Assembly: GCA_944327245.1 (NCBI GenBank)
Contig: CALVHD010000009.1
Span: 1 to 64,000 of the forward strand
Direction: 5' to 3'
Length of the DNA stretch: 64,000 nt
Source: Candidatus Gastranaerophilales bacterium
GTDB taxonomy: Bacteria; Cyanobacteriota; Vampirovibrionia; Gastranaerophilales; Gastranaerophilaceae
Shown here: positions 1 through 64,000 of the stretch, in pieces
How the letters are laid out: each line of letters starts with the position of its first letter
Position numbering within the stretch: position 1 is the first letter of the stretch
Translations under genes and position numbers: made by a program
The notes under the pieces: model-generated
Told to the model about the DNA's origin: nothing
Seen by the model: the letters and a program-made list of their open reading frames with translations, nothing else
Database searches by the model: none

Positions 1-98
1 GAAAACTTTTTAGTTATCAAAGGTGTAAAAGCAGCAGTTATACAAGAAATTACAATTAAACTGATTAATAGTTCAACAAGGGAAAAACCTTTTTTCAT
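1..98 (-). CDS. Type IV prepilin-like protein, N-terminal 32 residues (runs off window)
   Basis: Reading leftward from the ATG at 98, the product begins MKKGFSLVELLISLIVIS and stays open to the window edge. This is a class III (type IV prepilin) signal: a short basic leader, Gly before the cut, Phe at +1 and Glu at +5, then a hydrophobic helix. PilD-type peptidase would cleave after Gly4 and methylate the Phe. The mature protein would be a major or minor pilin, or a type II secretion pseudopilin; the fragment cannot separate these. A short GGA lies a few bases upstream. The pilM-N and pilO genes at 3.3-5.7 kb fit a pilus role. Confidence 0.8.
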   Translation of the reverse strand, partial: MKKGFSLVELLISLIVISCITAAFTPLITKKF

Positions 99-212
99 AT
101 TTCCATTACCATTTTAATTTCTACTTTTCATATTTAAACATGGAATTTTAGATATTTCAAGTTGTTTAAAAGTGAGTTATTTTACTTCAAAATATGAATA
201 GGGTATTGAGTT

Positions 213-533
213 ATGTCAGATATAAAAAAATTATTAGGCAAAAAGATAAAATATTATCGCGAATTAAATAATTTAACTCAGGAGCAAATGGCGGAATTGG
301 TTGGGATAAACAGTCGTTCAATTTCTCTAATAGAGCGCGGGTCTAATTTTGTTACTGCTGAAACTTTGACAAATATTGCAAAAACCTTGAATGTCTCAAT
401 GAAGAAACTTTTTGATTTTGATGAGGATATATTTCAAACTGCGGATATAAAAGAAAAATTGTTTGATTTAATTAATAAAAATGAAGACAAGATATATACA
501 ATTTATAAAATTGTGAGAGGATATTTGGAATAG
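213..533 (+). CDS. XRE-family HTH transcriptional regulator, 106 aa
   Basis: A small cytoplasmic DNA-binding protein. Residues about 10-66 form a Cro/CI-type helix-turn-helix: LTQEQMAELVGINSRSIS with the recognition helix around SRSISLIERG, then the LTNIAKTLNVS helix typical of the family. The C-terminal 40 residues are short and charged, with no sensor domain recognised. The gene stands alone: the prepilin gene upstream is divergent, and more than 100 bases separate it from the response regulator downstream. The ribosome-binding site is weak. The target is unknown; such proteins usually repress nearby genes or themselves. Confidence 0.85.
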   Translation: MSDIKKLLGKKIKYYRELNNLTQEQMAELVGINSRSISLIERGSNFVTAETLTNIAKTLNVSMKKLFDFDEDIFQTADIKEKLFDLINKNEDKIYTIYKIVRGYLE

Positions 534-647
534 AATTTCAAAATGTCTATATTTCTTCTATATTCTGTTTTTTGGGCTAGTATTTCATTTTGTAAAAGAA
601 TTAAAAATTATGCTATTCATTAAAATTTTTAGATATAAAATTTAATT

Positions 648-1364
648 ATGAATAAGATTTTAATTATTGATGATGATATAGCAATTTGTGAGCTTATAAA
701 GGTTAATCTGGAATTATTGGGTTATAATTGTGAATATTCAACGGATCCTATTAAAGGATTTGCTCTTGTAAAGCAGGATGAGCCTTCTTTAGTAATATTG
801 GATGTTATGATGGGTGAAGTTAACGGTTATGAAATTGCTAAAAAAATTCGTCAAACAGAAAATATTTCTTCTACTCCTATTATAATGCTTACTGCCTTGG
901 GGGAATTAAATAATAAGCTTGAAGGTTTTAATTCCGGCGTGGATGACTATATAACAAAGCCGTTTGAAATTGAAGAGTTAAAGGCTCGTGTTTTGGCGCT
1001 TTTAAATCGTTCAGGACAAGAATTACCATCTTTAAGAGTAAAAGAAATATTATCAAAAGGCGATATTACATTAATTCCTGAAAGTTATAGTGTTAGAGTT
1101 ATTGATAAACAAATTCAACTAACTCCGATTGAATTTGATATTTTAAATGTTTTAATGCAAAAAGAAGGTTCTATGGTTTCGGCTAAAGAGCTTTTAAAAG
1201 AGGTTTGGGGCTATAATGGTGATGATGATGTGGATACAATAAGAGTCCACATAACTCATTTAAGAGCCAAGATTGATAAAATTTCTTCTCAAAAAAATAA
1301 ATATATTCAAACAATATATGGCGGCGGATATAGGCTTTTGGCTTCCGGTGTAGAAAAAAAGTAA
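648..1364 (+). CDS. OmpR/PhoB-type response regulator (RpaB-like), 238 aa
   Basis: A two-component response regulator. The N-terminal receiver (about 1-120) has the acidic pocket IIDDD near residue 8, the phospho-acceptor Asp in VILDVMMGE, Thr in IIMLTA and Lys in YITKPFE. The usual Pro after the phosphorylation loop (MMP) is Gly here. Residues 130-235 are a winged-helix DNA-binding domain with LTPIEFDILNVL and the wing motif YGGGYRL, as in PhoB. The S41 protease gene starts one base after the stop codon, so the two are probably co-transcribed. No histidine kinase lies nearby. The overall match resembles the RpaB/NblR type of cyanobacteria, but orthology is not shown. Confidence 0.9.
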   Translation: MNKILIIDDDIAICELIKVNLELLGYNCEYSTDPIKGFALVKQDEPSLVILDVMMGEVNGYEIAKKIRQTENISSTPIIMLTALGELNNKLEGFNSGVDDYITKPFEIEELKARVLALLNRSGQELPSLRVKEILSKGDITLIPESYSVRVIDKQIQLTPIEFDILNVLMQKEGSMVSAKELLKEVWGYNGDDDVDTIRVHITHLRAKIDKISSQKNKYIQTIYGGGYRLLASGVEKK

Positions 1365-1365
1365 A

Positions 1366-2622
1366 ATGAAATTAAAACTGACAAAAATTCAGATAAAGCA
1401 ATTTATAATACTTTTTGTAAGTATTTTTTTGTTGTTTTTGATAACATATAAAAATTTCCAAATTCGCCAGCTAAATCGGATTAATGATGTTTCATCCATT
1501 AATGTTATAAATCAGGAGGAAATTTCTCCTAAACAACTGTTTATTGAGAGCTGGCAAATTGTGAAAACAAATTATTATTCCAAAAATCTTAATAAACAAA
1601 ATTGGGCAAGATGGAAAAAAAGATATTCCAATAAAATTAAAACAAAAGAAGATGCCTATGTCGCAATTAATTCAATGCTGGCAAGCTTAAATGACCCTTA
1701 TTCAAAATTTTTATCGCAAGAAGAATTTCAAGAACAAAACAGTTCCATTAATTCAAAATTATACGGCATTGGGATAAATATTGCTTCAATTTCAGGGAAA
1801 ATATTTATAGTAAATGTTTTGGAAAACGCTCCTGCATATAATAGCGGTATAAGAAGCGGAGACATAATTTTGAAAGTAAATTCAAAAGACGTAAATGGTC
1901 AGTCTGTATATCAAGTTGCACAATTAATCAGAGGAAATATAAATCAAGTTGTTAATTTGGATTTACTTAGAGGGAATGAAAAGTTCAATTGTAATGTAAA
2001 AAGAGAGGAAATTAAAGTAAAAACAATTGAATATAAGAAAATCTCTAATGATATAGGATACATAAGGATTTCGAGTTTTATTGGTGCTGATACACCAAGG
2101 GAATTTATCGTAGCATTAAACAGATTGAAAGATACAAAAGGACTTATACTGGATTTAAGAGGCAACTCCGGAGGTTTATTTCAAAATGCAATTGTGATTG
2201 CAAATTTATTTATGAAACAAGGTGTTATTGTGAATGTAATTGCCCGTCAGGGTAAAAAAAATACATACATGGCCGAATATGACGGCTGTATTTATGATAA
2301 TCCTTTGGTTATATTGATTGATGAAAATTCAGCTTCAGCTTCCGAGATTTTATCGTCAGCCCTAAAAGATAACAAAAGAGCTGTTTTAGTTGGAACAAGA
2401 ACATATGGAAAAGGTTTAGTTCAAAAAGTTTTTGCGCTTCCTAACAAAACAGGCATGAATTTAACCATAGCAAGATATTTGACTCCAAAGGGTGTCGATA
2501 TAAATAAAAAGGGTATTGTGCCTGATTATATTGTGAATTTTAAGCATAGTGATTTTTTAACAAATAACGATCCGCAATTGTCTTTTGCTAAAAATTATTT
2601 AGAAAAAAAATTTATAAAATAA
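1366..2622 (+). CDS. C-terminal processing peptidase, S41 family (CtpA-like), 418 aa
   Basis: A membrane-anchored serine protease that acts in the periplasm. Residues 12-32 are a hydrophobic anchor, and about 90-115 is the S41 N-terminal helical region (DAYVAINSMLASLNDPYSKFL). A PDZ domain follows at about 125-205 (YGIGINI, then APAYNSGIRSGDIILKVN), then the protease domain. The catalytic pair is visible: Ser in NSASASEIL and Lys in YGKGLVQ. Length and order match Ctp proteases, which trim protein C-termini such as those of envelope proteins. The start ATG follows directly after the response-regulator stop, indicating an operon of regulator plus envelope protease. Confidence 0.92.
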   Translation: MKLKLTKIQIKQFIILFVSIFLLFLITYKNFQIRQLNRINDVSSINVINQEEISPKQLFIESWQIVKTNYYSKNLNKQNWARWKKRYSNKIKTKEDAYVAINSMLASLNDPYSKFLSQEEFQEQNSSINSKLYGIGINIASISGKIFIVNVLENAPAYNSGIRSGDIILKVNSKDVNGQSVYQVAQLIRGNINQVVNLDLLRGNEKFNCNVKREEIKVKTIEYKKISNDIGYIRISSFIGADTPREFIVALNRLKDTKGLILDLRGNSGGLFQNAIVIANLFMKQGVIVNVIARQGKKNTYMAEYDGCIYDNPLVILIDENSASASEILSSALKDNKRAVLVGTRTYGKGLVQKVFALPNKTGMNLTIARYLTPKGVDINKKGIVPDYIVNFKHSDFLTNNDPQLSFAKNYLEKKFIK

Positions 2623-2668
2623 TTTATGATATTATAATTATATTGTCTAAAATAAGGAGTATAGTTTA

Positions 2669-3319
2669 ATGTTGTTAGATTTAATTGAAAACAGAAAAAG
2701 TGTTAGGGAATATTTGCAAAAAGACATTCCAAAAGAAGATTTAAAAAAAATTCTTAAAGCGGGTTATTTGGCTCCTTCTTGAATGAATAGCCAGCCTTGG
2801 AGATTTATTTTGGTTCAAAACCAAGAAACAAAAAATATTTTATCTGAACTTTCAGGAAATCAGCCCCATGTTAAAAATGCGGCAGCATTAATTGTTTGTA
2901 TTGCAGACAAAAATGCTTGGTCAAAAGAAGAGTTTGGCGAAGTATTGGCAAAAAGAGGAATTGGCGAATCAGGCAGAGAAAAAATATTTTCTATTCCGAT
3001 GTTTTATCCTGTTTTATTGGGAGATGATAAGGTTTTATTGCGTTCTGTTGAACAGGTAACTTATGCTGTTTCATATATGATGTTGGAAGCAAAAGAGTTA
3101 GGAATTGATTCTTGTATAATTGGCGCTATTTCAAATGAGGCAACAGTTATTAAGCCTGAAATTTTTAATAAAGCGAATGAAGTTTTGAATTTAAAAGATG
3201 GTCAGGTTATTATAACTATAATTACTTTGGGTTATGCTAAAGAACAAACTCCGGCAAATAAAATGAGAAAAGATTTTGACAGCATTGTATTTAGCGAAAA
3301 AATAGGAAATAAATTATAA
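2669..3319 (+). pseudogene. Nitroreductase-family protein interrupted by one in-frame TGA
   Basis: A complete FMN nitroreductase reading frame of about 216 codons, except for TGA at 2780-2782. The first part (2669-2779, 37 codons) starts after a good AAGGAGT Shine-Dalgarno at 2654-2660. It carries the FMN-binding ENRKSVREY segment and ends LKAGYLAPS. After the TGA the frame continues MNSQPWRFILV, the conserved APSxxNSQPW block, so only the x residue is replaced by stop. The next codon is ATG (2783), so ribosomes could reinitiate and make a 178-aa product lacking the first FMN-binding arginines. Other genes in the window (GlcD, FliG, CheA) end in TGA, so TGA is a normal stop here. A nonsense mutation, an assembly error and coupled reinitiation are all possible. 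Confidence 0.8.
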
Positions 3320-3324
3320 AAATT

Positions 3325-3351
3325 AAAACCGCCTTTTTAGGCGGTTTTTTT
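3325..3351. terminator. Bidirectional intrinsic terminator after nitroreductase and pilO
   Basis: Nine-base stem AAAACCGCC (3325-3333) and GGCGGTTTT (3340-3348) with a six-base loop, followed by a T-run on the plus strand and preceded by A residues that become a U-run on the minus strand. It sits between two convergent genes and overlaps the last codon of pilO. Confidence 0.9.
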
Positions 3352-3922
3352 AAATTGTTTTTGTATAAAGTCTTATTTTAAATCTTGCAACAAGAATTGT
3401 TTTATTTTTGTCATATGGTTCAATGTAAACCTCGTAAAGACTGCTTAGATATTTTTCTTTTGCAATGTTTTTAAAGAAGTTTTGTAATTGTGTGTAATTG
3501 CCGACAGTTATAAAAGAAAGTTCACAAGCATTATAGCCTGCTGCTTTAGTCATTAAAATTTTATCATCTAAAGGTTGGTAGTTGTAATCGATGGAACGAA
3601 TTCTAACTCCGCTGTTTGTAATGTTTGAAAGGATGTTTTCAAACATTATTCCAAAAGAAGCTTCGGGGCTAAATTGCTGACCCATAACTTCATAGATTAC
3701 TTTTCCGCTTGTATTTTCTTTTTTGCTTTCAGAAGCAAGTTTTTGTCTTTTTATTTGTTCCAGTTTTTCTTGTTTAACTTGGAGTTCTTCTTTTTTATGA
3801 TTAGCTTCATCATGGCTTGTTATGGCAAGTGAACCATAATAATATGTTGCATATATTCCGCCTATAAAGACTGCTGCAACTAAGAATAAGTAAACTATAT
3901 TTTCTTTAATTAATTTTTCCAT
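3350..3922 (-). CDS. pilO: Type IV pilus inner-membrane alignment protein PilO, 190 aa
   Basis: A PilO-like component of the inner-membrane platform of the type IV pilus. It has a short cytoplasmic N-terminus and one membrane helix (about residues 10-30), then a coiled-coil segment rich in Lys/Glu/Gln (about 40-70). The periplasmic domain is ferredoxin-like and contains the segment YTQLQNFFKNIAKEKYLSSL, which resembles the PilO family motif. PilO pairs with PilN in the periplasm. The gene follows the fused pilM-pilN gene after eight bases, the canonical pilM-N-O order, so identity rests on both sequence and context. No pilP or pilQ follows; transcription ends at the terminator at 3325-3351. 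Confidence 0.85.
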   Translation of the reverse strand: MEKLIKENIVYLFLVAAVFIGGIYATYYYGSLAITSHDEANHKKEELQVKQEKLEQIKRQKLASESKKENTSGKVIYEVMGQQFSPEASFGIMFENILSNITNSGVRIRSIDYNYQPLDDKILMTKAAGYNACELSFITVGNYTQLQNFFKNIAKEKYLSSLYEVYIEPYDKNKTILVARFKIRLYTKTI

Positions 3923-3930
3923 CTTTTTCC

Positions 3931-5655
3931 TTATTTTACAGGTTTCATTCCTGATGTATTTTCAATATTATTTTGGAGCGGAACTTTAACTATTTCATTT
4001 TCATCTTGTTGTAAACTTTGCATATAGTTTTCTTGTCCGTTGTTATTTGGATTTCTTGTACCTTCTTTTGTAGCGTTTTCAAATTCAATTTGAGTATTTG
4101 CGATTTCAAAACTGTATAGTCTTTCTGTATCTTTGCTTAGTTCGATATCTGAAAGATATTTATTGCTTTGAGATAGGTCTTCTGTGATAACTTTTAATTC
4201 CGTTAATTTGATATTTGATGTTGGAGATACAATTCTTAGGTTTTTATAGTATTCGTAAATATCAACAATGCTTTGTGCAACACCCCTTACTGCAATTTTA
4301 TCGCCTGCTTTGTTGTAGTATTGTGTTAGCCATACATTTTTTGGGATGTCGGTTGCAATTGAATCATAGAAATTGATAGCAGTAACATTCATAGCAGCAA
4401 TTTCGTCAATTATTGTATTCATATCAATTTCTTGTTTGCTTTTACCGTCTGTTTCAGCCAGTATTTGTGCATCAATTGTTTGAATTTGGCTTGAAAGGTC
4501 GGAAATTCTTGCTTGTTCTTTTCCGTCAACAGCTGCGCAAATTCCTGCTAAGCCGCCAAAAATAACAAAAAATGTTACAGAAAGCAAGATTGAAGTTTTT
4601 AATATAAAATCATTGGTAATATCTATAGGAGTACCAAGGATGTTTGCCGTAAAATAAACACCCATAGAAGCACTCGGATCATCTGCTAAAACGTTTAAAA
4701 TTAAGTTGAAATTTGATTTTATGTGAGCTGCGCCTAAAACTGACAGCGTCATTGAATTTGTTTTAGAAAAATCATTTGCTGCGACAACTTCCAGCGGGGG
4801 TTTTTTAGAAAATTTATTCGAATCTATTGCGTAGATTTCTTTATCATATTGCATTTGCCTTTTTAGAACTTCTGCGCATATATCATCAGTTTGGCTGATT
4901 ATATAAAGTTTGTCGGAGCTTCTATTGTTTAATAATTGAGATGAGCTTGATACAATTGCTTGATAAGCTTCTTCTGTTGAGAAAGATTTAATTGCAAGCG
5001 GAACTTCGCTATAGTCAACCAGATTGCCGCCTTCCATTTGGAATAATGTATAGCTGTTTGTACCTATTAACATTACTGTCCATGGGGCATTTTCTAAAAT
5101 TACATCATCAATTTGACCTGTAAGATATAAACCTCTCAGAGTTGCACTGTGAGCTGTTTCTATTCCGGCCAATTGTAAACCTATATCTGAAATAATTTCT
5201 TTTATTTCTTCTATGGTGCTTTTTTGGAAAGAAGAATAGACAATTCTTTTTTGAGATGTGTTTTCTTGGCTTGAAATTTGACACCATCCTGAGATGGGTT
5301 CTTCTCTTTTGAAAATGTAAAATTCTTCTGCTTTTGACAGAATGGCTGTTTTAATTTCTGCACTTGTAACAACCGTGGGTACTTCTATGAAATCAAAGTA
5401 AACATTGGGTAAAACAACATATGTAAGAGATTTTGGCGGAATTTTCATTGCATCAATCAATTCAACCAAAGCCGTTTTAAATTGAACGTAGTCTTGTATT
5501 TCTCTTGTTGAGAAATTATAGTCTACTTTTCTTCTTCCGTAGTTTATTACTGTGGAATTTGTCTTATCAAGAATTGCAACTTCCAAACCAACGCCGGGGT
5601 TTAGCGCAATTCCGACAATTTGCTTTTGATTACTTTGTGATAAAAAATTTAACAT
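3931..5655 (-). CDS. Fused PilM-PilN type IV pilus assembly protein, 574 aa
   Basis: Residues 1 to about 330 are an actin-like PilM domain (start VGIALNPGVGLEVAIL, then ETAHSATLRGLYL). They run straight into a PilN-like part with one membrane helix (about 353-375) and a periplasmic domain. That domain carries IPKNVWLTQYYNKAGDKIAV, the PilN hallmark 'P..vwLt', and IVDIYEYYKNLR. PilM normally sits in the cytoplasm bound to the N-terminal tail of PilN; here both are one chain, so the link is covalent. A low-complexity Asn/Gln tail follows. The gene starts a pilMN-pilO operon, divergent from rlmB. The fusion could be lineage-typical; I see no frameshift or stop near the junction. Confidence 0.85.
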   Translation of the reverse strand: MLNFLSQSNQKQIVGIALNPGVGLEVAILDKTNSTVINYGRRKVDYNFSTREIQDYVQFKTALVELIDAMKIPPKSLTYVVLPNVYFDFIEVPTVVTSAEIKTAILSKAEEFYIFKREEPISGWCQISSQENTSQKRIVYSSFQKSTIEEIKEIISDIGLQLAGIETAHSATLRGLYLTGQIDDVILENAPWTVMLIGTNSYTLFQMEGGNLVDYSEVPLAIKSFSTEEAYQAIVSSSSQLLNNRSSDKLYIISQTDDICAEVLKRQMQYDKEIYAIDSNKFSKKPPLEVVAANDFSKTNSMTLSVLGAAHIKSNFNLILNVLADDPSASMGVYFTANILGTPIDITNDFILKTSILLSVTFFVIFGGLAGICAAVDGKEQARISDLSSQIQTIDAQILAETDGKSKQEIDMNTIIDEIAAMNVTAINFYDSIATDIPKNVWLTQYYNKAGDKIAVRGVAQSIVDIYEYYKNLRIVSPTSNIKLTELKVITEDLSQSNKYLSDIELSKDTERLYSFEIANTQIEFENATKEGTRNPNNNGQENYMQSLQQDENEIVKVPLQNNIENTSGMKPVK

Positions 5656-5770
5656 CTCTATAAATTCTAAACTTATTCTTCCCTTACTATTATTTATAAT
5701 ACAATAAGTGAATAAAATATGGAAACAACTTTACAATTATATACATAAAATTACAGGAGAAAGGTTCAAG

Positions 5771-6529
5771 ATGAATGACAGTTTAATTTATGGAAAAAAT
5801 CCGGTATATGAAGCTTTAAAAATGATGCCAAAAAGGATAAATAAAATTTATATTCAGGATGGAATTTCTTTTGATAACAGGCTAAAAAAAATAGTAGAAC
5901 TTGCAAGAAATAACAAGATTTTAATCCAATATACAAATTTACAAAAATTTTCATCAGAATTTGAACAAAAAGTGAATTTTCAAGGTGTAGTTGCGTCTGT
6001 CATGAGTGTTGAATTTGTTTCTTTAGAAGAATTTTTAGCTCAAGAAAAAAACGGTTATAAAAGAATAGTTATTTTAGATGAAATTTCTGATCCTCATAAT
6101 CTCGGGGCAATAATTCGTACAATTGCAGCTGTAGGATTTGATGCGGTCATGGTTTCTAATCACAGGAGTTGCCCTATTAATGCTACTGTTGAAAAGATTT
6201 CATCAGGTGCTATTAACCATATTCAAATTATTAAAGCAACTAGTCTTTCAGCTAGTATAGATTTACTTAAAAAACAAAACTTTTGGGTAATTGCAACGCA
6301 GATGGCTGCAAAAGATAATTATTATGAAATTGATTATACAGATATGAATTTTGCTCTTGTTGTAGGTTCAGAGGGCAAAGGAATATCTAAAACAATTTTA
6401 AACAAAGCAGATTTTACCGTTAAAATTGAAAGTAATTTTGAATCTTTAAATGTTTCAAGTGCAACTGCAGTAATTGTATATGAAGCATTAAGGCAAATAA
6501 GGGTAAAAGAAAAGTTGAAATCAAAATAG
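5771..6529 (+). CDS. rlmB: 23S rRNA (guanosine-2'-O)-methyltransferase, SpoU/TrmH family (RlmB-like), 252 aa
   Basis: A SPOUT methyltransferase that 2'-O-methylates a G in 23S rRNA (G2251 in E. coli for RlmB). The N-terminal substrate-binding domain begins YGKNPVYEAL, typical of RlmB. The catalytic domain has the three SpoU motifs: LDEISDPHNLGAIIRTIAAVGFDAV, LVVGSEGKGIS and SLNVSSATAVIVYEALRQ, including the knot Ser/Asn residues. I chose ATG 5771 because AAAGG lies just upstream; an in-frame GTG at 5708 would add 21 residues without homology. The sigma factor gene follows after 49 bases. Confidence 0.92.
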   Translation: MNDSLIYGKNPVYEALKMMPKRINKIYIQDGISFDNRLKKIVELARNNKILIQYTNLQKFSSEFEQKVNFQGVVASVMSVEFVSLEEFLAQEKNGYKRIVILDEISDPHNLGAIIRTIAAVGFDAVMVSNHRSCPINATVEKISSGAINHIQIIKATSLSASIDLLKKQNFWVIATQMAAKDNYYEIDYTDMNFALVVGSEGKGISKTILNKADFTVKIESNFESLNVSSATAVIVYEALRQIRVKEKLKSK

Positions 6530-6578
6530 CTAAAAATTGAAAAATATTGTATAATAACTATATTCTTGGAGCGGAGAA

Positions 6579-7595
6579 ATGAAACAAAAAACAATGGATA
6601 AAGATACGCAAAATGATTTTTTATATGATGATTTAGATGAACAAACGCTTCTTCAGATTGACAACGATATAGCTTCTCAAGAAAATCTTCAAGATGATCA
6701 GGATGAGCAAAAAAACACCCACGAAGATTATAAATCAATAACGGCAGATGATTCTGTTAAAATGTATTTACAGCAAATAGGCAAAATTCCGTTGTTAAGT
6801 TTCGAAGATGAATTGGAAGTTGCAAGGCAAATTAAGGAAAATCATTCTCAAAAAGCAAGAGAAATATTGATTAATGCTAATTTGAGGCTTGTTGTTTCGA
6901 TAGCTAAAAAATATATAGGCAGAGGGCTTTCTTTTCTTGATTTAATCCAAGAAGGCAATTTAGGTCTAATGAAAGCAGCGGAAAAGTTTGATTATTCAAA
7001 GGGTTATAAATTTTCAACTTATGCAACTTGGTGGATTCAACAGGCAATAACAAGAGGAATTGCCGATAAATCAAGGATGATTAGATTACCTGTTCATATG
7101 ATTGAAACTTTAAGTAAAATAAAACGCGCAACAATTGAATTATCAACAGAATTAAACAGAATTCCAACCAAAGAAGAAATTGCTTCAAGGGTTGATATGC
7201 CTGTTAATAAGCTTGTACAATTGATGAAAAGTTCTCAAAGTACAATTTCAATTGAAACCCCGGCTAATCAAAAAGATGATACATCTAAAATTGCGGATTT
7301 TATTGTGGATGATACGCATTTAACTCCTGATAGCAAGGTTACTCAGGAAAATCTTTTGGAAGATGTTCAAAAAATGTTAAATCAATTAAATCCTAAAGAA
7401 AAAGATGTTTTAATCATGCGCTATGGTTTGGATAATAACGGTCAAAAGAAAACACTTGATGAAATTGGTTCAAGGTATGGCGTTTCAAGAGAAAGAATAA
7501 GACAAATTGAAACAAGAGCGATTGCAAAATTGAAAAAATTATGCAGAAATAAGAACTTATCTGTTAATTTAAAGAATTATATAGGGCTTGAATAA
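6579..7595 (+). CDS. RNA polymerase sigma-70 family factor (RpoD/SigA group), 338 aa
   Basis: A sigma factor that directs RNA polymerase to -10/-35 promoters. An acidic N-terminal stretch of about 50 residues lacks a full region 1.1. Region 1.2 is DSVKMYLQQIGKIPLLS. Region 2 contains NLRLVVSIAKKYIGRGLSF, LDLIQEGNLGLMKAAEKFDY and KFSTYATWWIQQAITR. Region 3 follows, and region 4 holds LDEIGSRYGVSRERIRQIE. Regions 2.4 and 4.2 are complete, so it recognises consensus-like promoters, as seen upstream of clpP and the gene at 59305. GGAG-containing sequence precedes ATG 6579. It is either the primary factor or a close group-2 paralogue. Confidence 0.93.
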   Translation: MKQKTMDKDTQNDFLYDDLDEQTLLQIDNDIASQENLQDDQDEQKNTHEDYKSITADDSVKMYLQQIGKIPLLSFEDELEVARQIKENHSQKAREILINANLRLVVSIAKKYIGRGLSFLDLIQEGNLGLMKAAEKFDYSKGYKFSTYATWWIQQAITRGIADKSRMIRLPVHMIETLSKIKRATIELSTELNRIPTKEEIASRVDMPVNKLVQLMKSSQSTISIETPANQKDDTSKIADFIVDDTHLTPDSKVTQENLLEDVQKMLNQLNPKEKDVLIMRYGLDNNGQKKTLDEIGSRYGVSRERIRQIETRAIAKLKKLCRNKNLSVNLKNYIGLE

Positions 7596-7600
7596 AATTA

Positions 7601-7625
7601 AGCCCCTTTAATTAGGGGTTTATTG
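7601..7625 (+). terminator. Intrinsic terminator after the sigma factor gene
   Basis: Stem AGCCCCT (7601-7607) with AGGGGTT (7614-7620), six-base loop, followed by a T-rich tract. It lies six bases past the sigma gene stop, in front of the convergent small gene. Confidence 0.8.
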
Positions 7626-7669
7626 TTTTTTATTGCCATAAAAAATAAAATTTAAAAAATTGCCCTATA

Positions 7670-7936
7670 TTATTTTCTATCTAATTTAGGTTCAGGCATA
7701 TCTATGTTTCTATCTGTTTTTTCAACTTCAGGCAGAATATTTTTGCTATTGTAAATTTCTTTCAGTTTTTCTTTTGTTTGAATAAAAACATATTCTTTTT
7801 CTTCATCATTAAAATCATATTTATCAATAGCTGCTCTTATTTGTTCATCAGACGGCATCGATAAAGCAGATGAATTTTTTTCAAAACCCATAGCAAAAGA
7901 CAATAAAAGAAATAAAATAAGTAATGTTTTTTTCAT
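7670..7936 (-). CDS. Small exported protein, 88 aa
   Basis: Not recognised. The first about 25 residues form a Sec signal peptide (MKKTLLILFLLLSFAMG, then a likely cut before or after SALS). The mature part of about 63 residues is charged and mostly helical (DEQIRAAIDKYDFNDEEKEYVFIQTKEKLKEIY) and ends in a Pro/Lys/Asp-rich tail. There is no lipobox Cys. It is a single gene on the minus strand between the sigma factor and the flavoprotein gene. It probably acts in the periplasm, but nothing indicates its role. Confidence 0.65.
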   Translation of the reverse strand: MKKTLLILFLLLSFAMGFEKNSSALSMPSDEQIRAAIDKYDFNDEEKEYVFIQTKEKLKEIYNSKNILPEVEKTDRNIDMPEPKLDRK

Positions 7937-7987
7937 TTTTCACCAAATAATAAATTATCAATTTTATTTTTATAATAGAATAATTTT

Positions 7988-9352
7988 ATGGATTTTGTAA
8001 ATGAATTAAAAAAAATTTGTCCTGATAATCTTCTTTATAAAAAAGAAGATGTATTTGTCTATGCTTATGATACATCTCAAAATCCTGATAACATAGTTTT
8101 GCCAAAAGCTGTCGTTTTTCCTAAAAATACTGTTGAAGTATCTAAAATTGTTAAATTTGCTTATGAAAATAATATTTCTATAATACCCAGAGCAGCAGGA
8201 ACAAATCATTGCGGTGCAACAAGACCAAGCGAAAATTCTATTGTAGTTCATTTTTCAAAAATGAACAAAATAATTAAAATAGACAAAGAAAATTTAATTG
8301 CTATAGTTGAGCCCAATGTTGTTATTGGAAATTTAAATAAAGAGCTGGATAAACTAAATCTTTTCTTTCCTCCTGATCCATCCAATTTAGCTGTTTCAAC
8401 CATAGGAGGAGCGATTGCTTTGTGTGCCGGAGGCCCCAGAACTTTTAAATACGGCAATACTAAAGATTATGTTATTAATCTTGAAGTTGTTTTAGCGGAT
8501 GGGTCAATAATTGAAACATCAAAAAATTTAGCTAAAAATGTTACAGGTTACAATATTACAAGTCTTTTTGTAGGGTCAGAAGGTACGCTTGGTTTAATTA
8601 CGAAAGCAACCCTTAGATTAATTCCAAAGCCGCAAACAAGGCTTTTGACCATGGCTTATTTTGATAGTTTGGTTGAAGCGGCAAAGTGTGTTAATGAAAT
8701 AATAAATCAGGGTTTTGTTCCTTCAACACTTGATTTATTAGATAAATATACTATTCAAACAATTGAAAAATTCATTTCTTGTGGTCTTTTAGTTGATAAA
8801 GAAGCTATGCTTTTAATTGAGCTTGACGGATTTAAACAAAGTGTTTTATATGAGTTAGAAATTTTAAAAGAAATTTTGGAAAAGTGCGGTGCAAAAAATA
8901 TTGTTCAAGCAAAAAATGATGAAGAAAATGAAAACATTTGGAGAGCAAGAAGAAGCGCATTTTCTGCTTTAACCCAAATAAAACCTTCAGTAGTTACAGA
9001 AGATATAGTTGTTGCAAGAAATAGGATAGTAGATATAATTAAAAAAATTCAAGAATTATCTAAAAAATATAATATTATAACTGCCACTATGGGTCATGCC
9101 GGAGATGGTAACATACATCCTAATTTTGCGCTAGATTTAGAAAAAGATAAAGATAATTTTCAAAAATTAAAAGATGAGTTGTTTTACTATGCTCTGTCTA
9201 TAGATGGAACACTATCAGGTGAACATGGTGTCGGCACTCATAAGAAAAAATATATTAAAGAAGCAATTGAAAAAAATGCTTATATGGTTATGAAGCAAAT
9301 TAAAAAATTACTGGATGAGAAAAATATCCTAAATCCTAATAAGACATTATGA
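7988..9352 (+). CDS. FAD-linked oxidase, GlcD/D-lactate dehydrogenase type, 454 aa
   Basis: A flavoprotein of the FAD_binding_4 plus FAD-oxidase C family, which oxidises 2-hydroxy acids such as glycolate or D-lactate. The PP-loop is seen in IIPRAAGTNHCGATRPSE, followed by PDPSNLAVSTIGGAIA and VGSEGTLGLITKATLRLIP. The C-terminal domain has the metal/substrate motifs MGHAGDGNIHPN and SGEHGVGTHKKKY. The length fits the family. There is no Fe-S GlcF partner. The gene overlaps the next by four bases (ATGA), so it is translationally coupled to the MATE transporter. A TATAAT at 7971-7976 lies 11 bases before the ATG and there is no Shine-Dalgarno, so the message may be nearly leaderless. Confidence 0.9.
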   Translation: MDFVNELKKICPDNLLYKKEDVFVYAYDTSQNPDNIVLPKAVVFPKNTVEVSKIVKFAYENNISIIPRAAGTNHCGATRPSENSIVVHFSKMNKIIKIDKENLIAIVEPNVVIGNLNKELDKLNLFFPPDPSNLAVSTIGGAIALCAGGPRTFKYGNTKDYVINLEVVLADGSIIETSKNLAKNVTGYNITSLFVGSEGTLGLITKATLRLIPKPQTRLLTMAYFDSLVEAAKCVNEIINQGFVPSTLDLLDKYTIQTIEKFISCGLLVDKEAMLLIELDGFKQSVLYELEILKEILEKCGAKNIVQAKNDEENENIWRARRSAFSALTQIKPSVVTEDIVVARNRIVDIIKKIQELSKKYNIITATMGHAGDGNIHPNFALDLEKDKDNFQKLKDELFYYALSIDGTLSGEHGVGTHKKKYIKEAIEKNAYMVMKQIKKLLDEKNILNPNKTL

Positions 9353-10674
9353 TTGAAAAATTAAAAGAATATAGAGAAATAATTTTAAATTTAGTTAAAT
9401 TATCTTTGCCGATTTTGGGGGGTAATTTAGCGCAAATCTTGGTAAGCTTTGCCGACACTATTGTTGCAGGAAGACATTCAACGGTTGCATTGGGTGCAAT
9501 AAGTGTTGCAAGCGCAATTGTAATGACGATAACTATAGGAGTTATCGGATTAATTTTAAGCATAAGCCCTACCATTGCAAATTTTAGAGGGCAAAAAATT
9601 CCATCTAAAAGATATTTTAAATTAACCCTATTATTTTCTTTTTTGGCTTCAATCCCCTTTTTTATTGTTCTAAAAGTATTGTTGCTTAATATTGATTTAA
9701 TCGGATTAAGTCCTGAAATTGCTCATCCTGTTAAGCAATATATTGAAATTTGCGCATGGACAATATTTCCATCTGCAATTTTTACAGCCCTAAAAGAGTT
9801 TTTGCAGGCTTATGAAAAGGTTGTTTTTGCTAATTTATTAATGCTTTTTATGGTTGTATTAAATTTAATTTTGAATATAGTTTTAACTTTCGGGTTTAAT
9901 TTTTCGTTCATTCATATTGAAGCTCTTGGGGTTGTAGGGCTTTCAATCGCGACATTATTATCAAAAACTTTGGTTGCAGTATTTATGATTTTATATTGTT
10001 TACCATTGTTTAAAACTCCTTTTGAAGCTTCAAAAAAATATGTTAAAGATTTAGTTAAAATGGGAGCGCCTATTTCTTTTGCAATGTTTTTTGAATTTTT
10101 GGGCTTTAATTTAACCGCTGTTTTAATAGGAAAATTCGGTGCGTTATATGCCGGTGTTCATAATATTATCCTTTGTATTGCTAATATGACTTTTATGATT
10201 GTTTTATCAATAGCAAGTGCTGCAAGTGTTAAAATAGGATACTATAACGGAAAGAATGATAAACAAAATATCATTGATTATTCAATAGCAAATATTTTGA
10301 TGACAATTTTTGTTTGTTTAACAACTTTCGTAATTTTAGAAATATGGTCAAGAGACATTATTTCTGTCTTTTCAGGTGATATTAGAGTTATTGAATTAAG
10401 TGAAAAAATATTAAAAATAGCAATGGCGTTTTTATTCTTTGATGGTATTCAAGGCGCATGTGTAGGCATTTTAAAAGGTTTAAAAGATACAAAGATTATT
10501 ATGTTTACAATGCTTTTCGGGTATTTAATTATAGCAATTCCACTAGGCTGCTATTTGGCATTTCATAAAGGTATTATATTAGAAGGATTTTGGCTTGGTT
10601 TAGCTTTGGCATTATTCTTTGCGGCAATAATAACCTCCAGCAGGGTTATATACGACATAAGAAAGATGAAGTAA
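9349..10674 (+). CDS. MATE-family efflux transporter, 441 aa
   Basis: An integral membrane Na+- or H+-coupled multidrug/toxin exporter with about 12 hydrophobic segments in two halves. The first helix region reads LSLPILGGNLAQILVSFADTIVAGRHSTVALGA, matching the MATE start 'P.i...l......D...vg.lg..alaa'. The second half begins MGAPISFAMFFEFLGFN. Length and layout are normal. The ATG overlaps the stop of the GlcD-type gene, which ties the two functionally, perhaps through export of a metabolite or toxic acid. That link is only positional. Confidence 0.9.
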   Translation: MIEKLKEYREIILNLVKLSLPILGGNLAQILVSFADTIVAGRHSTVALGAISVASAIVMTITIGVIGLILSISPTIANFRGQKIPSKRYFKLTLLFSFLASIPFFIVLKVLLLNIDLIGLSPEIAHPVKQYIEICAWTIFPSAIFTALKEFLQAYEKVVFANLLMLFMVVLNLILNIVLTFGFNFSFIHIEALGVVGLSIATLLSKTLVAVFMILYCLPLFKTPFEASKKYVKDLVKMGAPISFAMFFEFLGFNLTAVLIGKFGALYAGVHNIILCIANMTFMIVLSIASAASVKIGYYNGKNDKQNIIDYSIANILMTIFVCLTTFVILEIWSRDIISVFSGDIRVIELSEKILKIAMAFLFFDGIQGACVGILKGLKDTKIIMFTMLFGYLIIAIPLGCYLAFHKGIILEGFWLGLALALFFAAIITSSRVIYDIRKMK

Positions 10675-10749
10675 TAAATTTAAAAATTGTAAACTTAAAA
10701 AAATAAAAATACTTAAAAAATAATTTTTTCTATGATTAAATAATTTATT

Positions 10750-11886
10750 ATGAAACATTTGACATTAAATGATATAAAAATACCAAAGCCAAATTTTGGT
10801 GTTTCTAAAACGCCAAAAGGTCAAGTTGTTTCAGCTTGGTTGATAGATTGGATTAAACATTCTCTTGAATACGGCATAGCGGATATTGGAGATTTTATAC
10901 CGACAAAAGAAGAACTTGCCGGTTTTTTGGGTGTTTCAAGCGCAACCATGCAAAATTCTATTAGACAAGTTAAGGACTTGGGTTATTTTTCCTCAAAACA
11001 ATCTTTAGGTACTTGTATAGCTGATTTTTATTCTAAAGATATAAAGCCTCAAGACGAATTATGCCATGGTTCGATTGCAGAATGTAAAATCAAGAAAATA
11101 GTCTTGGATGAAAAAATAAAGATAAATGAACCGATTTTATCTATTTCAGAATTGTCACGAATGACTGATATTTCCCAAAATACAATCAGATTTACTCTTG
11201 TAAAGTTGGCTCAAAAAGGATATTTAGAAAAAGTTCATTTAAAAGGCAATAAATATTCATGGATATATAAAAAAGAATTTGAACTAACACAAGAAGAACT
11301 CTTAAACGGAATAGAAGATGAGGATTTTACTTTAACTCATCAATTGGTTGATAAAATTCAGAAATATATTGAAAAAACATATAAACAAGGAGAAAAAATT
11401 CTTCCCAACATGGCATTTTCGGCGATGTTTGATGTTAGCATTAAAACAGTTAATGATGCAATGAAGATTTTAAATGCGAAAAAGGTAATTTTATCTCGAA
11501 GAGGAAGATATGGAACAATATATTTAGGGGAAAACAGATTAAATAAAACCTCTTTTGTAAGCAGTGAAAGAAGAAAATTAAATTCTTCTCAAAAATATAT
11601 CTATTCTTGGCAAAAAGCATTGGGACATTTAAAAAAATATATAATAGAAAATTATGAAATAGGGGATAAAATTGCTCCTATAAGAGAACTTGCTTCTATA
11701 TTAAACGTTAGTCCAAATACAATAAGGCGGGCTTTGGTTACATTGTTTCAAAGCGGCCATCTTGTTTCAAAAAGGGGTAAATTAGGCGGTATATTTATTA
11801 TGGATATGCCTGAGCCGGATGAAGATGCTTATAGATGGCTTGCAATAAATCCTGAAGTTATAAGTATAGGGGATAGTGATAATTAG
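10750..11886 (+). CDS. Regulator with four tandem winged-helix (GntR-like) units, 378 aa
   Basis: Four consecutive GntR/MarR-like winged-helix segments can be read, and no effector domain. Unit 1 is at about 24-92 (TKEELAGFLGVSSATMQNSI, then LGYFSSKQSLGT). Unit 2 is at about 108-175 (SISELSRMTDISQNTIRFTL, then KGYLEK). Unit 3 is at about 195-262 (MFDVSIKTVNDAMKIL, then RRGRYGTIYL). Unit 4 is at about 283-352 (IRELASILNVSPNTIRRALV, then SGHLVSKRGKLGGIF). Units 1, 3 and 4 have the GntR order of helix, 'lP..reLA..l.VS..Tv..Al..L...G.l..rrg.Gt'. Usual GntR proteins have one such unit plus a ligand domain. The gene stands alone. Its target is unknown; the RND operon downstream is a candidate. Confidence 0.8.
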   Translation: MKHLTLNDIKIPKPNFGVSKTPKGQVVSAWLIDWIKHSLEYGIADIGDFIPTKEELAGFLGVSSATMQNSIRQVKDLGYFSSKQSLGTCIADFYSKDIKPQDELCHGSIAECKIKKIVLDEKIKINEPILSISELSRMTDISQNTIRFTLVKLAQKGYLEKVHLKGNKYSWIYKKEFELTQEELLNGIEDEDFTLTHQLVDKIQKYIEKTYKQGEKILPNMAFSAMFDVSIKTVNDAMKILNAKKVILSRRGRYGTIYLGENRLNKTSFVSSERRKLNSSQKYIYSWQKALGHLKKYIIENYEIGDKIAPIRELASILNVSPNTIRRALVTLFQSGHLVSKRGKLGGIFIMDMPEPDEDAYRWLAINPEVISIGDSDN

Positions 11887-11935
11887 AATGAGCAGAAATA
11901 ATAATTTTATTTATAACATTTATATTTTTATTAAG

Positions 11936-12191
11936 ACCCTGAAACACTCAAAGAGAACAGAAAATTACGCTTACGCTATTTTCTAGTCAGTTCAGGGTGA
12001 CAGAAAGTAGTTGTCATGCTGAACTTGTTTCAGCATCTTATTAGCATTGCAAGTTTGCTTTTAATTTTATAAATTCAATTATCCTACGCACCCCAAGGGT
12101 GTTTCCAATCCCTAAGGCTCGCAAGTTCGCCAAGGGATTGTGGGCAGCGGCTACCAACTGCTCCATCATTGAGGCTCAACGCCTCAATGAT
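11936..12191. repeat. Structured intergenic element with five hairpins, richer in GC
   Basis: Between the stop at 11886 and the RND operon lies a stretch richer in GC than its surroundings and full of inverted repeats. (a) Nested ACCCTGAA 11936-11943 with TTCAGGGT 11991-11998, enclosing AGAAAAT 11959-11965 with ATTTTCT 11978-11984. (b) ATGCTGAA 12016-12023 with TTCAGCAT 12029-12036. (c) CACCC 12089-12093 with GGGTG 12097-12101. (d) CAATCCCT 12106-12113 with AGGGATTG 12133-12140. (e) A perfect 11-bp stem, 12165-12175 with 12181-12191, loop TCAAC. No frame longer than a few dozen codons is open apart from the small gene at its right edge. It looks like a dispersed palindromic repeat or a structured RNA. 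Confidence 0.6.
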
Positions 12192-12351
12192 TATCGCACT
12201 GGCTTACGCGTTTTTCTTCGACCCAGATATAAGTTTGTTCATATATAGATTTAAAAGGATTATATTTAAAATCGTTATTTATAAAAGGATTTGAGGCTTT
12301 TTTATCATATTTTTTTGTTTTATGCAGCAAAAATTTCATATATTTAAGCAT
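12184..12351 (-). CDS. Small basic protein, 55 aa, ending inside the hairpin element
   Basis: A short frame with an excellent Shine-Dalgarno (GGAGGT, seven bases before ATG at 12351). It begins MLKYMKFLLHKTKKYDKKAS, continues NPFINNDFKYNPFKSIYEQT and ends WVEEKRVSQCDNH. The product is basic and aromatic-rich, with a weakly hydrophobic N-terminus, and is not recognised. The last about 15 codons and the stop lie in the GC-richer hairpin element, and the TGA falls within the right arm of its strongest stem. The present C-terminus may therefore have been created by insertion of that element. Transcription would run divergently from the RND operon. Confidence 0.5.
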   Translation of the reverse strand: MLKYMKFLLHKTKKYDKKASNPFINNDFKYNPFKSIYEQTYIWVEEKRVSQCDNH

Positions 12352-12420
12352 ATTCTTACCTCCATAGTTAATGGGTTTATTTCATTATCGCAATTTTTTA
12401 AATTTTTAAATTGCCCGATA

Positions 12421-12485
12421 GTATAAATTTATACATAGCTGATTATACCGAGTTAAAAAAATAATATTATTCTTGTAGAATAATA
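12421..12485. promoter_or_regulatory. Two palindromes in the divergent promoter region before the RND operon
   Basis: GTATAAATTTATAC (12421-12434) is a perfect 14-bp palindrome. TATTATTC (12465-12472) and GAATAATA (12478-12485) form an 8-bp inverted repeat around five bases. Both lie between the small minus-strand gene (start 12351) and the efflux operon (start 12575). They are the obvious candidate operators for a dimeric repressor; the multi-winged-helix protein encoded at 10750 is one candidate binder. AT-rich DNA gives palindromes easily, so this is suggestive only. Confidence 0.4.
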
Positions 12486-12574
12486 ACTCTGCTACATCAT
12501 TTAGATGATTTTTATTCTATATATAAATTGATTTATGCTAGAATAAACTCGATAAGGGGAGATATTATTATATT

Positions 12575-13738
12575 ATGAAGAAAGTACTGATTATTACATC
12601 AGCGGTTATTTTGGCCTTAATCCTGATTAGATTTTCTATTACAAAATATAGCGAATATTCAAGAGCTAAATCCTTAGCTATGACTTCAACTCCTACTGTT
12701 GAACTGGGTGAAGTTAAAGAAATAGATGTTTATAAATCAATAGAAATTCCGGGGCGTGTTCAGTCTATGAATAAAGTAGATTTGGTTGCGCGTATAGACG
12801 GATATCTTCAAAAGAAACATTTTAAAGAGGGTGATTTTGTTAAAAAAGGACAAGTTCTTTTTACAATTGAACCGACTCAATATTTAAATGCTCTAAATAA
12901 AGCAAAAGCGGATTTACAAAATGCAAAAGCTACACTATATAAAGCTCAAAGAGATTACGACAGGGGAAGCGAATTAGTTAAAAAAGATTTTATTTCAAAA
13001 TCTACTTATGATGGCTTATATGCCGATAAAATGGCAGCAGCTGCAGCGGTTAAGTCAGCAAGTGCTCAATTAGCAGAAGCTCAAAGAAATTATGGCTATA
13101 CATCAATTAAAGCTCCGGTGGATGGCAAAATCGGCTCTTTGCAAATTCAAGAAGGAAATTATGTAACGGTTTCATCGGGCACTTTGGCTACAATTACAAA
13201 AACAAATCCGATATATGTGAAATATAGCGTTGATTCAAAATTATTTGAAGAACTGAGAGAAAAGGATTTCATCCCCAAAAAAGGTGTGGCTCCAATTAAG
13301 GTTGATGTTATTTTACCTAATGGCGAAACATATCCGATTAAAGGGGTTCAAGATTTTTGGGATAATCAAATTTCAACAACAACAGGTACAATTGATTTTA
13401 GAGCAACTTTTAATAATGACGATAATATCCTAATTCCAGGGGATTTTGTTAAAGTAAAAGTTTATTCTAATCAAAAAAACAGAGTTCTTGTTGTTCCGCA
13501 AGATATTGTTCTGCAAGATTCAAGAGGAAGATATGTTTATACTGTTTCAAACGATAAAACAGTTTCTCAAAAATACTTTAATGATGACGGACAATATGAA
13601 AATTATTGGATAGTTAAAGACGGCTTAGTATTAAATGATAAATATATTGCGACAAATATAACAAAATTAATGCCGAAAATGCCTGTTAAAGTTGCACAAA
13701 AAGTTGAAAATACATCTGATACGGACGACAAAAAGTAG
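12575..13738 (+). CDS. RND efflux periplasmic adaptor (membrane fusion protein), 387 aa
   Basis: The AcrA/MexA-type adaptor that joins an inner-membrane RND pump to TolC. An N-terminal hydrophobic anchor (about 4-24) has no lipobox. The lipoyl half-motifs are [20 protein letters not shown] and [20 protein letters not shown]. Between them lies a helical hairpin rich in Ala/Lys/Gln (about 105-170). Beta-barrel and membrane-proximal domains follow ([20 protein letters not shown], then [20 protein letters not shown]). It is the first gene of adaptor-pump-TolC. AAGGGGAGA precedes the ATG at a slightly long distance. Confidence 0.95.
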
Positions 13739-13755
13739 AAAGTAATAAAAAATAT

Positions 13756-16700
13756 ATGTTTTCATCTAAATTTTTTATAGAACGCCCAAGATTTGCATTT
13801 GTAGTATCCATTGTAATAATGCTTGTGGGTTTTATTGCAATGAAAAGCTTGCCTTTAGAAGAATATCCTACTATTACTCCTCCCCAAGTTACTGTTAGTG
13901 CGACATATATGGGTGCGAGTTCAGATGTTATTGAATCAACGGTTGCCGCACCTATTGAATCAGCTGTAAACGGCGTTGAGAGAATGTTATATATGACCTC
14001 TGATTCAAAAGATGGTCAATATAAATTAACAATATATTTTGAAGTTGGTTCTGATCCTGATATGAACGTAGTTAACGTTCAAAATAAAGTATCTTTGGTA
14101 ACATCAAGATTGCCGTCTGATGTATCAAGATATGGTTTAACCGTTAAACAAAACACTGGCGGCGGCGGATTATTGTATTACGGTATTTATTCGCCTGATA
14201 ATTCAGTGGATTTAGTTACCTTATCAAATTATGCTGCTATTTATTTAAAAGATGAATTAGCTCGTATATATGGGGTTGCTGAAGTTCAGGTTTTTGGCGG
14301 TAAAGATTATTCAATGAGAGTTTGGCTAGATAGCCAAAAAATGGCGGCATTGAATGTTTCGTCATCTGAAGTTTCTGCTGCAATAACGGCGCAAAATGCT
14401 CAAGTTTCAGCAGGTTCATTGGGTAATGAGCCATTGGTTAATAAACCTGATATGGCTTTAACCTTAAGAACTCCGGGGCGTTTAAAAACAAAAGAAGAAT
14501 TTGAAAATATTATTATAAGGTCTGATAAATATGGTCAAGCCATAAAATTATCCGATGTTGCAAAAGTTGAGCTTGCAGGTGAAAATTATGTAACTGATGG
14601 TAAAGTAGATAATAAATCTGTTGCTGTTATGTCAGTTAATCAATTATCTTATGCAAATTCAATCGATGTAGCTAATAAATGTAATGCAAGAATGGAAGAG
14701 TTATCAAAATCTTTCCCTGAAGGGATTGAATATTCTGTATTCCATAATGCTACTGATTCAGTTAAAGATTCATTATCGGAAGTTATTGAAGCGATTATTT
14801 TGGCGGTATTTATCGTTGTAGCTACCGTATATTTATTCTTAGGTGATTGGAGAGCAAGTATTGTTCCGTTTTGCGCAATTCCTGTGTCGTTAATCGGTAC
14901 GTTTGCAGCATTTGCGGTTTTAGGTTTTTCAATTAATACTTTGACTCTTTTTGGTTTGGTGCTTGCAGTAGGGACTGTTGTAGACGATGCTATTGTTGTT
15001 GTTGAAAACGTTCAAAGGCATATTGAAAAAGGCTTAAAACCAAAAGAAGCAGCCATAATATCTATGGAAGAAGTTTCAGGCGCCGTTATTGCAACATCAT
15101 TAGTATTAATGGCGGTATTCGTTCCTGTAGCATTTATTCCGGGGATTACAGGTAAAATGTATCAACAATTTGCCGTAACAATTGCAGTTTCAGTTGGTAT
15201 TTCAACTGTTATGGCGTTAACTTTGGCTCCTGCTTTGTGTGCAATTTTCTTAAGAAGCAAAGAAGATATGCCTCAAAGAAGTTATTATGATAAATATAGA
15301 GAATTATATAGAGATTATTGGAAAGACAGAAATAACATTAAAGGTTTTGAATTAGTAAAAGCTTGGGGTGAATTTCTTGCTTATGCTTGGGATGTATCTT
15401 TAAAGAAATTTGATAGAGCTTTTGAAAGAACTAAAGATAGTTTCTTGGAAGGTTCAAAATATTTTATTGAAACACCAAAAAGAACAATAATTACATATAT
15501 TATTCTTGTTGTGGCATTAATTGGTATGTTTAAGCTTATACCTTCAGGATTTTTACCTACTGAAGATTCAGGTGCCGTATTTACAAATGTTCAATTAAAA
15601 GATGGAACTTCACTGGCTAGAACAAGCGAAATGGTTGGTTCATACACAGATGATTTATTAAAAACTCCGGGAGTTCATTCTGTTCTTTCTTTGATTGGTT
15701 TCCAAGGTCAAAATACTGCAATATTAATTGCCCATCTTGATAATTGGAAAACAAGATTAAAGCCAAAGTTCTTTGAATCTTTATTTATGTCAAAAGAAGA
15801 AAGAAAAAAACAATCTCATAAGTCAATTGATGATATCATAGCAACTGCCAATGCTCTTGGTGCAAAATATCCTAATGCTACTATGTTTTCTTTTGTACCT
15901 CCTGCAATTACAGGTTTATCAATGTTTGGCGGTTTTGAATATCAATTGTTGGATAAAGGCGAAAGAACTCCTCAAGACTTGCACAATGAGGCAAAGAAAT
16001 TAATTTTAAAAGCAAATCAAAATCCAAAATTGACAAGTGTATTTACTCAATATAACTCTCAAACACCTCAATTAATGGTAAATATTGATTATCAGAAGAT
16101 ATTGGCTCAAGGTATCGATATAAATGATGTTTATACTGCTCTATCAAGCCAATTTGGTACATATTATGTTAACGACTTTAACCTATACGGACGTGTATTT
16201 AGGGTAATGATGCAAGCAAGCGAAGAATATCGTTCAACAATAAGCTCAATTGATAAAGTTTATGTTAAAACAGCTTCCGGCGCTTCTGCTCCATTATCTT
16301 CAATAATAAGAATTGAACCGACTACAGGTCCTTATGATATAACAAGATTTAACATGTATAAGTCCGTTCAAATTCAAGGTTCGCCCGCAAAAGGTCAATC
16401 TTCAGGGGATGCCATTAAAGAAATGGAAAAATTATCAAAAGAAAACTTGCCTGAAGATATGAGTTTTGCTTGGTCCGGAACATCTTTGCAAGAAATCGAA
16501 TCAGCAGGTCAAACGGGAATAGTTTTATTAATGGCTTTAACATTTGTATATTTATTCTTGGTTGCTTTGTATGAAAGCTGGATGCTGCCTATAGGTGTTA
16601 TGTTGATTGCTCCTATTGCGATGTTGGGTGCTATATTATTCCAATATTTATGGGGTTTATCGCTAGATTTATATGCTCAAATCGGGCTTATTATGTTAAT

Positions 16701-17058
16701 TGGTTTAGCTGCAAAACAAGCAATCTTGATTATCGAATTTGCAAAAACCGAACACGATGAAAACGGATTACCTATTATTGAAGCTGCGGAAAAAGCAGCA
16801 AGAACAAGATTTAGAGCGGTAATGATGACTGTTTTAGCCTTCATATTCGGTATTTTACCACTAGTATTTGCGGTTGGCCCAGGGTCGCACTCCAGACAGT
16901 CACTTGGCGTAACCGTGTTTGGCGGGATGACAGCAGCGGCTGTTATTGGTACGATAATGGTGCCGGCATTTTATGTAGTAATACAAAAATTAAGAGAAGA
17001 TACTAAAAATAAATGTCATAATAAAGATAAAGGGGTAGAAAAAAAGAATGAAGAATAA
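13756..17058 (+). CDS. RND multidrug efflux pump, HAE1/AcrB type, 1100 aa
   Basis: A proton-driven inner-membrane transporter. Twelve membrane segments lie in two repeats with two large periplasmic domains. Visible hallmarks are [19 protein letters not shown] at the start, [17 protein letters not shown] in TM4 with the two Asp residues of proton relay, [21 protein letters not shown], and the second-half counterpart [15 protein letters not shown]. It is about 50 residues longer than AcrB; much of the extra is a charged cytoplasmic linker between TM6 and TM7 (about residues 505-570). It overlaps the TolC gene by 11 bases. The substrate cannot be told from sequence. Confidence 0.96.
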
Positions 17059-18595
17059 ATTCAAAATTTCATTTATTATTCTTTGTCTTTTGTTGACGAC
17101 ATTAGGCGCATATTGCGATGAAGATAACAACAAAGATTTGGATTTAGGTAAAAAAATCTTTAAAAAGGAAAAGAAAGAAAAAAAGCCTAAAAAGATTAAG
17201 GTTAAACCTGCTAAATTAAAAAAACAATATCAAGTAACAGATAAAGTAAAACAAGAATATTCAATTCCTACTGATATATATATGAATGTAGGAGAAAAAA
17301 GTGATAAAGTAGTTAAGCTTGAGGGCGGAATTTCAAAATCTATTGAGCTCAACATGGCTGATTGCTTAGAGCTTGCTTTAATAAACAGTCCAAAAATTAA
17401 AGCAGCTTATGCTAAATCAGAAATTGCGAAATATAAAAAATGGGAAACTTTATCAGGTTATACTCCGAGGCTTGATTGGTCAACATCAATTAACCATAAT
17501 ATGCCTGACTTGAGTATGATTAGGAATATGAAAGCAAGTGCTTTTAACAAATATACTCTTGGTCAAATCGGCATTAAACAGCTTGTTTGGGATTTTGGCT
17601 ATACACAAAATCAATACACTATTGATAAAATTTCCTATGAAAAATCAAAAACAGACATAGATACAACCGTTAACGAGGTTGTGTGTGCAGTAAAAGAGGC
17701 GTATTATAATCTTTTATATGCTTTTGATAAAAAAAGAGTAGCGCAAGAGACTCTTGATAATTATACAAAAACTTATCATCAGGCAATGGCTTTTTGGGAA
17801 GTCGGAACTAAAACAAAAGTCGATGTTTTATTTGCTCAAACCAATATGGAAGACGCCAGAGCACAGCTTATTTCAGCGGAAAATAATGTCGATATAGCAT
17901 ATTCTCAATTAAACAATGCGATGGGTCTACCTTTTTCAGATCCATATATGATAGATACATCACTAAGATATGAACCTGTCTCAATTACTATGAGAGAGGC
18001 TGTCGAAATAGCAAATGAATCAAGACCTGATTTAAAAGGTGCTATGCTTAATGTTGATGCTGCTGATCAAGGAGTTAAATTAGCTTGGAAGACATTTTTA
18101 CCCAGTCTTGAATTTCAGGCAAATTTTGCAAAAGGCGGTGTAGACAGCTGGACTGATAGAGATTGGTATAACTATGGCGGTTTTTTGACTTTTCCGACTG
18201 TAAACCCTGTTTTAATCAGAAATCAAATTAAAGAAGCAAAAGCTGCTTATCAACAAGTACAATATGATACAAAAGCACAGATTAATGATATATATTATGA
18301 AATTCAATCTGTTTACACAAGATTAAAAGATGCAAAAGCAAGAATTCCTGTTGCAAAAACTGCTATGGACAAGGCAATTGAAAATTATGAATTAACTTCA
18401 GGCAGATATAAAGTAGGTTATGGTGATGTGATTGAATTAAAAGATGCCCAAGTTGCCCTTGCAACTGCTAAAATGAATTATTATCAAACAATTTATGATT
18501 ATAATTCCGCAAGAGCAAATCTTGAAAAATCTATTGGTCAAACTCTAAAACCTGATACGTCAGAATTAATTGATAATTCATCAGATGATATTTAA
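17048..18595 (+). CDS. TolC-family outer membrane efflux protein, 515 aa
   Basis: The outer-membrane channel of the tripartite pump. The signal peptide covers about 1-23 ([14 protein letters not shown]). An unusual Lys-rich low-complexity stretch follows at about 35-60, longer than in typical TolC proteins. Then come two OEP repeats: [20 protein letters not shown] and [20 protein letters not shown], each followed by long helical regions and beta segments. The start overlaps the pump gene, so the adaptor, pump and channel are made together. The Lys-rich linker may be a periplasmic spacer or contact peptidoglycan; this is a guess. Confidence 0.93.
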
Positions 18596-18861
18596 AAAAT
18601 TAACGGATAGAATTTGGTAAAACAAAGATAATATAATAAGGCTATTATTATTATTTTTATTTGTTGAGAGTAAAATTTTGGCGAAAAAAGGTAAAATATG
18701 CTGCACAAAAGCATTAATAAAAATTCAATTTGAACAAAAATATATTCTTTTACTTGAAGCGTGGTTTTAAATCTAATAACTGCCGGCAAAAAAGTTATGC
18801 AAAGCATTGCCCCTATAAGAAAAATTGTACCAATCAGAAAATATTTTGTTTGTCTTTTCAT
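18592..18861 (-). CDS. Small membrane protein, 89 aa
   Basis: Not recognised. Three hydrophobic segments can be read (about 7-29, 42-60 and 67-85) separated by short charged turns, so it is most likely an inner-membrane protein. Its 3' end overlaps the end of the convergent TolC gene by four bases, and its start lies two bases from the 3' end of the WYL-type regulator gene upstream. It is therefore probably the third cistron of a minus-strand operon with the two regulators, and may be what they control or sense through. Confidence 0.6.
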   Translation of the reverse strand: MKRQTKYFLIGTIFLIGAMLCITFLPAVIRFKTTLQVKEYIFVQIEFLLMLLCSIFYLFSPKFYSQQIKIIIIALLYYLCFTKFYPLIF

Positions 18862-18863
18862 TT

Positions 18864-19736
18864 TTAAATTCCGCTTTTTAGTTTTTGTAGTGAATTATTA
18901 ATCAAATTTTGAAATTCTTTTGCATCGCTTATCGGGAATAATACTCTACATAATATATCATAGCGCAATAATCTTTTAAATAAAATATTTTTATCGGAGC
19001 TTGAATTAGCGATTACGATTTTTTCGGGATGGACTTCTATTAATCTTTCGTCTTCTTTTAGGCGATATGATTTTATTAATCTGCCATATAGCTCAAATAT
19101 TATTTCTTTTTTATATTGGATATTATCTTCACTTTCATCAATTGGAATAATTTTTACTATATCTTCAATTGGTATGGTTTTGTTTTCGTTTTTTTCTTCA
19201 TCATAAAAATGAAAATAGATATTATTTTTATCTCTTTTTATATCGCTTGGCTTTAGAATGTAGCTGTTATTTGAAAGAGTAAGCACTTTGGTTATTTTGT
19301 TTTTATTTATAAATTCTTCAAATAAACTAATTTTACTGCTATAGTCCATATAATTTTTTGTTTTTTGAAACAATTCAATTTTTTTAAGTGTTTCATTGTA
19401 TTTTTCATTAGAAGATAAAAGAAGAATTTTTTCTAAAACAGTTTTAAGTTTTTTTGTTCTTTTTTTGCTTTGCATAAAATATGAAAGTGTATAAAGATGT
19501 GCAATTGTGCTGGTGTCTGCACTTGTTAAATCAAAAGTGCCGCAAAAAGCTTTAATTTTATAGAATGAATTATCTTTTAGAAGATTAAAGCCCGCTTGTT
19601 TAATTTCTGTTAAATGTTTAAAAAAAGCAGCAGATTTAATGCCGTATTTTTGTGTTATTTCTTCTTTATTTGAATATTTTTTCAATAATTCATTAAGAAT
19701 TTTGATTGAGTTTTTATCTGTTGATTTAGTTGTCAT
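18864..19736 (-). CDS. WYL/WCX-domain transcriptional regulator, 290 aa
   Basis: The N-terminal about 55 residues resemble a DeoR-type helix-turn-helix (SNKEEITQKYGIKSAAFFKHL). The middle holds a helical linker. Residues about 165-205 fit a degenerate WYL fold (KNNIYFHFYDEEKNENKTIP then IEDIVKIIPI) without the W-Y-L triad. The end is a clear WCX extension: IIFELYGRLIKSYRLKEDE and FKRLLRYDILCRVLFPI. WYL proteins sense ligands, often nucleic acid or nucleotides, and control transcription. The gene overlaps the upstream paralogue by 11 bases, so the pair is translationally coupled and may form a heteromer. Confidence 0.75.
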   Translation of the reverse strand: MTTKSTDKNSIKILNELLKKYSNKEEITQKYGIKSAAFFKHLTEIKQAGFNLLKDNSFYKIKAFCGTFDLTSADTSTIAHLYTLSYFMQSKKRTKKLKTVLEKILLLSSNEKYNETLKKIELFQKTKNYMDYSSKISLFEEFINKNKITKVLTLSNNSYILKPSDIKRDKNNIYFHFYDEEKNENKTIPIEDIVKIIPIDESEDNIQYKKEIIFELYGRLIKSYRLKEDERLIEVHPEKIVIANSSSDKNILFKRLLRYDILCRVLFPISDAKEFQNLINNSLQKLKSGI

Positions 19737-20613
19737 AGGCGGTTTTTAAGATTTCCAGTTTTTCAATTATTAAATTTTTAATTTTGCCTTCTGATATATA
19801 AATTAAATCCGGACAAAATTCAAATAATCTTTGTGTAAGATAAAATTCATCTGTTATAGGAGTTTCTATTTCATAATATTTTTCATTATAATCCGTAACT
19901 TTTTCTTTTAAATCTTTTGGAGCTTTTTCCCAAGTATCTTTTAAAACCCTGTATGTCAGCATATTCATCTCAACGTTAAATATTAATTTTTTTCTTATGG
20001 TTTTTTTAATCATAAAAATTCTATCTATCGGTAATTTGGAAAAAGTATTTGTATTTTTAATAATTCCTTCCAGATATAGCCTGTGAGAAGTTGTTGAGGA
20101 TTTTATTTTATCAGAGTGTATTTCAATTAATTTATTTTTGCCATATGGCAAAATGTAATCAATTAGGATGATATCTTTATTTTTACAGTGATTTTCAAGT
20201 TTATATAATAAATCCCAGTTTAGCTCGGAATAATAGCCAAAATCGATTAATTCTTTTTTAAAGTCTTCATTTTGGATTAATTTTGAGATTTTATAAAAAA
20301 ATCTCATAACTGTTCTGATAATTTTATAATCTTTTTTACTTATGACAACTTTTTTTATTTCGTTAATGGTTTTTATATTTTCTTTTGTAAGTTCAAAATT
20401 ATAATCGGTGTAGTCAATGTAAAAATTTAAATTTTCTTTTTTGATGTTTATGTTGTTATCTTTTAACTTTTTAAGATAATTATTAAGGGTTGCCAGTGAA
20501 ATTTTGTTATTAAGCAAGTCAAATTTCTCTAATATTTCTTTTTTGCTTAATTTATTATTTAAGAGCATATTTGCTAAAAATAATATATTGTGTGTGCTTT
20601 TGGCATAATTCAT
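19726..20613 (-). CDS. WYL-like transcriptional regulator, 295 aa
   Basis: Paralogue and operon partner of the gene at 18864. It has an N-terminal helix-turn-helix (LSKKEILEKFDLLNNKISLA then TLNNYLKKL) and a helical linker. A WYL-like segment at about 150-200 contains ILIDYILPYGKNKLIEIHSD and HRLYLEGIIKNTNTFSKLPI. A short C-terminal WCX-like tail follows (TDEFYLTQRLFEFCPDLIYI). Tandem WYL pairs are known in Actinobacteria (PafBC); whether this pair works similarly is only analogy. The ATG at 20613 is about 140 bases from the divergent S1-protein gene. Confidence 0.7.
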   Translation of the reverse strand: MNYAKSTHNILFLANMLLNNKLSKKEILEKFDLLNNKISLATLNNYLKKLKDNNINIKKENLNFYIDYTDYNFELTKENIKTINEIKKVVISKKDYKIIRTVMRFFYKISKLIQNEDFKKELIDFGYYSELNWDLLYKLENHCKNKDIILIDYILPYGKNKLIEIHSDKIKSSTTSHRLYLEGIIKNTNTFSKLPIDRIFMIKKTIRKKLIFNVEMNMLTYRVLKDTWEKAPKDLKEKVTDYNEKYYEIETPITDEFYLTQRLFEFCPDLIYISEGKIKNLIIEKLEILKTAYDN

Positions 20614-20695
20614 AAATAAATTATATTAAAAAAATTTTTTGGCTCAAATATGGGTTTTATCTTCGTACAAATGTAGTAAATTAATCTTAAAAAGA

Positions 20696-20722
20696 TTGAA
20701 TTTAGGTAAAAACAGCTATAAT
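20696..20722 (+). promoter_or_regulatory. Sigma-70 promoter for the S1-domain protein gene
   Basis: TTGAAT (20696-20701) and a perfect TATAAT (20717-20722) with a 15-base spacer, about 33 bases before the ATG at 20756. The spacer is short, but the -10 element is perfect. Confidence 0.6.
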
Positions 20723-20755
20723 AAAAGTGTGAACAGGGCTTGCAGGGGTTATATA

Positions 20756-21787
20756 ATGATTAGCGATACAGAATTTGAACAGTTGATTGAAAAATACAAT
20801 TATTCCTATAAACCTAAAGAAATTATTAAAGGCAAGGTTGTGGGTTATGACGGTAATTGTGTCTTAGTGGATATCAATGCTAAAACAAGTGCAAAATGCC
20901 CGATAAATGAAGTTTTGATGTCAAAAGAACAAGATATTAAAGATATTTTAAAATTAAATGAAGAATATGATTTTGTTATAAACAGTTTTGAAGATGAAGA
21001 TGGGGTATTTTATCTTTCTCACAGAAAAGTGATGCTTTCGCATAATCTTGAAAAATTGGAAGAAAAATTTAAAAACGATGAAGTTGTTTTAGGCTCTATT
21101 ATTTCAATAGTAAAAGGCGGAGTATGCGTCAGCGTAATGGGTGTTAAAGGGTTTGTTCCTTCATCTCAATTAAAAACGGAAGAAACAAAAATAGGTCAGG
21201 AACTTGAACTTAAAATATTGGCGCTTGATATGAATAAAAATAATTTTGTTTTATCAAACAAAAAGGTTTATCAAGAATCAATTGAGAATGTTAAAAAAGA
21301 AATTTTAGATAAAGTCGAACTCAACATGGTTGTAAAAGGCAGAGTTGTAAGAATAACAGACTTTGGAGCATTTGTTGATATAGGAGGAATTGACGCTTTA
21401 TTACCTTTATCACAAATATCTTGGAGCTGGATTGATAATCCAAATGATGTTTTAGAATTAGGTGAAAAAATTGATGTTGAAATTATAGGGATAGATAAAG
21501 AAAAACAAAGAATATCTTTAAGTTTGAAATCATTGGAAGAAAATCCTTGGCTTGAGGCTAAAGAAAAACTTGAAATTGATAAAAAAATCAAAGGAAAAGT
21601 AGTCAGAATTAAGCCTTTTGGAGCTTTTGTGGAGGTTTATCCTAAGGTTGAAGGATTATTGAATAAATATCAGCTTCAAGAATATAAGAAAAAACATAAT
21701 AAAGATTTAATCGAACAAGATGAAATTGATGTTGTGATTAAAAAAATAGATATAGAAAATCAAAAAATCAATCTTGATTTGGATTAA
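20756..21787 (+). CDS. rpsA: Four-S1-domain RNA-binding protein, ribosomal protein S1-like, 343 aa
   Basis: Four S1/OB-fold repeats can be read: (1) about 20-60, IIKGKVVGYDGNCVLVDI; (2) about 100-175, LGSIISIVKGGVCVSVMGVK then GFVPSSQL; (3) about 185-262, GRVVRITDFGAFVDIGGIDA then ISWSW; (4) about 275-343, GKVVRIKPFGAFVEVYPKVE. Repeat 3 is the most canonical. It probably helps load mRNA on the ribosome like the shorter S1 proteins of cyanobacteria and Gram-positives. ATG 20756 is chosen because of GGGG about seven bases upstream and the promoter just before; an in-frame upstream extension of 39 codons overlaps that promoter. The 3' end overlaps the convergent methyltransferase gene by 20 bases. 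Confidence 0.85.
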   Translation: MISDTEFEQLIEKYNYSYKPKEIIKGKVVGYDGNCVLVDINAKTSAKCPINEVLMSKEQDIKDILKLNEEYDFVINSFEDEDGVFYLSHRKVMLSHNLEKLEEKFKNDEVVLGSIISIVKGGVCVSVMGVKGFVPSSQLKTEETKIGQELELKILALDMNKNNFVLSNKKVYQESIENVKKEILDKVELNMVVKGRVVRITDFGAFVDIGGIDALLPLSQISWSWIDNPNDVLELGEKIDVEIIGIDKEKQRISLSLKSLEENPWLEAKEKLEIDKKIKGKVVRIKPFGAFVEVYPKVEGLLNKYQLQEYKKKHNKDLIEQDEIDVVIKKIDIENQKINLDLD

Positions 21788-22574
21788 ATTTTTTGTAATG
21801 TGAAAGCGTTATAAGATTAGAGTTTTTTATTTCTTTTTCTCTGTTTTCAATTATTTTTTGATGTGTAAAATTTAAAAAAGGGTCTTTATATGTTATTGCG
21901 CTTTTTGTGTTTAATTGTCCTAATTCATAATCATTTAGAGGATTTAAAATATTTTCTTTATTAAATGAAGCACAAATTGCAATAGTTTTATTGTCTTTTA
22001 AGATTTTTCCCAAAAATAACCCTGAATTTAAAAGAGCTTTTAAAACAGGCTTTGAGTGGTTATAAGTACAATAAATTCCATTTTTATCAAGTAATTTTGA
22101 TATAGATAAAATCAGTTCTTCGCTCCAAAGTTCGCTTTGTTTATGAGGCGCAAAGCCGTCATGGAAAATGATATCGTATTTTTTGTTTAAATTTTTAACA
22201 ACTTTTCTTATATCATCAATATAAAAATGAATTAAATCATTTTTTTCAATGTTTGATTTTATTATTTTGTCTATATCATCTCTATAATTGAATTTATAGG
22301 AATCTAAAACTAAATTTTTATTTATTTCAACGCAATCAATTAAAGAAATATTTTTAAAATTCTCAAGTGCACATTTTGTGTTGTAGCCTATGCCATAGCA
22401 AATATCAAGAATTTTTAGGGGTTTATTATCGATGATTTTAGCAGGCTGAATAAATTTTTCAAAAGCTTCGGTTTTAGCTCCATAAATTGAATGAAAAATT
22501 TCATCCAGATTTTCATCATAAAGCCCTATTGAGCCGTCTTTTGTTTTAATTATTTTAATATTTTCATCTAACAT
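21768..22574 (-). CDS. MnmC-type (DUF752) SAM-dependent methyltransferase, 268 aa
   Basis: Resembles the methyltransferase half of MnmC, which finishes mnm5s2U at tRNA wobble U34. An SAM motif is visible in ILDICYGIGYNTKCALE and an acidic strand in DCVEIN. The family signature is IIFHDGFAPHKQSELWSEEL, followed by GIYCTYNHSKPVLKALLNSG. There is no C-terminal FAD oxidase domain, as in stand-alone DUF752 proteins. I take ATG 22574 as start; a TTG six codons upstream is possible. There is no Shine-Dalgarno. A perfect palindromic terminator sits just upstream, so it needs its own promoter or read-through. Confidence 0.82.
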   Translation of the reverse strand: MLDENIKIIKTKDGSIGLYDENLDEIFHSIYGAKTEAFEKFIQPAKIIDNKPLKILDICYGIGYNTKCALENFKNISLIDCVEINKNLVLDSYKFNYRDDIDKIIKSNIEKNDLIHFYIDDIRKVVKNLNKKYDIIFHDGFAPHKQSELWSEELILSISKLLDKNGIYCTYNHSKPVLKALLNSGLFLGKILKDNKTIAICASFNKENILNPLNDYELGQLNTKSAITYKDPFLNFTHQKIIENREKEIKNSNLITLSHYKKFNPNQD

Positions 22575-22591
22575 AAAAAAATAATAAAACA

Positions 22592-22617
22592 AAAAGGCAG
22601 TTTTAAAACTGCCTTTT
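22592..22617. terminator. Perfect 26-bp palindromic intrinsic terminator
   Basis: AAAAGGCAGTTTT (22592-22604) is followed directly by its exact reverse complement AAAACTGCCTTTT (22605-22617). It lies just past the stop of the NarL-type gene on the minus strand; the U-run forms on either strand. Confidence 0.88.
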
Positions 22618-22622
22618 ATTAA

Positions 22623-23321
22623 TTAAACTGATACAAGACCTTCTTTTATTGCTTTTACAGCTGCTTGAACTCTATCATCTACGCATAATTTTTGTAAAAT
22701 AGAGCAGACATGAGCTTTTGCGGTGTGTACTGAAACAATTAATTCTTGTGCAATTTCTGTGTTTGATTTACCTTGAACTAAAAGTTTTAAAACTTCGCTT
22801 TCTCTTTCTGTTAATCTTGCTTTAGCGTCCATAGCATGGTTTGAATTTAAAATTTCCGTGTTTTCCGGTTTTGGGAATAATTTAAGTGCTAAATGTGCTA
22901 CATTTGAATCTATCCAACATGCTCCTTTTGCTACATTTTTAATTACATTTGATAATGTATTGGGGTCAATATCTTTAAGGCAATATGCGCTTGCGCCTGA
23001 ACCTAAAGATGCAACGACTTCTTCTTCTCTATCATGACTTGTTAAGATAATCACTTTTGTGTTTGGTGAAATTTCTTTAACTTTGCTTGTTGCTTCCAGT
23101 CCGTTAATCCCCGGTAAACCCAAGTCCATAAGTACAACATCAGGTTGTTCTTTTCTTATTATTTCAAGACCAGTTTCTGCGTTTTGTGCTTCAGCTATAA
23201 CATTAATGTTTTCAATTTCATTAAGTGCATATCTTAAACCTACTCTTGTAAGCTTGTAATCTTCCACAATAATTACTCTTACATCTTTTGTTTGAGATGG
23301 TTTTACAGTTTGTTGAGCCAT
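22623..23321 (-). CDS. NarL/FixJ-type response regulator, 232 aa
   Basis: The receiver domain (about 12-130) has an acidic pair in VRVIIVEDYKLTRVGL, phospho-acceptor Asp in PDVVLMDLGLPGINGLEA, Thr/Ser in VIILTSHD and Lys in AYCLKDID. The C-terminal LuxR-type helix-turn-helix (about 165-228) reads LTERESEVLKLLVQGKSNTE, IAQELIVSVHTAKAHVCSIL, QKLCVDDRVQAAVKAI. All phosphorylation residues are present. No kinase lies nearby. It ends at a strong terminator, so it is probably monocistronic; about 125 bases separate it from the small gene upstream on the same strand. Confidence 0.93.
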   Translation of the reverse strand: MAQQTVKPSQTKDVRVIIVEDYKLTRVGLRYALNEIENINVIAEAQNAETGLEIIRKEQPDVVLMDLGLPGINGLEATSKVKEISPNTKVIILTSHDREEEVVASLGSGASAYCLKDIDPNTLSNVIKNVAKGACWIDSNVAHLALKLFPKPENTEILNSNHAMDAKARLTERESEVLKLLVQGKSNTEIAQELIVSVHTAKAHVCSILQKLCVDDRVQAAVKAIKEGLVSV

Positions 23322-23447
23322 AGTTAATAATCCTTCCTCTTGTGTATCGTTATTTTGTCTATGGATTAATACTACTCGATTAAGCTCAGATAGCCAATTA
23401 GCCCACTGTCTAATTTGATATTATCCTCTGTGGCAATAAAAGCCTTT

Positions 23448-23723
23448 TTAAGCAGCGCCAATAGAGGTTTTGTTTTCTTCTTCAAGTTGTTTTTGTTTGA
23501 TAAGTTTTCTTTTATATATAACACTGCTTAAAAGATTATATGCGCTTTCGCTGTTTACGCAGTTAATGTGGATGGCATCATCAGAAAGCTCGATGTCTAT
23601 TGATTTTGTTTCTATAAAGTCTGATTTAAAGCCTGTTATCTGTATTATTCTGTTTTTTAGAATAGATAAGGGTAAGGCAATAAATTCTTCAAATGAATCC
23701 ATGATTTTATTTTTGCTTTTCAT
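23448..23723 (-). CDS. Conserved-looking small protein, 91 aa, unknown function
   Basis: Not recognised. It starts MKSKNKIMDSFEEF and may instead start at the internal Met8. The core alternates strands and helices: IIQITGFKSDFIETKSIDIE, then LSDDAIHINCVNSESAYNLL, ending in a charged tail. There is no membrane segment or signal. An almost co-extensive frame exists on the opposite strand, but it is Phe/Leu/Ser-rich and lacks a ribosome-binding site, so the minus frame is preferred. Neighbours are the NarL regulator (same strand) and spermidine synthase (divergent). Confidence 0.55.
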   Translation of the reverse strand: MKSKNKIMDSFEEFIALPLSILKNRIIQITGFKSDFIETKSIDIELSDDAIHINCVNSESAYNLLSSVIYKRKLIKQKQLEEENKTSIGAA

Positions 23724-23800
23724 TAAAATTAATTATAACAAATAAGCTGATTTTTTTGTATAATATTAAAACATGTTTAGATTGAATAAAGGAAGAATAG

Positions 23801-24652
23801 ATGTCAAAAGATTTATATCATGAAATTACCCCTGAGGGTTTTGGAATTGCAATAGAAAAAGATAAAGATTTATTTTCGGATAAATCTGATTTTCAAGAAG
23901 TAGATGTTTTTCACTCACGTGCTTTTGGAAATGTTTTAACTTTAGACGGCTTAATGATGGTTACTGAAAGAGATGAATTTTTTTATCATGAAATGATAGT
24001 TCATATTCCTATGCTAACTCATTCTAATCCTGAAAATATATTGGTAATAGGAGGCGGTGACGGCGGAACGGTTAGAGAATTGTTAAAACATCCGTCTGTT
24101 AAACATATTGATATGGTTGAAATTGATGGAATGGTTATAGAAGCATCTAAAAAATTCTTTCCAACAGTGGCTTTGGAGCTAAATAATCCTAAAGTAGATG
24201 TCAGAGTTGAAGATGCTATTGATTTTATTAAAGGAAAAGAAAATATATATGATATTGTATTAATTGATTCAACTGATCCTATAGGCCCAGGGGAAGGTTT
24301 ATTTAACGAAGGATTTTACAATAATGTTAAAAAAGCATTGAAAAAAGGCGGTATTGTTGTTCCCCAAACTGAGGGTCCTTTTGCTCAAAGTGAAAATATG
24401 AAAAAAACTTATACTCTATTAAAAAAAGTATTTAAAAATGTAGCTCCTTATGTTGGACCTATGCCGACATACCCCGGCGGATATTGGTCATGGGGCTTTT
24501 GCAGTGATGATGTTGAAATTCCTTTGGATTATACAAAAATTGATGAAAAAAGAGCGCAAGAAATCTCAAAAACTTGTAAAATATATAATAGAAAACTCCA
24601 CAGTGCAGTTTTCTGTGTACCAAACTTTGTTTCAGAGCTAGCAAATGGATAA
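23801..24652 (+). CDS. speE: Spermidine synthase (polyamine aminopropyltransferase), 283 aa
   Basis: Transfers aminopropyl from decarboxylated SAM to putrescine. The N-terminal beta domain has LYHEITPEGFGIAI and FHSRAFGNVLTLDGLMMVTE with DEFFYHEMIVHIPM. The Rossmann domain has the conserved VIGGGDGGTVREL, VEIDGMVIEA and the catalytic Asp region VLIDSTDPIGPGEGLF. Near the end, PTYPGGYWSWGFCS is typical. Length matches bacterial SpeE. AAGGAAG precedes the ATG. The gene overlaps aroA by eight bases, so the two are coupled. I see no SAM decarboxylase gene in the window. Confidence 0.95.
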   Translation: MSKDLYHEITPEGFGIAIEKDKDLFSDKSDFQEVDVFHSRAFGNVLTLDGLMMVTERDEFFYHEMIVHIPMLTHSNPENILVIGGGDGGTVRELLKHPSVKHIDMVEIDGMVIEASKKFFPTVALELNNPKVDVRVEDAIDFIKGKENIYDIVLIDSTDPIGPGEGLFNEGFYNNVKKALKKGGIVVPQTEGPFAQSENMKKTYTLLKKVFKNVAPYVGPMPTYPGGYWSWGFCSDDVEIPLDYTKIDEKRAQEISKTCKIYNRKLHSAVFCVPNFVSELANG

Positions 24653-25943
24653 TATTTTAAAAACAGAAAAATTAATAAACGGTTTAAAGGGGGAGATAAT
24701 TATTCCCCCTGATAAATCTATATCTCATAGAGCTTTAATTTTTGGAGCATTAACAAATTCTAAAATTAAAATAAAAAATCTTTCAAAGGGCGAAGATTGT
24801 GTTTCTACTTTGAAAATTTTAGAAAAACTGGGGGTAAAATATCAATTTATTTCTGAACATGATTTAATTTTAGATTCAACTGAAGGGTTAAGCGCAAAAG
24901 AAAAAGTTACTCTAAATTGCAATAATTCGGGTACAAGCGCAAGATTGTTATCAGGGTTATTTTCAAGATGTGATTTTTCTTGTGTTTTAATTGGGGACAA
25001 TAGTCTTTCAAAACGCCCAATGAAAAGAATAATTGAGCCCTTGGAGCTTATGGGAGCTAAGATAAAATCAAATGATAATAAGCTTCCATTGGAAATTCAA
25101 GGAACAGATTTAAAAGCAATTACATACTATTCTCCGATTTCATCAGCACAAGTTAAAAGCGCTTTAATTCTTGCGGGACTTGGAGTAGATGAACCTACAA
25201 GAATATATGAAAAGACTCTATCTAGAAATCATTCTGAAATTATGCTTTCATATTTAGGGGCTGATATTAAGACCGGATGTGATAAAGAAGGGTATTTTGT
25301 TGAAGTTAAAAAATCAAAGTTAACTCCAAAAGACATTGAAATAGCGGGCGATATTTCATCTGCCGCGTTTTTTATGGTTGCAGGCGCAATTGTTCCAAAT
25401 TCTGAAATTATAATTAAAAATGTCGGGATAAATCCCACAAGAACAGGCATTTTGGATGTATTTAAGCAAGCTGAAATAAATTTTTCTATATTAAATGAAA
25501 GAACAGTTTCAAATGAGCTTGTAGGTGATATTCAAGTCAGATATACGAAAAATATTAAACCTTTTGAAATAAAAGGTGATTTAATCCCCCGTCTTATTGA
25601 TGAAATACCGATTTTGGCGGTTTTAGCAGCGCAAGCAAAAGGAACAAGCACTATATCTGATGCTCAAGATTTAAGAAACAAAGAATCCGACAGAATAAAA
25701 ACAATAGCAGAGGCTTTTTTGACCCTCGGAATAGATATAGCGGAAAAGCCTGACGGCTTTATAATTAATGGTCAAAATAATATAAATAAATCAGCCGTTC
25801 TTGAAACATATCTTGATCATAGGCTTGCAATGAGCTATTATGTATTATCTTTAATAAATAGTTCTAAAATGGAAATTCAAGGGTTTAACTGCGTAAACAC
25901 TTCTTTTCCTGAGTTTCTAAAACTTATGAATGAATTAAAATAA
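24645..25943 (+). CDS. aroA: 3-phosphoshikimate 1-carboxyvinyltransferase (EPSP synthase), 432 aa
   Basis: The sixth step of the shikimate pathway: adds enolpyruvyl from PEP to shikimate-3-phosphate. Visible motifs: GEIIIPPDKSISHRALIFGA (substrate-binding Lys/Ser), LNCNNSGTSARLLSGLFS, the SxAQVKSA segment in SSAQVKSALILAGL, GDISSAAFFMVAGAI, and LRNKESDRIKTIAE with DHRLAMSY near the end. Length is normal. GLFS replaces the GLLA seen in many class II enzymes, which may affect inhibitor sensitivity; not testable here. It overlaps speE, giving a two-gene operon. Confidence 0.95.
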   Translation: MDNILKTEKLINGLKGEIIIPPDKSISHRALIFGALTNSKIKIKNLSKGEDCVSTLKILEKLGVKYQFISEHDLILDSTEGLSAKEKVTLNCNNSGTSARLLSGLFSRCDFSCVLIGDNSLSKRPMKRIIEPLELMGAKIKSNDNKLPLEIQGTDLKAITYYSPISSAQVKSALILAGLGVDEPTRIYEKTLSRNHSEIMLSYLGADIKTGCDKEGYFVEVKKSKLTPKDIEIAGDISSAAFFMVAGAIVPNSEIIIKNVGINPTRTGILDVFKQAEINFSILNERTVSNELVGDIQVRYTKNIKPFEIKGDLIPRLIDEIPILAVLAAQAKGTSTISDAQDLRNKESDRIKTIAEAFLTLGIDIAEKPDGFIINGQNNINKSAVLETYLDHRLAMSYYVLSLINSSKMEIQGFNCVNTSFPEFLKLMNELK

Positions 25944-26068
25944 TTTCCCTTCTTTTGCTAAAATCCTTATTTAAAGCGATTTTAGCGGGTATAATATACT
26001 GTTAAACTAACTATTGTCTTAATCGGTATATTCTTGTATCTTTTAAATCTTGTTGAATTTCAGGAAAA

Positions 26069-26275
26069 TTAGTTATTGCTAACCAAAATTGTTTTAAAAG
26101 CTGCTAAACTTCTTATGGAAATGCCTTTTGAAGTTTCTCTTTGTTCTTTTGCGATGTTAAAGATTTTAACGATTCTTCTTATTTCATCAGCACTTTTTGT
26201 AGAGTTTGTAGCATAAACATTTTTTACTCGCTCAGGGGAAATGTTAAATAATGCGTTTAATTCAACTTCTGTCAT
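26069..26275 (-). CDS. Small protein, 68 aa, unknown; shares upstream element with the gene at 29067
   Basis: Not recognised. ATG 26275 is preferred over a TTG five codons upstream; GAGAG lies about 10 bases before it. The product is MTEVELNALFNISPERVKNV and on. It has a helix-turn-helix-like look at about 1-45 (LFNISPERVKNVYATNSTKS then ADEIRRIVKIFN), followed by a basic Ser-rich tail. It could be a small DNA-binding protein or a regulator of a partner. The 22-bp element at 26306-26327, 30 bases before the ATG, is nearly identical to one in front of the 53-aa gene at 29067, which points to common control. Confidence 0.6.
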   Translation of the reverse strand: MTEVELNALFNISPERVKNVYATNSTKSADEIRRIVKIFNIAKEQRETSKGISIRSLAAFKTILVSNN

Positions 26276-26305
26276 AGCTTTTTCTCTCAATTAACTATTT
26301 AATAC

Positions 26306-26327
26306 CTTATGTATTAATAAAGTATTT
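26306..26327 (-). promoter_or_regulatory. Shared promoter/operator element, copy 1
   Basis: CTTATGTAT-TA-ATAAAGTATTT on the plus strand, 20 of 22 bases identical to 29260-29281. The 30-base distance to the downstream minus-strand ATG matches the 31 bases of copy 2. The TATTAATA centre is a partial dyad. It may be a -10 region with an overlapping operator. Confidence 0.55.
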
Positions 26328-26376
26328 AAAATATAATCAATTGCACAAAATGCTTAAAAGTTTACAAAAGTTAACA

Positions 26377-27828
26377 CTAAATTTTGCCCAAAATGGTTAA
26401 TTTATAGTCAGGAGCTACTTCTTCAAAACAAATAACAGGAATATCCATAAATAATTGTGATACAAGAATGAATATAATTTGTCTGTATTGTTGCGCCACA
26501 ATTAGAACTGCACTTTGATTTATTAAATCTTCTTTTGTTTCTTTAAGGAGTTTTTTGAATTTAGAAAATTTAGATAAATCTATTTTAACGCTTGATTCAT
26601 TGTTATTGGTTTGTTTTTCCAATAATTCAAGAGTATCATCATCTATTTCATATGCAAAAATCTCTTTTTCTTTATTAGAAACGCTTTGAGAAATTTGCCT
26701 TGAAAGCGCCATTCTTAATTTATCCAGTAAATCTGCTTTATTGGGGTCATCAGAAAAGTCGTTCAATTTTTCAAAAATATAAACAATATCTTTAATGCTT
26801 ACTTTTTCTCTGATTAGCTGTCCTAAAAGATATTTAAGTTCTGAAATGCTGATATAATCGCCTAAGATTGTATCAGTTAAGAATGAATTTTGGTTATTTA
26901 CAAATTCAACATATCTGTTTAAATCATTATAATCGAAGATTTCATCAACATGAACAATTGCATAATAGCTTAAATAGCTTGCTATATATTCAGCGGGTTC
27001 TATTCCTTCTATCCAGAAATTTTCGCATTGGCTTTTTTCAATCCAAATCATTTTTCTTTTGGTTAGCGGATCTTTAATTTTGAATGAATTTTTTGGAGGT
27101 TTGTCCAGATTTAATTCATCTTCAAAAAAAGCAAGATGATTAGGATATGCTTTTGAATTTGCAACATTTACCCCATGGATATTGATGGAAAAATCATAAG
27201 CATCTAAAGATGTATTTTCAATAAATTGAACTTTTGGAATTATATAACCAAGCTCATTTGTTAATTCTTGTCTTACTTTGACGGTTTGAGATAAAAGATT
27301 TTTTTCTGTTTTTATATCGCAAAGTGAATAATTTTCACAAGAAAGACTAATTGAAAGCTTTTCTTCGCCTAAAAATTTAACCATTTTAGATGGAGCTAAG
27401 ACGTCTTTTAAATCTTTTTTTAAATTGTTCAATTCATCAATATCTTTTTTTATTTCGTCGTTTAAAATTTCTCTTTCTTCATCTTTTGAGGTTTCAAGAA
27501 ATTTTTTTACACGTTCAATTTTATCTTTTTTGTCATTTATTTTCTTTTGTAAATTAAGACAAAGCTCATATGGCTCTTCTTTTGAATAGAGCATTTTTTC
27601 AACAGAATTTCTGAAGTTAATAATGTCGTCATTATTTTCTTCTTGTTGATTTTCAACTTCTTTTACAAATATGCAGTTATAAACTATTTTTGAATTTTGT
27701 TCTGCTTCATATATTGAATATAATTCCCATCCGGAAACAGACATGGCGTTTAGTGTGTTTTCAAGCAACAGAGCGTCTTCTGTCGGTATTTGTTTAATGG
27801 AATACTCTTGTCTAAATTGTTTCATCAT
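26377..27828 (-). CDS. Soluble FlhA cytoplasmic-domain paralogue with DUF4177-like N-terminus and coiled coil, 483 aa
   Basis: Residues about 155-483 align with the cytoplasmic half of FlhA (SctV family) encoded at 41904. LTNELGYIIPKVQF (189-202) matches VTDDLGYIIPNIRI (387-400). LIREKVSIKDIVYIFEKL (338-355) matches LIREKVSIKDVIFIFERL (539-556). LLDKLRMALSRQISQSVSNKEK matches LSERLRAALGRQICLSNVNKEK. The end FMDIPVICFEEVAPDYKL matches HIPTIVVISYSELITDIR. FlhA's eight membrane helices are absent. Residues 1-58 instead form a small domain with LLENTLNAMSVSGWELYSIY, like DUF4177 ('LN..g..GWEl'). A charged coiled coil spans about 85-145. FlhA's cytoplasmic ring docks chaperone-substrate complexes; a free copy could compete, adapt or regulate. 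It is probably co-transcribed with the 113-aa gene 43 bases upstream. Confidence 0.85.
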   Translation of the reverse strand: MMKQFRQEYSIKQIPTEDALLLENTLNAMSVSGWELYSIYEAEQNSKIVYNCIFVKEVENQQEENNDDIINFRNSVEKMLYSKEEPYELCLNLQKKINDKKDKIERVKKFLETSKDEEREILNDEIKKDIDELNNLKKDLKDVLAPSKMVKFLGEEKLSISLSCENYSLCDIKTEKNLLSQTVKVRQELTNELGYIIPKVQFIENTSLDAYDFSINIHGVNVANSKAYPNHLAFFEDELNLDKPPKNSFKIKDPLTKRKMIWIEKSQCENFWIEGIEPAEYIASYLSYYAIVHVDEIFDYNDLNRYVEFVNNQNSFLTDTILGDYISISELKYLLGQLIREKVSIKDIVYIFEKLNDFSDDPNKADLLDKLRMALSRQISQSVSNKEKEIFAYEIDDDTLELLEKQTNNNESSVKIDLSKFSKFKKLLKETKEDLINQSAVLIVAQQYRQIIFILVSQLFMDIPVICFEEVAPDYKLTILGKI

Positions 27829-27871
27829 ATATTAAGTTTAACATTATAAAATTTTTTTTAAAGTCTTTATA

Positions 27872-28213
27872 TTATTCGTCTAAAACAGCTTCATCAATAA
27901 TTTCATCTGTTTGATTTTCTTCTTTTTGAGGTTTATTTTTTATTTTTTTTTCAAGCAATTCTTTTTCTTTTAGGGTTTTCATGAGCATAATAGAGCCTGC
28001 ATTAGCCATTGCAAGTCCGTTTAGTGATGCACGAAGTTGAGCGCTTCTGTCTTGAAATGTTGCTTGTTCTTGGATTTCTTCTTCTGCCATTTCTTGGGCG
28101 AAGTATTCACCGCCTTGGCCCATTTTTTCTTCAGACATTTTATTAGCCATAGCTGAGCCATCGCTTGCATTAAAATAACCGCTGACGGGACTTATACCTC
28201 TGTTGTCGACCAT
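27872..28213 (-). CDS. 113-aa protein upstream of the soluble FlhA-domain gene, unknown
   Basis: Not recognised. The first about 50 residues are Gly/Ser/Met/Glu-rich (MVDNRGISPVSGYFNASDG, then AMANKMSEEKMGQGGEYF), probably unstructured. Residues about 45-90 look like an amphipathic helix (SAQLRASLNGLAMANAGSIM then LMKTLKEKELLEKKI). The tail is acidic. There is no signal peptide or long hydrophobic helix. A disordered N-terminus followed by an amphipathic helix is common in export substrates and chaperones of type III systems. Together with its FlhA-domain neighbour 43 bases downstream, this makes a substrate or partner role conceivable, but this is inference only. Confidence 0.6.
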   Translation of the reverse strand: MVDNRGISPVSGYFNASDGSAMANKMSEEKMGQGGEYFAQEMAEEEIQEQATFQDRSAQLRASLNGLAMANAGSIMLMKTLKEKELLEKKIKNKPQKEENQTDEIIDEAVLDE

Positions 28214-28322
28214 TATTTTCCTCGTGCAAAATATTGTTTACGATAATAGCATTTTTTAACACAAAAAACAACACTATTTTGCTGTACAAAACATGAAATA
28301 AAATTTTTTTGCGCTTTTCAGA

Positions 28323-29045
28323 TTAAAAGAATGAATTTATTTTTTCAATTGCTTCTTCTTGATTTAAACCTTTGCTATATGGTTCGCAATTTCCCCAAAG
28401 GGCTAAAATTGTTTCAATTTCGGGATTATCTTTGCAAGAGTTTATATTATTTATATTGTCATCTACAAATATTGCTTTTGAATAGTTGTTTTTTTTCATG
28501 TAATCTTTGAAAAATTCGCCTTTTGAAGAAAATTTATCCAGCTCATCTCTTGCAAATATTTTATTTTCACTTATGTTGAAATTGTATTCTTTAAATCTTT
28601 TAATAATTGAAGATTTGTTTTTTTTGGAAGCTACTACGATATCAATATTTTTGGTTTTATATAGTTCTTTAATATCAAGGAAAAATTGATAAGGAGTTTC
28701 TAATGATTGCCAAAAATCATAATGATTTTTTATTAAATCAGCTCTTAATTGAAGAAATTTATCGCAAAATTCTCTTTCTTTTTCGGTGTTTCTGTTTAAA
28801 ATCAAATTTTTATATTGCGCTACAATATCTTCTTCCTTGATATCTGAAAAAAGAAGAAGATTGTAATAATAGAACATCCAAATATTGTAGACAAGATATT
28901 TATATTTGGAAAAAAGTTTATAGGAGTTTTTTTCAACAGGTTCGAAAAAATCCTGTCCCGTTTGTATATATCTATTTACAAGATATACTTCTTTTATTGT
29001 GTCAAAAAGTACTCCGTCAAAATCTAAAAATAATATTTTCTTCAT
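28323..29045 (-). CDS. HAD-superfamily hydrolase, 240 aa
   Basis: A haloacid-dehalogenase-like phosphatase. Motif I is ILFLDFDGVLFDT (both Asp present), motif II is the VVASKK segment (Ser in place of Thr is allowed), and motif III/IV contains FSSKGEFFKDYMKK and AIFVDDNINNINSC with the DD pair. The cap region (about 20-130) is helical and aromatic-rich. The substrate is unknown; related small phosphatases act on sugar phosphates or nucleotides. It sits inside the accessory minus-strand block, 22 bases downstream of the 53-aa gene, so the two may be one transcript. Confidence 0.82.
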   Translation of the reverse strand: MKKILFLDFDGVLFDTIKEVYLVNRYIQTGQDFFEPVEKNSYKLFSKYKYLVYNIWMFYYYNLLLFSDIKEEDIVAQYKNLILNRNTEKEREFCDKFLQLRADLIKNHYDFWQSLETPYQFFLDIKELYKTKNIDIVVASKKNKSSIIKRFKEYNFNISENKIFARDELDKFSSKGEFFKDYMKKNNYSKAIFVDDNINNINSCKDNPEIETILALWGNCEPYSKGLNQEEAIEKINSFF

Positions 29046-29066
29046 ATAAAGAAAATATCACAAAAA

Positions 29067-29228
29067 TTAATAGCCATAAAGTTTCATTTTTGGTCTGTAA
29101 TTTTGGCTTTTAATTTTTTCTGCCAGAGCTTGAAGCTTGTATTCCTTATATTCACTCATTAAAAAGCCGGAATAATCAATAAAGCCATATTTGCTTAAAA
29201 TTGTGTCCAATTTTTCTTTCTTTTCCAT
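29067..29228 (-). CDS. Small protein, 53 aa, unknown; shares upstream element with the gene at 26069
   Basis: A short frame starting at ATG 29228 with GGAG and AGGA just upstream. It reads MEKKEKLDTILSKYGFIDYS and continues with GFLMSEYKEYKLQALAEKIK, ending KLYGY. It is charged, Tyr-rich and probably two amphipathic helices. No homologue is recognised. The 22-bp element at 29260-29281 lies 31 bases before its ATG, matching the arrangement before the 68-aa gene at 26069. The two small proteins are not obviously similar in sequence, so the link is regulatory. Confidence 0.55.
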   Translation of the reverse strand: MEKKEKLDTILSKYGFIDYSGFLMSEYKEYKLQALAEKIKSQNYRPKMKLYGY

Positions 29229-29259
29229 TTCCTACTCCATCCGTAAAATTCAATAACAT

Positions 29260-29281
29260 CTTATGTATATATAAAGTATTT
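29260..29281 (-). promoter_or_regulatory. Shared promoter/operator element, copy 2
   Basis: CTTATGTAT-AT-ATAAAGTATTT on the plus strand; differs from copy 1 (26306-26327) only in the two central bases. It lies 31 bases before ATG 29228. Two copies at matching spacing argue against chance, even in AT-rich DNA. Confidence 0.55.
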
Positions 29282-29305
29282 TTAATGGAAAAAAGTGCTA
29301 AAAAT

Positions 29306-30106
29306 TTAAAAAGCTATTAACATTTTTAATATAAAAATTAATGAAATTATCACAAAAATAATGAACAATATGTGTTTTAGCTTGGCAGTCTTTTTTTGTT
29401 TTTTACTTTTTTTCTTTTTGGTGTCTTTTTTTGGCGTATTAATATTTTGTTTTAAATTTTTTTTGGCTTGTTTAACTTTTTCTTTAATTTTCTTTTGTGT
29501 TGGGGTTAGTTCTTTCTTTTTATATTTTTTGGAATTTGTTATGTAGTTTTTATCCTTAAAACCGTTTTCGTCTTTTTTTTCAACAAGGGAATTAAATTCT
29601 CCTTGTTTTAAATTAAGTAATTCTTCTTTTTTTTCTTGAGCCAGTTCAATATATTTGTCTACAAGTTTATTTTCCTTAACGGGTTTTTGAGTTACCAAAA
29701 GAGTAATGTCAAATTGGAGTTTTTTAAGTTTTTCGTTTTTCTTTTTTGAATAAGCATAATTAATTGCTGCTTCAAAAGCTCTTTCAATGGCTTCAAGAGT
29801 ATCTTTAGGAGCTGTTTCTTCTCCGTGAGCTGATTTATTACCTATTTTTTTTATAAAAAATAAATCTTCAATAAATTCTTTTTCTTCTTGGGTTTTGATT
29901 TTATCTTTAAGGCAGTTCAGGGTATCATCAAAAGTTAAATTGGGGTTGGTGTGGTTTAAGATTTTTTTTGCCATTTTTTCGGCAAAAATTCTAAGCTGAA
30001 TGGTGCATTGATTAAAATATTCATCACGAAATAATTTTTCGCCATCCAGAATTATTTCATACAGTTCTTTATCAATTGTTTTTAAAAAATCAAAATTGCT
30101 TGCCAT
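29306..30106 (-). CDS. DUF4145-like (HsdR N-terminal type) protein with a C-terminal membrane anchor, 266 aa
   Basis: Residues about 15-115 match the DUF4145/HsdR-N helical domain: CTIQLRIFAEKMAKKIL with the conserved Arg, then FFIKKIGNKSAHGEETAPKD, the 'iRkiGN.aaH' motif. In type I restriction enzymes and some defence or signalling proteins this domain precedes other modules. Here a long Lys/Gln-rich linker (about 170-245) follows, then a single hydrophobic helix at the very end (ILFIIFVIISLIFILKMLIAF without the first residues), giving a tail-anchored topology with the domain in the cytoplasm. There is no nuclease or helicase domain. It starts five bases after the stop of the receiver/GGDEF-like gene upstream, so the two share an operon. 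Confidence 0.7.
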   Translation of the reverse strand: MASNFDFLKTIDKELYEIILDGEKLFRDEYFNQCTIQLRIFAEKMAKKILNHTNPNLTFDDTLNCLKDKIKTQEEKEFIEDLFFIKKIGNKSAHGEETAPKDTLEAIERAFEAAINYAYSKKKNEKLKKLQFDITLLVTQKPVKENKLVDKYIELAQEKKEELLNLKQGEFNSLVEKKDENGFKDKNYITNSKKYKKKELTPTQKKIKEKVKQAKKNLKQNINTPKKDTKKKKSKKQKKTAKLKHILFIIFVIISLIFILKMLIAF

Positions 30107-30111
30107 TTAAT

Positions 30112-31461
30112 TTATTGCGCTTTTTTTCTTAAAACAATAATGAATTTATCGATGAGTTCGCTAAGCATAAGTGAAACTTTGCGATAATCCAAAATTGTGA
30201 AATCCACGGATTCTGTTTCGAATAATCTTTTTTGTTCATCATCTGTAATGCTTAAGCGGACAAGCGCATTTTGCATACCGTCGTATTCTATTGCCATAGA
30301 GGCATTAACTCCGTTTGAAGATACGCTGAACAGGGATTTATTACCGATATAGGTATTAATTGCAAAATCTTGTCTTTTGATTTTTAAGATGTTTTCATAT
30401 TTTTTAAAGACGGGTGCTATAACAACTTTTAATTTTCTTTGATATGCTTGATTGAATAATCTTACACTGTTTTTATCAAAATTATTTTGTGCTTCATTTA
30501 GAGGTGCTGAAGGATTATTTTCATTTATTATTTTGTTTTCTTTTTGTTTTTCAATTATATTTTTCGGATTTTCAAGTAAGATTTTGTTATCCGCTGTATT
30601 TGAATAAAAATCAGATGCTACTATTAATGAATTGGTGTTTTCATTTGCCTTTTCTAAAGCTGCATCTAGTGCTTCTTTGATGTCTTCAAATTTTTGTTCT
30701 TGAATTTCAACAACGCCGGCATTTGCTCCGGAATCAATTCCAAGATTGGTGTTTATTCTTTCAAATACGCTATAAGCGCCGTTTAATTTTGTTTTTTGCA
30801 GATAAACATAAAATTGGTCTACATCTTTAATTATTATTGAATCGTTTAAACGAATTGATTTTTTGATTATTTCAATGAATTCTTTAGGATTTTTATAATT
30901 CGGATATTTTTTGTCAGGCGCAATTAAAAGAACACAAGCCCTTTGAGAATATTTTCTTGTTTGCGCTATTTCATTTTTTAAAAATTCATCGCAGTATTTT
31001 TGCGTATAAACTCCTGTATCAGGCTGTACAACACCCAGAGTTGTTAAAAAATTTGTTTGAGATTCAATACTTAAGTTGAGTTCATTTTTTTGTAAGCACC
31101 ATATAACTCTGATTAACAATTCATAGTCAATTATTGGCATAAACAATACATCGCTTATTCCATTGTCAAAAGCTTCAATTATAACTTCTCTTGAGCAATT
31201 TTCGTTAATCAGTAATATTGGCAGATTTTTGTAAATTTCTTGTTTTTTAAGGCTTTTTATTAAATTAATTGCTTGGGCATTATTATTGTCGCAATGCAGT
31301 ATTAATACATTGGGGTTGAAGCCTTCGAACATGTTTTGCGCTTCTTCAATTGAACAAGATTTAATTTTATCAAGATTTCTCAAAAGAACTAATTTTTGAG
31401 AAATTTGATTAATTAACTCTTGTCTGTTGCTTATTATTACAACGGTGTTTACATCTGCCAT
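30112..31461 (-). CDS. Receiver-like plus decayed GGDEF-like protein, 449 aa
   Basis: Residues 1-120 have a CheY fold (TVVIISNRQELINQISQKLV, NVLILHCDN, LPILLINENC, DVLFMPIIDYELLIR). The acidic pocket is lost and the phospho-acceptor position reads His, so phosphorylation looks unlikely. Residues about 145-290 resemble a diguanylate cyclase fold: PDTGVYTQKYCDEFLKNEIA mirrors 'D.LTGLyNRr...'. The GGDEF signature, however, is replaced by about KDVDQF, so it should be inactive. The last about 120 residues are an unrecognised domain. It probably works by protein contacts. It overlaps in architecture with the protein encoded at 50097 but keeps less of the active sites. Confidence 0.65.
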   Translation of the reverse strand: MADVNTVVIISNRQELINQISQKLVLLRNLDKIKSCSIEEAQNMFEGFNPNVLILHCDNNNAQAINLIKSLKKQEIYKNLPILLINENCSREVIIEAFDNGISDVLFMPIIDYELLIRVIWCLQKNELNLSIESQTNFLTTLGVVQPDTGVYTQKYCDEFLKNEIAQTRKYSQRACVLLIAPDKKYPNYKNPKEFIEIIKKSIRLNDSIIIKDVDQFYVYLQKTKLNGAYSVFERINTNLGIDSGANAGVVEIQEQKFEDIKEALDAALEKANENTNSLIVASDFYSNTADNKILLENPKNIIEKQKENKIINENNPSAPLNEAQNNFDKNSVRLFNQAYQRKLKVVIAPVFKKYENILKIKRQDFAINTYIGNKSLFSVSSNGVNASMAIEYDGMQNALVRLSITDDEQKRLFETESVDFTILDYRKVSLMLSELIDKFIIVLRKKAQ

Positions 31462-31570
31462 TAAAAAACATTACTCCAAAATAATTCTACTTATTTATTA
31501 CAATACTACAAAAACCGCTTTTGTAAAAGATTTTTAAAAAACATAACATTTAAAGTCCTCTTTATTTATG

Positions 31571-31599
31571 ACGACAAAAAAATCCTGTTTAATTAGAAT
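31571..31599 (+). promoter_or_regulatory. Candidate promoter immediately before the GT39 gene
   Basis: ACGACA (31571-31576), 17-base spacer, TAGAAT (31594-31599), with ATG only seven bases past the -10 and no Shine-Dalgarno. If real, the transcript would be leaderless. Confidence 0.4.
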
Positions 31600-31605
31600 A
31601 TATTT

Positions 31606-33284
31606 ATGAAAGATTTATTGAAAGATAATAAAGTAGTTTTAATATTAATTATTTTATTGGGATTAGCCCTGAGGTTATGGAATTTAAATAAACCTGAAGG
31701 GTTGTGGAATGATGAATATATTACTTATTCAATTTCAATGTTAAAATTTCCTTTTGATTTTTTTGACGGTATCAGGACAAATTGCCATGCACCTTTGCAT
31801 TATTTTTATTTAAAACTTTGGATGATGATTTTTAAAAATTCTGATTTTATGTTGAGATTATCGTCTTTAGTTCCTAATATTCTGGGTTGTCTTGTAATGT
31901 ATCATGTTGGGAAAAATTATCAAACAAAATATCATTCAATTCAAATCGGTCTGGCTTGTGCTTTAATTGCTTCAATAAGTTCGTTTTTAATATATTTTTC
32001 TCAAGAAGTCAGAATTTATTCAATGATATTCTTCTTATCTTCATTGATTTTATTGTATTCAATAAAAATGTTTGAAGCTCCATCAAGAAAAAATGCAGCC
32101 TGGCTTAGTGTGTTTTCGGTTTTATTAATATTAGAGCATACAATCGGCTTTGTGTATGTTTTATTTAATATTTTTGGTTTAATTGCATTCAGACCCAAAA
32201 AGAAAAAAGAAACAGATTTATATATGCCGATTGTGGCGGGTTTAATTTTGTGTTTACCTATAATACCTTTTATTTTAAGAATATTTGTTCATCCGACTTA
32301 TTTTTCTCAATGGTGGTCGCCATTTAATTGGTCAAAAATATTTTTCTATTTTACGGATTTATTCTCACCGGTTTTAAAAAACATAACAAATTCGCCAATG
32401 AGTTTTTATCATCAGATAATTAATCATGATGTTATTAATATTGGTTTTGTTATGTTTGCACTAATTCCAATGGGAATTTGTCTTTTGATGATAATAAAAT
32501 CAAATATAGATTCAAAAAGAATTAACAAATATCTTTTATCGGTCTTTTTAGCAACATTTTTGACGATTTTGATTACTGCAATAGCAGGAAAAATAATCTT
32601 TTTAACAAAATATCTGACAGAGTTATATCCAATTTTAATTTTAATGACTGCAATAGGCTGGGCACAGCTAAATTCAAGGGGTACAAAGATTACTCTTGCA
32701 ACAATTTATATTTTTATGACTTTGTTTTTCATTCTTGTTTCTCATACATCGGCTCCAAAGCTTGTTAGACAAGAAGGACAAAGATTGCCTGTTTTAGCTA
32801 TGCAAGAAATGGGGATAAATAAACAAGATAAAATTTTATTCCTTTTTTATCCTAAAACCCATTTTACCAAGTACTACAACGATAGTGATTATATAGCAAC
32901 ATCAATTGATAAATATAATTTTCCTTATGCCTTAAAGGCAGGGTCTACTTATGATGCTTTTTTAGATGGTCATTCTATTTATAAAGTTTTTTTTTAAAAA
33001 AAGATTCACCTATATTGGATGAAAAGTTAAACAGGGAAATTTTATCGGATATGAAAAAAGGTCAAAAACTTTTTGTGGTTGACCTTGAAAGTGTTAGTTT
33101 ATATAGCGAAGAGCAGATGAAAAATCTTTTATCTGATGAAAAAAAATATAATAAGACTCCGTTTTTATTTTTAATTGCTTCATATATGAGAAACAGATCT
33201 CTTGATTGGGCAGCTCGGAACTTGTTGTATCAAGGAAAAATTAAAACAGGTTCTTGGATGGTTTATTCATTTATGAAGATATAA
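31606..33284 (+). pseudogene. GT39/PMT-type membrane glycosyltransferase split by a -1 frameshift at a T9 tract
   Basis: The first frame (31606-32997, 463 aa) is a polyprenyl-phosphate-sugar glycosyltransferase like ArnT/PMT_2. It has IILLGLALRLWNLNKPEGLW with the catalytic-type acidic NDEYITYS, about 10-12 membrane helices and a periplasmic C-terminal start. It stops at TAA 32995-32997 inside T9 (32987-32995) followed by A7. Reading one base back, the frame continues LKKDSPILDEKLNREI through 33284, a plausible C-terminal domain ending MVYSFMKI. One extra T would give one protein of about 558 aa. Causes could be a true mutation, phase variation by slipped-strand mispairing, transcriptional slippage, ribosomal slippage (T TTT TTT TTA) or sequence error. 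Confidence 0.75.
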
Positions 33285-33339
33285 TTTAGAAAAGTAAATT
33301 TTGTTTGTCTATAAATTATGTTTTTGTTATTATCAAGCT

Positions 33340-33906
33340 ATGCATGGTATTATTCATTTCGATGAGTTAAAATCAACAAGCGCTTACGCTCATCAACATC
33401 TAGAGGAATTGGATGATTTTCAAGTGATTTCTTGTGACTTACAAACACAAGGCCACGGTCAATTTGAGCGTAGTTGGTATTCGTCAAATAAAAATGGCGG
33501 TAATTTATATATTTCCCTTATTTTAAAACCTCAAAATTTGCTTCATCTTAATGAACTAACAAGATTTGCCGCTCTAATCGGAGCAAAAACTCTTGAGCAA
33601 TACGGCTTAAAACCCCATTTTAAATATCCTAACGATATATTAATAGATAATAAAAAAATAGCAGGAATTTTGGCTGAATCTGAATTTATCGGTCAAGTTT
33701 GCAAGGGTGTTATTTTAGGCTGTGGAATTAATTTAAATCTTGAGGAAGATGAATTAAAAAATATTGATCAAAAGGCAACGTCAATTTATGTTGAAACCAA
33801 TAAAAGAGTTGATAAAAATGAATTTTTAGATAAATTTTTATTAAACTTTAAAAAAGAATATAATGATTTTTTAGAAAACGGAATAAAAGGAGAAATACTA
33901 TGTTAA
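33340..33906 (+). CDS. birA: Biotin-protein ligase, catalytic domain only, 188 aa
   Basis: Attaches biotin to the carrier lysine of the decarboxylase encoded downstream. It contains FDELKSTSAYAHQHL, the ligase strand GGNLYISLILKP, the hallmark KYPNDILIDNKKIAGILAES and ILGCGINLNL. There is no N-terminal helix-turn-helix, so no repressor role. The usual C-terminal SH3-like domain is missing or very short. The biotinyl-AMP loop, normally GRGRxGR, reads GHGQFER, keeping little of the consensus. ATG 33340 begins at MHGIIHFDEL; a TTG at 33301 would add 13 non-conserved residues. The end overlaps oadG by seven bases, so ligase and substrate are made together. Confidence 0.85.
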   Translation: MHGIIHFDELKSTSAYAHQHLEELDDFQVISCDLQTQGHGQFERSWYSSNKNGGNLYISLILKPQNLLHLNELTRFAALIGAKTLEQYGLKPHFKYPNDILIDNKKIAGILAESEFIGQVCKGVILGCGINLNLEEDELKNIDQKATSIYVETNKRVDKNEFLDKFLLNFKKEYNDFLENGIKGEILC

Positions 33907-34133
33907 ACCCTGAATTATGGACAACAGGCGGTACAACAATGGTTGTCGGAATGGGAATTGTTTTTTCATTTCTGATAATTCTTGTTGGTGCAATTGCTCT
34001 AATGGCGAGATTTGTTGAATTTTTAAACAAAGTTTGCCCCTTACCTGTTGTTGAACAAAAAACAAGAAAAATTAATACAACAGACGATGCTGATGTTGCT
34101 CTTGCAATTGCAGTTGCTGTTGCACAAGGTTAA
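33900..34133 (+). CDS. oadG: Sodium-pump decarboxylase gamma subunit (OadG), 77 aa
   Basis: A small membrane subunit that holds the alpha and beta subunits together. One N-terminal membrane helix (TTMVVGMGIVFSFLIILVGA) is followed by FVEFLNK and the tail ADVALAIAVAVAQG. The tail 'iaaAIAaA' motif is typical of OadG, although the whole chain is short. AAAAGGAG sits just before the ATG, inside the end of birA. oadA follows after 36 bases. Confidence 0.85.
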   Translation: MLNPELWTTGGTTMVVGMGIVFSFLIILVGAIALMARFVEFLNKVCPLPVVEQKTRKINTTDDADVALAIAVAVAQG

Positions 34134-34169
34134 TTTTATTAAGTAAACACAATTAATGAGGATAAAAAA

Positions 34170-35978
34170 ATGGCAAAAAAACAAATCAAAGTTATGGATA
34201 CGTCATTTCGTGACGGTTTCCAATCAATTTACGGAGCTAAGGTTTTAGTTGACGATTTCATCCCTGCACTTCAAGCTGCGGTTAATGCCGGTTTAAGACA
34301 CTTTGAAACAGCAGGCGGTGCTCGTTTTCAAGCTCCTATATTTTTCTGTAATGAAAATGCATTTGAAACAATGGATAAAATCAGAGCTGCAGTTGGTCCT
34401 GATGTTGTTCTTCAATCATTGGCCCGCGGCGTTAATGTTGTTGGTTTAAATTCTCAACCACGTGATATCATTGATTTGCACGCTAAAATGTTTGCTAAAC
34501 ACGGCGTTAATGTTATCAGAAACTTTGATGCTTTAAATGATGTTAATAATTTAATTGATTCAGCTAATTCAATTAAAAAACATGGTCTAAAACACGAAGT
34601 AACAATTACTATGATGGAACTTCCATATGGCTGTGAAGGTGCTCATGATGTTGCTTTTTATGAAAGAGTTTTAAGAAATATTCTTGATTCAGGTCTTCCA
34701 TTTGATTCTTTAGCATTTAAAGATGCTTCAGGTACTTCAAACCCAAGAAAAGTATATGAAACAGTAAAAATGGCTCGTGAATTATTAGGCGCAGACGCTC
34801 ACATCCGCTTCCATTCACATGAAACAGCAGGAACAGGTTTAGCTGCATATTTAGCTGCTCTTGATGGTGGTGCTGATGGAATTGACCTTGCTATGAAACC
34901 TGTTTCAGGCGGTACCGGTCAACCTGATATTATTTCTATGTGGCATGCCCTAAAAGGTACTGATTATGATCTTGGTTTAGATATTAAGAAAATCATGGAA
35001 ACAGAAGAAATCTTTAAAGAATGTATGAAAGATTATCCGATTTCACCAATTTCATTAGCAGTTAACCCAATCTTAATTCAAGCTCCGCTTCCTGGTGGTG
35101 CTACAGCTACAACTGTTAACCAATTAAAAGATATGGGAATGCTAGATAAATTCCCAAAATTAATTGCTAATATGAAAGAAGTTGTTGAAAGAGGCGGTTT
35201 TGCAACAAGCGTTACACCTGTATCTCAATTCTATGCTCAACAATCATTCTTAAATGCGATTACTGATAAGCCTTGGGAAAAAGCTAACCCTGGTTATGCT
35301 AAAATGCTTTTAGGCTACTTTGGTAAAACTCCTTGTGAACCTGATCCTGAATTGGTTAAATGGGCAGAAGAAAAAACAGGTTTACAACCAACAAACGAAA
35401 AAGTTGTAGACTTAAACGATAAAGACCCTGAAAAAGGTGTTGAAGCAGCTAAGAAAAGATTACAAGAAGCAGGTTTACCTCTAACAGAAGAAAATATCTT
35501 TATTTCAGCAGCTTGCAAAGATGGTAATGTTGATAAAGGTATTGAATTCTTATTAGGTAAAGGCACTGTTTCTGTTAATAAAGTTTCAGCAGATAAAAAA
35601 GAAACTGTTGCAACAACATCAGCTGATGGTTACACTGTTACAGTTAACGGTAAAAAATATGCTGTTAAATTGGATGGCTCAAAAGCTACCGTTAACGGCA
35701 AAACTTATGATATCGGTGTTAAAGCCGGTGTTGAAGAGCAAGCTAAATCTTCATCAAGCGCTGGTGGTCAAGAAGTTAAAGCGGCACTTCCGGGTAATGT
35801 TTTACGTGTTGAAGTATCTGAAGGCGATGAAGTATCTGAAGGCGATGTATTATTAGTAATTGAAGCAATGAAAATGGAAACAGAAATTAAATCTCCTGTT
35901 TCAGGTAAAATTTCATCTGTTGAAGTTGCTCAAGGCGACCAAATTAAAACAGGTCAAGTATTGGTTGTTGTAGGTTAA
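34170..35978 (+). CDS. oadA: Oxaloacetate decarboxylase-type alpha subunit with biotin carrier domain, 602 aa
   Basis: The carboxyltransferase of a Na+-translocating decarboxylase. The N-terminal TIM barrel begins VMDTSFRDGFQSIYGAKV (metal-binding Asp) and has FKDASGTSNPRKVYETVKMA (carboxylated Lys region) and RFHSHETAGTGLAAYLAALD (metal His pair). The PYC_OADA-type conserved region follows. The C-terminus (about 530-602) is a biotinyl domain with the acceptor Lys in IEAMKMETEI. The opening 'DTSFRDGFQS' and 'VARGVNVVG'-type residues differ from the usual DTTLRDGHQS and LLRGQN, so oxaloacetate is likely but another 2-oxoacid or acyl-CoA substrate is possible. It lies within birA-oadG-oadA-oadB. 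Confidence 0.88.
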   Translation: MAKKQIKVMDTSFRDGFQSIYGAKVLVDDFIPALQAAVNAGLRHFETAGGARFQAPIFFCNENAFETMDKIRAAVGPDVVLQSLARGVNVVGLNSQPRDIIDLHAKMFAKHGVNVIRNFDALNDVNNLIDSANSIKKHGLKHEVTITMMELPYGCEGAHDVAFYERVLRNILDSGLPFDSLAFKDASGTSNPRKVYETVKMARELLGADAHIRFHSHETAGTGLAAYLAALDGGADGIDLAMKPVSGGTGQPDIISMWHALKGTDYDLGLDIKKIMETEEIFKECMKDYPISPISLAVNPILIQAPLPGGATATTVNQLKDMGMLDKFPKLIANMKEVVERGGFATSVTPVSQFYAQQSFLNAITDKPWEKANPGYAKMLLGYFGKTPCEPDPELVKWAEEKTGLQPTNEKVVDLNDKDPEKGVEAAKKRLQEAGLPLTEENIFISAACKDGNVDKGIEFLLGKGTVSVNKVSADKKETVATTSADGYTVTVNGKKYAVKLDGSKATVNGKTYDIGVKAGVEEQAKSSSSAGGQEVKAALPGNVLRVEVSEGDEVSEGDVLLVIEAMKMETEIKSPVSGKISSVEVAQGDQIKTGQVLVVVG

Positions 35979-35996
35979 GATTGGAGGAAATAAATT

Positions 35997-37175
35997 ATGA
36001 ATATTGGAGAAGTTTTCCAACAATTATGGCATACAACAGGTATATATAATTTTGTTCAACCTGCTGATCCTAATATCACAAATGTGTGCGAACAATTCAT
36101 GCATCAATATGGTTCACCTATTATGCTTGTAGTTTGCTTGTTTTTAATGTGGCTTGGTATCAAAAAACAATATGAACCATTATTGTTAGTTCCGATTGCT
36201 TTTGGCGGTTTCTTATCAAACATTCCAAATGCCGGAATTGCTGAACCTGGTGGATTTTTGAATATTATCTATGAAGCAGGTATTCACCAAGGTCTATTCC
36301 CGTTAATAATCTTTATGGGCGTAGGTGCAATGACAGATTTTGGTCCTCTGTTAGCTAATCCAAGAACTGCATTATTAGGTGGTGCTGCTCAATTTGGTAT
36401 TTTTGGCGCATTATTGTTAGCACTTTGCGTATTTGGCTTTACTTTGCCTCAAGCTGGCGCAATCGGTATTATTGGCGGTGCTGATGGTCCGACATCAATT
36501 TACGTTACATCTAAATTAGCTCCTGAATTATTAGGTGCTATTGCAGTTGCGGCATATTCATATATGGCATTGGTTCCTGTAATTCAACCGCCGATTATGA
36601 AACTTTTAACAACTAAAAAAGAACGTGAAATTCAAATGAGTCAATTAAGGGAAGTATCTCAACGTGAAAAAATCGTATTCCCTATATTGGTTCTTTCTTT
36701 GTGTATTTTATTATTGCCTGATGCATGTCCTCTTGTTGGTGCTTTGGCTTTTGGTAATTTATGTAAAGAATGTGGTGTTGTTGAAAGATTATCGAATACA
36801 ATGCAAAATGCTTTAATTAATATTGTTACAATATTCTTAGGATTATCTGTTGGTTCAAAATTATCAGCTGATCAATTCTTAACTGTTCAAACACTATTTA
36901 TTCTAATTCTTGGTATTGTTGCATTTTCTCTTGCAACCGCAGGCGGTGTTGTGATGGCAAAAATTATGAATTTATTTTCTAAAGATAAAATCAATCCGCT
37001 TATCGGTTCAGCAGGTGTTTCAGCTGTTCCAATGGCGGCTCGTGTATCAAATAAAGTTGGTTTAGAATATAATCCTAACAACTATTTGTTAATGCATGCT
37101 ATGGGTCCTAATGTAGCAGGTGTTATTGGTTCAGCTGTTGCAGCAGGTGTATTATTAACAGTTTGCGTTCAATAG
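35997..37175 (+). CDS. oadB: Sodium ion-translocating decarboxylase beta subunit (OadB), 392 aa
   Basis: The membrane subunit that couples decarboxylation of carboxybiotin to Na+ export. It has about nine to ten membrane helices. The key regions are clear: [20 protein letters not shown] with the essential Asp, [40 protein letters not shown] and the late [20 protein letters not shown] with [20 protein letters not shown]. Conservation is high. GGAGG precedes the ATG; it follows oadA after 18 bases and ends the operon at a strong terminator. Confidence 0.96.
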
Positions 37176-37193
37176 TTGAATGTTAATTAATTT

Positions 37194-37225
37194 AAAAAGC
37201 AGAACTAGAAATAGTTCTGCTTTTT
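37194..37225 (+). terminator. Strong intrinsic terminator ending the decarboxylase operon
   Basis: A 14-bp stem (37194-37207 with 37212-37225) closed by a GAAA tetraloop; the descending arm ends in five T residues and another T-run follows. Confidence 0.92.
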
Positions 37226-37373
37226 GCTTTTTTTTAAAAAATAATTAAATATAAACTAGATTAAATTCCCTTTTAAAATATTATTTAACTACATTGAATG
37301 TATGATTTTTTGAAATCTGATTTAACAATAATTAATTAAGGTCGAAATCAGAAGAAGGGGATAAAGGTAAAAA

Positions 37374-38033
37374 ATGTTTAGTCCGCAAATACAAAATTAT
37401 ATAAATTCTTCTTCTCAAGCTCAAGCTTTCAGTCGTGTTAATGAGCTTAATCGTTATATTGATTCTATTTATCCTCAAACCCCTGAAATTAAACAAACTT
37501 CGGCTTTTGATGAGATTTTAGCTGAATCAAAAAATGAAGTTGAGTCAAACAGCGTTTTTGAACTCGACACCCCTCCAATGTTGAAAGATGATATCAAGAC
37601 TCTTCCTTTTGGTTCTTTAAGCGGCTTAAAGGGTGCTTCAGGAGCTGTTTCAAATACTAAAGAAGCAATTTTAAGTTATATAAAAGATGCAAGTGAAAAA
37701 TATAATGTAGATGAAAAATTAATTAAGGCACTGATAAAACAAGAGTCAAATTTCAATCCTAATGCCGTTTCTTCAGTTGGTGCAAAAGGGTTAATGCAGT
37801 TAATGCCTCAAACAGCTAAATCTTTAGGAGTAATTAATTCTTTTAATCCAAAAGAAAATATCGATGGCGGAGTTAAATATTTAAAACAAATGCTTGATAA
37901 ATATAACGGAAATAAAATTTTAGCCCTTGCGGCTTATAACGCAGGACCTTCAGCCGTTGATAAGTATAACGGGATTCCTCCTTATAAAGAAACTCAAAAT
38001 TATGTTAAATCTGTGTTAGCTAATTATCTATAA
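37374..38033 (+). CDS. Lytic transglycosylase (SLT domain), 219 aa
   Basis: A peptidoglycan-cleaving enzyme at the head of the flagellar cluster. The first about 90 residues are low-complexity and lack a standard signal peptide. The SLT domain (about 95-219) has the catalytic Glu in [55 protein letters not shown] and [20 protein letters not shown]. The missing Sec signal and the position next to fliE suggest export through the flagellar gate to open peptidoglycan for the rod, like FlgJ or SltF in other bacteria. That role is inferred. fliE starts 11 bases after the stop. A GGGG/AAAGG region precedes the ATG. Confidence 0.88.
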
Positions 38034-38044
38034 AGGACAAGAAA

Positions 38045-38353
38045 ATGGATAAAATAAATCAGGTTAATTTTTTTAGAACAAATCGATTGGAACCTTTGGA
38101 AGCTAATATTTCAATAGATTCCAATGATACAAATGTTAAAAGTTTTAAAAATGTTGTAGCTGATATGATGCAAGAGTTAAACGAGGTTACAAATAAGCCG
38201 GAGCAATTGACTCAAGATGCTATGCTTGGTAAAGCCGATGTTCATGACGTTATGGCAGCGATTGCTCAAAGTGAGATTACGGTTCAAGCTGCAACAACCA
38301 TAACCGGAAAAATACTACAAACATATGAGAAAATAATGCAAATACAGATTTAG
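38045..38353 (+). CDS. fliE: Flagellar hook-basal body protein FliE, 102 aa
   Basis: The adaptor between the MS ring and the rod. The second half carries the family pattern: SFKNVVADMMQELNEVTNKP, AMLGKADVHDVMAAIAQSEI and AATTITGKILQTYEKIMQIQ, matching 'Ll.g.....D.hdVmia.eKA...lql..qvRnk...AYqEimrmqi'. The terminal arginine-rich part differs (TTITGKILQTYEKI). Length and placement before fliF are typical. ATG is preceded by AAAGGA. Confidence 0.88.
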   Translation: MDKINQVNFFRTNRLEPLEANISIDSNDTNVKSFKNVVADMMQELNEVTNKPEQLTQDAMLGKADVHDVMAAIAQSEITVQAATTITGKILQTYEKIMQIQI

Positions 38354-38401
38354 TCTTAACTTTAGCAAATTATGATAGTATAATTTAATTAAAAGAACAG
38401 T

Positions 38402-40111
38402 ATGGAAAAATTTGACCTAAAAAAGATAATTGAAAATAAACCGCTTTTATACACTATAGTTGCCGCTATAGTGGTTGTCGTTGTAATGTTTGTTATTATG
38501 ATGTCTGTTATGGTCAATGTTGGTTCTGCCGGTACTCAGGGGCAAGATAAGCAAATTAAACAAGCTGAAAAAGTAATTAAAAATGACCCCGTAACATTAT
38601 TTACAACTGAAAATTCCGGTAAGGCTCTTGAAGTTCAGGCTCTTTTGGCACGTGAACAGATTGTTGCCACAAAAGTTGAAAACGGTTCAAAAGTTAGTAT
38701 TGTTTTAAAAGAATATACTCAAGATCAAAGAGACAGAGCCCTTTTGGCTATTGTTAAAAGCGGGCTTTTAGATGAACATACGGGGTTAGAAATATTTGAT
38801 AAAGGAGACTTTACATCAACAAAAGATGATAAAAAGATTAAATTAATAAGAGCAATAAACGGTGAGCTTGCCCGTTTAATAAGGAAAATTCCTCCTATTG
38901 AAAATGCACAGGTGTTTATTTCTATTCCTGAACAAACATTCTTTTCTCAAGATCAAAAGCCTACGACAGCTACAGTTCAAATTACTATGCCATCAGGTGA
39001 ACGTCTTGACAATATGAAAGTTAAAGCAATATCAAATTTGCTATTAGGTGCAGTACATGGATTGCAAGCCGATAATATTTCAATAACAGATACAAACGGC
39101 AATGTATATAATTCTATTATTGGTGCTTCTGATGATGCAATTGCTAAATTGGAAGAAAATGATAAATACATGCAATCAAAAGTTAATGCTCAATTAGATA
39201 AATTGATAGGTAAAGGTAATTATATAGCTACTGTTTCAACATTTTTAACTCAGGCTCCCGTTGAAAAAACCAGCATATTATATGATCCTGATCAAAAAAC
39301 TTCAGTTTCAGAGCAGCAATTTAGAGAAAATTTGGGAGATAATCATAATGATTCATCAACATCAGGCATGAATCCTGTTAGTGTCTATGTTCCTGATGGA
39401 GTAAAAGGAGCCGTACAGTCCGGTTCATCAAGCCAAGACAGACAATATTCTCGTTCTGCTGTTGAAACTCAATATGGAGTATCTAAGACACAAGTTAGCG
39501 AATATACATCAGCAGGCACCATTGAAGAAATAACAGTCGCTGTTTCTATTGAGGAAAATGCAATTCCGACAAACATGAGTCTTTATGAATTAAAGACTTT
39601 AATTGCGCATGCTGCAAGTCCTAAGGTAGATCCTGAAAATGTTTCAATTGCTTTTGTTGAATCTAGCAGCCTTGTTTTGGCGCCTGAAAAAGAAAATGAA
39701 TTACCTAAAGTTGAAGAGTCAGGAAATCCTTGGTGGGTTGTGGGTGCACTTCTTTTAATAGGTCTTATTTTGGGTCTTGGTCATATAGGTAAAAAGGTTA
39801 AAGATGAAGCAAGAAAACAAGAAGAAGAGCTTGAATATTTAAGACAAATTGCAGCAAGTCAAGAACAGCAATTGAAAGATGTTTCTCAACAGGCTTCAAG
39901 TTTGATTGCTCAACAAGAACAAATGGCGCAAAGTTTTATTGAACAAAAAAACCAATATGCGCTTGCTCTTGAACAAGCTAAGTCGGCTGCAGCTGCAACT
40001 AAACCAAAGCATAATCTGTCTGATGCAATTGATGAATTGGAATCCGATTTTAATTCTATGGATGAAAATGAAGCAATAGAAAAAATCAAAAATTGGATTG
40101 AAAATGCGTAA
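38402..40111 (+). CDS. fliF: Flagellar MS-ring protein FliF, 569 aa
   Basis: Forms the MS ring in the inner membrane, the base of the flagellar motor and export gate. N-terminal membrane helix at about 16-38; ring-building motifs TLFTTENSGKALEVQALLAR and IPPIENAQVFISIPEQTFFS; the variable periplasmic part GKGNYIATVSTFLT to about 365. A second membrane helix (WWVVGALLLIGLILGL) lies at about 445-462. The cytoplasmic tail has a Gln/Glu coiled coil and ends NEAIEKIKNWIENA, the FliG-binding helix type. The flagellar rather than injectisome form is supported by two membrane helices and the long tail. Confidence 0.92.
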   Translation: MEKFDLKKIIENKPLLYTIVAAIVVVVVMFVIMMSVMVNVGSAGTQGQDKQIKQAEKVIKNDPVTLFTTENSGKALEVQALLAREQIVATKVENGSKVSIVLKEYTQDQRDRALLAIVKSGLLDEHTGLEIFDKGDFTSTKDDKKIKLIRAINGELARLIRKIPPIENAQVFISIPEQTFFSQDQKPTTATVQITMPSGERLDNMKVKAISNLLLGAVHGLQADNISITDTNGNVYNSIIGASDDAIAKLEENDKYMQSKVNAQLDKLIGKGNYIATVSTFLTQAPVEKTSILYDPDQKTSVSEQQFRENLGDNHNDSSTSGMNPVSVYVPDGVKGAVQSGSSSQDRQYSRSAVETQYGVSKTQVSEYTSAGTIEEITVAVSIEENAIPTNMSLYELKTLIAHAASPKVDPENVSIAFVESSSLVLAPEKENELPKVEESGNPWWVVGALLLIGLILGLGHIGKKVKDEARKQEEELEYLRQIAASQEQQLKDVSQQASSLIAQQEQMAQSFIEQKNQYALALEQAKSAAAATKPKHNLSDAIDELESDFNSMDENEAIEKIKNWIENA

Positions 40112-40138
40112 AAGTTGATTGGGGAATAAAAGAGAAAA

Positions 40139-41092
40139 ATGGCGGAAACTGATATAAAAACTTTTAATTTTGAAGCTTTTGCCAAAGACTTGTCTAATCA
40201 GGCAAGTCAGGTTATTCCTAATGACATAAAAAAACCGGATAGAGAGTTTATTGTTGAAATTATATATCGTTTTTGCGTGATGGCGGGAGATGCTCTGGTT
40301 AAGGAAGAGAATTCCAAGCTAAATGCTCAAGAAGCAAGTCTTGTTACTCAATTTATAGGTGAGTGGATTTTTCATAAATCAATTGACTTAATAAGAGCAA
40401 AAATTGATCCGCAATATAGAGAAGGTGTATTGCAAAAAGTTGCCTTCACTGTCTTTGATATAGCCAAAAAGGCCGTTGAAAAACAAATTCCTCAAGAGCA
40501 ATTGATATCACTTGTTGAAGCACAAGTTAAAAAATCTTTCACAAAGGCCATGGAAGATTTAAAAAGCAGGGGCATAATATCTGAACAAACAACTCAAAAT
40601 GCTTTATCTCAATCAAACATTGATGCAATGGCACAAGAGCAGATAAAAGAAGAAACAATGACAGATATTGCCTGTATGAGTGATGAAAAGATAATTAAAC
40701 TTGCTTCTTTGGCTATTTTGATAAGAAATTTTCCAAGTGAGAAAATGAAAAGTATTTTGCAAAAGTTCAATAAGCCTGAGCGTGAAGTTTTGATTAAATA
40801 TTTAAAAATGCCAGATTTAGAAGAAAAAATGGATGCTAAGGCTACGATGAGGTGTTTTGAAGAAATGAAAAATGCATTGCCTGAAGCTGTTGTTGTTAGT
40901 TATGACAAAGCGTATAAAAAATTGTGTAAAATTGTTAAAAATTCGAATAAAAATCAAATTTTGAATATTATAGAAAATGAAAGACCAAATGTACAAGAAT
41001 ATGTTTTGTCTTGCTATGATAAAAAAAGAAAAAAAATTCCGGCTTATATTGCAGATGTCATATCTAAATATTTAGAAGAAAATGTTTCATGA
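40139..41092 (+). CDS. Divergent FliG-position protein (motor switch FliG or equivalent), 317 aa
   Basis: It lies between fliF and fliH where fliG is expected, and length fits FliG (about 330). The sequence is helical throughout but I do not find the usual FliG opening (QKAAILLxSLG) or its EHPQ motif. SDEKIIKLASLAILIRNFPS with EKMKSILQKFNKPEREVLIK could correspond to the armadillo-like middle domain. VQEYVLSCYDKKRKKIPAYI could correspond to the torque-helix region with charged residues. FliF ends in a FliG-binding-like helix, which supports the assignment. An alternative is a SctK-like adaptor. It stops TGA and overlaps fliH by four bases (ATGA). Confidence 0.6.
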   Translation: MAETDIKTFNFEAFAKDLSNQASQVIPNDIKKPDREFIVEIIYRFCVMAGDALVKEENSKLNAQEASLVTQFIGEWIFHKSIDLIRAKIDPQYREGVLQKVAFTVFDIAKKAVEKQIPQEQLISLVEAQVKKSFTKAMEDLKSRGIISEQTTQNALSQSNIDAMAQEQIKEETMTDIACMSDEKIIKLASLAILIRNFPSEKMKSILQKFNKPEREVLIKYLKMPDLEEKMDAKATMRCFEEMKNALPEAVVVSYDKAYKKLCKIVKNSNKNQILNIIENERPNVQEYVLSCYDKKRKKIPAYIADVISKYLEENVS

Positions 41093-41901
41093 TAATTAGA
41101 AAACAAAATATTCAAAATAGAAAATCTCAGCAATCTTCTTCAGATAAAATTGTCAAAAGAGGCAATATCATAAAAAAAGAAGATTTGCTTTTGGATGTTG
41201 AAAATGTTTTAGGGGACACAAAAGAGACAGAACCCAATGCGCCTATACAAAAGCCGAAGGTTAGTGAAGAAACTGTATCAGAGACTTTTGAAAAAATTGA
41301 TATTTCTTCAATTGAATTTAAAGAAAGAGTTGAAAGAAGACGTGGTGATAGAAGACGCGGCTATAGAAGAATAGACGAAAGGTCTTTAGTTTCAAGAGCT
41401 CAACAAGAAGCTCATTCAATTAAAGAATTAGCAGCAAGAGAGGGTTACCAAAACGGTTTACAAAAAGCGCAAGATGAAGTAGAAGAAATAAAGACTTCTT
41501 TGAGTGAATTTTTGGCATTAAAAAATGAAATGTATGAAGAATTTTATCCTCATATTATGGAAATTGCTGTGGAAATAGCCAAAAAAATCATTAAAAAAGA
41601 AGTAGAATTGTCACAAGATGTCTTGAAAAATATTATTATGTCTGTTTTGGATGAAATTCATTCTGATTGCGAAAAAGTAATGATTAAAGTAAATCCTTCC
41701 GATGTAGAGTTTGCGAGTGCATCTTTGCCTGAAATTTTAAGTGCAAAAAATGTAAGCGCAAAAGTTAATATTGTACCTGATGAAACAATCGAAAAGGGAA
41801 GTTGTGCTGTTGTTGCCAATAATGGTGTTATTGATGCTAATTTTAAAACACAATTGGCGGTCTTGCAGAGTGCTTTTGGCATATATAAAGGAGGGGTATA
41901 A
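41089..41901 (+). CDS. fliH: Flagellar export ATPase regulator FliH, 270 aa
   Basis: The stator that links the export ATPase to the switch complex. After a disordered N-terminal about 85 residues comes a strikingly cationic stretch, ERRRGDRRRGYRRIDER (about 82-98). The helical FliH region follows (AREGYQNGLQKAQDEVEEIK, IAVEIAKKIIKKEVELSQDV). The C-terminal domain includes IKVNPSDVEFA, VNIVPDETIEKGSCAVVANN and GVIDANFKTQLAVLQSAF, typical of FliH/SctL. fliI, which usually follows, is absent; flhA comes next instead. Confidence 0.88.
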   Translation: MIIRKQNIQNRKSQQSSSDKIVKRGNIIKKEDLLLDVENVLGDTKETEPNAPIQKPKVSEETVSETFEKIDISSIEFKERVERRRGDRRRGYRRIDERSLVSRAQQEAHSIKELAAREGYQNGLQKAQDEVEEIKTSLSEFLALKNEMYEEFYPHIMEIAVEIAKKIIKKEVELSQDVLKNIIMSVLDEIHSDCEKVMIKVNPSDVEFASASLPEILSAKNVSAKVNIVPDETIEKGSCAVVANNGVIDANFKTQLAVLQSAFGIYKGGV

Positions 41902-41903
41902 AA

Positions 41904-43988
41904 TTGGCAGCTCCTCAGCAAAACTCTAATCCGATTTCTGAAATTGCATTAGCCGCTTTTGTCATTGTTTTAATATTAATTTTATTATTGGAAATGCCTA
42001 ATTGGGTAATTAATTTTTCAATCAGTTTTAATATTACACTTGGCATTGTTTTGTTAATGATTTCATTATATGTTAATAAGCCTCTTGAATTGGCGGCTTT
42101 TCCATCAATACTTTTGATTGGAACGGTGTTTAGATTGGTTTTATCTATTGCATCAACTCGTTTAATTTTAGCTAAAGGGGACGCCGGACAAGTCGTTGAA
42201 GCATTCGGACACTTTGTTACGGGTGGAAACATGGTTGTTGGCGGTGTAATTTTCTTAATTATTACCGTTGTTCAATTTATGGTAATCACAAAGGGTGCTG
42301 AGCGTATTGCTGAAGTTTCAGCCAGATTTGCGCTGGATGCTATGCCGGGTAAACAAATGACAATAGATGCAGACTTTAATGCCGGATTAATTTCTCCTGA
42401 AGAGGCGGTTAAAAGACGTGAAGATTTACAAAGAGAGTCAAGTCTTTATGGTTCAATGGATGGTGCTATGAAATTTGTTAAAGGTGATACTATAGCCGGT
42501 ATCATTATTACTTTAATAAATATCATAGGCGGCTTAATCATTGGTATTTTATTAAACGGTATGGCTCCTGCGGATGCTGTTCAAAAATATACAATTTTGA
42601 CCATTGGTGATGGTTTAGCGGCGCAAGTTCCATCTTTATTAATGGCAATTTCATCAGGCATTGTGATGACTCGTGCAACAGGCGGCGGAGTTGCACTGGG
42701 TTCAGATTTGGCTATTGAAATTTTATCAAAACCGACAAGTTTATTTTTAGCTTCAGGATTTTTGATTTTAATTGCTTTGACATCAGGTATTACAGGTTTA
42801 CCTTGGTTTCCGTTTTTAGTATTTGCTGTTATTTTGATTTGCGGTGGTTTATCTGTATTGGTAAATCAAGATGTTCAACAGCAATTAGGACAATTGGATG
42901 CTGTTAAACAAAATATGCAAGATTTAGTTAATCCTAATAAAATGTATGAAAGATTAGGTGTAGATGTTTTATCTTTGCAAGTGGGGGCGGGGCTTTTAGT
43001 TATTGCAGACCCTGAACAAGACGGTCAATTATTGGCAAAAATTGCAGCGCTAAGACAAAGAGTAACAGATGATTTAGGTTATATTATTCCAAATATAAGA
43101 ATTATGGACTCCAGTGCTATTGGTGATAATGAGTATTTAATTTCAATCAGAGGTAACCCAGTTGCAACAGGTACTGTGTATCCCGGTAAATTAATGGTTA
43201 TAGCTGATCAATATGATGCATTAGGAAAAAAATTACCTGAAAATGCTATTGTTTCAGTGGAGCCGACTTTCCAATCACAAGCGTATTGGCTAAATCCTCA
43301 ACATATAGGTAAAAATGATAAAATCCAAGCAGTTGATGCTGTGGATGTAATTGTTACACACTTACAAGAGTGTGTTCGTAAGTATGTTGATGAAATTATG
43401 ACCAAAACCGATGTTCTAAAGTTAATGGAGCTTGTTAAATCTCAAGATCCGACACTGGTTAATGACCTTGTGCCTACAATTATTTCAACTTCTGATTTAA
43501 GAAAGATTTTTGTAAATCTTATTAGAGAAAAGGTTTCAATTAAAGATGTTATCTTTATTTTTGAAAGATTATGTGATTATGCAAGGTTTTCAAAAGAACC
43601 GGATATTTTATCAGAAAGACTAAGAGCGGCATTAGGCAGGCAAATTTGTCTTTCTAATGTAAACAAGGAAAAAGTCTTATATGCTTTAACACTTTCATCA
43701 GAATGGGAAAAAACCCTTGATGACAGTTGCCAAAGAACAGAGTTGGGTACAATGTTTTTACTAAATCCAATGCAAGTTCAAGAGCTTATTGAATCAACAG
43801 CAAATACTTTAATGAGAGCACAGGCCGCTGTTGGAGTTCAGCCTGTAATATTGTGTTCTCCAAGAATAAGATTGCCTTTATATCAAATGCTTGAGCGTCA
43901 TATACCAACTATTGTTGTTATTTCATATTCTGAATTAATAACCGATATTAGAGTTGAAGCAATTGATACTATTGGAGAAGGCTATTAG
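41904..43988 (+). CDS. flhA: Flagellar export gate protein FlhA, 694 aa
   Basis: The large gate subunit of the flagellar type III export apparatus. Membrane helices fill about 15-320. The FHIPEP signature RFALDAMPGKQMTIDADFNA is at about 141-160 and the conserved loop reads RREDLQRESSLYGSMDGAMK. The cytoplasmic domain (about 345-694) carries DDLGYIIPNIRI, NLIREKVSIKDVIFIFERL and LRAALGRQICL. The start is TTG 41904, supported by GGAGGGG 10 bases upstream and three bases after the fliH stop. A paralogue of only the cytoplasmic domain is encoded at 26377-27828. Confidence 0.96.
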   Translation: MAAPQQNSNPISEIALAAFVIVLILILLLEMPNWVINFSISFNITLGIVLLMISLYVNKPLELAAFPSILLIGTVFRLVLSIASTRLILAKGDAGQVVEAFGHFVTGGNMVVGGVIFLIITVVQFMVITKGAERIAEVSARFALDAMPGKQMTIDADFNAGLISPEEAVKRREDLQRESSLYGSMDGAMKFVKGDTIAGIIITLINIIGGLIIGILLNGMAPADAVQKYTILTIGDGLAAQVPSLLMAISSGIVMTRATGGGVALGSDLAIEILSKPTSLFLASGFLILIALTSGITGLPWFPFLVFAVILICGGLSVLVNQDVQQQLGQLDAVKQNMQDLVNPNKMYERLGVDVLSLQVGAGLLVIADPEQDGQLLAKIAALRQRVTDDLGYIIPNIRIMDSSAIGDNEYLISIRGNPVATGTVYPGKLMVIADQYDALGKKLPENAIVSVEPTFQSQAYWLNPQHIGKNDKIQAVDAVDVIVTHLQECVRKYVDEIMTKTDVLKLMELVKSQDPTLVNDLVPTIISTSDLRKIFVNLIREKVSIKDVIFIFERLCDYARFSKEPDILSERLRAALGRQICLSNVNKEKVLYALTLSSEWEKTLDDSCQRTELGTMFLLNPMQVQELIESTANTLMRAQAAVGVQPVILCSPRIRLPLYQMLERHIPTIVVISYSELITDIRVEAIDTIGEGY

Positions 43989-43990
43989 GT

Positions 43991-44221
43991 TTATTTTTCC
44001 ATTTGTTTTTTAAGCGCTGCTTCTAAAGTTTTAATTTTGTTTTCAAGAGTTTTAACTCTTAAAGATGAATCATCAGCTCCTATAGATTTTTTTTCGTATT
44101 GTCTTTTTAGGCTTTTGATTTCTTTTTTCATTTTTGATATGAAAATCATAAAGATGACACCTGCCATCATAAAGCCTATCATCATGTAGCATATATCAAA
44201 TAATTCAAGATTAATGTTCAT
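43991..44221 (-). CDS. Small membrane-anchored coiled-coil protein, 76 aa
   Basis: Not recognised. One N-terminal membrane helix (MMIGFMMAGVIFMIFI, about 12-29) is followed by a basic patch and a heptad-like helix (SLRVKTLENKIKTLEAALKK). This layout resembles LapA-like or FtsL-like small envelope proteins, but no motif decides. It overlaps the start-proximal gene upstream (RluD-type) by 11 bases and ends next to the convergent flhA, so it is the last cistron of the minus-strand operon lspA-rluD-this gene. Confidence 0.6.
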   Translation of the reverse strand: MNINLELFDICYMMIGFMMAGVIFMIFISKMKKEIKSLKRQYEKKSIGADDSSLRVKTLENKIKTLEAALKKQMEK

Positions 44222-45188
44222 TTTTACTCCTTAAAAAATTTAAAACTTTTATAAAATCTTTGCTAAATTTATCTTCATTTAATTGAAATTCCATAAATTT
44301 TTTTGTTTTTGGATGAACGAAAGAAAGATAATAAGACTGTAGCAGCTGTTCTTGGGTTTTTAAGTTATAAAATTCATTTCTCATATAACTTTTAGCCCCA
44401 TATAGGCTATCGCCGAATACAGGATGATTAATTGAAGCTAAATGTGCTCGAATTTGGTGAGTTCTTCCTGTTTTTAATTCTAATTCAACCAAACTTGCGC
44501 CTTTGTATTCTTCAATAACTTTATAGTGAGTTATTGCTTTTAGACCTTGATTATCATCAGATATATTCATTTTAACATTATTTTTAAGATAATGAACAAG
44601 AGGTTTGTCTATAATTCCTTCTTTTTCATTGAAATTACCGAGGGCAAGCGCAAGATATTTTCTTTTTGCTGTTTTTTCTTTAATTTGTTTAGCTAAATCA
44701 ATATGAGAAGAATTATTTTTTGCTATTACAATAAGTCCTGATGTATTTTTATCAAGCCTGTGGACTATTCCTAATCTGTCTAAACCCTGAATATCAGATA
44801 AATTATTTTGATAACGATATAAAAGAGCGTTTACAAGGGTGTGTTCTCTATCATATTTTGTTGGGTGAGTTAAAATATTTTTTTCTTTATTAATAACAGC
44901 TAAAGAATCATCCTCATATATTATGTCAAGTTCAAACTCCCAAGGTATAAGCTCACAAGATGGATTTATTGTTTCGTTTAGAATTTCTTTGTTAAAAGAA
45001 ATAACATCATTAGTTTTTAATTTATAAGATGGTTTTTGCGGTTTTTGATTAACCGAAAAAAACCCATCATCAATCAAATAGGCAATTTTTGCTCTTGGAT
45101 AATTGTTTTTAAAATACTCAACAATAAAAACATCTAATCTTTTTTTATTATCATTGCTTGATATTGTAATTGTTTGAATTTCTGTCAT
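44211..45188 (-). CDS. RluD/RluA-family 23S rRNA pseudouridine synthase, 325 aa
   Basis: An S4 domain (about 10-70, KKRLDVFIVEYFKNNYPRAK) precedes the pseudouridine synthase domain. The catalytic Asp lies in IVHRLDKNTSGLIVIAKN, with the supporting motifs LELKTGRTHQIRAHLASINH and PVFGDSLYGAK. The S4-plus-catalytic layout fits RluD, which modifies helix 69 of 23S rRNA, though RluC-type specificity cannot be excluded. Its start overlaps the stop of lspA by one base, the common lspA-rluD pairing. Confidence 0.92.
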   Translation of the reverse strand: MTEIQTITISSNDNKKRLDVFIVEYFKNNYPRAKIAYLIDDGFFSVNQKPQKPSYKLKTNDVISFNKEILNETINPSCELIPWEFELDIIYEDDSLAVINKEKNILTHPTKYDREHTLVNALLYRYQNNLSDIQGLDRLGIVHRLDKNTSGLIVIAKNNSSHIDLAKQIKEKTAKRKYLALALGNFNEKEGIIDKPLVHYLKNNVKMNISDDNQGLKAITHYKVIEEYKGASLVELELKTGRTHQIRAHLASINHPVFGDSLYGAKSYMRNEFYNLKTQEQLLQSYYLSFVHPKTKKFMEFQLNEDKFSKDFIKVLNFLRSKNEH

Positions 45189-45649
45189 TATTCTTTATTG
45201 TCTTTTGAAAATAAAACGAAAAAAATGTATAAAATTACGCCTATGCTAATCATTATATCAAAACAATTAAATATCGGAAAATTAATGAAATTTAGCTTAA
45301 TATAGTCAACAACATAACCGTTTTGTATTCTTTCAATCAGATTTCCCAATGTTCCTGCGCTAAATAATGTTAGCGATAAAAGGGCGGTTTTGTCTGAAAA
45401 TTTTATATTTTGAAAAACATAAAAAGCAAGAACAATTATGGCAAAAAGACCGATAAAAGATAGCATTATTGCATTATTTTGGAATAATCCGAAAGCACTT
45501 CCCGTGTTATTAATGTGGTAAATTGAAAAAATCGGATTATCAAAATCATTTAGATAAGGATTATAGCTTATTTTTCTAATTTGATTGCCAAAATCCAAAA
45601 GAATTATATTCATTAAAAAATAGAATATACAGGCTTTTTTGTCTTTCAT
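45188..45649 (-). CDS. lspA: Lipoprotein signal peptidase (signal peptidase II), 153 aa
   Basis: An inner-membrane aspartic protease that removes lipoprotein signal peptides. Four membrane helices; the conserved HINNTGSAFGLF segment; the first catalytic Asp in GNLIERIQNGYVVDYIKLNF; the second in FNCFDIMISIGVILY (usual form FNxAD). 'NCFD' is a slight departure from NVAD. It follows an exported-protein gene by a single base and precedes rluD with a one-base overlap. A true lipoprotein substrate is encoded close by (46550-47146). Confidence 0.9.
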   Translation of the reverse strand: MKDKKACIFYFLMNIILLDFGNQIRKISYNPYLNDFDNPIFSIYHINNTGSAFGLFQNNAIMLSFIGLFAIIVLAFYVFQNIKFSDKTALLSLTLFSAGTLGNLIERIQNGYVVDYIKLNFINFPIFNCFDIMISIGVILYIFFVLFSKDNKE

Positions 45650-46534
45650 TTATTTTTTCTCTGCTATACTTGCGCTAACTGTTTTATTTCTATTCATGTT
45701 AATTCTTTTCATGATATATGCTATGCCTAATATCTCGATTTTAGCTTTTGTAATTTCTTCATTAATTGAAACTTTTGTAAAGCCTACGCTTGCAATTGCA
45801 TATTCGTTTAGATTTTTATTGTTTGCTTTAACATAACGTTCTAAATCTCCGGTTTCGGGGATTTTTCTGAATTTTTCATTGTAATCGGCGGGCGGATATG
45901 TTATTTCTTCTCTTGAAATTGAAGCCAGAGCAATTATATCATCGGGCTTATTCGGCATTTTTAGAGAAATATCATAGTTTTTATCATTTTCGATGAAAAT
46001 AGGTGTTTCCAGTTCCATGTCTATCTTTTTTGCAACGCCATATTTTAGCGATGTTTCTTCCATTAAAATTTCATCTGCAACGATTTTCCAATCATCATTA
46101 TTTTTTTTGAAATATATCAGATAAGAGCTTTTGCCTTTTAGGGTGCCCATTTTTTCTTTGTTTTTTTTGTCGTTATCAAGATAAACTTTGGCATATGTTT
46201 CATCGCTCATTTGAGCTAAGGCCCAATTATCATAAGTTGTTATGTTGTTTATTTTTGTTTTGTATTTAATATTTGTGTATGATTGGTGTGTTTTTTCTAG
46301 CATGGTTTTCATATCTTTAAGATTAAAACCATCTGCGCTTTTGTAGTTTTCATCATAATAAGACTGAACTAAATCGACGTTGTGGTCTGCCATTGCTCTA
46401 TTGTGTTTTTTTAAAACTTTTTTTATTTCTTTTTGCGGGTTGTCTTGTTTTAAAAAAGAAAGATTAAGTGCATATAAAGGGCAATTTGCCGATAATATTA
46501 TTATTGCAATGAATGATGAAACAAGTTTTTTCAT
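45650..46534 (-). CDS. Exported protein with NTF2/SnoaL-like domain, 294 aa
   Basis: A Sec signal peptide at about 1-22 (SFIAIIILSANCPLYA) without a proper lipobox. Residues about 35-165 fit an NTF2-like fold: KKVLKKHNRAMADHNVDLVQ, SYYDENYKSADGF, and WALAQMSDETYAKVYL, ending SYLIYFKKNNDDWKIVADEI. Such domains bind small ligands or act as scaffolds. The last about 120 residues form an unrecognised beta-rich domain. It lies directly upstream of lspA on the same strand and 16 bases downstream of a lipoprotein gene, so all belong to one envelope-related operon. Confidence 0.7.
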   Translation of the reverse strand: MKKLVSSFIAIIILSANCPLYALNLSFLKQDNPQKEIKKVLKKHNRAMADHNVDLVQSYYDENYKSADGFNLKDMKTMLEKTHQSYTNIKYKTKINNITTYDNWALAQMSDETYAKVYLDNDKKNKEKMGTLKGKSSYLIYFKKNNDDWKIVADEILMEETSLKYGVAKKIDMELETPIFIENDKNYDISLKMPNKPDDIIALASISREEITYPPADYNEKFRKIPETGDLERYVKANNKNLNEYAIASVGFTKVSINEEITKAKIEILGIAYIMKRINMNRNKTVSASIAEKK

Positions 46535-46549
46535 TTATTTTTCCTTATT

Positions 46550-47146
46550 TTAATCCTTTTTAAATAAAAGATAGTATTTTTTATTTCCATAATATAATAT
46601 CATATCCCAATATATTCCTGCATCATTGAATTCTATGTATGCTTTAGGGATTGGAGTTCTTTGGTTTTTATGCCCCCATTTCGTGCCGATAAAGCCCATT
46701 GTTTTATCTCTGACTTTTTGATATAAACTTGGTTTAGGGTGTGGAAATTTTTCTTCATAAAATGTTTCTAATACTGTTTCTTCTTTATATGCAGGCACTA
46801 CGAAAGATATTTTTCCGTTTTCTTTGAATAAAATCCAAGTTTTTCCGTTTTTTTCTCTTGGAGTTAAAAGATAATACCCCGGAGGAATTTTTTTAGATTT
46901 AAAAACAAGGTTTACTCCAGTTCTAAATAAAGGATATGGAGCATACATGTATTTTGTGTATTCATCAGCCTGATAAGGGTCAAGACCGAAAATATATTCA
47001 AAATCTGCTTCTTCAAGCGTTTCATAAATTTCATCGTAGCTTTTTAATTTGGAATTTGAAATGTTTTCGTTAGCAAATGAATTGCAGGAAATTAAAAATA
47101 ATGCAACAAGAACAAATGATGTAATTTTAGTGATTAAATTTGCCAT
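46550..47146 (-). CDS. Lipoprotein, 198 aa, unknown function
   Basis: A signal peptide with a lipobox, LFLISC, with the lipidated Cys at residue 21. The mature protein has no recognised domain. It is rich in aromatic residues (YMYAPYPLFRTGVNLVF, YYLLTPREKNGKTWILF), ends with IYWDMILYYGNKKYYLLFKK, and looks beta-rich. It heads the minus-strand run lipoprotein, NTF2-like protein, LspA, RluD. It is probably anchored in the outer or inner membrane; residue +2 is Asn, not Asp, which in E. coli would favour the outer membrane. Confidence 0.75.
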   Translation of the reverse strand: MANLITKITSFVLVALFLISCNSFANENISNSKLKSYDEIYETLEEADFEYIFGLDPYQADEYTKYMYAPYPLFRTGVNLVFKSKKIPPGYYLLTPREKNGKTWILFKENGKISFVVPAYKEETVLETFYEEKFPHPKPSLYQKVRDKTMGFIGTKWGHKNQRTPIPKAYIEFNDAGIYWDMILYYGNKKYYLLFKKD

Positions 47147-47176
47147 AATAACCTCTTTAATGCTACCATATTGCGT

Positions 47177-49099
47177 ATGGAAAATAAAGTATTAAATGAA
47201 AATATCAGCCATGTTGCTAAATATAATAAAGAGCTTGCTGATGAAATCTTAAGGTTTAATTGCGAAAAATCAACACTGCAGTTGGTGCAGAATGAAAATA
47301 ATGAGTTTAATTTATTAAAAGAGGGGAATTTTGTTCACGATATTTATGGTGCGTTAAATGAGGCAAAAAGAATTATCGGCTCCATTAAAAATAAAGAAGA
47401 AAAAAATATTATAAGAATAATTTACGGGCTTGGATTGGGCTATTTAGTTGATGAAGCGGCAAATAATCTGAATGGTAAAATAATAGTTTATGAACCGGAT
47501 TTGGATATTATAAAAACGGTTTTAAGCTTGGCAAAGATAGACGGATTATTCAAAGATAATGTGTTTTTGTGTTCAGATAAAGACAGCCTTATGGATTTTG
47601 TTTATGCCCTAAGTAATCAAGATACAAATATTTCAATTACTTTTTTAAATTATCATAAAAGCTTGTTTTTGGACGATATTAAAGATGTTTTATACACTGC
47701 TCAAAAATCTCAGGCGCGTCATAAAGGTAACAGAATGACAATGTATAAAAAAATGCCGCAGGCAATTTTAAATACATTTTCAAACTTAGAAAAAATTATA
47801 AAAGCACAGGATATATTGTCCCTTAAAGATATTTATAAAGGTAAAACCGCACTTTGTCTTTCTGCCGGCCCATCATTGGCGGAAAATATAGAAATAATCA
47901 AAAAAAATCAAGATAAATTTGTTATTTTTGCGCTTAATCCTACGGTTAAACTTTTGGCGCAACATAATATTCAGCCTGATTTTATTTTGTATATTGAAAC
48001 AATAGATAATTCTGCGCAGTTTGAATATGATATTGTTCAAAATTCATATTTAATTTTAGAACCTTATTGTCATTGGAAAGTGTATAATTTAAAATCAAAA
48101 GGAATATTTAATTATATTTCTCAAAATTCTTTTTTAAATCCTTGGGTTTTAGATTGTTTGAAAATGCAATCAAACCTTCAAACAGTGGGTACGGTTTCAT
48201 ATATGGCCCTTGTAAGTGCATTTTTGATGGGTTTTGAAAAAATAGTTGTAATAGGTCAGGATTTGGCATATAAAGACGGAAATTGCTATGCCAAAGGAAG
48301 CCATTATGAAAATTTGAGGTGTGTATTTAAAAAAGAGCTCAATAAATATGTAATTGAACCTGATAATATTGAGAAATTTGAAAAAGCCGTAACGCCATCA
48401 AGCACTGACAGTAAAATTATTAAGTTAAATGCACAAAAATATTTGAAATTTTTAAATGATAATATTGCAACAATTAAAGCACAAAACGGTTCTTTAATTC
48501 CGACTCAGACAGGATACGCTATTTTTGTTGATATATTTAAAAAATTGGCTAAAGAATTAAAAGTAATAAATCCGTCTTTAAAATTAATTAATTCTTCTAA
48601 TGGCGGTGCTCAAATAGATAATTTTGAAAATATTGAGCTTGGTGAAGTTGTTAAGGATTTAAGTTTTATTGAAAAGAAAAACATAGAAATAAAACCGCCT
48701 GAAATTGATAAAGAACATATTAAAATTAATATTCAAAAGATGAAAGAAAATCTTACGGTTTTTAGAGAATATATATCTAAAATTCAAGTTGCGACAAATA
48801 AATTATGTGATGCATTAAACAAAAATCTTGAGTTTGATGAAAATGTGTTGAATTTGTTAAAGCAACAAAACGAAGTTTTTAAACAAGCAAAAGATTTACC
48901 AAAGGATAAATATTTTAATCTTATTCTTGAAAGTATTGAAGACAGATATGTTCTTTACTTTAATGAAAATTATCTTAAAACTCCTAAAATTTGTTTGGCT
49001 AAAAACAGGTATGCACTAAGCTTTTCCAATGAAATGCTTAATATAATAGATGAAAGTATTAAAAAATTAACAGATTGTGAGTTTTTCATCCTGCAATAA
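47177..49099 (+). CDS. Motility accessory factor (Maf/DUF115, MptE-like), 640 aa
   Basis: A cytoplasmic protein of the Maf family, which in flagellated bacteria is needed for flagellin glycosylation with nonulosonic acids. The N-terminal part has a Rossmann-like IRIIYGLGLGYLVDEAANNL and KIIVYEPDLDIIKTVL. The central DUF115 core has KTALCLSAGPSLAENIEII, FALNPTVKLLAQHNIQPDFI and KIVVIGQDLAYKDGNCYAKG. The C-terminal about 180 residues are helical. I start at ATG 47177; a TTG two codons earlier is possible. The 3' end overlaps the convergent CheW gene by 33 bases. No flagellin or nonulosonic acid gene is in the window. Confidence 0.85.
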   Translation: MENKVLNENISHVAKYNKELADEILRFNCEKSTLQLVQNENNEFNLLKEGNFVHDIYGALNEAKRIIGSIKNKEEKNIIRIIYGLGLGYLVDEAANNLNGKIIVYEPDLDIIKTVLSLAKIDGLFKDNVFLCSDKDSLMDFVYALSNQDTNISITFLNYHKSLFLDDIKDVLYTAQKSQARHKGNRMTMYKKMPQAILNTFSNLEKIIKAQDILSLKDIYKGKTALCLSAGPSLAENIEIIKKNQDKFVIFALNPTVKLLAQHNIQPDFILYIETIDNSAQFEYDIVQNSYLILEPYCHWKVYNLKSKGIFNYISQNSFLNPWVLDCLKMQSNLQTVGTVSYMALVSAFLMGFEKIVVIGQDLAYKDGNCYAKGSHYENLRCVFKKELNKYVIEPDNIEKFEKAVTPSSTDSKIIKLNAQKYLKFLNDNIATIKAQNGSLIPTQTGYAIFVDIFKKLAKELKVINPSLKLINSSNGGAQIDNFENIELGEVVKDLSFIEKKNIEIKPPEIDKEHIKINIQKMKENLTVFREYISKIQVATNKLCDALNKNLEFDENVLNLLKQQNEVFKQAKDLPKDKYFNLILESIEDRYVLYFNENYLKTPKICLAKNRYALSFSNEMLNIIDESIKKLTDCEFFILQ

Positions 49100-50107
49100 T
49101 TTATCTACATCTAAAACTTGATAAATTTCGCCGTCTTTTACAAATTCAAGAGTATTTGTTTCTTCTTGCTTTTGAAGCTTGTTTTGGATAATTTCTTCAA
49201 AATTTATATTTAAGCTTTCGCAAATTTCATCTGCTAAAATTCCTAATTTAAATTCATTTGAGTTTAGTATTATGATAGTAGATTTTTCTTTTATGTGAGT
49301 TTTTGAGTTGTTGAAAAATTTTCTTATATCAAGAACGGTTATATATTCTCCTTTTATGTTTGCAAGTCCATAGATAAAATCAGGAGTAGACGGAACCTTT
49401 ATAAATTTAGTATTGTTCACTTTGAAAAATTCTTTAACACTTGCCATGTTAATGTAATATTTAACATCATTTATTGAAAAAGAAACGCCCATGTCATATA
49501 AGGGTGTATTTGTTTGAATGTCTTGGACAATTTTTGTCAGAAAATTTCTTCTTTCTTGAAGAGTTGTTTTAGAATTTTCATCGTTGATGATATAGTTTTG
49601 AGTATTTTGTTCGTTTTTATATCTGATTGGATTGTTTTTGATGTGTTTTTCAAGAGAGTCTATATTTAAAATATAAAAATCTTCATCATTTTCCATAAAT
49701 ACACCGTCATAGAGGCTGTTTTCATCCATGTACGGAATATTTTTTATTTTTGACAGGGCAATTTTTTTAACATCTTTAACATTATCGCAAATCAGGGCAG
49801 TAATTGAATTTTCAGTTTTTAAAACAAGAATTTTTGCGCTTAGGTCATATGTTATTCTTTCGCTTTTTAATATTTCTCTTAAATCAATAACTGCAATTGG
49901 AGATTGCTCATATTCCATTATTCCTAAAATACAAGAAGGCAGGGCATAAGGGTAATCCAGCTCCATTATTTTAACAATTTCAAGAACTTTTTTTGTTTCA
50001 ATGGCATAGATTTTTTTATCTATTTCAACTAAAGTATATATTTCGTTTTCTTCTTCTTTAATTTCTTGAAGAAGGCTGTCTGATTGAAGTGTTAAATTAT
50101 TTTCCAT
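49067..50107 (-). CDS. Double CheW-domain protein, 346 aa
   Basis: Two CheW-like SH3-type modules in one chain: residues about 18-150 (IYTLVEIDKKIYAIETKKVL, YPYALPSCILGIMEYEQSPI, VIDLREIL) and about 200-346 (VSFSINDVKYYINMASVKEF, FIYGLANIKGEYITVLDIRK). CheW bridges receptors and CheA; two domains could crosslink arrays. The gene overlaps the response regulator upstream by 11 bases (same strand) and the convergent maf gene by 33 bases. Along with the MCP and CheA genes divergent at 51.6 kb it forms one chemosensory module. Confidence 0.85.
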   Translation of the reverse strand: MENNLTLQSDSLLQEIKEEENEIYTLVEIDKKIYAIETKKVLEIVKIMELDYPYALPSCILGIMEYEQSPIAVIDLREILKSERITYDLSAKILVLKTENSITALICDNVKDVKKIALSKIKNIPYMDENSLYDGVFMENDEDFYILNIDSLEKHIKNNPIRYKNEQNTQNYIINDENSKTTLQERRNFLTKIVQDIQTNTPLYDMGVSFSINDVKYYINMASVKEFFKVNNTKFIKVPSTPDFIYGLANIKGEYITVLDIRKFFNNSKTHIKEKSTIIILNSNEFKLGILADEICESLNINFEEIIQNKLQKQEETNTLEFVKDGEIYQVLDVDKLLQDEKLTIC

Positions 50108-51524
50108 TGTTTTTTATTACTACCTTCTCATTCAGTGCTTCACTGTAAGACTTTTGTGCAATTTTTTGGGCTTCATATATATTATAGTTATTGTTAAATA
50201 CGCAGTTAACAGCTGTAATAATTGCTTCAACATTATTTTCATTGTGAACGATTGTATTTAAAATTTCATACAGTGAATTAATTCTGTTTTTAAGCTCTTT
50301 TTCGTCTTTTGTGAAAACAATTATTGCATATTCGTCTTCATAGTTTTTGTGAATTTGTTCATTTTTGTTTAATGTTTGTATAATTTTTTCAGATATTTTT
50401 GAATTAATAATGTCTAAATCTTGAGTTGAAAGATTTTCTTTTAAATGTTGAAAATTAACTATATCGATTACTACAAGGTAAATGCAAGAGTTGTTGACAA
50501 GAGCATTTTCAATTTTATTGTATAGATTTAGCTCTGTTTTGTGCAGGGAATATTTCTTTTGAGAATCTCTTTTTGATAGAGAAAATTTGTTGATGTATCT
50601 TGCTTTGAAGAATTTTTCCAGAATATTTTTGATTATTGATATACTTTCTTCATTTTGCCATTTTCCGTTTTCAAAAGAATAAAAAGCAATTTCGGCAGTT
50701 TTTTTGTTTAAATGTTCAAAATTGAATTCTAATTTTGAATTAAATTCATTTGGATTGACAACAGTTTTAGAATTAGGTGCATAAGTTTTAAACATAGTAT
50801 TGTTCTTAGCATTATATTTATTCAATATGGTGTTTTGAAAAATGGGGCTAAGGATAATATCTCTGACATCAAGGTATACTTTTTGTTCTTTTTTTTCAAA
50901 CGAATGAACCGAAATTAAGCCTAAATCGTATTTAAGTTTTGGATATAAAATATTGAATAAATTTTCTAATATTTCCTCATCGTCTAATGTAAAATCATGT
51001 AGTTTTTTGAAATCTTGTATAAGTTCATCTTTATTTATTTCAAAAACATTGTTTTCAATGTCTTCTTCAGATATTTCAAGATATTCATCTTGGATATCCG
51101 GTGTTTTTGAGAGTGATTTTTCAAGAATTTGTAGCTTGTATTCTTCACTGACCGGATGTTCGTTTATTGCTTTTTGTGCCAATTCAACAAGGGAGTTAAC
51201 GTTATTGCTTTTTGTTAAGAAGTATTCGTTAATGTCGTCTTGAAGATAATATCTGGCATGTTTAGCATCCAGTATGCTGTATATGATTACAGGAATTTTT
51301 GATATGGTTTGGTTTTCTTTAATCGATTTTACGAGTTGAAATCCGCCGACAACAGGCATAATTGCATCTGTTATAACTAAATCCGGTGCAATATCAAAAA
51401 TCATTTCGTAGCCGATTTTAGCGCTTTTAGCACTGTATACTTCCCAATCGTTTTTTGTCAGAATAGTTTTTATAAGATTTAATTGGGTGGTGCTATCATC
51501 TATTATGATTACTTTTTTTGTCAT
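50097..51524 (-). CDS. Response regulator with decayed GGDEF domain, 475 aa
   Basis: The N-terminal receiver is intact: KVIIIDDSTTQLNLIKTILT, phospho-acceptor Asp in DLVITDAIMPVVGGFQLV, and Lys in YFLTKSN. The middle (about 160-330) is unrecognised, with many charged residues. The C-terminus (about 335-470) follows a diguanylate cyclase fold: CIYLVVIDIVNFQHLKENLS resembles 'DiDhFK.iND', but the GGDEF site reads YEDEY, so catalysis looks lost; it may bind nucleotide or proteins. It is the upstream partner of the double CheW gene (11-base overlap), so it probably takes phosphate from the hybrid CheA encoded divergently. Confidence 0.75.
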   Translation of the reverse strand: MTKKVIIIDDSTTQLNLIKTILTKNDWEVYSAKSAKIGYEMIFDIAPDLVITDAIMPVVGGFQLVKSIKENQTISKIPVIIYSILDAKHARYYLQDDINEYFLTKSNNVNSLVELAQKAINEHPVSEEYKLQILEKSLSKTPDIQDEYLEISEEDIENNVFEINKDELIQDFKKLHDFTLDDEEILENLFNILYPKLKYDLGLISVHSFEKKEQKVYLDVRDIILSPIFQNTILNKYNAKNNTMFKTYAPNSKTVVNPNEFNSKLEFNFEHLNKKTAEIAFYSFENGKWQNEESISIIKNILEKFFKARYINKFSLSKRDSQKKYSLHKTELNLYNKIENALVNNSCIYLVVIDIVNFQHLKENLSTQDLDIINSKISEKIIQTLNKNEQIHKNYEDEYAIIVFTKDEKELKNRINSLYEILNTIVHNENNVEAIITAVNCVFNNNYNIYEAQKIAQKSYSEALNEKVVIKNNGK

Positions 51525-51589
51525 AGCTTAACTTATTTATTATAATTATTTATAATAAGATTATACATTTTTTTATATAAAGGTGAAAT

Positions 51590-52648
51590 ATGTCAAAAGA
51601 AGTAAATAATGGTTTAAATGATAAGATAAACATTAACAGAGAACTTACAAGAAAGCAGATTTTTGATGGCGCAATGGTGTTTATTGCATTTTGCGTTAAT
51701 TTTTATTTTGTTAAGGTGCTGGGTTATGTTAGTTATGACCTTATTACAGTATCTATAATAAGTTTAATTATATTATTGTTTGCTTTTGAATATAGCAAAA
51801 ATGCAGTTCAAAAACCTTTAAACGACATAATAATAAATACTTTTGACGAAACTTTGGATTCTATAGGACAAATACAAGATAAAAATAATTTTCAAAAAGA
51901 AAATAATATTACATCAAACGATAAAATCAGAAATGTTAAAGAATTAATGGATAATTTAAAGAAATATTCTGATGAAATGGCGGATTTAACCGATAAGACA
52001 AGAGATAAAACAGATCAATCAATTAATTTTACAAATAATGAGTACAGCGCAGTTAAAGCAAATATCGAAAAAATGTTTTCAATAAGACATAAAATTCAAA
52101 CAATCGCAGAGTTGATTTTGGAATTGTCTGATTTTGTGCAATCAATTTCATCAACGGTTGGTCTTGTTGAAGATATAGCGGAACAAACAAATTTATTAGC
52201 ATTGAATGCAGCCGTAGAGGCGGCTCGTGCAGGCGAACACGGCAAAGGTTTTGCTGTTGTTGCTTCTGAAATCAGAAAATTGGCTGATGAATCAAAACAA
52301 GCAACGGCAAAGATTATTTCTTTAATTAATGATATTCAACAAACTGCAAATTCAACAGTTTTGGCTACTGAAGAAGGCACAAAAGAAATCGAATCCGGTT
52401 TGGAATTGGCACACACAATTTCAGAAAATATTGAACAATTGATAGGCGCTATGAATGAAATTTCAAAAAATATGAATGAAATCATTGTGTCATCATCTCA
52501 AATAAGCAATGATTCAAGAATAACAGACGGGTTTATTGAAGAAATTTCTCAATATGTTGAACAAAATCAAAAAATTACAAATGAAAATGAAGAAATGGTT
52601 TCTAAGATACAAACAACATCAAATAATTTAAAACAACAGGTTTTATAA
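51590..52648 (+). CDS. Methyl-accepting chemotaxis-type protein with minimal membrane sensor, 352 aa
   Basis: Two closely spaced membrane helices (about 28-46 and 53-70) with almost no periplasmic loop, then a coiled coil and a signalling hairpin: [20 protein letters not shown] followed by [20 protein letters not shown], the standard CheA/CheW contact tip. There is no periplasmic sensor domain or HAMP, so it may sense membrane state or act as the scaffold for another input. CheA follows after 22 bases. The response regulator and CheW genes are divergent. Confidence 0.9.
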
Positions 52649-52670
52649 AATTCTTCTTATAGGTAAAAAA

Positions 52671-55600
52671 ATGGAATTTCAAAAAGAGGAATTAGATGAA
52701 ATATTAAATATTTTTCAGCAAGAGTCCATGGAAATAATTTCTTCTATGGACGGCAAGCTTTTAATGCTCGAAAAGGGCGGTTTTAATTATGATATTGCAA
52801 TTCAATTGTTTAGAGATGCACATTCTCTAAAAGGTTCAGCAAGAATGCTCGGCTTTGAAGATATCCAAAATGTTGCTCATAAAATTGAAGATGTTATTAG
52901 TTTAATAAAAGAAAATAAACTGGAAGTTCAGTCTTGCGTTACGGATGTTATTTCCGAGTGTTTGGATTTTATTTCGGATTTAATTAATAAAACGGTTGCA
53001 CAAAAATCAGAATATAAAAGTCCTGATATTCAAAAATATATAGATAAACTTGAAAATATTGAAAAAACAACTCAAAACAATGATGAAGAAGTAGTTTCTC
53101 TTGAAAACAGCTTGCAAAAAAAAGAATTAATAAATAAACTAAGCGAGCTTGAAAACGATATTATAGAGATATTGTATTTAGTTTCTTTTGCAAGGGCTAA
53201 GAAAAATTTTGATGAAGTTGTTAAAATTGAAAAAACGGTAAACGATTTTATTTCCTTGTTAAATATCGATGACAATGATTTGAATTCTGTTAAAAATTTA
53301 GCACAAAATATTTTAAATTCTTTAGATAAATATAAAAATACTGATAATAAAGAGCTTTCTTTTATGGATGTTAATTCCGAGGTTATGAATTTAATTGAAG
53401 AATTTTCAGCTCTTTTAGATAAGGAAAATATAAAAAGACAGCAATATTATGACATTATTGATAAAAGACTAAATTCATCGGAGTTAAATGAGCAAGATAA
53501 AAAAGAAGAGTCTGATGAAAAACCTTTAAAATTGCTTTCATTAAAAGACGAGAAATTGCAAGAATTTATTCAAAAAATTCCTTTATTAGAGATAAATACC
53601 GAATTTATTCCTGATACTGTTGAAATTGTTGATGAATTAATTTCAAGAGAAAAAAATAATACAATTTTAACTGTTTATAAAAACATTAAGGAAATAATTG
53701 AAGTATTTAAAGAAAAAAATATTCCTTTGACCCATGATGTTACTTTGGGTTTCAAAGAAATTTTTGAATCTTTAAATGAGGAAAATGAAATTTCGTTAAG
53801 CGAAATTTTAACAAAATCTGATGTAATTAAAACTATGGTTAAATTTCAATATAAAAACCATAGCACTAAAACCAAAAATCAGCACGAATTATCTCAAAAG
53901 GATATTTTAAATACCATAACAAATACAGAGATAAAAACGCTTAGAGTTGATTCAATTAAATTGGATAATTTGGTGGGACAAATCGGCGAGTTGATTGTTT
54001 CAAAAATCAAAACAAATGAACAGCTTTCCTTGGCTAAAAAAATCAACAATGATTTAATTGAATGGCAAAAGAACTTTGTTAAAATGGGTTATTATATAAA
54101 ATATTTTGATAAAAAATATTTATCAAATCCTCTGGGCGAAGATATTCATGATTTTAGAAAAATAATTGCATATAATAAGCAATTATGTGCATTGTCTGAG
54201 CAGCATAATGAAAAAATAACTTTTTTAATAAAGGAAATGTCCCATCTTTTTAGGCAAATTCAAGAAAGTGAGGCAAAATTAAATTCAACAACAACCGAGA
54301 TTGAAGCAATGGTTAAAAATATGAGAATTTTGCCTTTGTCTACAATTTTTCAACTTTTTCCCAGAATGGTGCATAATATTGCCAGAGATAAAAATAAAAA
54401 AATAGATTTAGTAATCGAAGGGGCAGATATTACAGCAGATAAAACAATCATTGAGGAAATTAAAATTCCTTTAATGCATATTATTAGAAATTCTATTGAC
54501 CATGGGATTGAAGAAGTTGAAGAAAGAAAGACTTTAGGAAAAAATCCCGTAGGCAGAATAGAAATTAATGCCAGCTATAAAGATAATAAAGTTGTAATTG
54601 ATGTAAAAGATGACGGCAGAGGGCTAAATATTGAAAAAATAAAAGAAAAAGCGCTTGAGAAGAAATTATTAACCATTGAAGAATTAAATGCAATTTCTGA
54701 TGAAGAATTGACTAATTTAATATTTTATCCCGGTTTTTCAACCGAAGACTTTGTAACAGAATTATCAGGACGAGGTTTAGGGCTTGATATAGTTAACAAC
54801 AAAATTAATCAGCTTCAAGGAAGGGTTGATATTTTTTCTCAGGTTAACAAAGGAACGGTTGTTCGAATTATTCTTCCTGCAACTGTTGCAACCAAAAAAG
54901 TATTCGTAATTGAAGAGCAAAAACAGCTTTATGCTATTGAAACATCGGTAATAAGAACAATTACAAGAATAAATACCGATGAAGTTTTTGAAAAAGATAA
55001 TAACAATTACTATATCTATAATGGTTCAGCTATAGTTATTTATACTTTATCTCAAATTTTAGGGCTTGAAAACAGACCTCGTGAAACTGCTAAATGCACA
55101 TTAATGATAATTGAAACAGAAAACACTGTTTTTGGAGTGATTGTTGAAAAATTAATTTCAGACCAAGAAATTGTGCATAAAAAACTTGCAGCGCCATTGT
55201 ATAAAGTTAAGCATATTTCGGGAATTACGACTCTGGCAAACGGTGAAGCGTGTTTGATTTTAAATATAAGCGATATAATCACAACAATTACATCTAAAAA
55301 AATAAGAAGCAGAATTGTTGTAAAAAATGAAATAGCAAGGGTTCAAGATAATTTTAAATATAAGGTTCTTGTGGTGGATGATTCAAGAACAACAAGAATG
55401 CTGCAAAAAAATATATTATCAAATCAGGGCTATAATGTTTCAACTGCAACAAGCCCGTTTAATGCCTTGGATAAAATAAAACAGACCAAGTATAATCTTG
55501 TGATTTCTGATATTCAAATGCCGGAAATGAATGGTTTTGAATTTATAAAGGAATTGAGAAAAAATCAAAATTATGAAAAAACTCCTGTTATTGTGGTAAG

Positions 55601-55721
55601 TTCTGAGCCTAAAGAAAAATATTCAAAAGAAATTGAAGAAACAAAAATTAAAAAATATATTCAAAAAAATGCCTTTAGACAAGATGAATTTATTCGTATT
55701 ATTGAAAACATTCTACATTGA
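52671..55721 (+). CDS. Hybrid CheA histidine kinase with C-terminal receiver, 1016 aa
   Basis: Residues about 1-125 are an HPt domain with His51 in FRDAHSLKGSARMLGF. A long, charged region (about 130-420) shows no second clear HPt. Dimerisation helices start at LRVDSIKLDNLVGQIGEL. The ATP-binding domain has MHIIRNSIDHGIEEVEERKT (N box), DDGRGLNIEKIKEKALEK (G1) and GFSTEDFVTELSGRGLGLDI (F and G2). A CheW-like P5 domain follows (about 745-880), then a full receiver (KVLVVDDSRTTRMLQ, NLVISDIQMPEMNGFEF, KKYIQKN). This layout matches hybrid CheA of type IV pilus/phototaxis systems of cyanobacteria. The last nine bases overlap the convergent activase gene. Confidence 0.93.
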   Translation: MEFQKEELDEILNIFQQESMEIISSMDGKLLMLEKGGFNYDIAIQLFRDAHSLKGSARMLGFEDIQNVAHKIEDVISLIKENKLEVQSCVTDVISECLDFISDLINKTVAQKSEYKSPDIQKYIDKLENIEKTTQNNDEEVVSLENSLQKKELINKLSELENDIIEILYLVSFARAKKNFDEVVKIEKTVNDFISLLNIDDNDLNSVKNLAQNILNSLDKYKNTDNKELSFMDVNSEVMNLIEEFSALLDKENIKRQQYYDIIDKRLNSSELNEQDKKEESDEKPLKLLSLKDEKLQEFIQKIPLLEINTEFIPDTVEIVDELISREKNNTILTVYKNIKEIIEVFKEKNIPLTHDVTLGFKEIFESLNEENEISLSEILTKSDVIKTMVKFQYKNHSTKTKNQHELSQKDILNTITNTEIKTLRVDSIKLDNLVGQIGELIVSKIKTNEQLSLAKKINNDLIEWQKNFVKMGYYIKYFDKKYLSNPLGEDIHDFRKIIAYNKQLCALSEQHNEKITFLIKEMSHLFRQIQESEAKLNSTTTEIEAMVKNMRILPLSTIFQLFPRMVHNIARDKNKKIDLVIEGADITADKTIIEEIKIPLMHIIRNSIDHGIEEVEERKTLGKNPVGRIEINASYKDNKVVIDVKDDGRGLNIEKIKEKALEKKLLTIEELNAISDEELTNLIFYPGFSTEDFVTELSGRGLGLDIVNNKINQLQGRVDIFSQVNKGTVVRIILPATVATKKVFVIEEQKQLYAIETSVIRTITRINTDEVFEKDNNNYYIYNGSAIVIYTLSQILGLENRPRETAKCTLMIIETENTVFGVIVEKLISDQEIVHKKLAAPLYKVKHISGITTLANGEACLILNISDIITTITSKKIRSRIVVKNEIARVQDNFKYKVLVVDDSRTTRMLQKNILSNQGYNVSTATSPFNALDKIKQTKYNLVISDIQMPEMNGFEFIKELRKNQNYEKTPVIVVSSEPKEKYSKEIEETKIKKYIQKNAFRQDEFIRIIENILH

Positions 55722-56369
55722 GTCAATTGCCATGAGTCCTTCCACAAGGACAAATCTTCCTAAGGGAATAACTTCGCAATATTGTTTTAGACTTTCAATG
55801 AAACATTTATTTTCGCAAAATCCTCCGGAAATACAGATTTTAGAAGGATTTTTAGCAAAATTATAAGCATTAAATGCAATGCCGTGGATAAATTTTGAAA
55901 TGGCTATTTCGGCACTTATTCCTTGAGCCACATCATCCATAATTTTCTCCAGTCCAAAAATACCGCAAGTAACTGAATATTTTTGCGGGTTGAACTTTAA
56001 ATCTTTTACATCAACATTATAAAATTTTAAAAGCATTTCGATAGTTGCGCCTGTAGCTGAAGCACAAGTTGTGTTCCAGTCCATGTCTTTAAATTTTTTA
56101 TTTTGATATTGTACATATTTAATATCTCTTGACCCTAAATCAAGCGCTATAAAGTCATCTTCAAGATATTTTTTAGCACCGTTTGCAAGGGCTACAACTT
56201 CATTTTCGTATATGTTTTTATCTTTAGAAAGACTGTGACCTGTGCATTTATTGTATTTTAAATTGAGCGTTTTTAAATCTTTTGTAGGGATAATTGAGTA
56301 ATTTTTTCTGTCGTTTTCTATTTTTAAAATTTTAGTCCAAGTTGTTCCTGCATCAATATAAGTTTTCAT
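55713..56369 (-). CDS. BcrA/BadF/HgdC-type activase-like ATPase, 218 aa
   Basis: An ASKHA-fold protein related to the [4Fe-4S] activases that drive electrons into 2-hydroxyacyl-CoA dehydratases and benzoyl-CoA reductases. Motifs: YIDAGTTWTKILKIEND (phosphate 1), DDFIALDLGSRDIKYVQY (phosphate 2), a Cys in NTTCASATGATIEMLL (equivalent to NDKCAAGTG), a second Cys in SVTCGIFGLEK (equivalent to CTVF) and ICISGGFCENKCFIESL (adenosine site). Both cluster cysteines are kept. It is shorter than usual (about 255). No dehydratase subunits are nearby; the partner encoded two bases upstream is unfamiliar. Confidence 0.82.
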   Translation of the reverse strand: MKTYIDAGTTWTKILKIENDRKNYSIIPTKDLKTLNLKYNKCTGHSLSKDKNIYENEVVALANGAKKYLEDDFIALDLGSRDIKYVQYQNKKFKDMDWNTTCASATGATIEMLLKFYNVDVKDLKFNPQKYSVTCGIFGLEKIMDDVAQGISAEIAISKFIHGIAFNAYNFAKNPSKICISGGFCENKCFIESLKQYCEVIPLGRFVLVEGLMAIDSM

Positions 56370-56371
56370 TT

Positions 56372-57136
56372 TTACCTCAATTTTAAAAATGCTTCTATTT
56401 TGGCTTTTGCGCTATTAGACGGAATTGTATCTATATCAATATATAAGCCTTGATATTTATTTGCCAGATATTTTGCAAGGGCAGTTTTAGAGCAAAATGC
56501 TTGAGTAAAAAATACGGTTGGAAGATTTTCATCAACGTATGTTTCAATTTCCCAATCTCCGGGATATCCTGCTTCAACTGCTCTGGTCCATCCAAAAAGC
56601 TCGGTGTTATTAGGAAAAAGATTTAAAATATCAAGATTATTTGGCGGTACTCCCCAAAAACCAAAAACAGGCTTTACTTCTTTTAAATAAGAATAATCTT
56701 TTTGTTCATAAATATTTTTGGTTATTATTTCAATTTTTTCCTTTAAAGGCAGATTGCTTTTTGAAACAGGCAATTTAATTTTAGATAAGTCAGGGCATTT
56801 GTCTTCAAAAACAGATTGAATTACATTAAAACCCTCGTTTTTTAATATTTCAGAGATAAAATAAGCACTATCGCACTTATCTTTTCCAATAGGTGCAAGA
56901 ACTGTAATTATTTTATCTTTTAGATGAAATGCGTTATTGCAAATGTTTTTAATTATGGTGCAATAAGCGTCAGGAACAAACTTTAAATCGGGATATTTAT
57001 AATCAATATCTAAATCAATCCATTTGGCATTTGGATATTTTAATTTATATTCATTAATTAAAGCCTTTTGAGGATATCCCCAAAAGGCAATTATATTTTT
57101 GTTTTTATTATCTGTTTGCGATAACTCTTGCAACAT
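56372..57136 (-). CDS. Unrecognised partner of the activase, with repeated FWGxP segments, 254 aa
   Basis: Not recognised. Two halves start alike: IIAFWGYPQKALINEYKLKY and VFGFWGVPPNNLDILNLFPN, suggesting an internal duplication. Cys residues lie at DAYCTIIKNIC, KDKCDSAYF, EDKCPDL and FTQAFCSKTALAKYLANKYQ. There is no signal peptide or membrane helix. Start is taken as ATG 57136, which overlaps the upstream flavoprotein gene by 29 bases; GTG 57142 is possible. Two bases separate it from the activase gene. The tight flavoprotein-this-activase order suggests an ATP-gated redox reaction with this protein as the receiver of electrons. Confidence 0.6.
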   Translation of the reverse strand: MLQELSQTDNKNKNIIAFWGYPQKALINEYKLKYPNAKWIDLDIDYKYPDLKFVPDAYCTIIKNICNNAFHLKDKIITVLAPIGKDKCDSAYFISEILKNEGFNVIQSVFEDKCPDLSKIKLPVSKSNLPLKEKIEIITKNIYEQKDYSYLKEVKPVFGFWGVPPNNLDILNLFPNNTELFGWTRAVEAGYPGDWEIETYVDENLPTVFFTQAFCSKTALAKYLANKYQGLYIDIDTIPSNSAKAKIEAFLKLR

Positions 57137-58481
57137 GTACACCTGAAGCGCTTGCTTGCATTAAACCTCTTGTTACACCTGCGCCGTCTCCTATTGCAAA
57201 AAGATTTTTAACGCCCAGTGTTTCAAGTTCATTTGAAATTAATACTCTTGCTGAATAGAATTTAACTTCTATACCGTATAAAAGAGTGTATCTTGAAGCT
57301 ACACCCGGAGCTATTTTATCAAGCGCATATAGCATTTCTATTATACTCAAAAGTTGTCTGTATGGTAAAACCAGACTCAAGTCCCCCGGAGTAGCACACT
57401 CAAGAGTCGGTTGAATGATTGATTCTTTAATTCTTTGAGGGGTAGAGCGTCTGCCATCTAATAAATCGCCAAATCTTTGAACTAAAATGCCGCCTGATAA
57501 CATGTTTGCCAATGATGCAATGTGTTGACCGTATTTGATGGGCTCATGGAAAGGTTCTGTGAATTTTTTAGAAACCAACAGAGCAAAGTTTGTGTTAGGA
57601 GTTTTTTTATCTGCGTAAGAATGACCGTTAACAGTTGAAATTCCGTTATAGTTTTCATTAACTACTTCGCCATTGGGATTCATGCAGAATGTTCTAACTT
57701 CATCGCCAAAAGTCGGAGCATGATAGATTAATTTTGATTCATATAAACGAGATGTAATAGGTTCCATAACAGCAGCCGGCAATTCAACACGAACTCCGAC
57801 ATCAACTGCATTGTTAACCATTTCAATTTTGTGTTTGATGAATTGTTGGCTTAACCAGTCTGCTCCTTCACGCCCTGGAGCAACTACAACATAATCTGCA
57901 AAATATTCACTGCCTTGACGAGTTGTAAAACCTTTAATTACGCCATCTTTGATTATTAATTCTTCAACTTGTTCGTTGTTGATAATATCAATTCTATCCA
58001 TAAGATAGTCTTGCATAGATTTTAGTACAGCTAAAGATTTTTCTGTTCCTAAGTGGCGTACAGGAGAGTGTACAAGTTTTAATTCCGCCAATGTTGCAGC
58101 ATGCTCAATATCTGCAAAATCGGCTCTATTTGTACCGAATACGGTTTGAGTTGCACCGTGGTCTAAATATATATTGTCGCAATATTCAATTAAATTTTCA
58201 ACTTCATTATATGGCATGTAATCAACTAAGTGTCCTCCTACTTCAGGAGTTAGAGTTAATTTGCCGTCTGAAAAAGCTCCTGCTCCGCCCCAACCGCACA
58301 ATAAACCGCAAGTTTTGCAGCTTAGGCATTTTTTTTGACCTTCTCTAATAGGACAAATTCTTTGTTCTATTTTTCTGCCTTTTTCGATTAGTAAAACTTT
58401 CCAATCAGGTTTTAATTTGGTGATTTCTAAAGCAGTAAAAATTCCCGCAGGGCCGCCCCCAACTATTGCAACATTGTACAT
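57108..58481 (-). CDS. FAD-dependent dehydrogenase of COG2509 type, 457 aa
   Basis: A two-dinucleotide-fold flavoprotein. NVAIVGGGPAGIFTALEITK is the FAD-binding GxGxxG motif. The Cys cluster CPIREGQKKCLSCKTCGLLC (residues about 42-61) and GWGGAGAFSDGKLTLTPEVG are hallmarks of the COG2509 group of uncharacterised dehydrogenases. The C-terminal NAD/FAD region has LFAIGDGAGVTRGLMQASAS. The cysteines could bind an Fe-S cluster. The substrate is unknown. It leads the three-gene minus-strand operon with the FWGxP protein and the activase. Confidence 0.87.
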   Translation of the reverse strand: MYNVAIVGGGPAGIFTALEITKLKPDWKVLLIEKGRKIEQRICPIREGQKKCLSCKTCGLLCGWGGAGAFSDGKLTLTPEVGGHLVDYMPYNEVENLIEYCDNIYLDHGATQTVFGTNRADFADIEHAATLAELKLVHSPVRHLGTEKSLAVLKSMQDYLMDRIDIINNEQVEELIIKDGVIKGFTTRQGSEYFADYVVVAPGREGADWLSQQFIKHKIEMVNNAVDVGVRVELPAAVMEPITSRLYESKLIYHAPTFGDEVRTFCMNPNGEVVNENYNGISTVNGHSYADKKTPNTNFALLVSKKFTEPFHEPIKYGQHIASLANMLSGGILVQRFGDLLDGRRSTPQRIKESIIQPTLECATPGDLSLVLPYRQLLSIIEMLYALDKIAPGVASRYTLLYGIEVKFYSARVLISNELETLGVKNLFAIGDGAGVTRGLMQASASGVHVARVIANR

Positions 58482-58574
58482 CTTATTTCCTTTTATTTTA
58501 CAGTGATAACTAAATTAACGGGAAAACATCCTATCTTATTTTACTACAAACAAATTAAATCTAAATATTTTTAC

Positions 58575-58603
58575 TTGAATTTTTAACATTCGTTTAATAT
58601 TAT
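58575..58603 (+). promoter_or_regulatory. Sigma-70 promoter for clpP
   Basis: TTGAAT (58575-58580), 17-base spacer, TATTAT (58598-58603), 27 bases before the clpP ATG at 58631. Near-consensus elements with ideal spacing. Confidence 0.65.
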
Positions 58604-58630
58604 TGTAGATATAGATAAAAGGGTTTAATT

Positions 58631-59242
58631 ATGTACGGAATAAATGAATATAAAATAATGGATTATGTGCCTACTGTTATTGAAGCTTCAAGCAGAGGGG
58701 AGCGTTCATTTGATATTTTTTCAAGATTGTTAAGAGAAAGAATTGTTTTTTTGGGTTCAGAAATTGATGATGATGTGGCAAATTCAATTGTGGCTCAATT
58801 ATTGCTTTTAGATAGCGAAAACTCTGAAAAAGATATTATGCTTTACATTAATTCTCCGGGAGGAGTTATTACGGCAGGCATGGCAATATATGATACTATG
58901 AAATTAATCAAAGCGCCCGTTTCAACAATTTGTCTTGGTGATGCTGCTTCAATGGGTGCGTTTTTGTTGTCAGGCGGAACAAAAGGTAAAAGATTAGCTC
59001 TGCCAAACGCCAGAATTATGATACACCAACCTTTGGGCGGTGCAAAAGGTCAGGCAACCGATATTGAAATAGAAGCAAAAGAAATTTTAAGAATGAAATC
59101 TATGTTAAATGAGCTATTGGCGCAGCATACAGGTCAAAAGCTTGAAACAATTAAAAAAGATACGGAACGTGATAATTTCATGTCTGCTCAAGAAGCTCTT
59201 GAATACGGTTTAATTGATAAAATTATTACTAAAGAAAATTAA
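58631..59242 (+). CDS. clpP: ATP-dependent Clp protease proteolytic subunit, 203 aa
   Basis: The serine protease of ClpXP/ClpAP. Catalytic Ser in [14 protein letters not shown], His in [20 protein letters not shown] and Asp in [20 protein letters not shown]. Other conserved parts: [20 protein letters not shown] and [18 protein letters not shown]. Length is normal. The promoter at 58575-58603 precedes it. No clpX follows, so the ATPase partner is encoded elsewhere. Confidence 0.97.
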
Positions 59243-59250
59243 CCCTAACC

Positions 59251-59279
59251 TTGAAAAATATCTTTTTTAGTGCTATACT
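59251..59279 (+). promoter_or_regulatory. Near-consensus sigma-70 promoter for the 83-aa protein gene
   Basis: TTGAAA (59251-59256), 17-base spacer, TATACT (59274-59279), 25 bases before the ATG at 59305. It begins nine bases after the clpP stop and is one of the best promoters in the window. Confidence 0.75.
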
Positions 59280-59304
59280 ATAGTGTCAATTTGAAAGGTT
59301 AATT

Positions 59305-59556
59305 ATGTCGTTGGTAACTCAATTAGCAAGACAAAGTTTAATAGCTCAAAGGAATGATTTGCAATTTCAAATGTTGCAAAATAATTCTGTTCAAAGGGAC
59401 ATGTTGAATAGCCCTCTTTTTATGGGTAATCTTGAAATGGCAAATCGAGCTGAGTCATCACTTATGTTGGATAATCTCAATGCCTCCGTACAACTAATGG
59501 CACTCAATAGTGAGCTTAATGCTCTTAAAGACTCCAAAATAAACTACTTGGCTTAA
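59305..59556 (+). CDS. Small helical protein, 83 aa, under a strong promoter
   Basis: Not recognised. MSLVTQLARQSLIAQRNDLQ continues through FQMLQNNSVQRDMLNSPLFM and ends LNALKDSKINYLA. It is rich in Leu, Gln, Asn, Met and Ser, almost fully amphipathic helix, with no Cys, signal peptide or membrane helix. The composition is reminiscent of helical secretion substrates or small structural proteins, but no motif supports a function. It has its own near-consensus promoter and a perfect palindromic terminator, so it is an independent, probably abundant transcript. AAAGG lies eight bases before the ATG. Confidence 0.65.
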   Translation: MSLVTQLARQSLIAQRNDLQFQMLQNNSVQRDMLNSPLFMGNLEMANRAESSLMLDNLNASVQLMALNSELNALKDSKINYLA

Positions 59557-59575
59557 TTAAAACAAAATATTTTAA

Positions 59576-59607
59576 AAAATGACCGATTAAATTTAATCGG
59601 TCATTTT
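59576..59607. terminator. Perfect 32-bp palindromic bidirectional terminator
   Basis: AAAATGACCGATTAAA (59576-59591) and its exact reverse complement (59592-59607). It separates the small gene at 59305 from the convergent hisS, which stops at 59612. Confidence 0.9.
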
Positions 59608-59611
59608 ATAT

Positions 59612-60847
59612 TTATAATAAATCGTTAAAATTATCTATTTTCTTTTGTTCGCCGTTGTTCAGGTTTTTAACGCTATAAAATCCTTTGTCGATTTCATCTT
59701 CACCTAAGATAATGGCATAATTAGCACATTTAGCAGCTTTTTCAAGTTGTTTGGAGAATTTTCTTTTTTGCATATCAAATTCAACTTTTTTATTGCTGTT
59801 TCTTAATTTTTGCGCCAGTTTAATAGCTTCTTTTGTGTCTGTTGAAACTATATAGTAGTCAAGTTTAGGAATTTCTTTTTTTTCAACAAGACTATAAAGC
59901 CTCTCAACTCCCATTGCAAAACCGACAGCCGGAGTTGGTGTGCCGCCTAACATTTCAACTAGGCCATCATATCTTCCTCCGCCGCAAACAGCGCTTTGAG
60001 AGCCTAGTGCCGAAGATTTAATTTCAAAAACTGTTCTGTTGTAGTAATCTAAACCTCTTACAAGAAGTTTATTTCTTTGATATTTAATGTTTAATTCATC
60101 TAAATAACTAAGTAATGTGTCAAAATGCTCCTTGCATTCATCACAAATATAGTCGTTAAAAATAACTTTTTTTATTTCTTCTTTTTCAAAGATTTTTTGA
60201 CAATTTTCGTTTTTACAATCAAGCATTCTTAGAGGGTTCTTTTCGTAGCGCATTTTGCAGTCATCGCACATATCATTAAGATATGGCTCTATTGCTTTTT
60301 TAATTGAATTTCTATAGTCATTTTTGCATTTTGGACAACCCAGAGAATTTAATTCAACTTCTAAATCGCCTAAACCTATTGATTTTAGAAATTCAACAGC
60401 CGATAAAATAACTTCAGCATCTGCTGATGGTTCATTTATTCCGAACATTTCAATGCCAATTTGGTGAAATTGTCTTTGTCTTCCTGCTTGTGGGCGTTCA
60501 TATCTAAACATCGGTCCAAAATACCAAAATTTTTGAGGAGGACTTTGACGGTTTAGATTGTGTTCAATATAAGCTCTTACTACTCCGGCTGTATTTTCAG
60601 GGCGAAGCGTAATAGAAGATGAATTTTTATCAGCTCCGCCAACATTGAAGGTGTACATTTCTTTATTAACTATATCGGTTGAATCTCCAACGCCTCTTTG
60701 AAACAGTTCAGTTGCTTCAAAAATAGGAGTTTTAATTTCACTAAATCCTGCATTTTGAAAAACGTTTTTGGCGTTTTCTAAAATCCATTGCCAAGTAGGT
60801 ATTTCATCGTTTAAGATATCTTTTGTTCCGCGTTGTGCTTTAATCAT
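59612..60847 (-). CDS. hisS: Histidyl-tRNA synthetase, 411 aa
   Basis: A class II aminoacyl-tRNA synthetase. Motif 1 region IKTPIFEATELFQRGVGDST; motif 2 FRYERPQAGRQRQFHQIGIE; histidine-binding RGLDYYNRTVFEI and VCGGGRYDGLVEMLGG; motif 3 VGFAMGVERLYSL. A C-terminal anticodon-binding domain follows. ATG 60847 (MIKAQRGTKDIL) is chosen because AAAGGA lies nine bases upstream; a start seven codons earlier lacks a site. A zinc-finger-like insert with C-x2-C pairs (CPKC, CDDC, CDEC) is seen at about 175-240, not universal in HisRS. Confidence 0.96.
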   Translation of the reverse strand: MIKAQRGTKDILNDEIPTWQWILENAKNVFQNAGFSEIKTPIFEATELFQRGVGDSTDIVNKEMYTFNVGGADKNSSSITLRPENTAGVVRAYIEHNLNRQSPPQKFWYFGPMFRYERPQAGRQRQFHQIGIEMFGINEPSADAEVILSAVEFLKSIGLGDLEVELNSLGCPKCKNDYRNSIKKAIEPYLNDMCDDCKMRYEKNPLRMLDCKNENCQKIFEKEEIKKVIFNDYICDECKEHFDTLLSYLDELNIKYQRNKLLVRGLDYYNRTVFEIKSSALGSQSAVCGGGRYDGLVEMLGGTPTPAVGFAMGVERLYSLVEKKEIPKLDYYIVSTDTKEAIKLAQKLRNSNKKVEFDMQKRKFSKQLEKAAKCANYAIILGEDEIDKGFYSVKNLNNGEQKKIDNFNDLL

Positions 60848-60903
60848 GGTTTTTCCTTTAAATTTCAATTTTTATTTTACTATAAAAATAATTTTGAAAC
60901 TAA

Positions 60904-60938
60904 AAAGCCGATAAAATCATTTAAGATTTATCGGCTTT
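60904..60938 (-). terminator. Intrinsic terminator after pgk
   Basis: Stem AAAGCCGATAAA (60904-60915) with TTTATCGGCTTT (60927-60938). On the minus strand it is followed by a U-run. It lies between pgk (stop 60960) and hisS. Confidence 0.85.
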
Positions 60939-60959
60939 CAGAATTATTTTAGTGTTAAA

Positions 60960-62159
60960 TTAGTCATCTAGGGCGTCAACGCCTGGAAGAATTTTGCCTT
61001 CAATAAATTCTAATGAAGCACCGCCGCCTGTAGAAACGTGAGTGAAATCTTCAGCTTTAGCAAATTTCTTAGCTGCAGAAACTGAATCACCACCGCCAAT
61101 AACTGATGTTGCGCCATCTTTAGTAGCTTCAACAATAGCTGCTAAAACTGCTTTTGTTCCGTTTGCAAATTTAGGATTTTCAAAAGCGCCAACAGGGCCG
61201 TTCATAAGAATTGTTTTAGATGATTTAATAACATCGGCAAAAGCTTTTTGAGTGTTTGGACCTGCGTCAACTCCTTCAAAACCGTCAGGAATATTTGTAA
61301 CGTCAACTACTTTATTTTCGCCGTTTCCTGAAAAATCATTTGTAGCTAATACATCAGTAGCTAAAACTAAATTAACTCCTTTTGCTTTAGCTTTTGCTTC
61401 GATAGCTTTAGCTGTTTCTAATTGATCATCTTCACAAATTGAATTTCCGATTTTACCGCCGTTAGCTTTTACAAAAGTGTATGCCATACCGCCGCCGATG
61501 ATTAAATTATCAACTTTTTCAATTAAGTTTTCTAATACGCCGATTTTTGTAGAAACTTTAGCACCGCCAACAATAGCTGTGAATGGATGCTCAGGGTTAT
61601 CAAGAGCAGAGCCTAAGCATCTTAATTCTTTTTCCATTAATAAACCTGAAACAGCCGGTTTTAAGATTTTAGCCAATTTAGCTGTTGAAGTGTGTTTTCT
61701 GTGAGCTGCGCCAAATGCATCGTTTACATAGAAGTCACCAAGTTTAGCAAGTTCATTTGCAAAAGTCATATCATCATCTTTTGCTTCTTCGGCTTTATAA
61801 AATCTGATGTTTTCTAATAGTGCAACTTGACCGTCTTTTAATGCTTCAAGTTCTTTATCTGCGCCTTGACCAACTAAAGATTTAACAAATAGTACATCTT
61901 GACCTAGAACTTTTGATAAGTATTTTGCAACAGGTTCAAGAGAAAATTCAGGTTTAACTTCTCCTTTAGGTCTTCCTAAGTGAGCCATAAGGATAACTTT
62001 AGCACCTCTTTCAGTTAAGTATTTAACTGTAGGAATAATTGCTTGTATTCTTGTATCGTCTGATACATTGTTGTTTTCATCTAAAGGTACGTTAATATCA
62101 ACTCTTACAAGAGCTCTTTTTCCTTTGATGTCGCCTAAATCTTTAATAGATTTTTTCAT
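60960..62159 (-). CDS. pgk: Phosphoglycerate kinase, 399 aa
   Basis: The glycolytic enzyme making ATP from 1,3-bisphosphoglycerate. KRALVRVDINVPLDENNNVS (substrate-binding), MAHLGRPKGEVKPEFSL, LENIRFYKAEEAKDDDM, FVNDAFGAAHRKHTST, the hinge AIVGGAKVSTKIGVLENL, and the nucleotide loop VIGGGDSVSAAKKF followed by STGGGASLEFIEGK. Length is standard. The codons look richer in frequent triplets than neighbours, consistent with high expression. No gap gene is adjacent. Confidence 0.98.
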   Translation of the reverse strand: MKKSIKDLGDIKGKRALVRVDINVPLDENNNVSDDTRIQAIIPTVKYLTERGAKVILMAHLGRPKGEVKPEFSLEPVAKYLSKVLGQDVLFVKSLVGQGADKELEALKDGQVALLENIRFYKAEEAKDDDMTFANELAKLGDFYVNDAFGAAHRKHTSTAKLAKILKPAVSGLLMEKELRCLGSALDNPEHPFTAIVGGAKVSTKIGVLENLIEKVDNLIIGGGMAYTFVKANGGKIGNSICEDDQLETAKAIEAKAKAKGVNLVLATDVLATNDFSGNGENKVVDVTNIPDGFEGVDAGPNTQKAFADVIKSSKTILMNGPVGAFENPKFANGTKAVLAAIVEATKDGATSVIGGGDSVSAAKKFAKAEDFTHVSTGGGASLEFIEGKILPGVDALDD

Positions 62160-62230
62160 ATTAAAACTCCTTATTAAGTCGTACTTTATAAGGTAATTTT
62201 AAAATAAAGATAAAGATAGTTCAATAATAA

Positions 62231-62506
62231 TTATTTTTTGAAGATTTTTTTAATGCATTCTAACAGGTCTAAAAATAAATTTTTAATTATGTCTAAAAAG
62301 CTTTGAGATTGAATTTCATCTTCAATATAATCTTCTTTTTCAAAAGAATCTTCAGGGTAATCTTTTGCTGATGAAAAATCTATTTGTTCATCTTCTTCTT
62401 TTTTACCGCGTTCAAAATATCCGGTATTTCCGCCGCCACCGGCACAGGATTTGTGGCTTGCTTGTACGTTAGACAAATTACCTAAAGGATTAAAATCAAA
62501 TGACAT
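62231..62506 (-). CDS. Small protein, 91 aa, with Gly-rich segment and amphipathic C-terminal helix
   Basis: Not recognised. MSFDFNPLGNLSNVQASHKS is followed by CAGGGGNTGYFERG (a short Cys-Gly-rich turn), an acidic middle (KEEDEQIDF to EDYIEDE), and an amphipathic end SFLDIIKNLFLDLLECIKKI. The last helix, with Leu/Ile/Phe on one face and Lys on the other, may associate with membranes or a partner. There is no signal peptide. It lies between pgk and the NrtR-like gene on the same strand, with its own upstream gap. It could be a secreted peptide precursor, but nothing confirms this. Confidence 0.6.
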   Translation of the reverse strand: MSFDFNPLGNLSNVQASHKSCAGGGGNTGYFERGKKEEDEQIDFSSAKDYPEDSFEKEDYIEDEIQSQSFLDIIKNLFLDLLECIKKIFKK

Positions 62507-62562
62507 CAATATTTCTTTCTATTCTTTACTATAATTATAGCAGAAAGTTGATTGTTCTACAA

Positions 62563-63249
62563 CTATGAGAAGAAATGCCCTCTTTTTGAGTTAAGCGTAA
62601 TGTTGTCAAATGAATATAGTGCTGCAGGTCTTTTTGAAACGGATTTTGTATATTCGTTTGTTTCAACAAGGATATTTGATGATAACATTTTTTTTCTGAA
62701 ATTACGTTTATCAAGAGTTTTGTTTAATATTAGCTCGTAAGATTTTTGCAGTTCCGTTAAGGTGAATTTTTTAGGAAGCAATTGAAATGCTATGGGGCAT
62801 AGCTCAAGACGTTCGCGCGTTCTTTTTAGGGAATATTCGATAATTTCTTTGTGGTCAAAAGCTAAGGGCGGAAGATTTTCAACTTCATACCATTGAACAT
62901 CTGCTACTCCTTCTGTTGCTTTAACATCCAGTTTAATATCTTCGGCTCTTAAAAGAGCGAAATAAGCACAGGTTATAACACGCGCGTTGGGATATCTGAG
63001 AGGATCACCGAAAGTATACAGTTGTTCTAAATATATGTTTGAAACGCTTGTTTTTTCTTTTAAAACACGTAAGGCCGCATCGTCTATATTTTCTGATAAT
63101 CTTATAAATCCTCCGGGGATTGACCATTTTCCTCTGAAAGGTTCGTTAGCACGCTTAACCAACAAGACTTTCAGCTTGTTGTCGTTAATTGTTAAAATTA
63201 CAACATCGACCGTGACTTCGTGTGTTTTTGTTTCCGCAAATGTTCTCAT
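62563..63249 (-). CDS. Nudix-like transcriptional regulator of NrtR type, 228 aa
   Basis: The N-terminal Nudix fold (about 10-140) has VDVVILTINDNKLKVLLVKR and GKWSIPGGFIRLSENIDDAA, but the Nudix box is incomplete: REUxEExG reads RVLKEKTSV, losing the first catalytic Glu, so hydrolysis is unlikely. The C-terminal about 75 residues are a winged helix (FTLTELQKSYELILNKTLDK, NFRKKML), the NrtR layout, in which ADP-ribose binding relieves repression of NAD-metabolism genes. The promoter ends directly before the ATG (see 63256-63284), suggesting a leaderless message. DnaX is the upstream neighbour. Confidence 0.82.
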   Translation of the reverse strand: MRTFAETKTHEVTVDVVILTINDNKLKVLLVKRANEPFRGKWSIPGGFIRLSENIDDAALRVLKEKTSVSNIYLEQLYTFGDPLRYPNARVITCAYFALLRAEDIKLDVKATEGVADVQWYEVENLPPLAFDHKEIIEYSLKRTRERLELCPIAFQLLPKKFTLTELQKSYELILNKTLDKRNFRKKMLSSNILVETNEYTKSVSKRPAALYSFDNITLNSKRGHFFS

Positions 63250-63255
63250 ATGCCT

Positions 63256-63284
63256 ATAATATAATAAATATCGATTTATGGCAA
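63256..63284 (-). promoter_or_regulatory. Promoter for the NrtR-like gene, apparently leaderless
   Basis: On the minus strand TTGCCA (63279-63284), 17-base spacer, TATTAT (63256-63261). The ATG at 63249 lies six bases further, at about the expected transcription start; no Shine-Dalgarno. Confidence 0.5.
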
Positions 63285-63303
63285 GTTTTACACTTAATAT
63301 TTT

Positions 63304-64000
63304 CTAATCTATGATTCTTCCGTTGAATTGCTCAATCATTTCTTGCACTTTGTGACTGTATTGCTTTTTTTCGTTTTCTGTCATTTGCTCTTTTTCTTCT
63401 TGCATATTTGTTTGAGCTTCTTTAATCGGATTTTGTTGAGTTGTTTGTGTTTGTTTTATTGTTTGATTTTGAATAACAGAACGGTTGTAAGATGGTTTTA
63501 TTTCTATAATTTTTGTATTTTCGTCAATTCTTGAAAATTCGATTTTATAGTTAGTTCCTAAAGCTTTAATTGCATTTTCAAGTTGAGGCATTTTTGAAGC
63601 TGATTTTGCCTGAACTAAGGTATTTTCATTTAAAAACCCGAGAGTAATAGTTTCATTTTCAATTTTTACCAGTTTTGCAACTCCTTTATAGAATGCCCTT
63701 GCCGGCATTGATGGAATTAAAGAAATTATATCCATCCAAATTTCAGCACTGTCTTTTGATTGAACATTTGTTGCCTTTTGGTTTTCAATTGGAGTTTCTT
63801 TTATGGGTTTAGAATTTTGTATCGGTTCTTGTTTAATTTCAGATTCATTGTTTATTGGTTTTTCGATAGGTTTAGCTTTTTCAATCGGAGCTTGCAAATT
63901 GATTGCTGCAATGTTTGGATTTTGTGTAACAGGTTTAATATTTTGAGCTTGATTTAGTGTTAAATCAAGTCTTGAAGCGCCAATTGCAGCTAATTCCATC
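63304..64000 (-). CDS. dnaX: DNA polymerase III gamma/tau subunit, C-terminal part (runs off window)
   Basis: The frame is open at the right edge, so only about 232 residues are seen. It begins MELAAIGASRLDLTL, like the end of domain III of DnaX, then a low-complexity linker of Pro/Lys/Gln/Asn-rich repeats (IEKAKPIEKPINNES, IKQEPIQNSKPIKETPI). A tau-like C-terminal domain follows: SAEIWMDIISLIPSMPARAF then YKGVAKLVKIENETITLGF. A Gln/Thr-rich tail ends in QEMIEQFNGRIID. The first about 380 residues, including the AAA+ motor and zinc site, are outside the window. Confidence 0.82.
   Translation of the reverse strand, partial: MELAAIGASRLDLTLNQAQNIKPVTQNPNIAAINLQAPIEKAKPIEKPINNESEIKQEPIQNSKPIKETPIENQKATNVQSKDSAEIWMDIISLIPSMPARAFYKGVAKLVKIENETITLGFLNENTLVQAKSASKMPQLENAIKALGTNYKIEFSRIDENTKIIEIKPSYNRSVIQNQTIKQTQTTQQNPIKEAQTNMQEEKEQMTENEKKQYSHKVQEMIEQFNGRIID

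Follow-up and report, generated by a model that had tools for sequence, protein, structure and literature searches.

As a rule, the FlhA and SctV proteins of the FHIPEP family are gate subunits anchored in the membrane; their ring also serves as a substrate dock, and their domain D4 borders the FliJ/SctO cleft. The FlhX-type proteins (Helicobacter HP1575) are free FlhB C-domain proteins that reportedly act as a spare part for FlhB-C. In Salmonella FlhA, chaperone-substrate pairs bind to the dimple of Asp456, Phe459, and Thr490, and the ring is stabilised by the linker, which touches D1 and D3 of the adjacent subunit (PMC8166844). Non-flagellar type III systems that originated from the flagellum have been described (Abby and Rocha 2012, PMC3459982), and non-motile genomes were found to hold a subset of flagellar genes unable to make a flagellum (Soo et al. 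2014, PMC4040986). In the papers searched, no description was found of a soluble FlhA, of a soluble FlhA paralogue in non-flagellar type III systems, or of a Melainabacteria type III system.

In the window, which is the whole stretch of 64,000 nucleotides analysed here, the ORF at 26377..27828 encodes a soluble FlhA cytoplasmic-domain protein of 483 aa, hereafter called S. This ORF, reported in the initial annotation with no strand given, is real and lies on the minus strand, with its ATG start at 27828 and its stop codon at 26377-26379. The homology to the cytoplasmic half of FlhA, also proposed there, was borne out by a profile search, in which residues 129-475 of S cover positions 321-656 of the 657 in the Pfam FHIPEP profile (E 1.5e-46). 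The predicted structure of S (from 23 sequences, pLDDT 81) matched the solved FlhA cytoplasmic domain 6ch1 with Z 29.6 over 325 residues at 4.0 A. As in FlhA/SctV, the end of the linker, domains D1-D4, and the LIREKVSIKD and IFEK..D motifs are present. Nevertheless, S differs from these proteins in that the dimple is lost and a DUF4177-like domain with a coiled coil stands in place of the membrane half. Its scores are below the NCBIfam equivalog cut-offs for both FlhA (149.9 against 772.1 bits) and SctV (91 against 692 bits). The FlhA encoded 15 kb away (41904..43988), with which near-identical blocks had been noted, is not the flagellar FlhA, which is located on another contig (C3). Short stretches such as LIREKVSIKD do agree between this protein and S, but the overall identity is only 27% over 367 columns (E 6e-44).

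The absence of membrane helices was also confirmed. A membrane domain with multiple helices is absent from S, in which the FHIPEP match begins only at profile position 321. The maximum 19-residue Kyte-Doolittle mean among 47 members of the S family is 2.1, reached in a D4 helix, against 3.0 by the same measure in the membrane part of the full-length FlhA nearby. Likewise, no membrane half was found in any frame in the 22-34 kb region of the window. S is a complete FlhA cytoplasmic domain without a membrane segment.

Three parts can be distinguished in S, all on the minus strand. Residues 146-483 and the stop codon (26377..27393) comprise the end of the FlhA linker followed by D1-D4, of which D1 and D3 are conserved and D2 and D4 divergent. 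Residues 61-145 (27394..27648) comprise a tether (60-84, predicted with low confidence), a conserved helix (PY..C..Q), and an antiparallel coiled coil, and occupy the position of the FlhA membrane half. This coiled coil, already noticed in front of the FlhA domain, is predicted as a hairpin of helices 86-111 and 116-143. Residues 1-60 (27649..27828) form the DUF4177-like domain, the best-conserved part of S and the one with its lowest dN/dS, in which L26, N27, M29, W34, L36, Y37, E41, C52, I53, and F54 are invariant.

The DUF4177-like character of this front domain was upheld in part. Its predicted beta-alpha-beta-beta fold (pLDDT 93.5) and its GWEL-type motif are consistent with DUF4177 (PF13783), whose profile matched weakly in 12 of 23 relatives (best E 3.2e-4). 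However, the window copy is not matched by the profile, and the domain is here fused to FlhA-C. A search for it in other proteins of 11 genomes returned nothing but one chance-level match (E 0.46), and a fold search gave no match below E 0.001, with weak likeness to the KCTD5 C-domain and to dodecin. The initial view that a family of this form is undescribed agrees with the papers searched, and a free soluble FlhA-C with a DUF4177-like front is apparently a new form of the known FlhA family.

The class-wide search covered 290 genomes, all metagenome assemblies, of which 217 belong to the Gastranaerophilales, an order of non-photosynthetic cyanobacteria living in the gut; the count for S was taken from the result table. 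Intact copies of S were found in 214 of these 217 genomes, aflagellate ones included, the exceptions being G029, G030, and G311. Among the genomes from other orders, 35 carry FlhA; S is absent from them at this profile level, and only scores at the level of full-length FlhA were obtained. The family members are about 483-506 aa long with open frames, and a dN/dS of 0.04-0.10 indicates a conserved gene under purifying selection. The presence of the cytoplasmic half alone could suggest a decaying flhA fragment. This explanation was rejected and has practically no probability left, given the wide occurrence in the order, the intact frames, the low dN/dS, the fixed new N-terminal domain, and the lack of a membrane half nearby; the gene is a conserved soluble one, as first supposed, and not a frameshifted flhA.

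The genes beside S differ across diverse genomes of the order, with no fixed neighbour. Those encoding the 113-aa protein, the HAD, the DUF4145-like, and the PleD-like proteins lie next to S only in the five closest genomes, the PleD-like gene being a partial exception. The surrounding block, which had been regarded as the best candidate for an undescribed system, was therefore rejected as a local gene system, since these neighbours are common only to the closest relatives. The host genome has three FHIPEP genes: one full-length on contig C3, one full-length in the window, and S.

The full-length FlhA of the window belongs to a second export set, hereafter set N, distinct from the flagellar set F on contig C3 (FlhA, FlhB, FliR, FliQ, and FliP). 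On the plus strand, and in an operon order kept across the Gastranaerophilales, set N comprises genes for a lytic transglycosylase (SLT; 37374..38033), FliE (38045..38353), FliF (38402..40111; 112 bits, under the NCBIfam flagellar cut-off of 129.75), a protein in the FliG position (40139..41092) that matches none of the FliG profiles of Pfam and NCBIfam and lacks a torque (FliG_C) domain, FliH (41089..41901), and full-length FlhA (41904..43988), the type from which S derives. This FlhA is below both the FlhA cut-off (684 against 772 bits) and the SctV cut-off (590 against 692 bits). Contig C15 carries the set-N FliM/N-like protein, FliO, FliP, FliQ, and FliR, and further genes of set N, for an FlhB, an FliI, and FlgB/C-like proteins of its own, lie elsewhere in the genome. 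The whole export core of FliP, FliQ, FliR, FlhA, FlhB, and FliI was found for set N.

Eight genomes have a single FliP, of the set-N type; FliG_C is absent from all eight and flagellin from seven, G027 having one flagellin gene. Set N is thus kept without flagellin and FliG_C and survives without a flagellum. Judged by its gene content, it is a predicted second, flagellum-like, non-flagellar type III export set. It resembles the systems of Abby and Rocha (2012, PMC3459982) as a flagellum-like export set without flagellin or torque domain, and differs from them in retaining FliE, FliF, FliO, and FlgB/C-like rod genes. Part of the flagellar subset of Soo et al. (2014, PMC4040986) may be set N. 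These results suggest that common gut bacteria possess a second export machine, which looks intact, separate, and retained across the order.

Other features of the set were observed. Set N is present in essentially every sampled Gastranaerophilales genome (window 37374-43988; L086:7852-11597). Its FliQ (L086:10311-10805) is 164 aa long with a long C-terminal tail, about twice the flagellar FliQ of the same genome (89 aa). In G040, an additional half-length copy of the FliG-position gene stands immediately ahead of the full one (L059:9342-9905), and in G044 the flagellar and non-flagellar flhA genes adjoin end to end and are convergent (L097:6862-8976 and 8979-11087).

In the tree of FlhA cytoplasmic domains, the S sequences formed one clade (99/94), nested in the group of set-N FlhA (98/83) and separate from flagellar FlhA. 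At several positions that distinguish the two FlhA types, S also has the set-N residue (P344, M347, Q385, Y393, F553, D558, and Q580 in set-N numbering), and its identity is 28% to set-N FlhA against 21% to flagellar FlhA. The tree and these residues indicate that S arose once in the Gastranaerophilales from a set-N FlhA, with the membrane half exchanged for the DUF4177-like domain and the coiled coil; it is almost certainly a conserved soluble paralogue of that protein. Like FlhX, as far as the latter is reported, S is a free cytoplasmic half of an export-gate protein beside the full-length one. FlhX concerns FlhB, whereas S concerns FlhA, has lost functional residues of FlhA-C, and has gained new domains.

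S is kept without flagellin, a second FliP, or FliG_C in G010, G028, G033, G034, and G047, and likewise in G027 save for its one flagellin. A role as partner of the flagellum was rejected, because S persists in these aflagellate genomes and is nearer to set-N FlhA. For the same reasons we regard it as accessory to set N, with which it probably acts. In G029 and G030, of two genera, set N occurs without S, so S is dispensable.

The dimple was compared among the three FlhA types. The equivalent of Asp456 is kept in 23 of 24 S proteins. The equivalent of Phe459 is aromatic in all set-N (17/17) and set-F (13/13) FlhA but in none of the 24 S proteins, and that of Thr490 is T or S in the same 17 and 13 FlhA proteins but in only 7 of the 24. 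The canonical chaperone dimple is thus lost in S. The earlier suggestion of a chaperone dock is weakened by this result. In its favour, FlhA-C is already known to dock chaperones (PMC8166844), the Asp456 equivalent persists, and the N-terminal domain could be a new binding site; but the set-N and the flagellar FlhA of these genomes retain the residues that S has lost, and a dedicated role of S in docking some special class of chaperone-substrate pairs is very unlikely. Mean identity within S is 47% in the linker and D1 and 49% in D3, against 36% in D2 and 27% in D4. The conservation of the linker, D1, and D3 together with the loss of dimple residues suggests that ring-type packing was kept and docking was not. 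A free FlhA-C stripped of its dock residues would be a naturally occurring case in which ring building is uncoupled from substrate docking.

Then, we propose that S may be an accessory subunit of the set-N export machine, packing on or beside the gate ring, a reading to which we give an even chance. Its linker, D1, and D3, the known ring contacts of FlhA-C, would pack on or beside the nine-membered ring of set-N FlhA; packing through D1 and D3 is itself possible, at somewhat less than an even chance. The N-terminal module would stand in for the membrane anchor, and S would not deliver classical chaperone-substrate pairs, because the canonical dimple is absent and D2 and D4 are divergent. Its role would rather be to adapt or regulate the gate, the DUF4177-like domain and the coiled coil recruiting a set-specific partner. 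More tentatively, and with considerable doubt, the set-N gate ring could be heteromeric, built of full-length FlhA and a soluble, dock-less FlhA-C with a DUF4177-like head, plus a smaller FlhA-C in some lineages, with these subunits governing which substrates are let through.

Some observations argue against S as an accessory of set N. No conserved gene neighbour joins S to set N, G029 and G030 hold set N without it, and S diverges far faster than set-N FlhA (mean identity 39% against 79%), which could mean a separate job. In addition, G219 and G306 have S with no full FlhA match, although the missing set-N FlhA is probably an assembly gap, because FliP is still there. The orphan position and the fast divergence, together with the new, highly conserved N-terminal domain and the loss of the export-specific dimple, would also be expected if S formed a soluble ring or scaffold of its own, with the ring-forming domain reused for a cytosolic task unrelated to secretion. 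We consider this unlikely, because S is found only in the order where set N is near-universal, its D1, D3, and linker are still recognisably set-N like, and in G126 a set-N FliG-position sequence is joined to a sister FlhA-C module.

It is less likely still that S serves as a soluble decoy, or brake, which keeps the export machine off until needed by binding cytosolic partners of the gate (FliH, FliI, a FliJ-like stalk, or the linker of FlhA). S is a soluble copy of an interaction hub, keeps part of the linker, and has the distribution of a dispensable accessory, all of which would suit a brake; but D4 is its least conserved domain, unlike what a mimic of the FliJ/SctO-cleft surface would need.

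The fusion in G126 (contig C9, L158:7042-8823) is a 593-aa protein in which residues 1-185 match the FliG-position proteins of set N (iE 9e-16); a hydrophobic segment comes next, and after it an FlhA-C without D2. This protein links FlhA-C modules to set N. In G187 and G197, FlhA-C mini-proteins of 215-285 aa have only D1 and D3 (L159:7567-8424; L160:6037-6684 and 7804-8520; L161:3001-3750), two of them with one N-terminal hydrophobic segment; in the FlhA-C tree, their positions are on long branches. These D2-less forms fit D1 and D3 as the useful part. In G060, from another order, a membrane-less FlhA-C with a different N-terminus has a contig break inside (L162:7803-8726 and L163:9378-9917), and its halves, at two contig ends, were joined solely for the tree, where it grouped with the FlhA of its own genome (100/100). 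This form was derived independently, so detached FlhA-C modules arose more than once.
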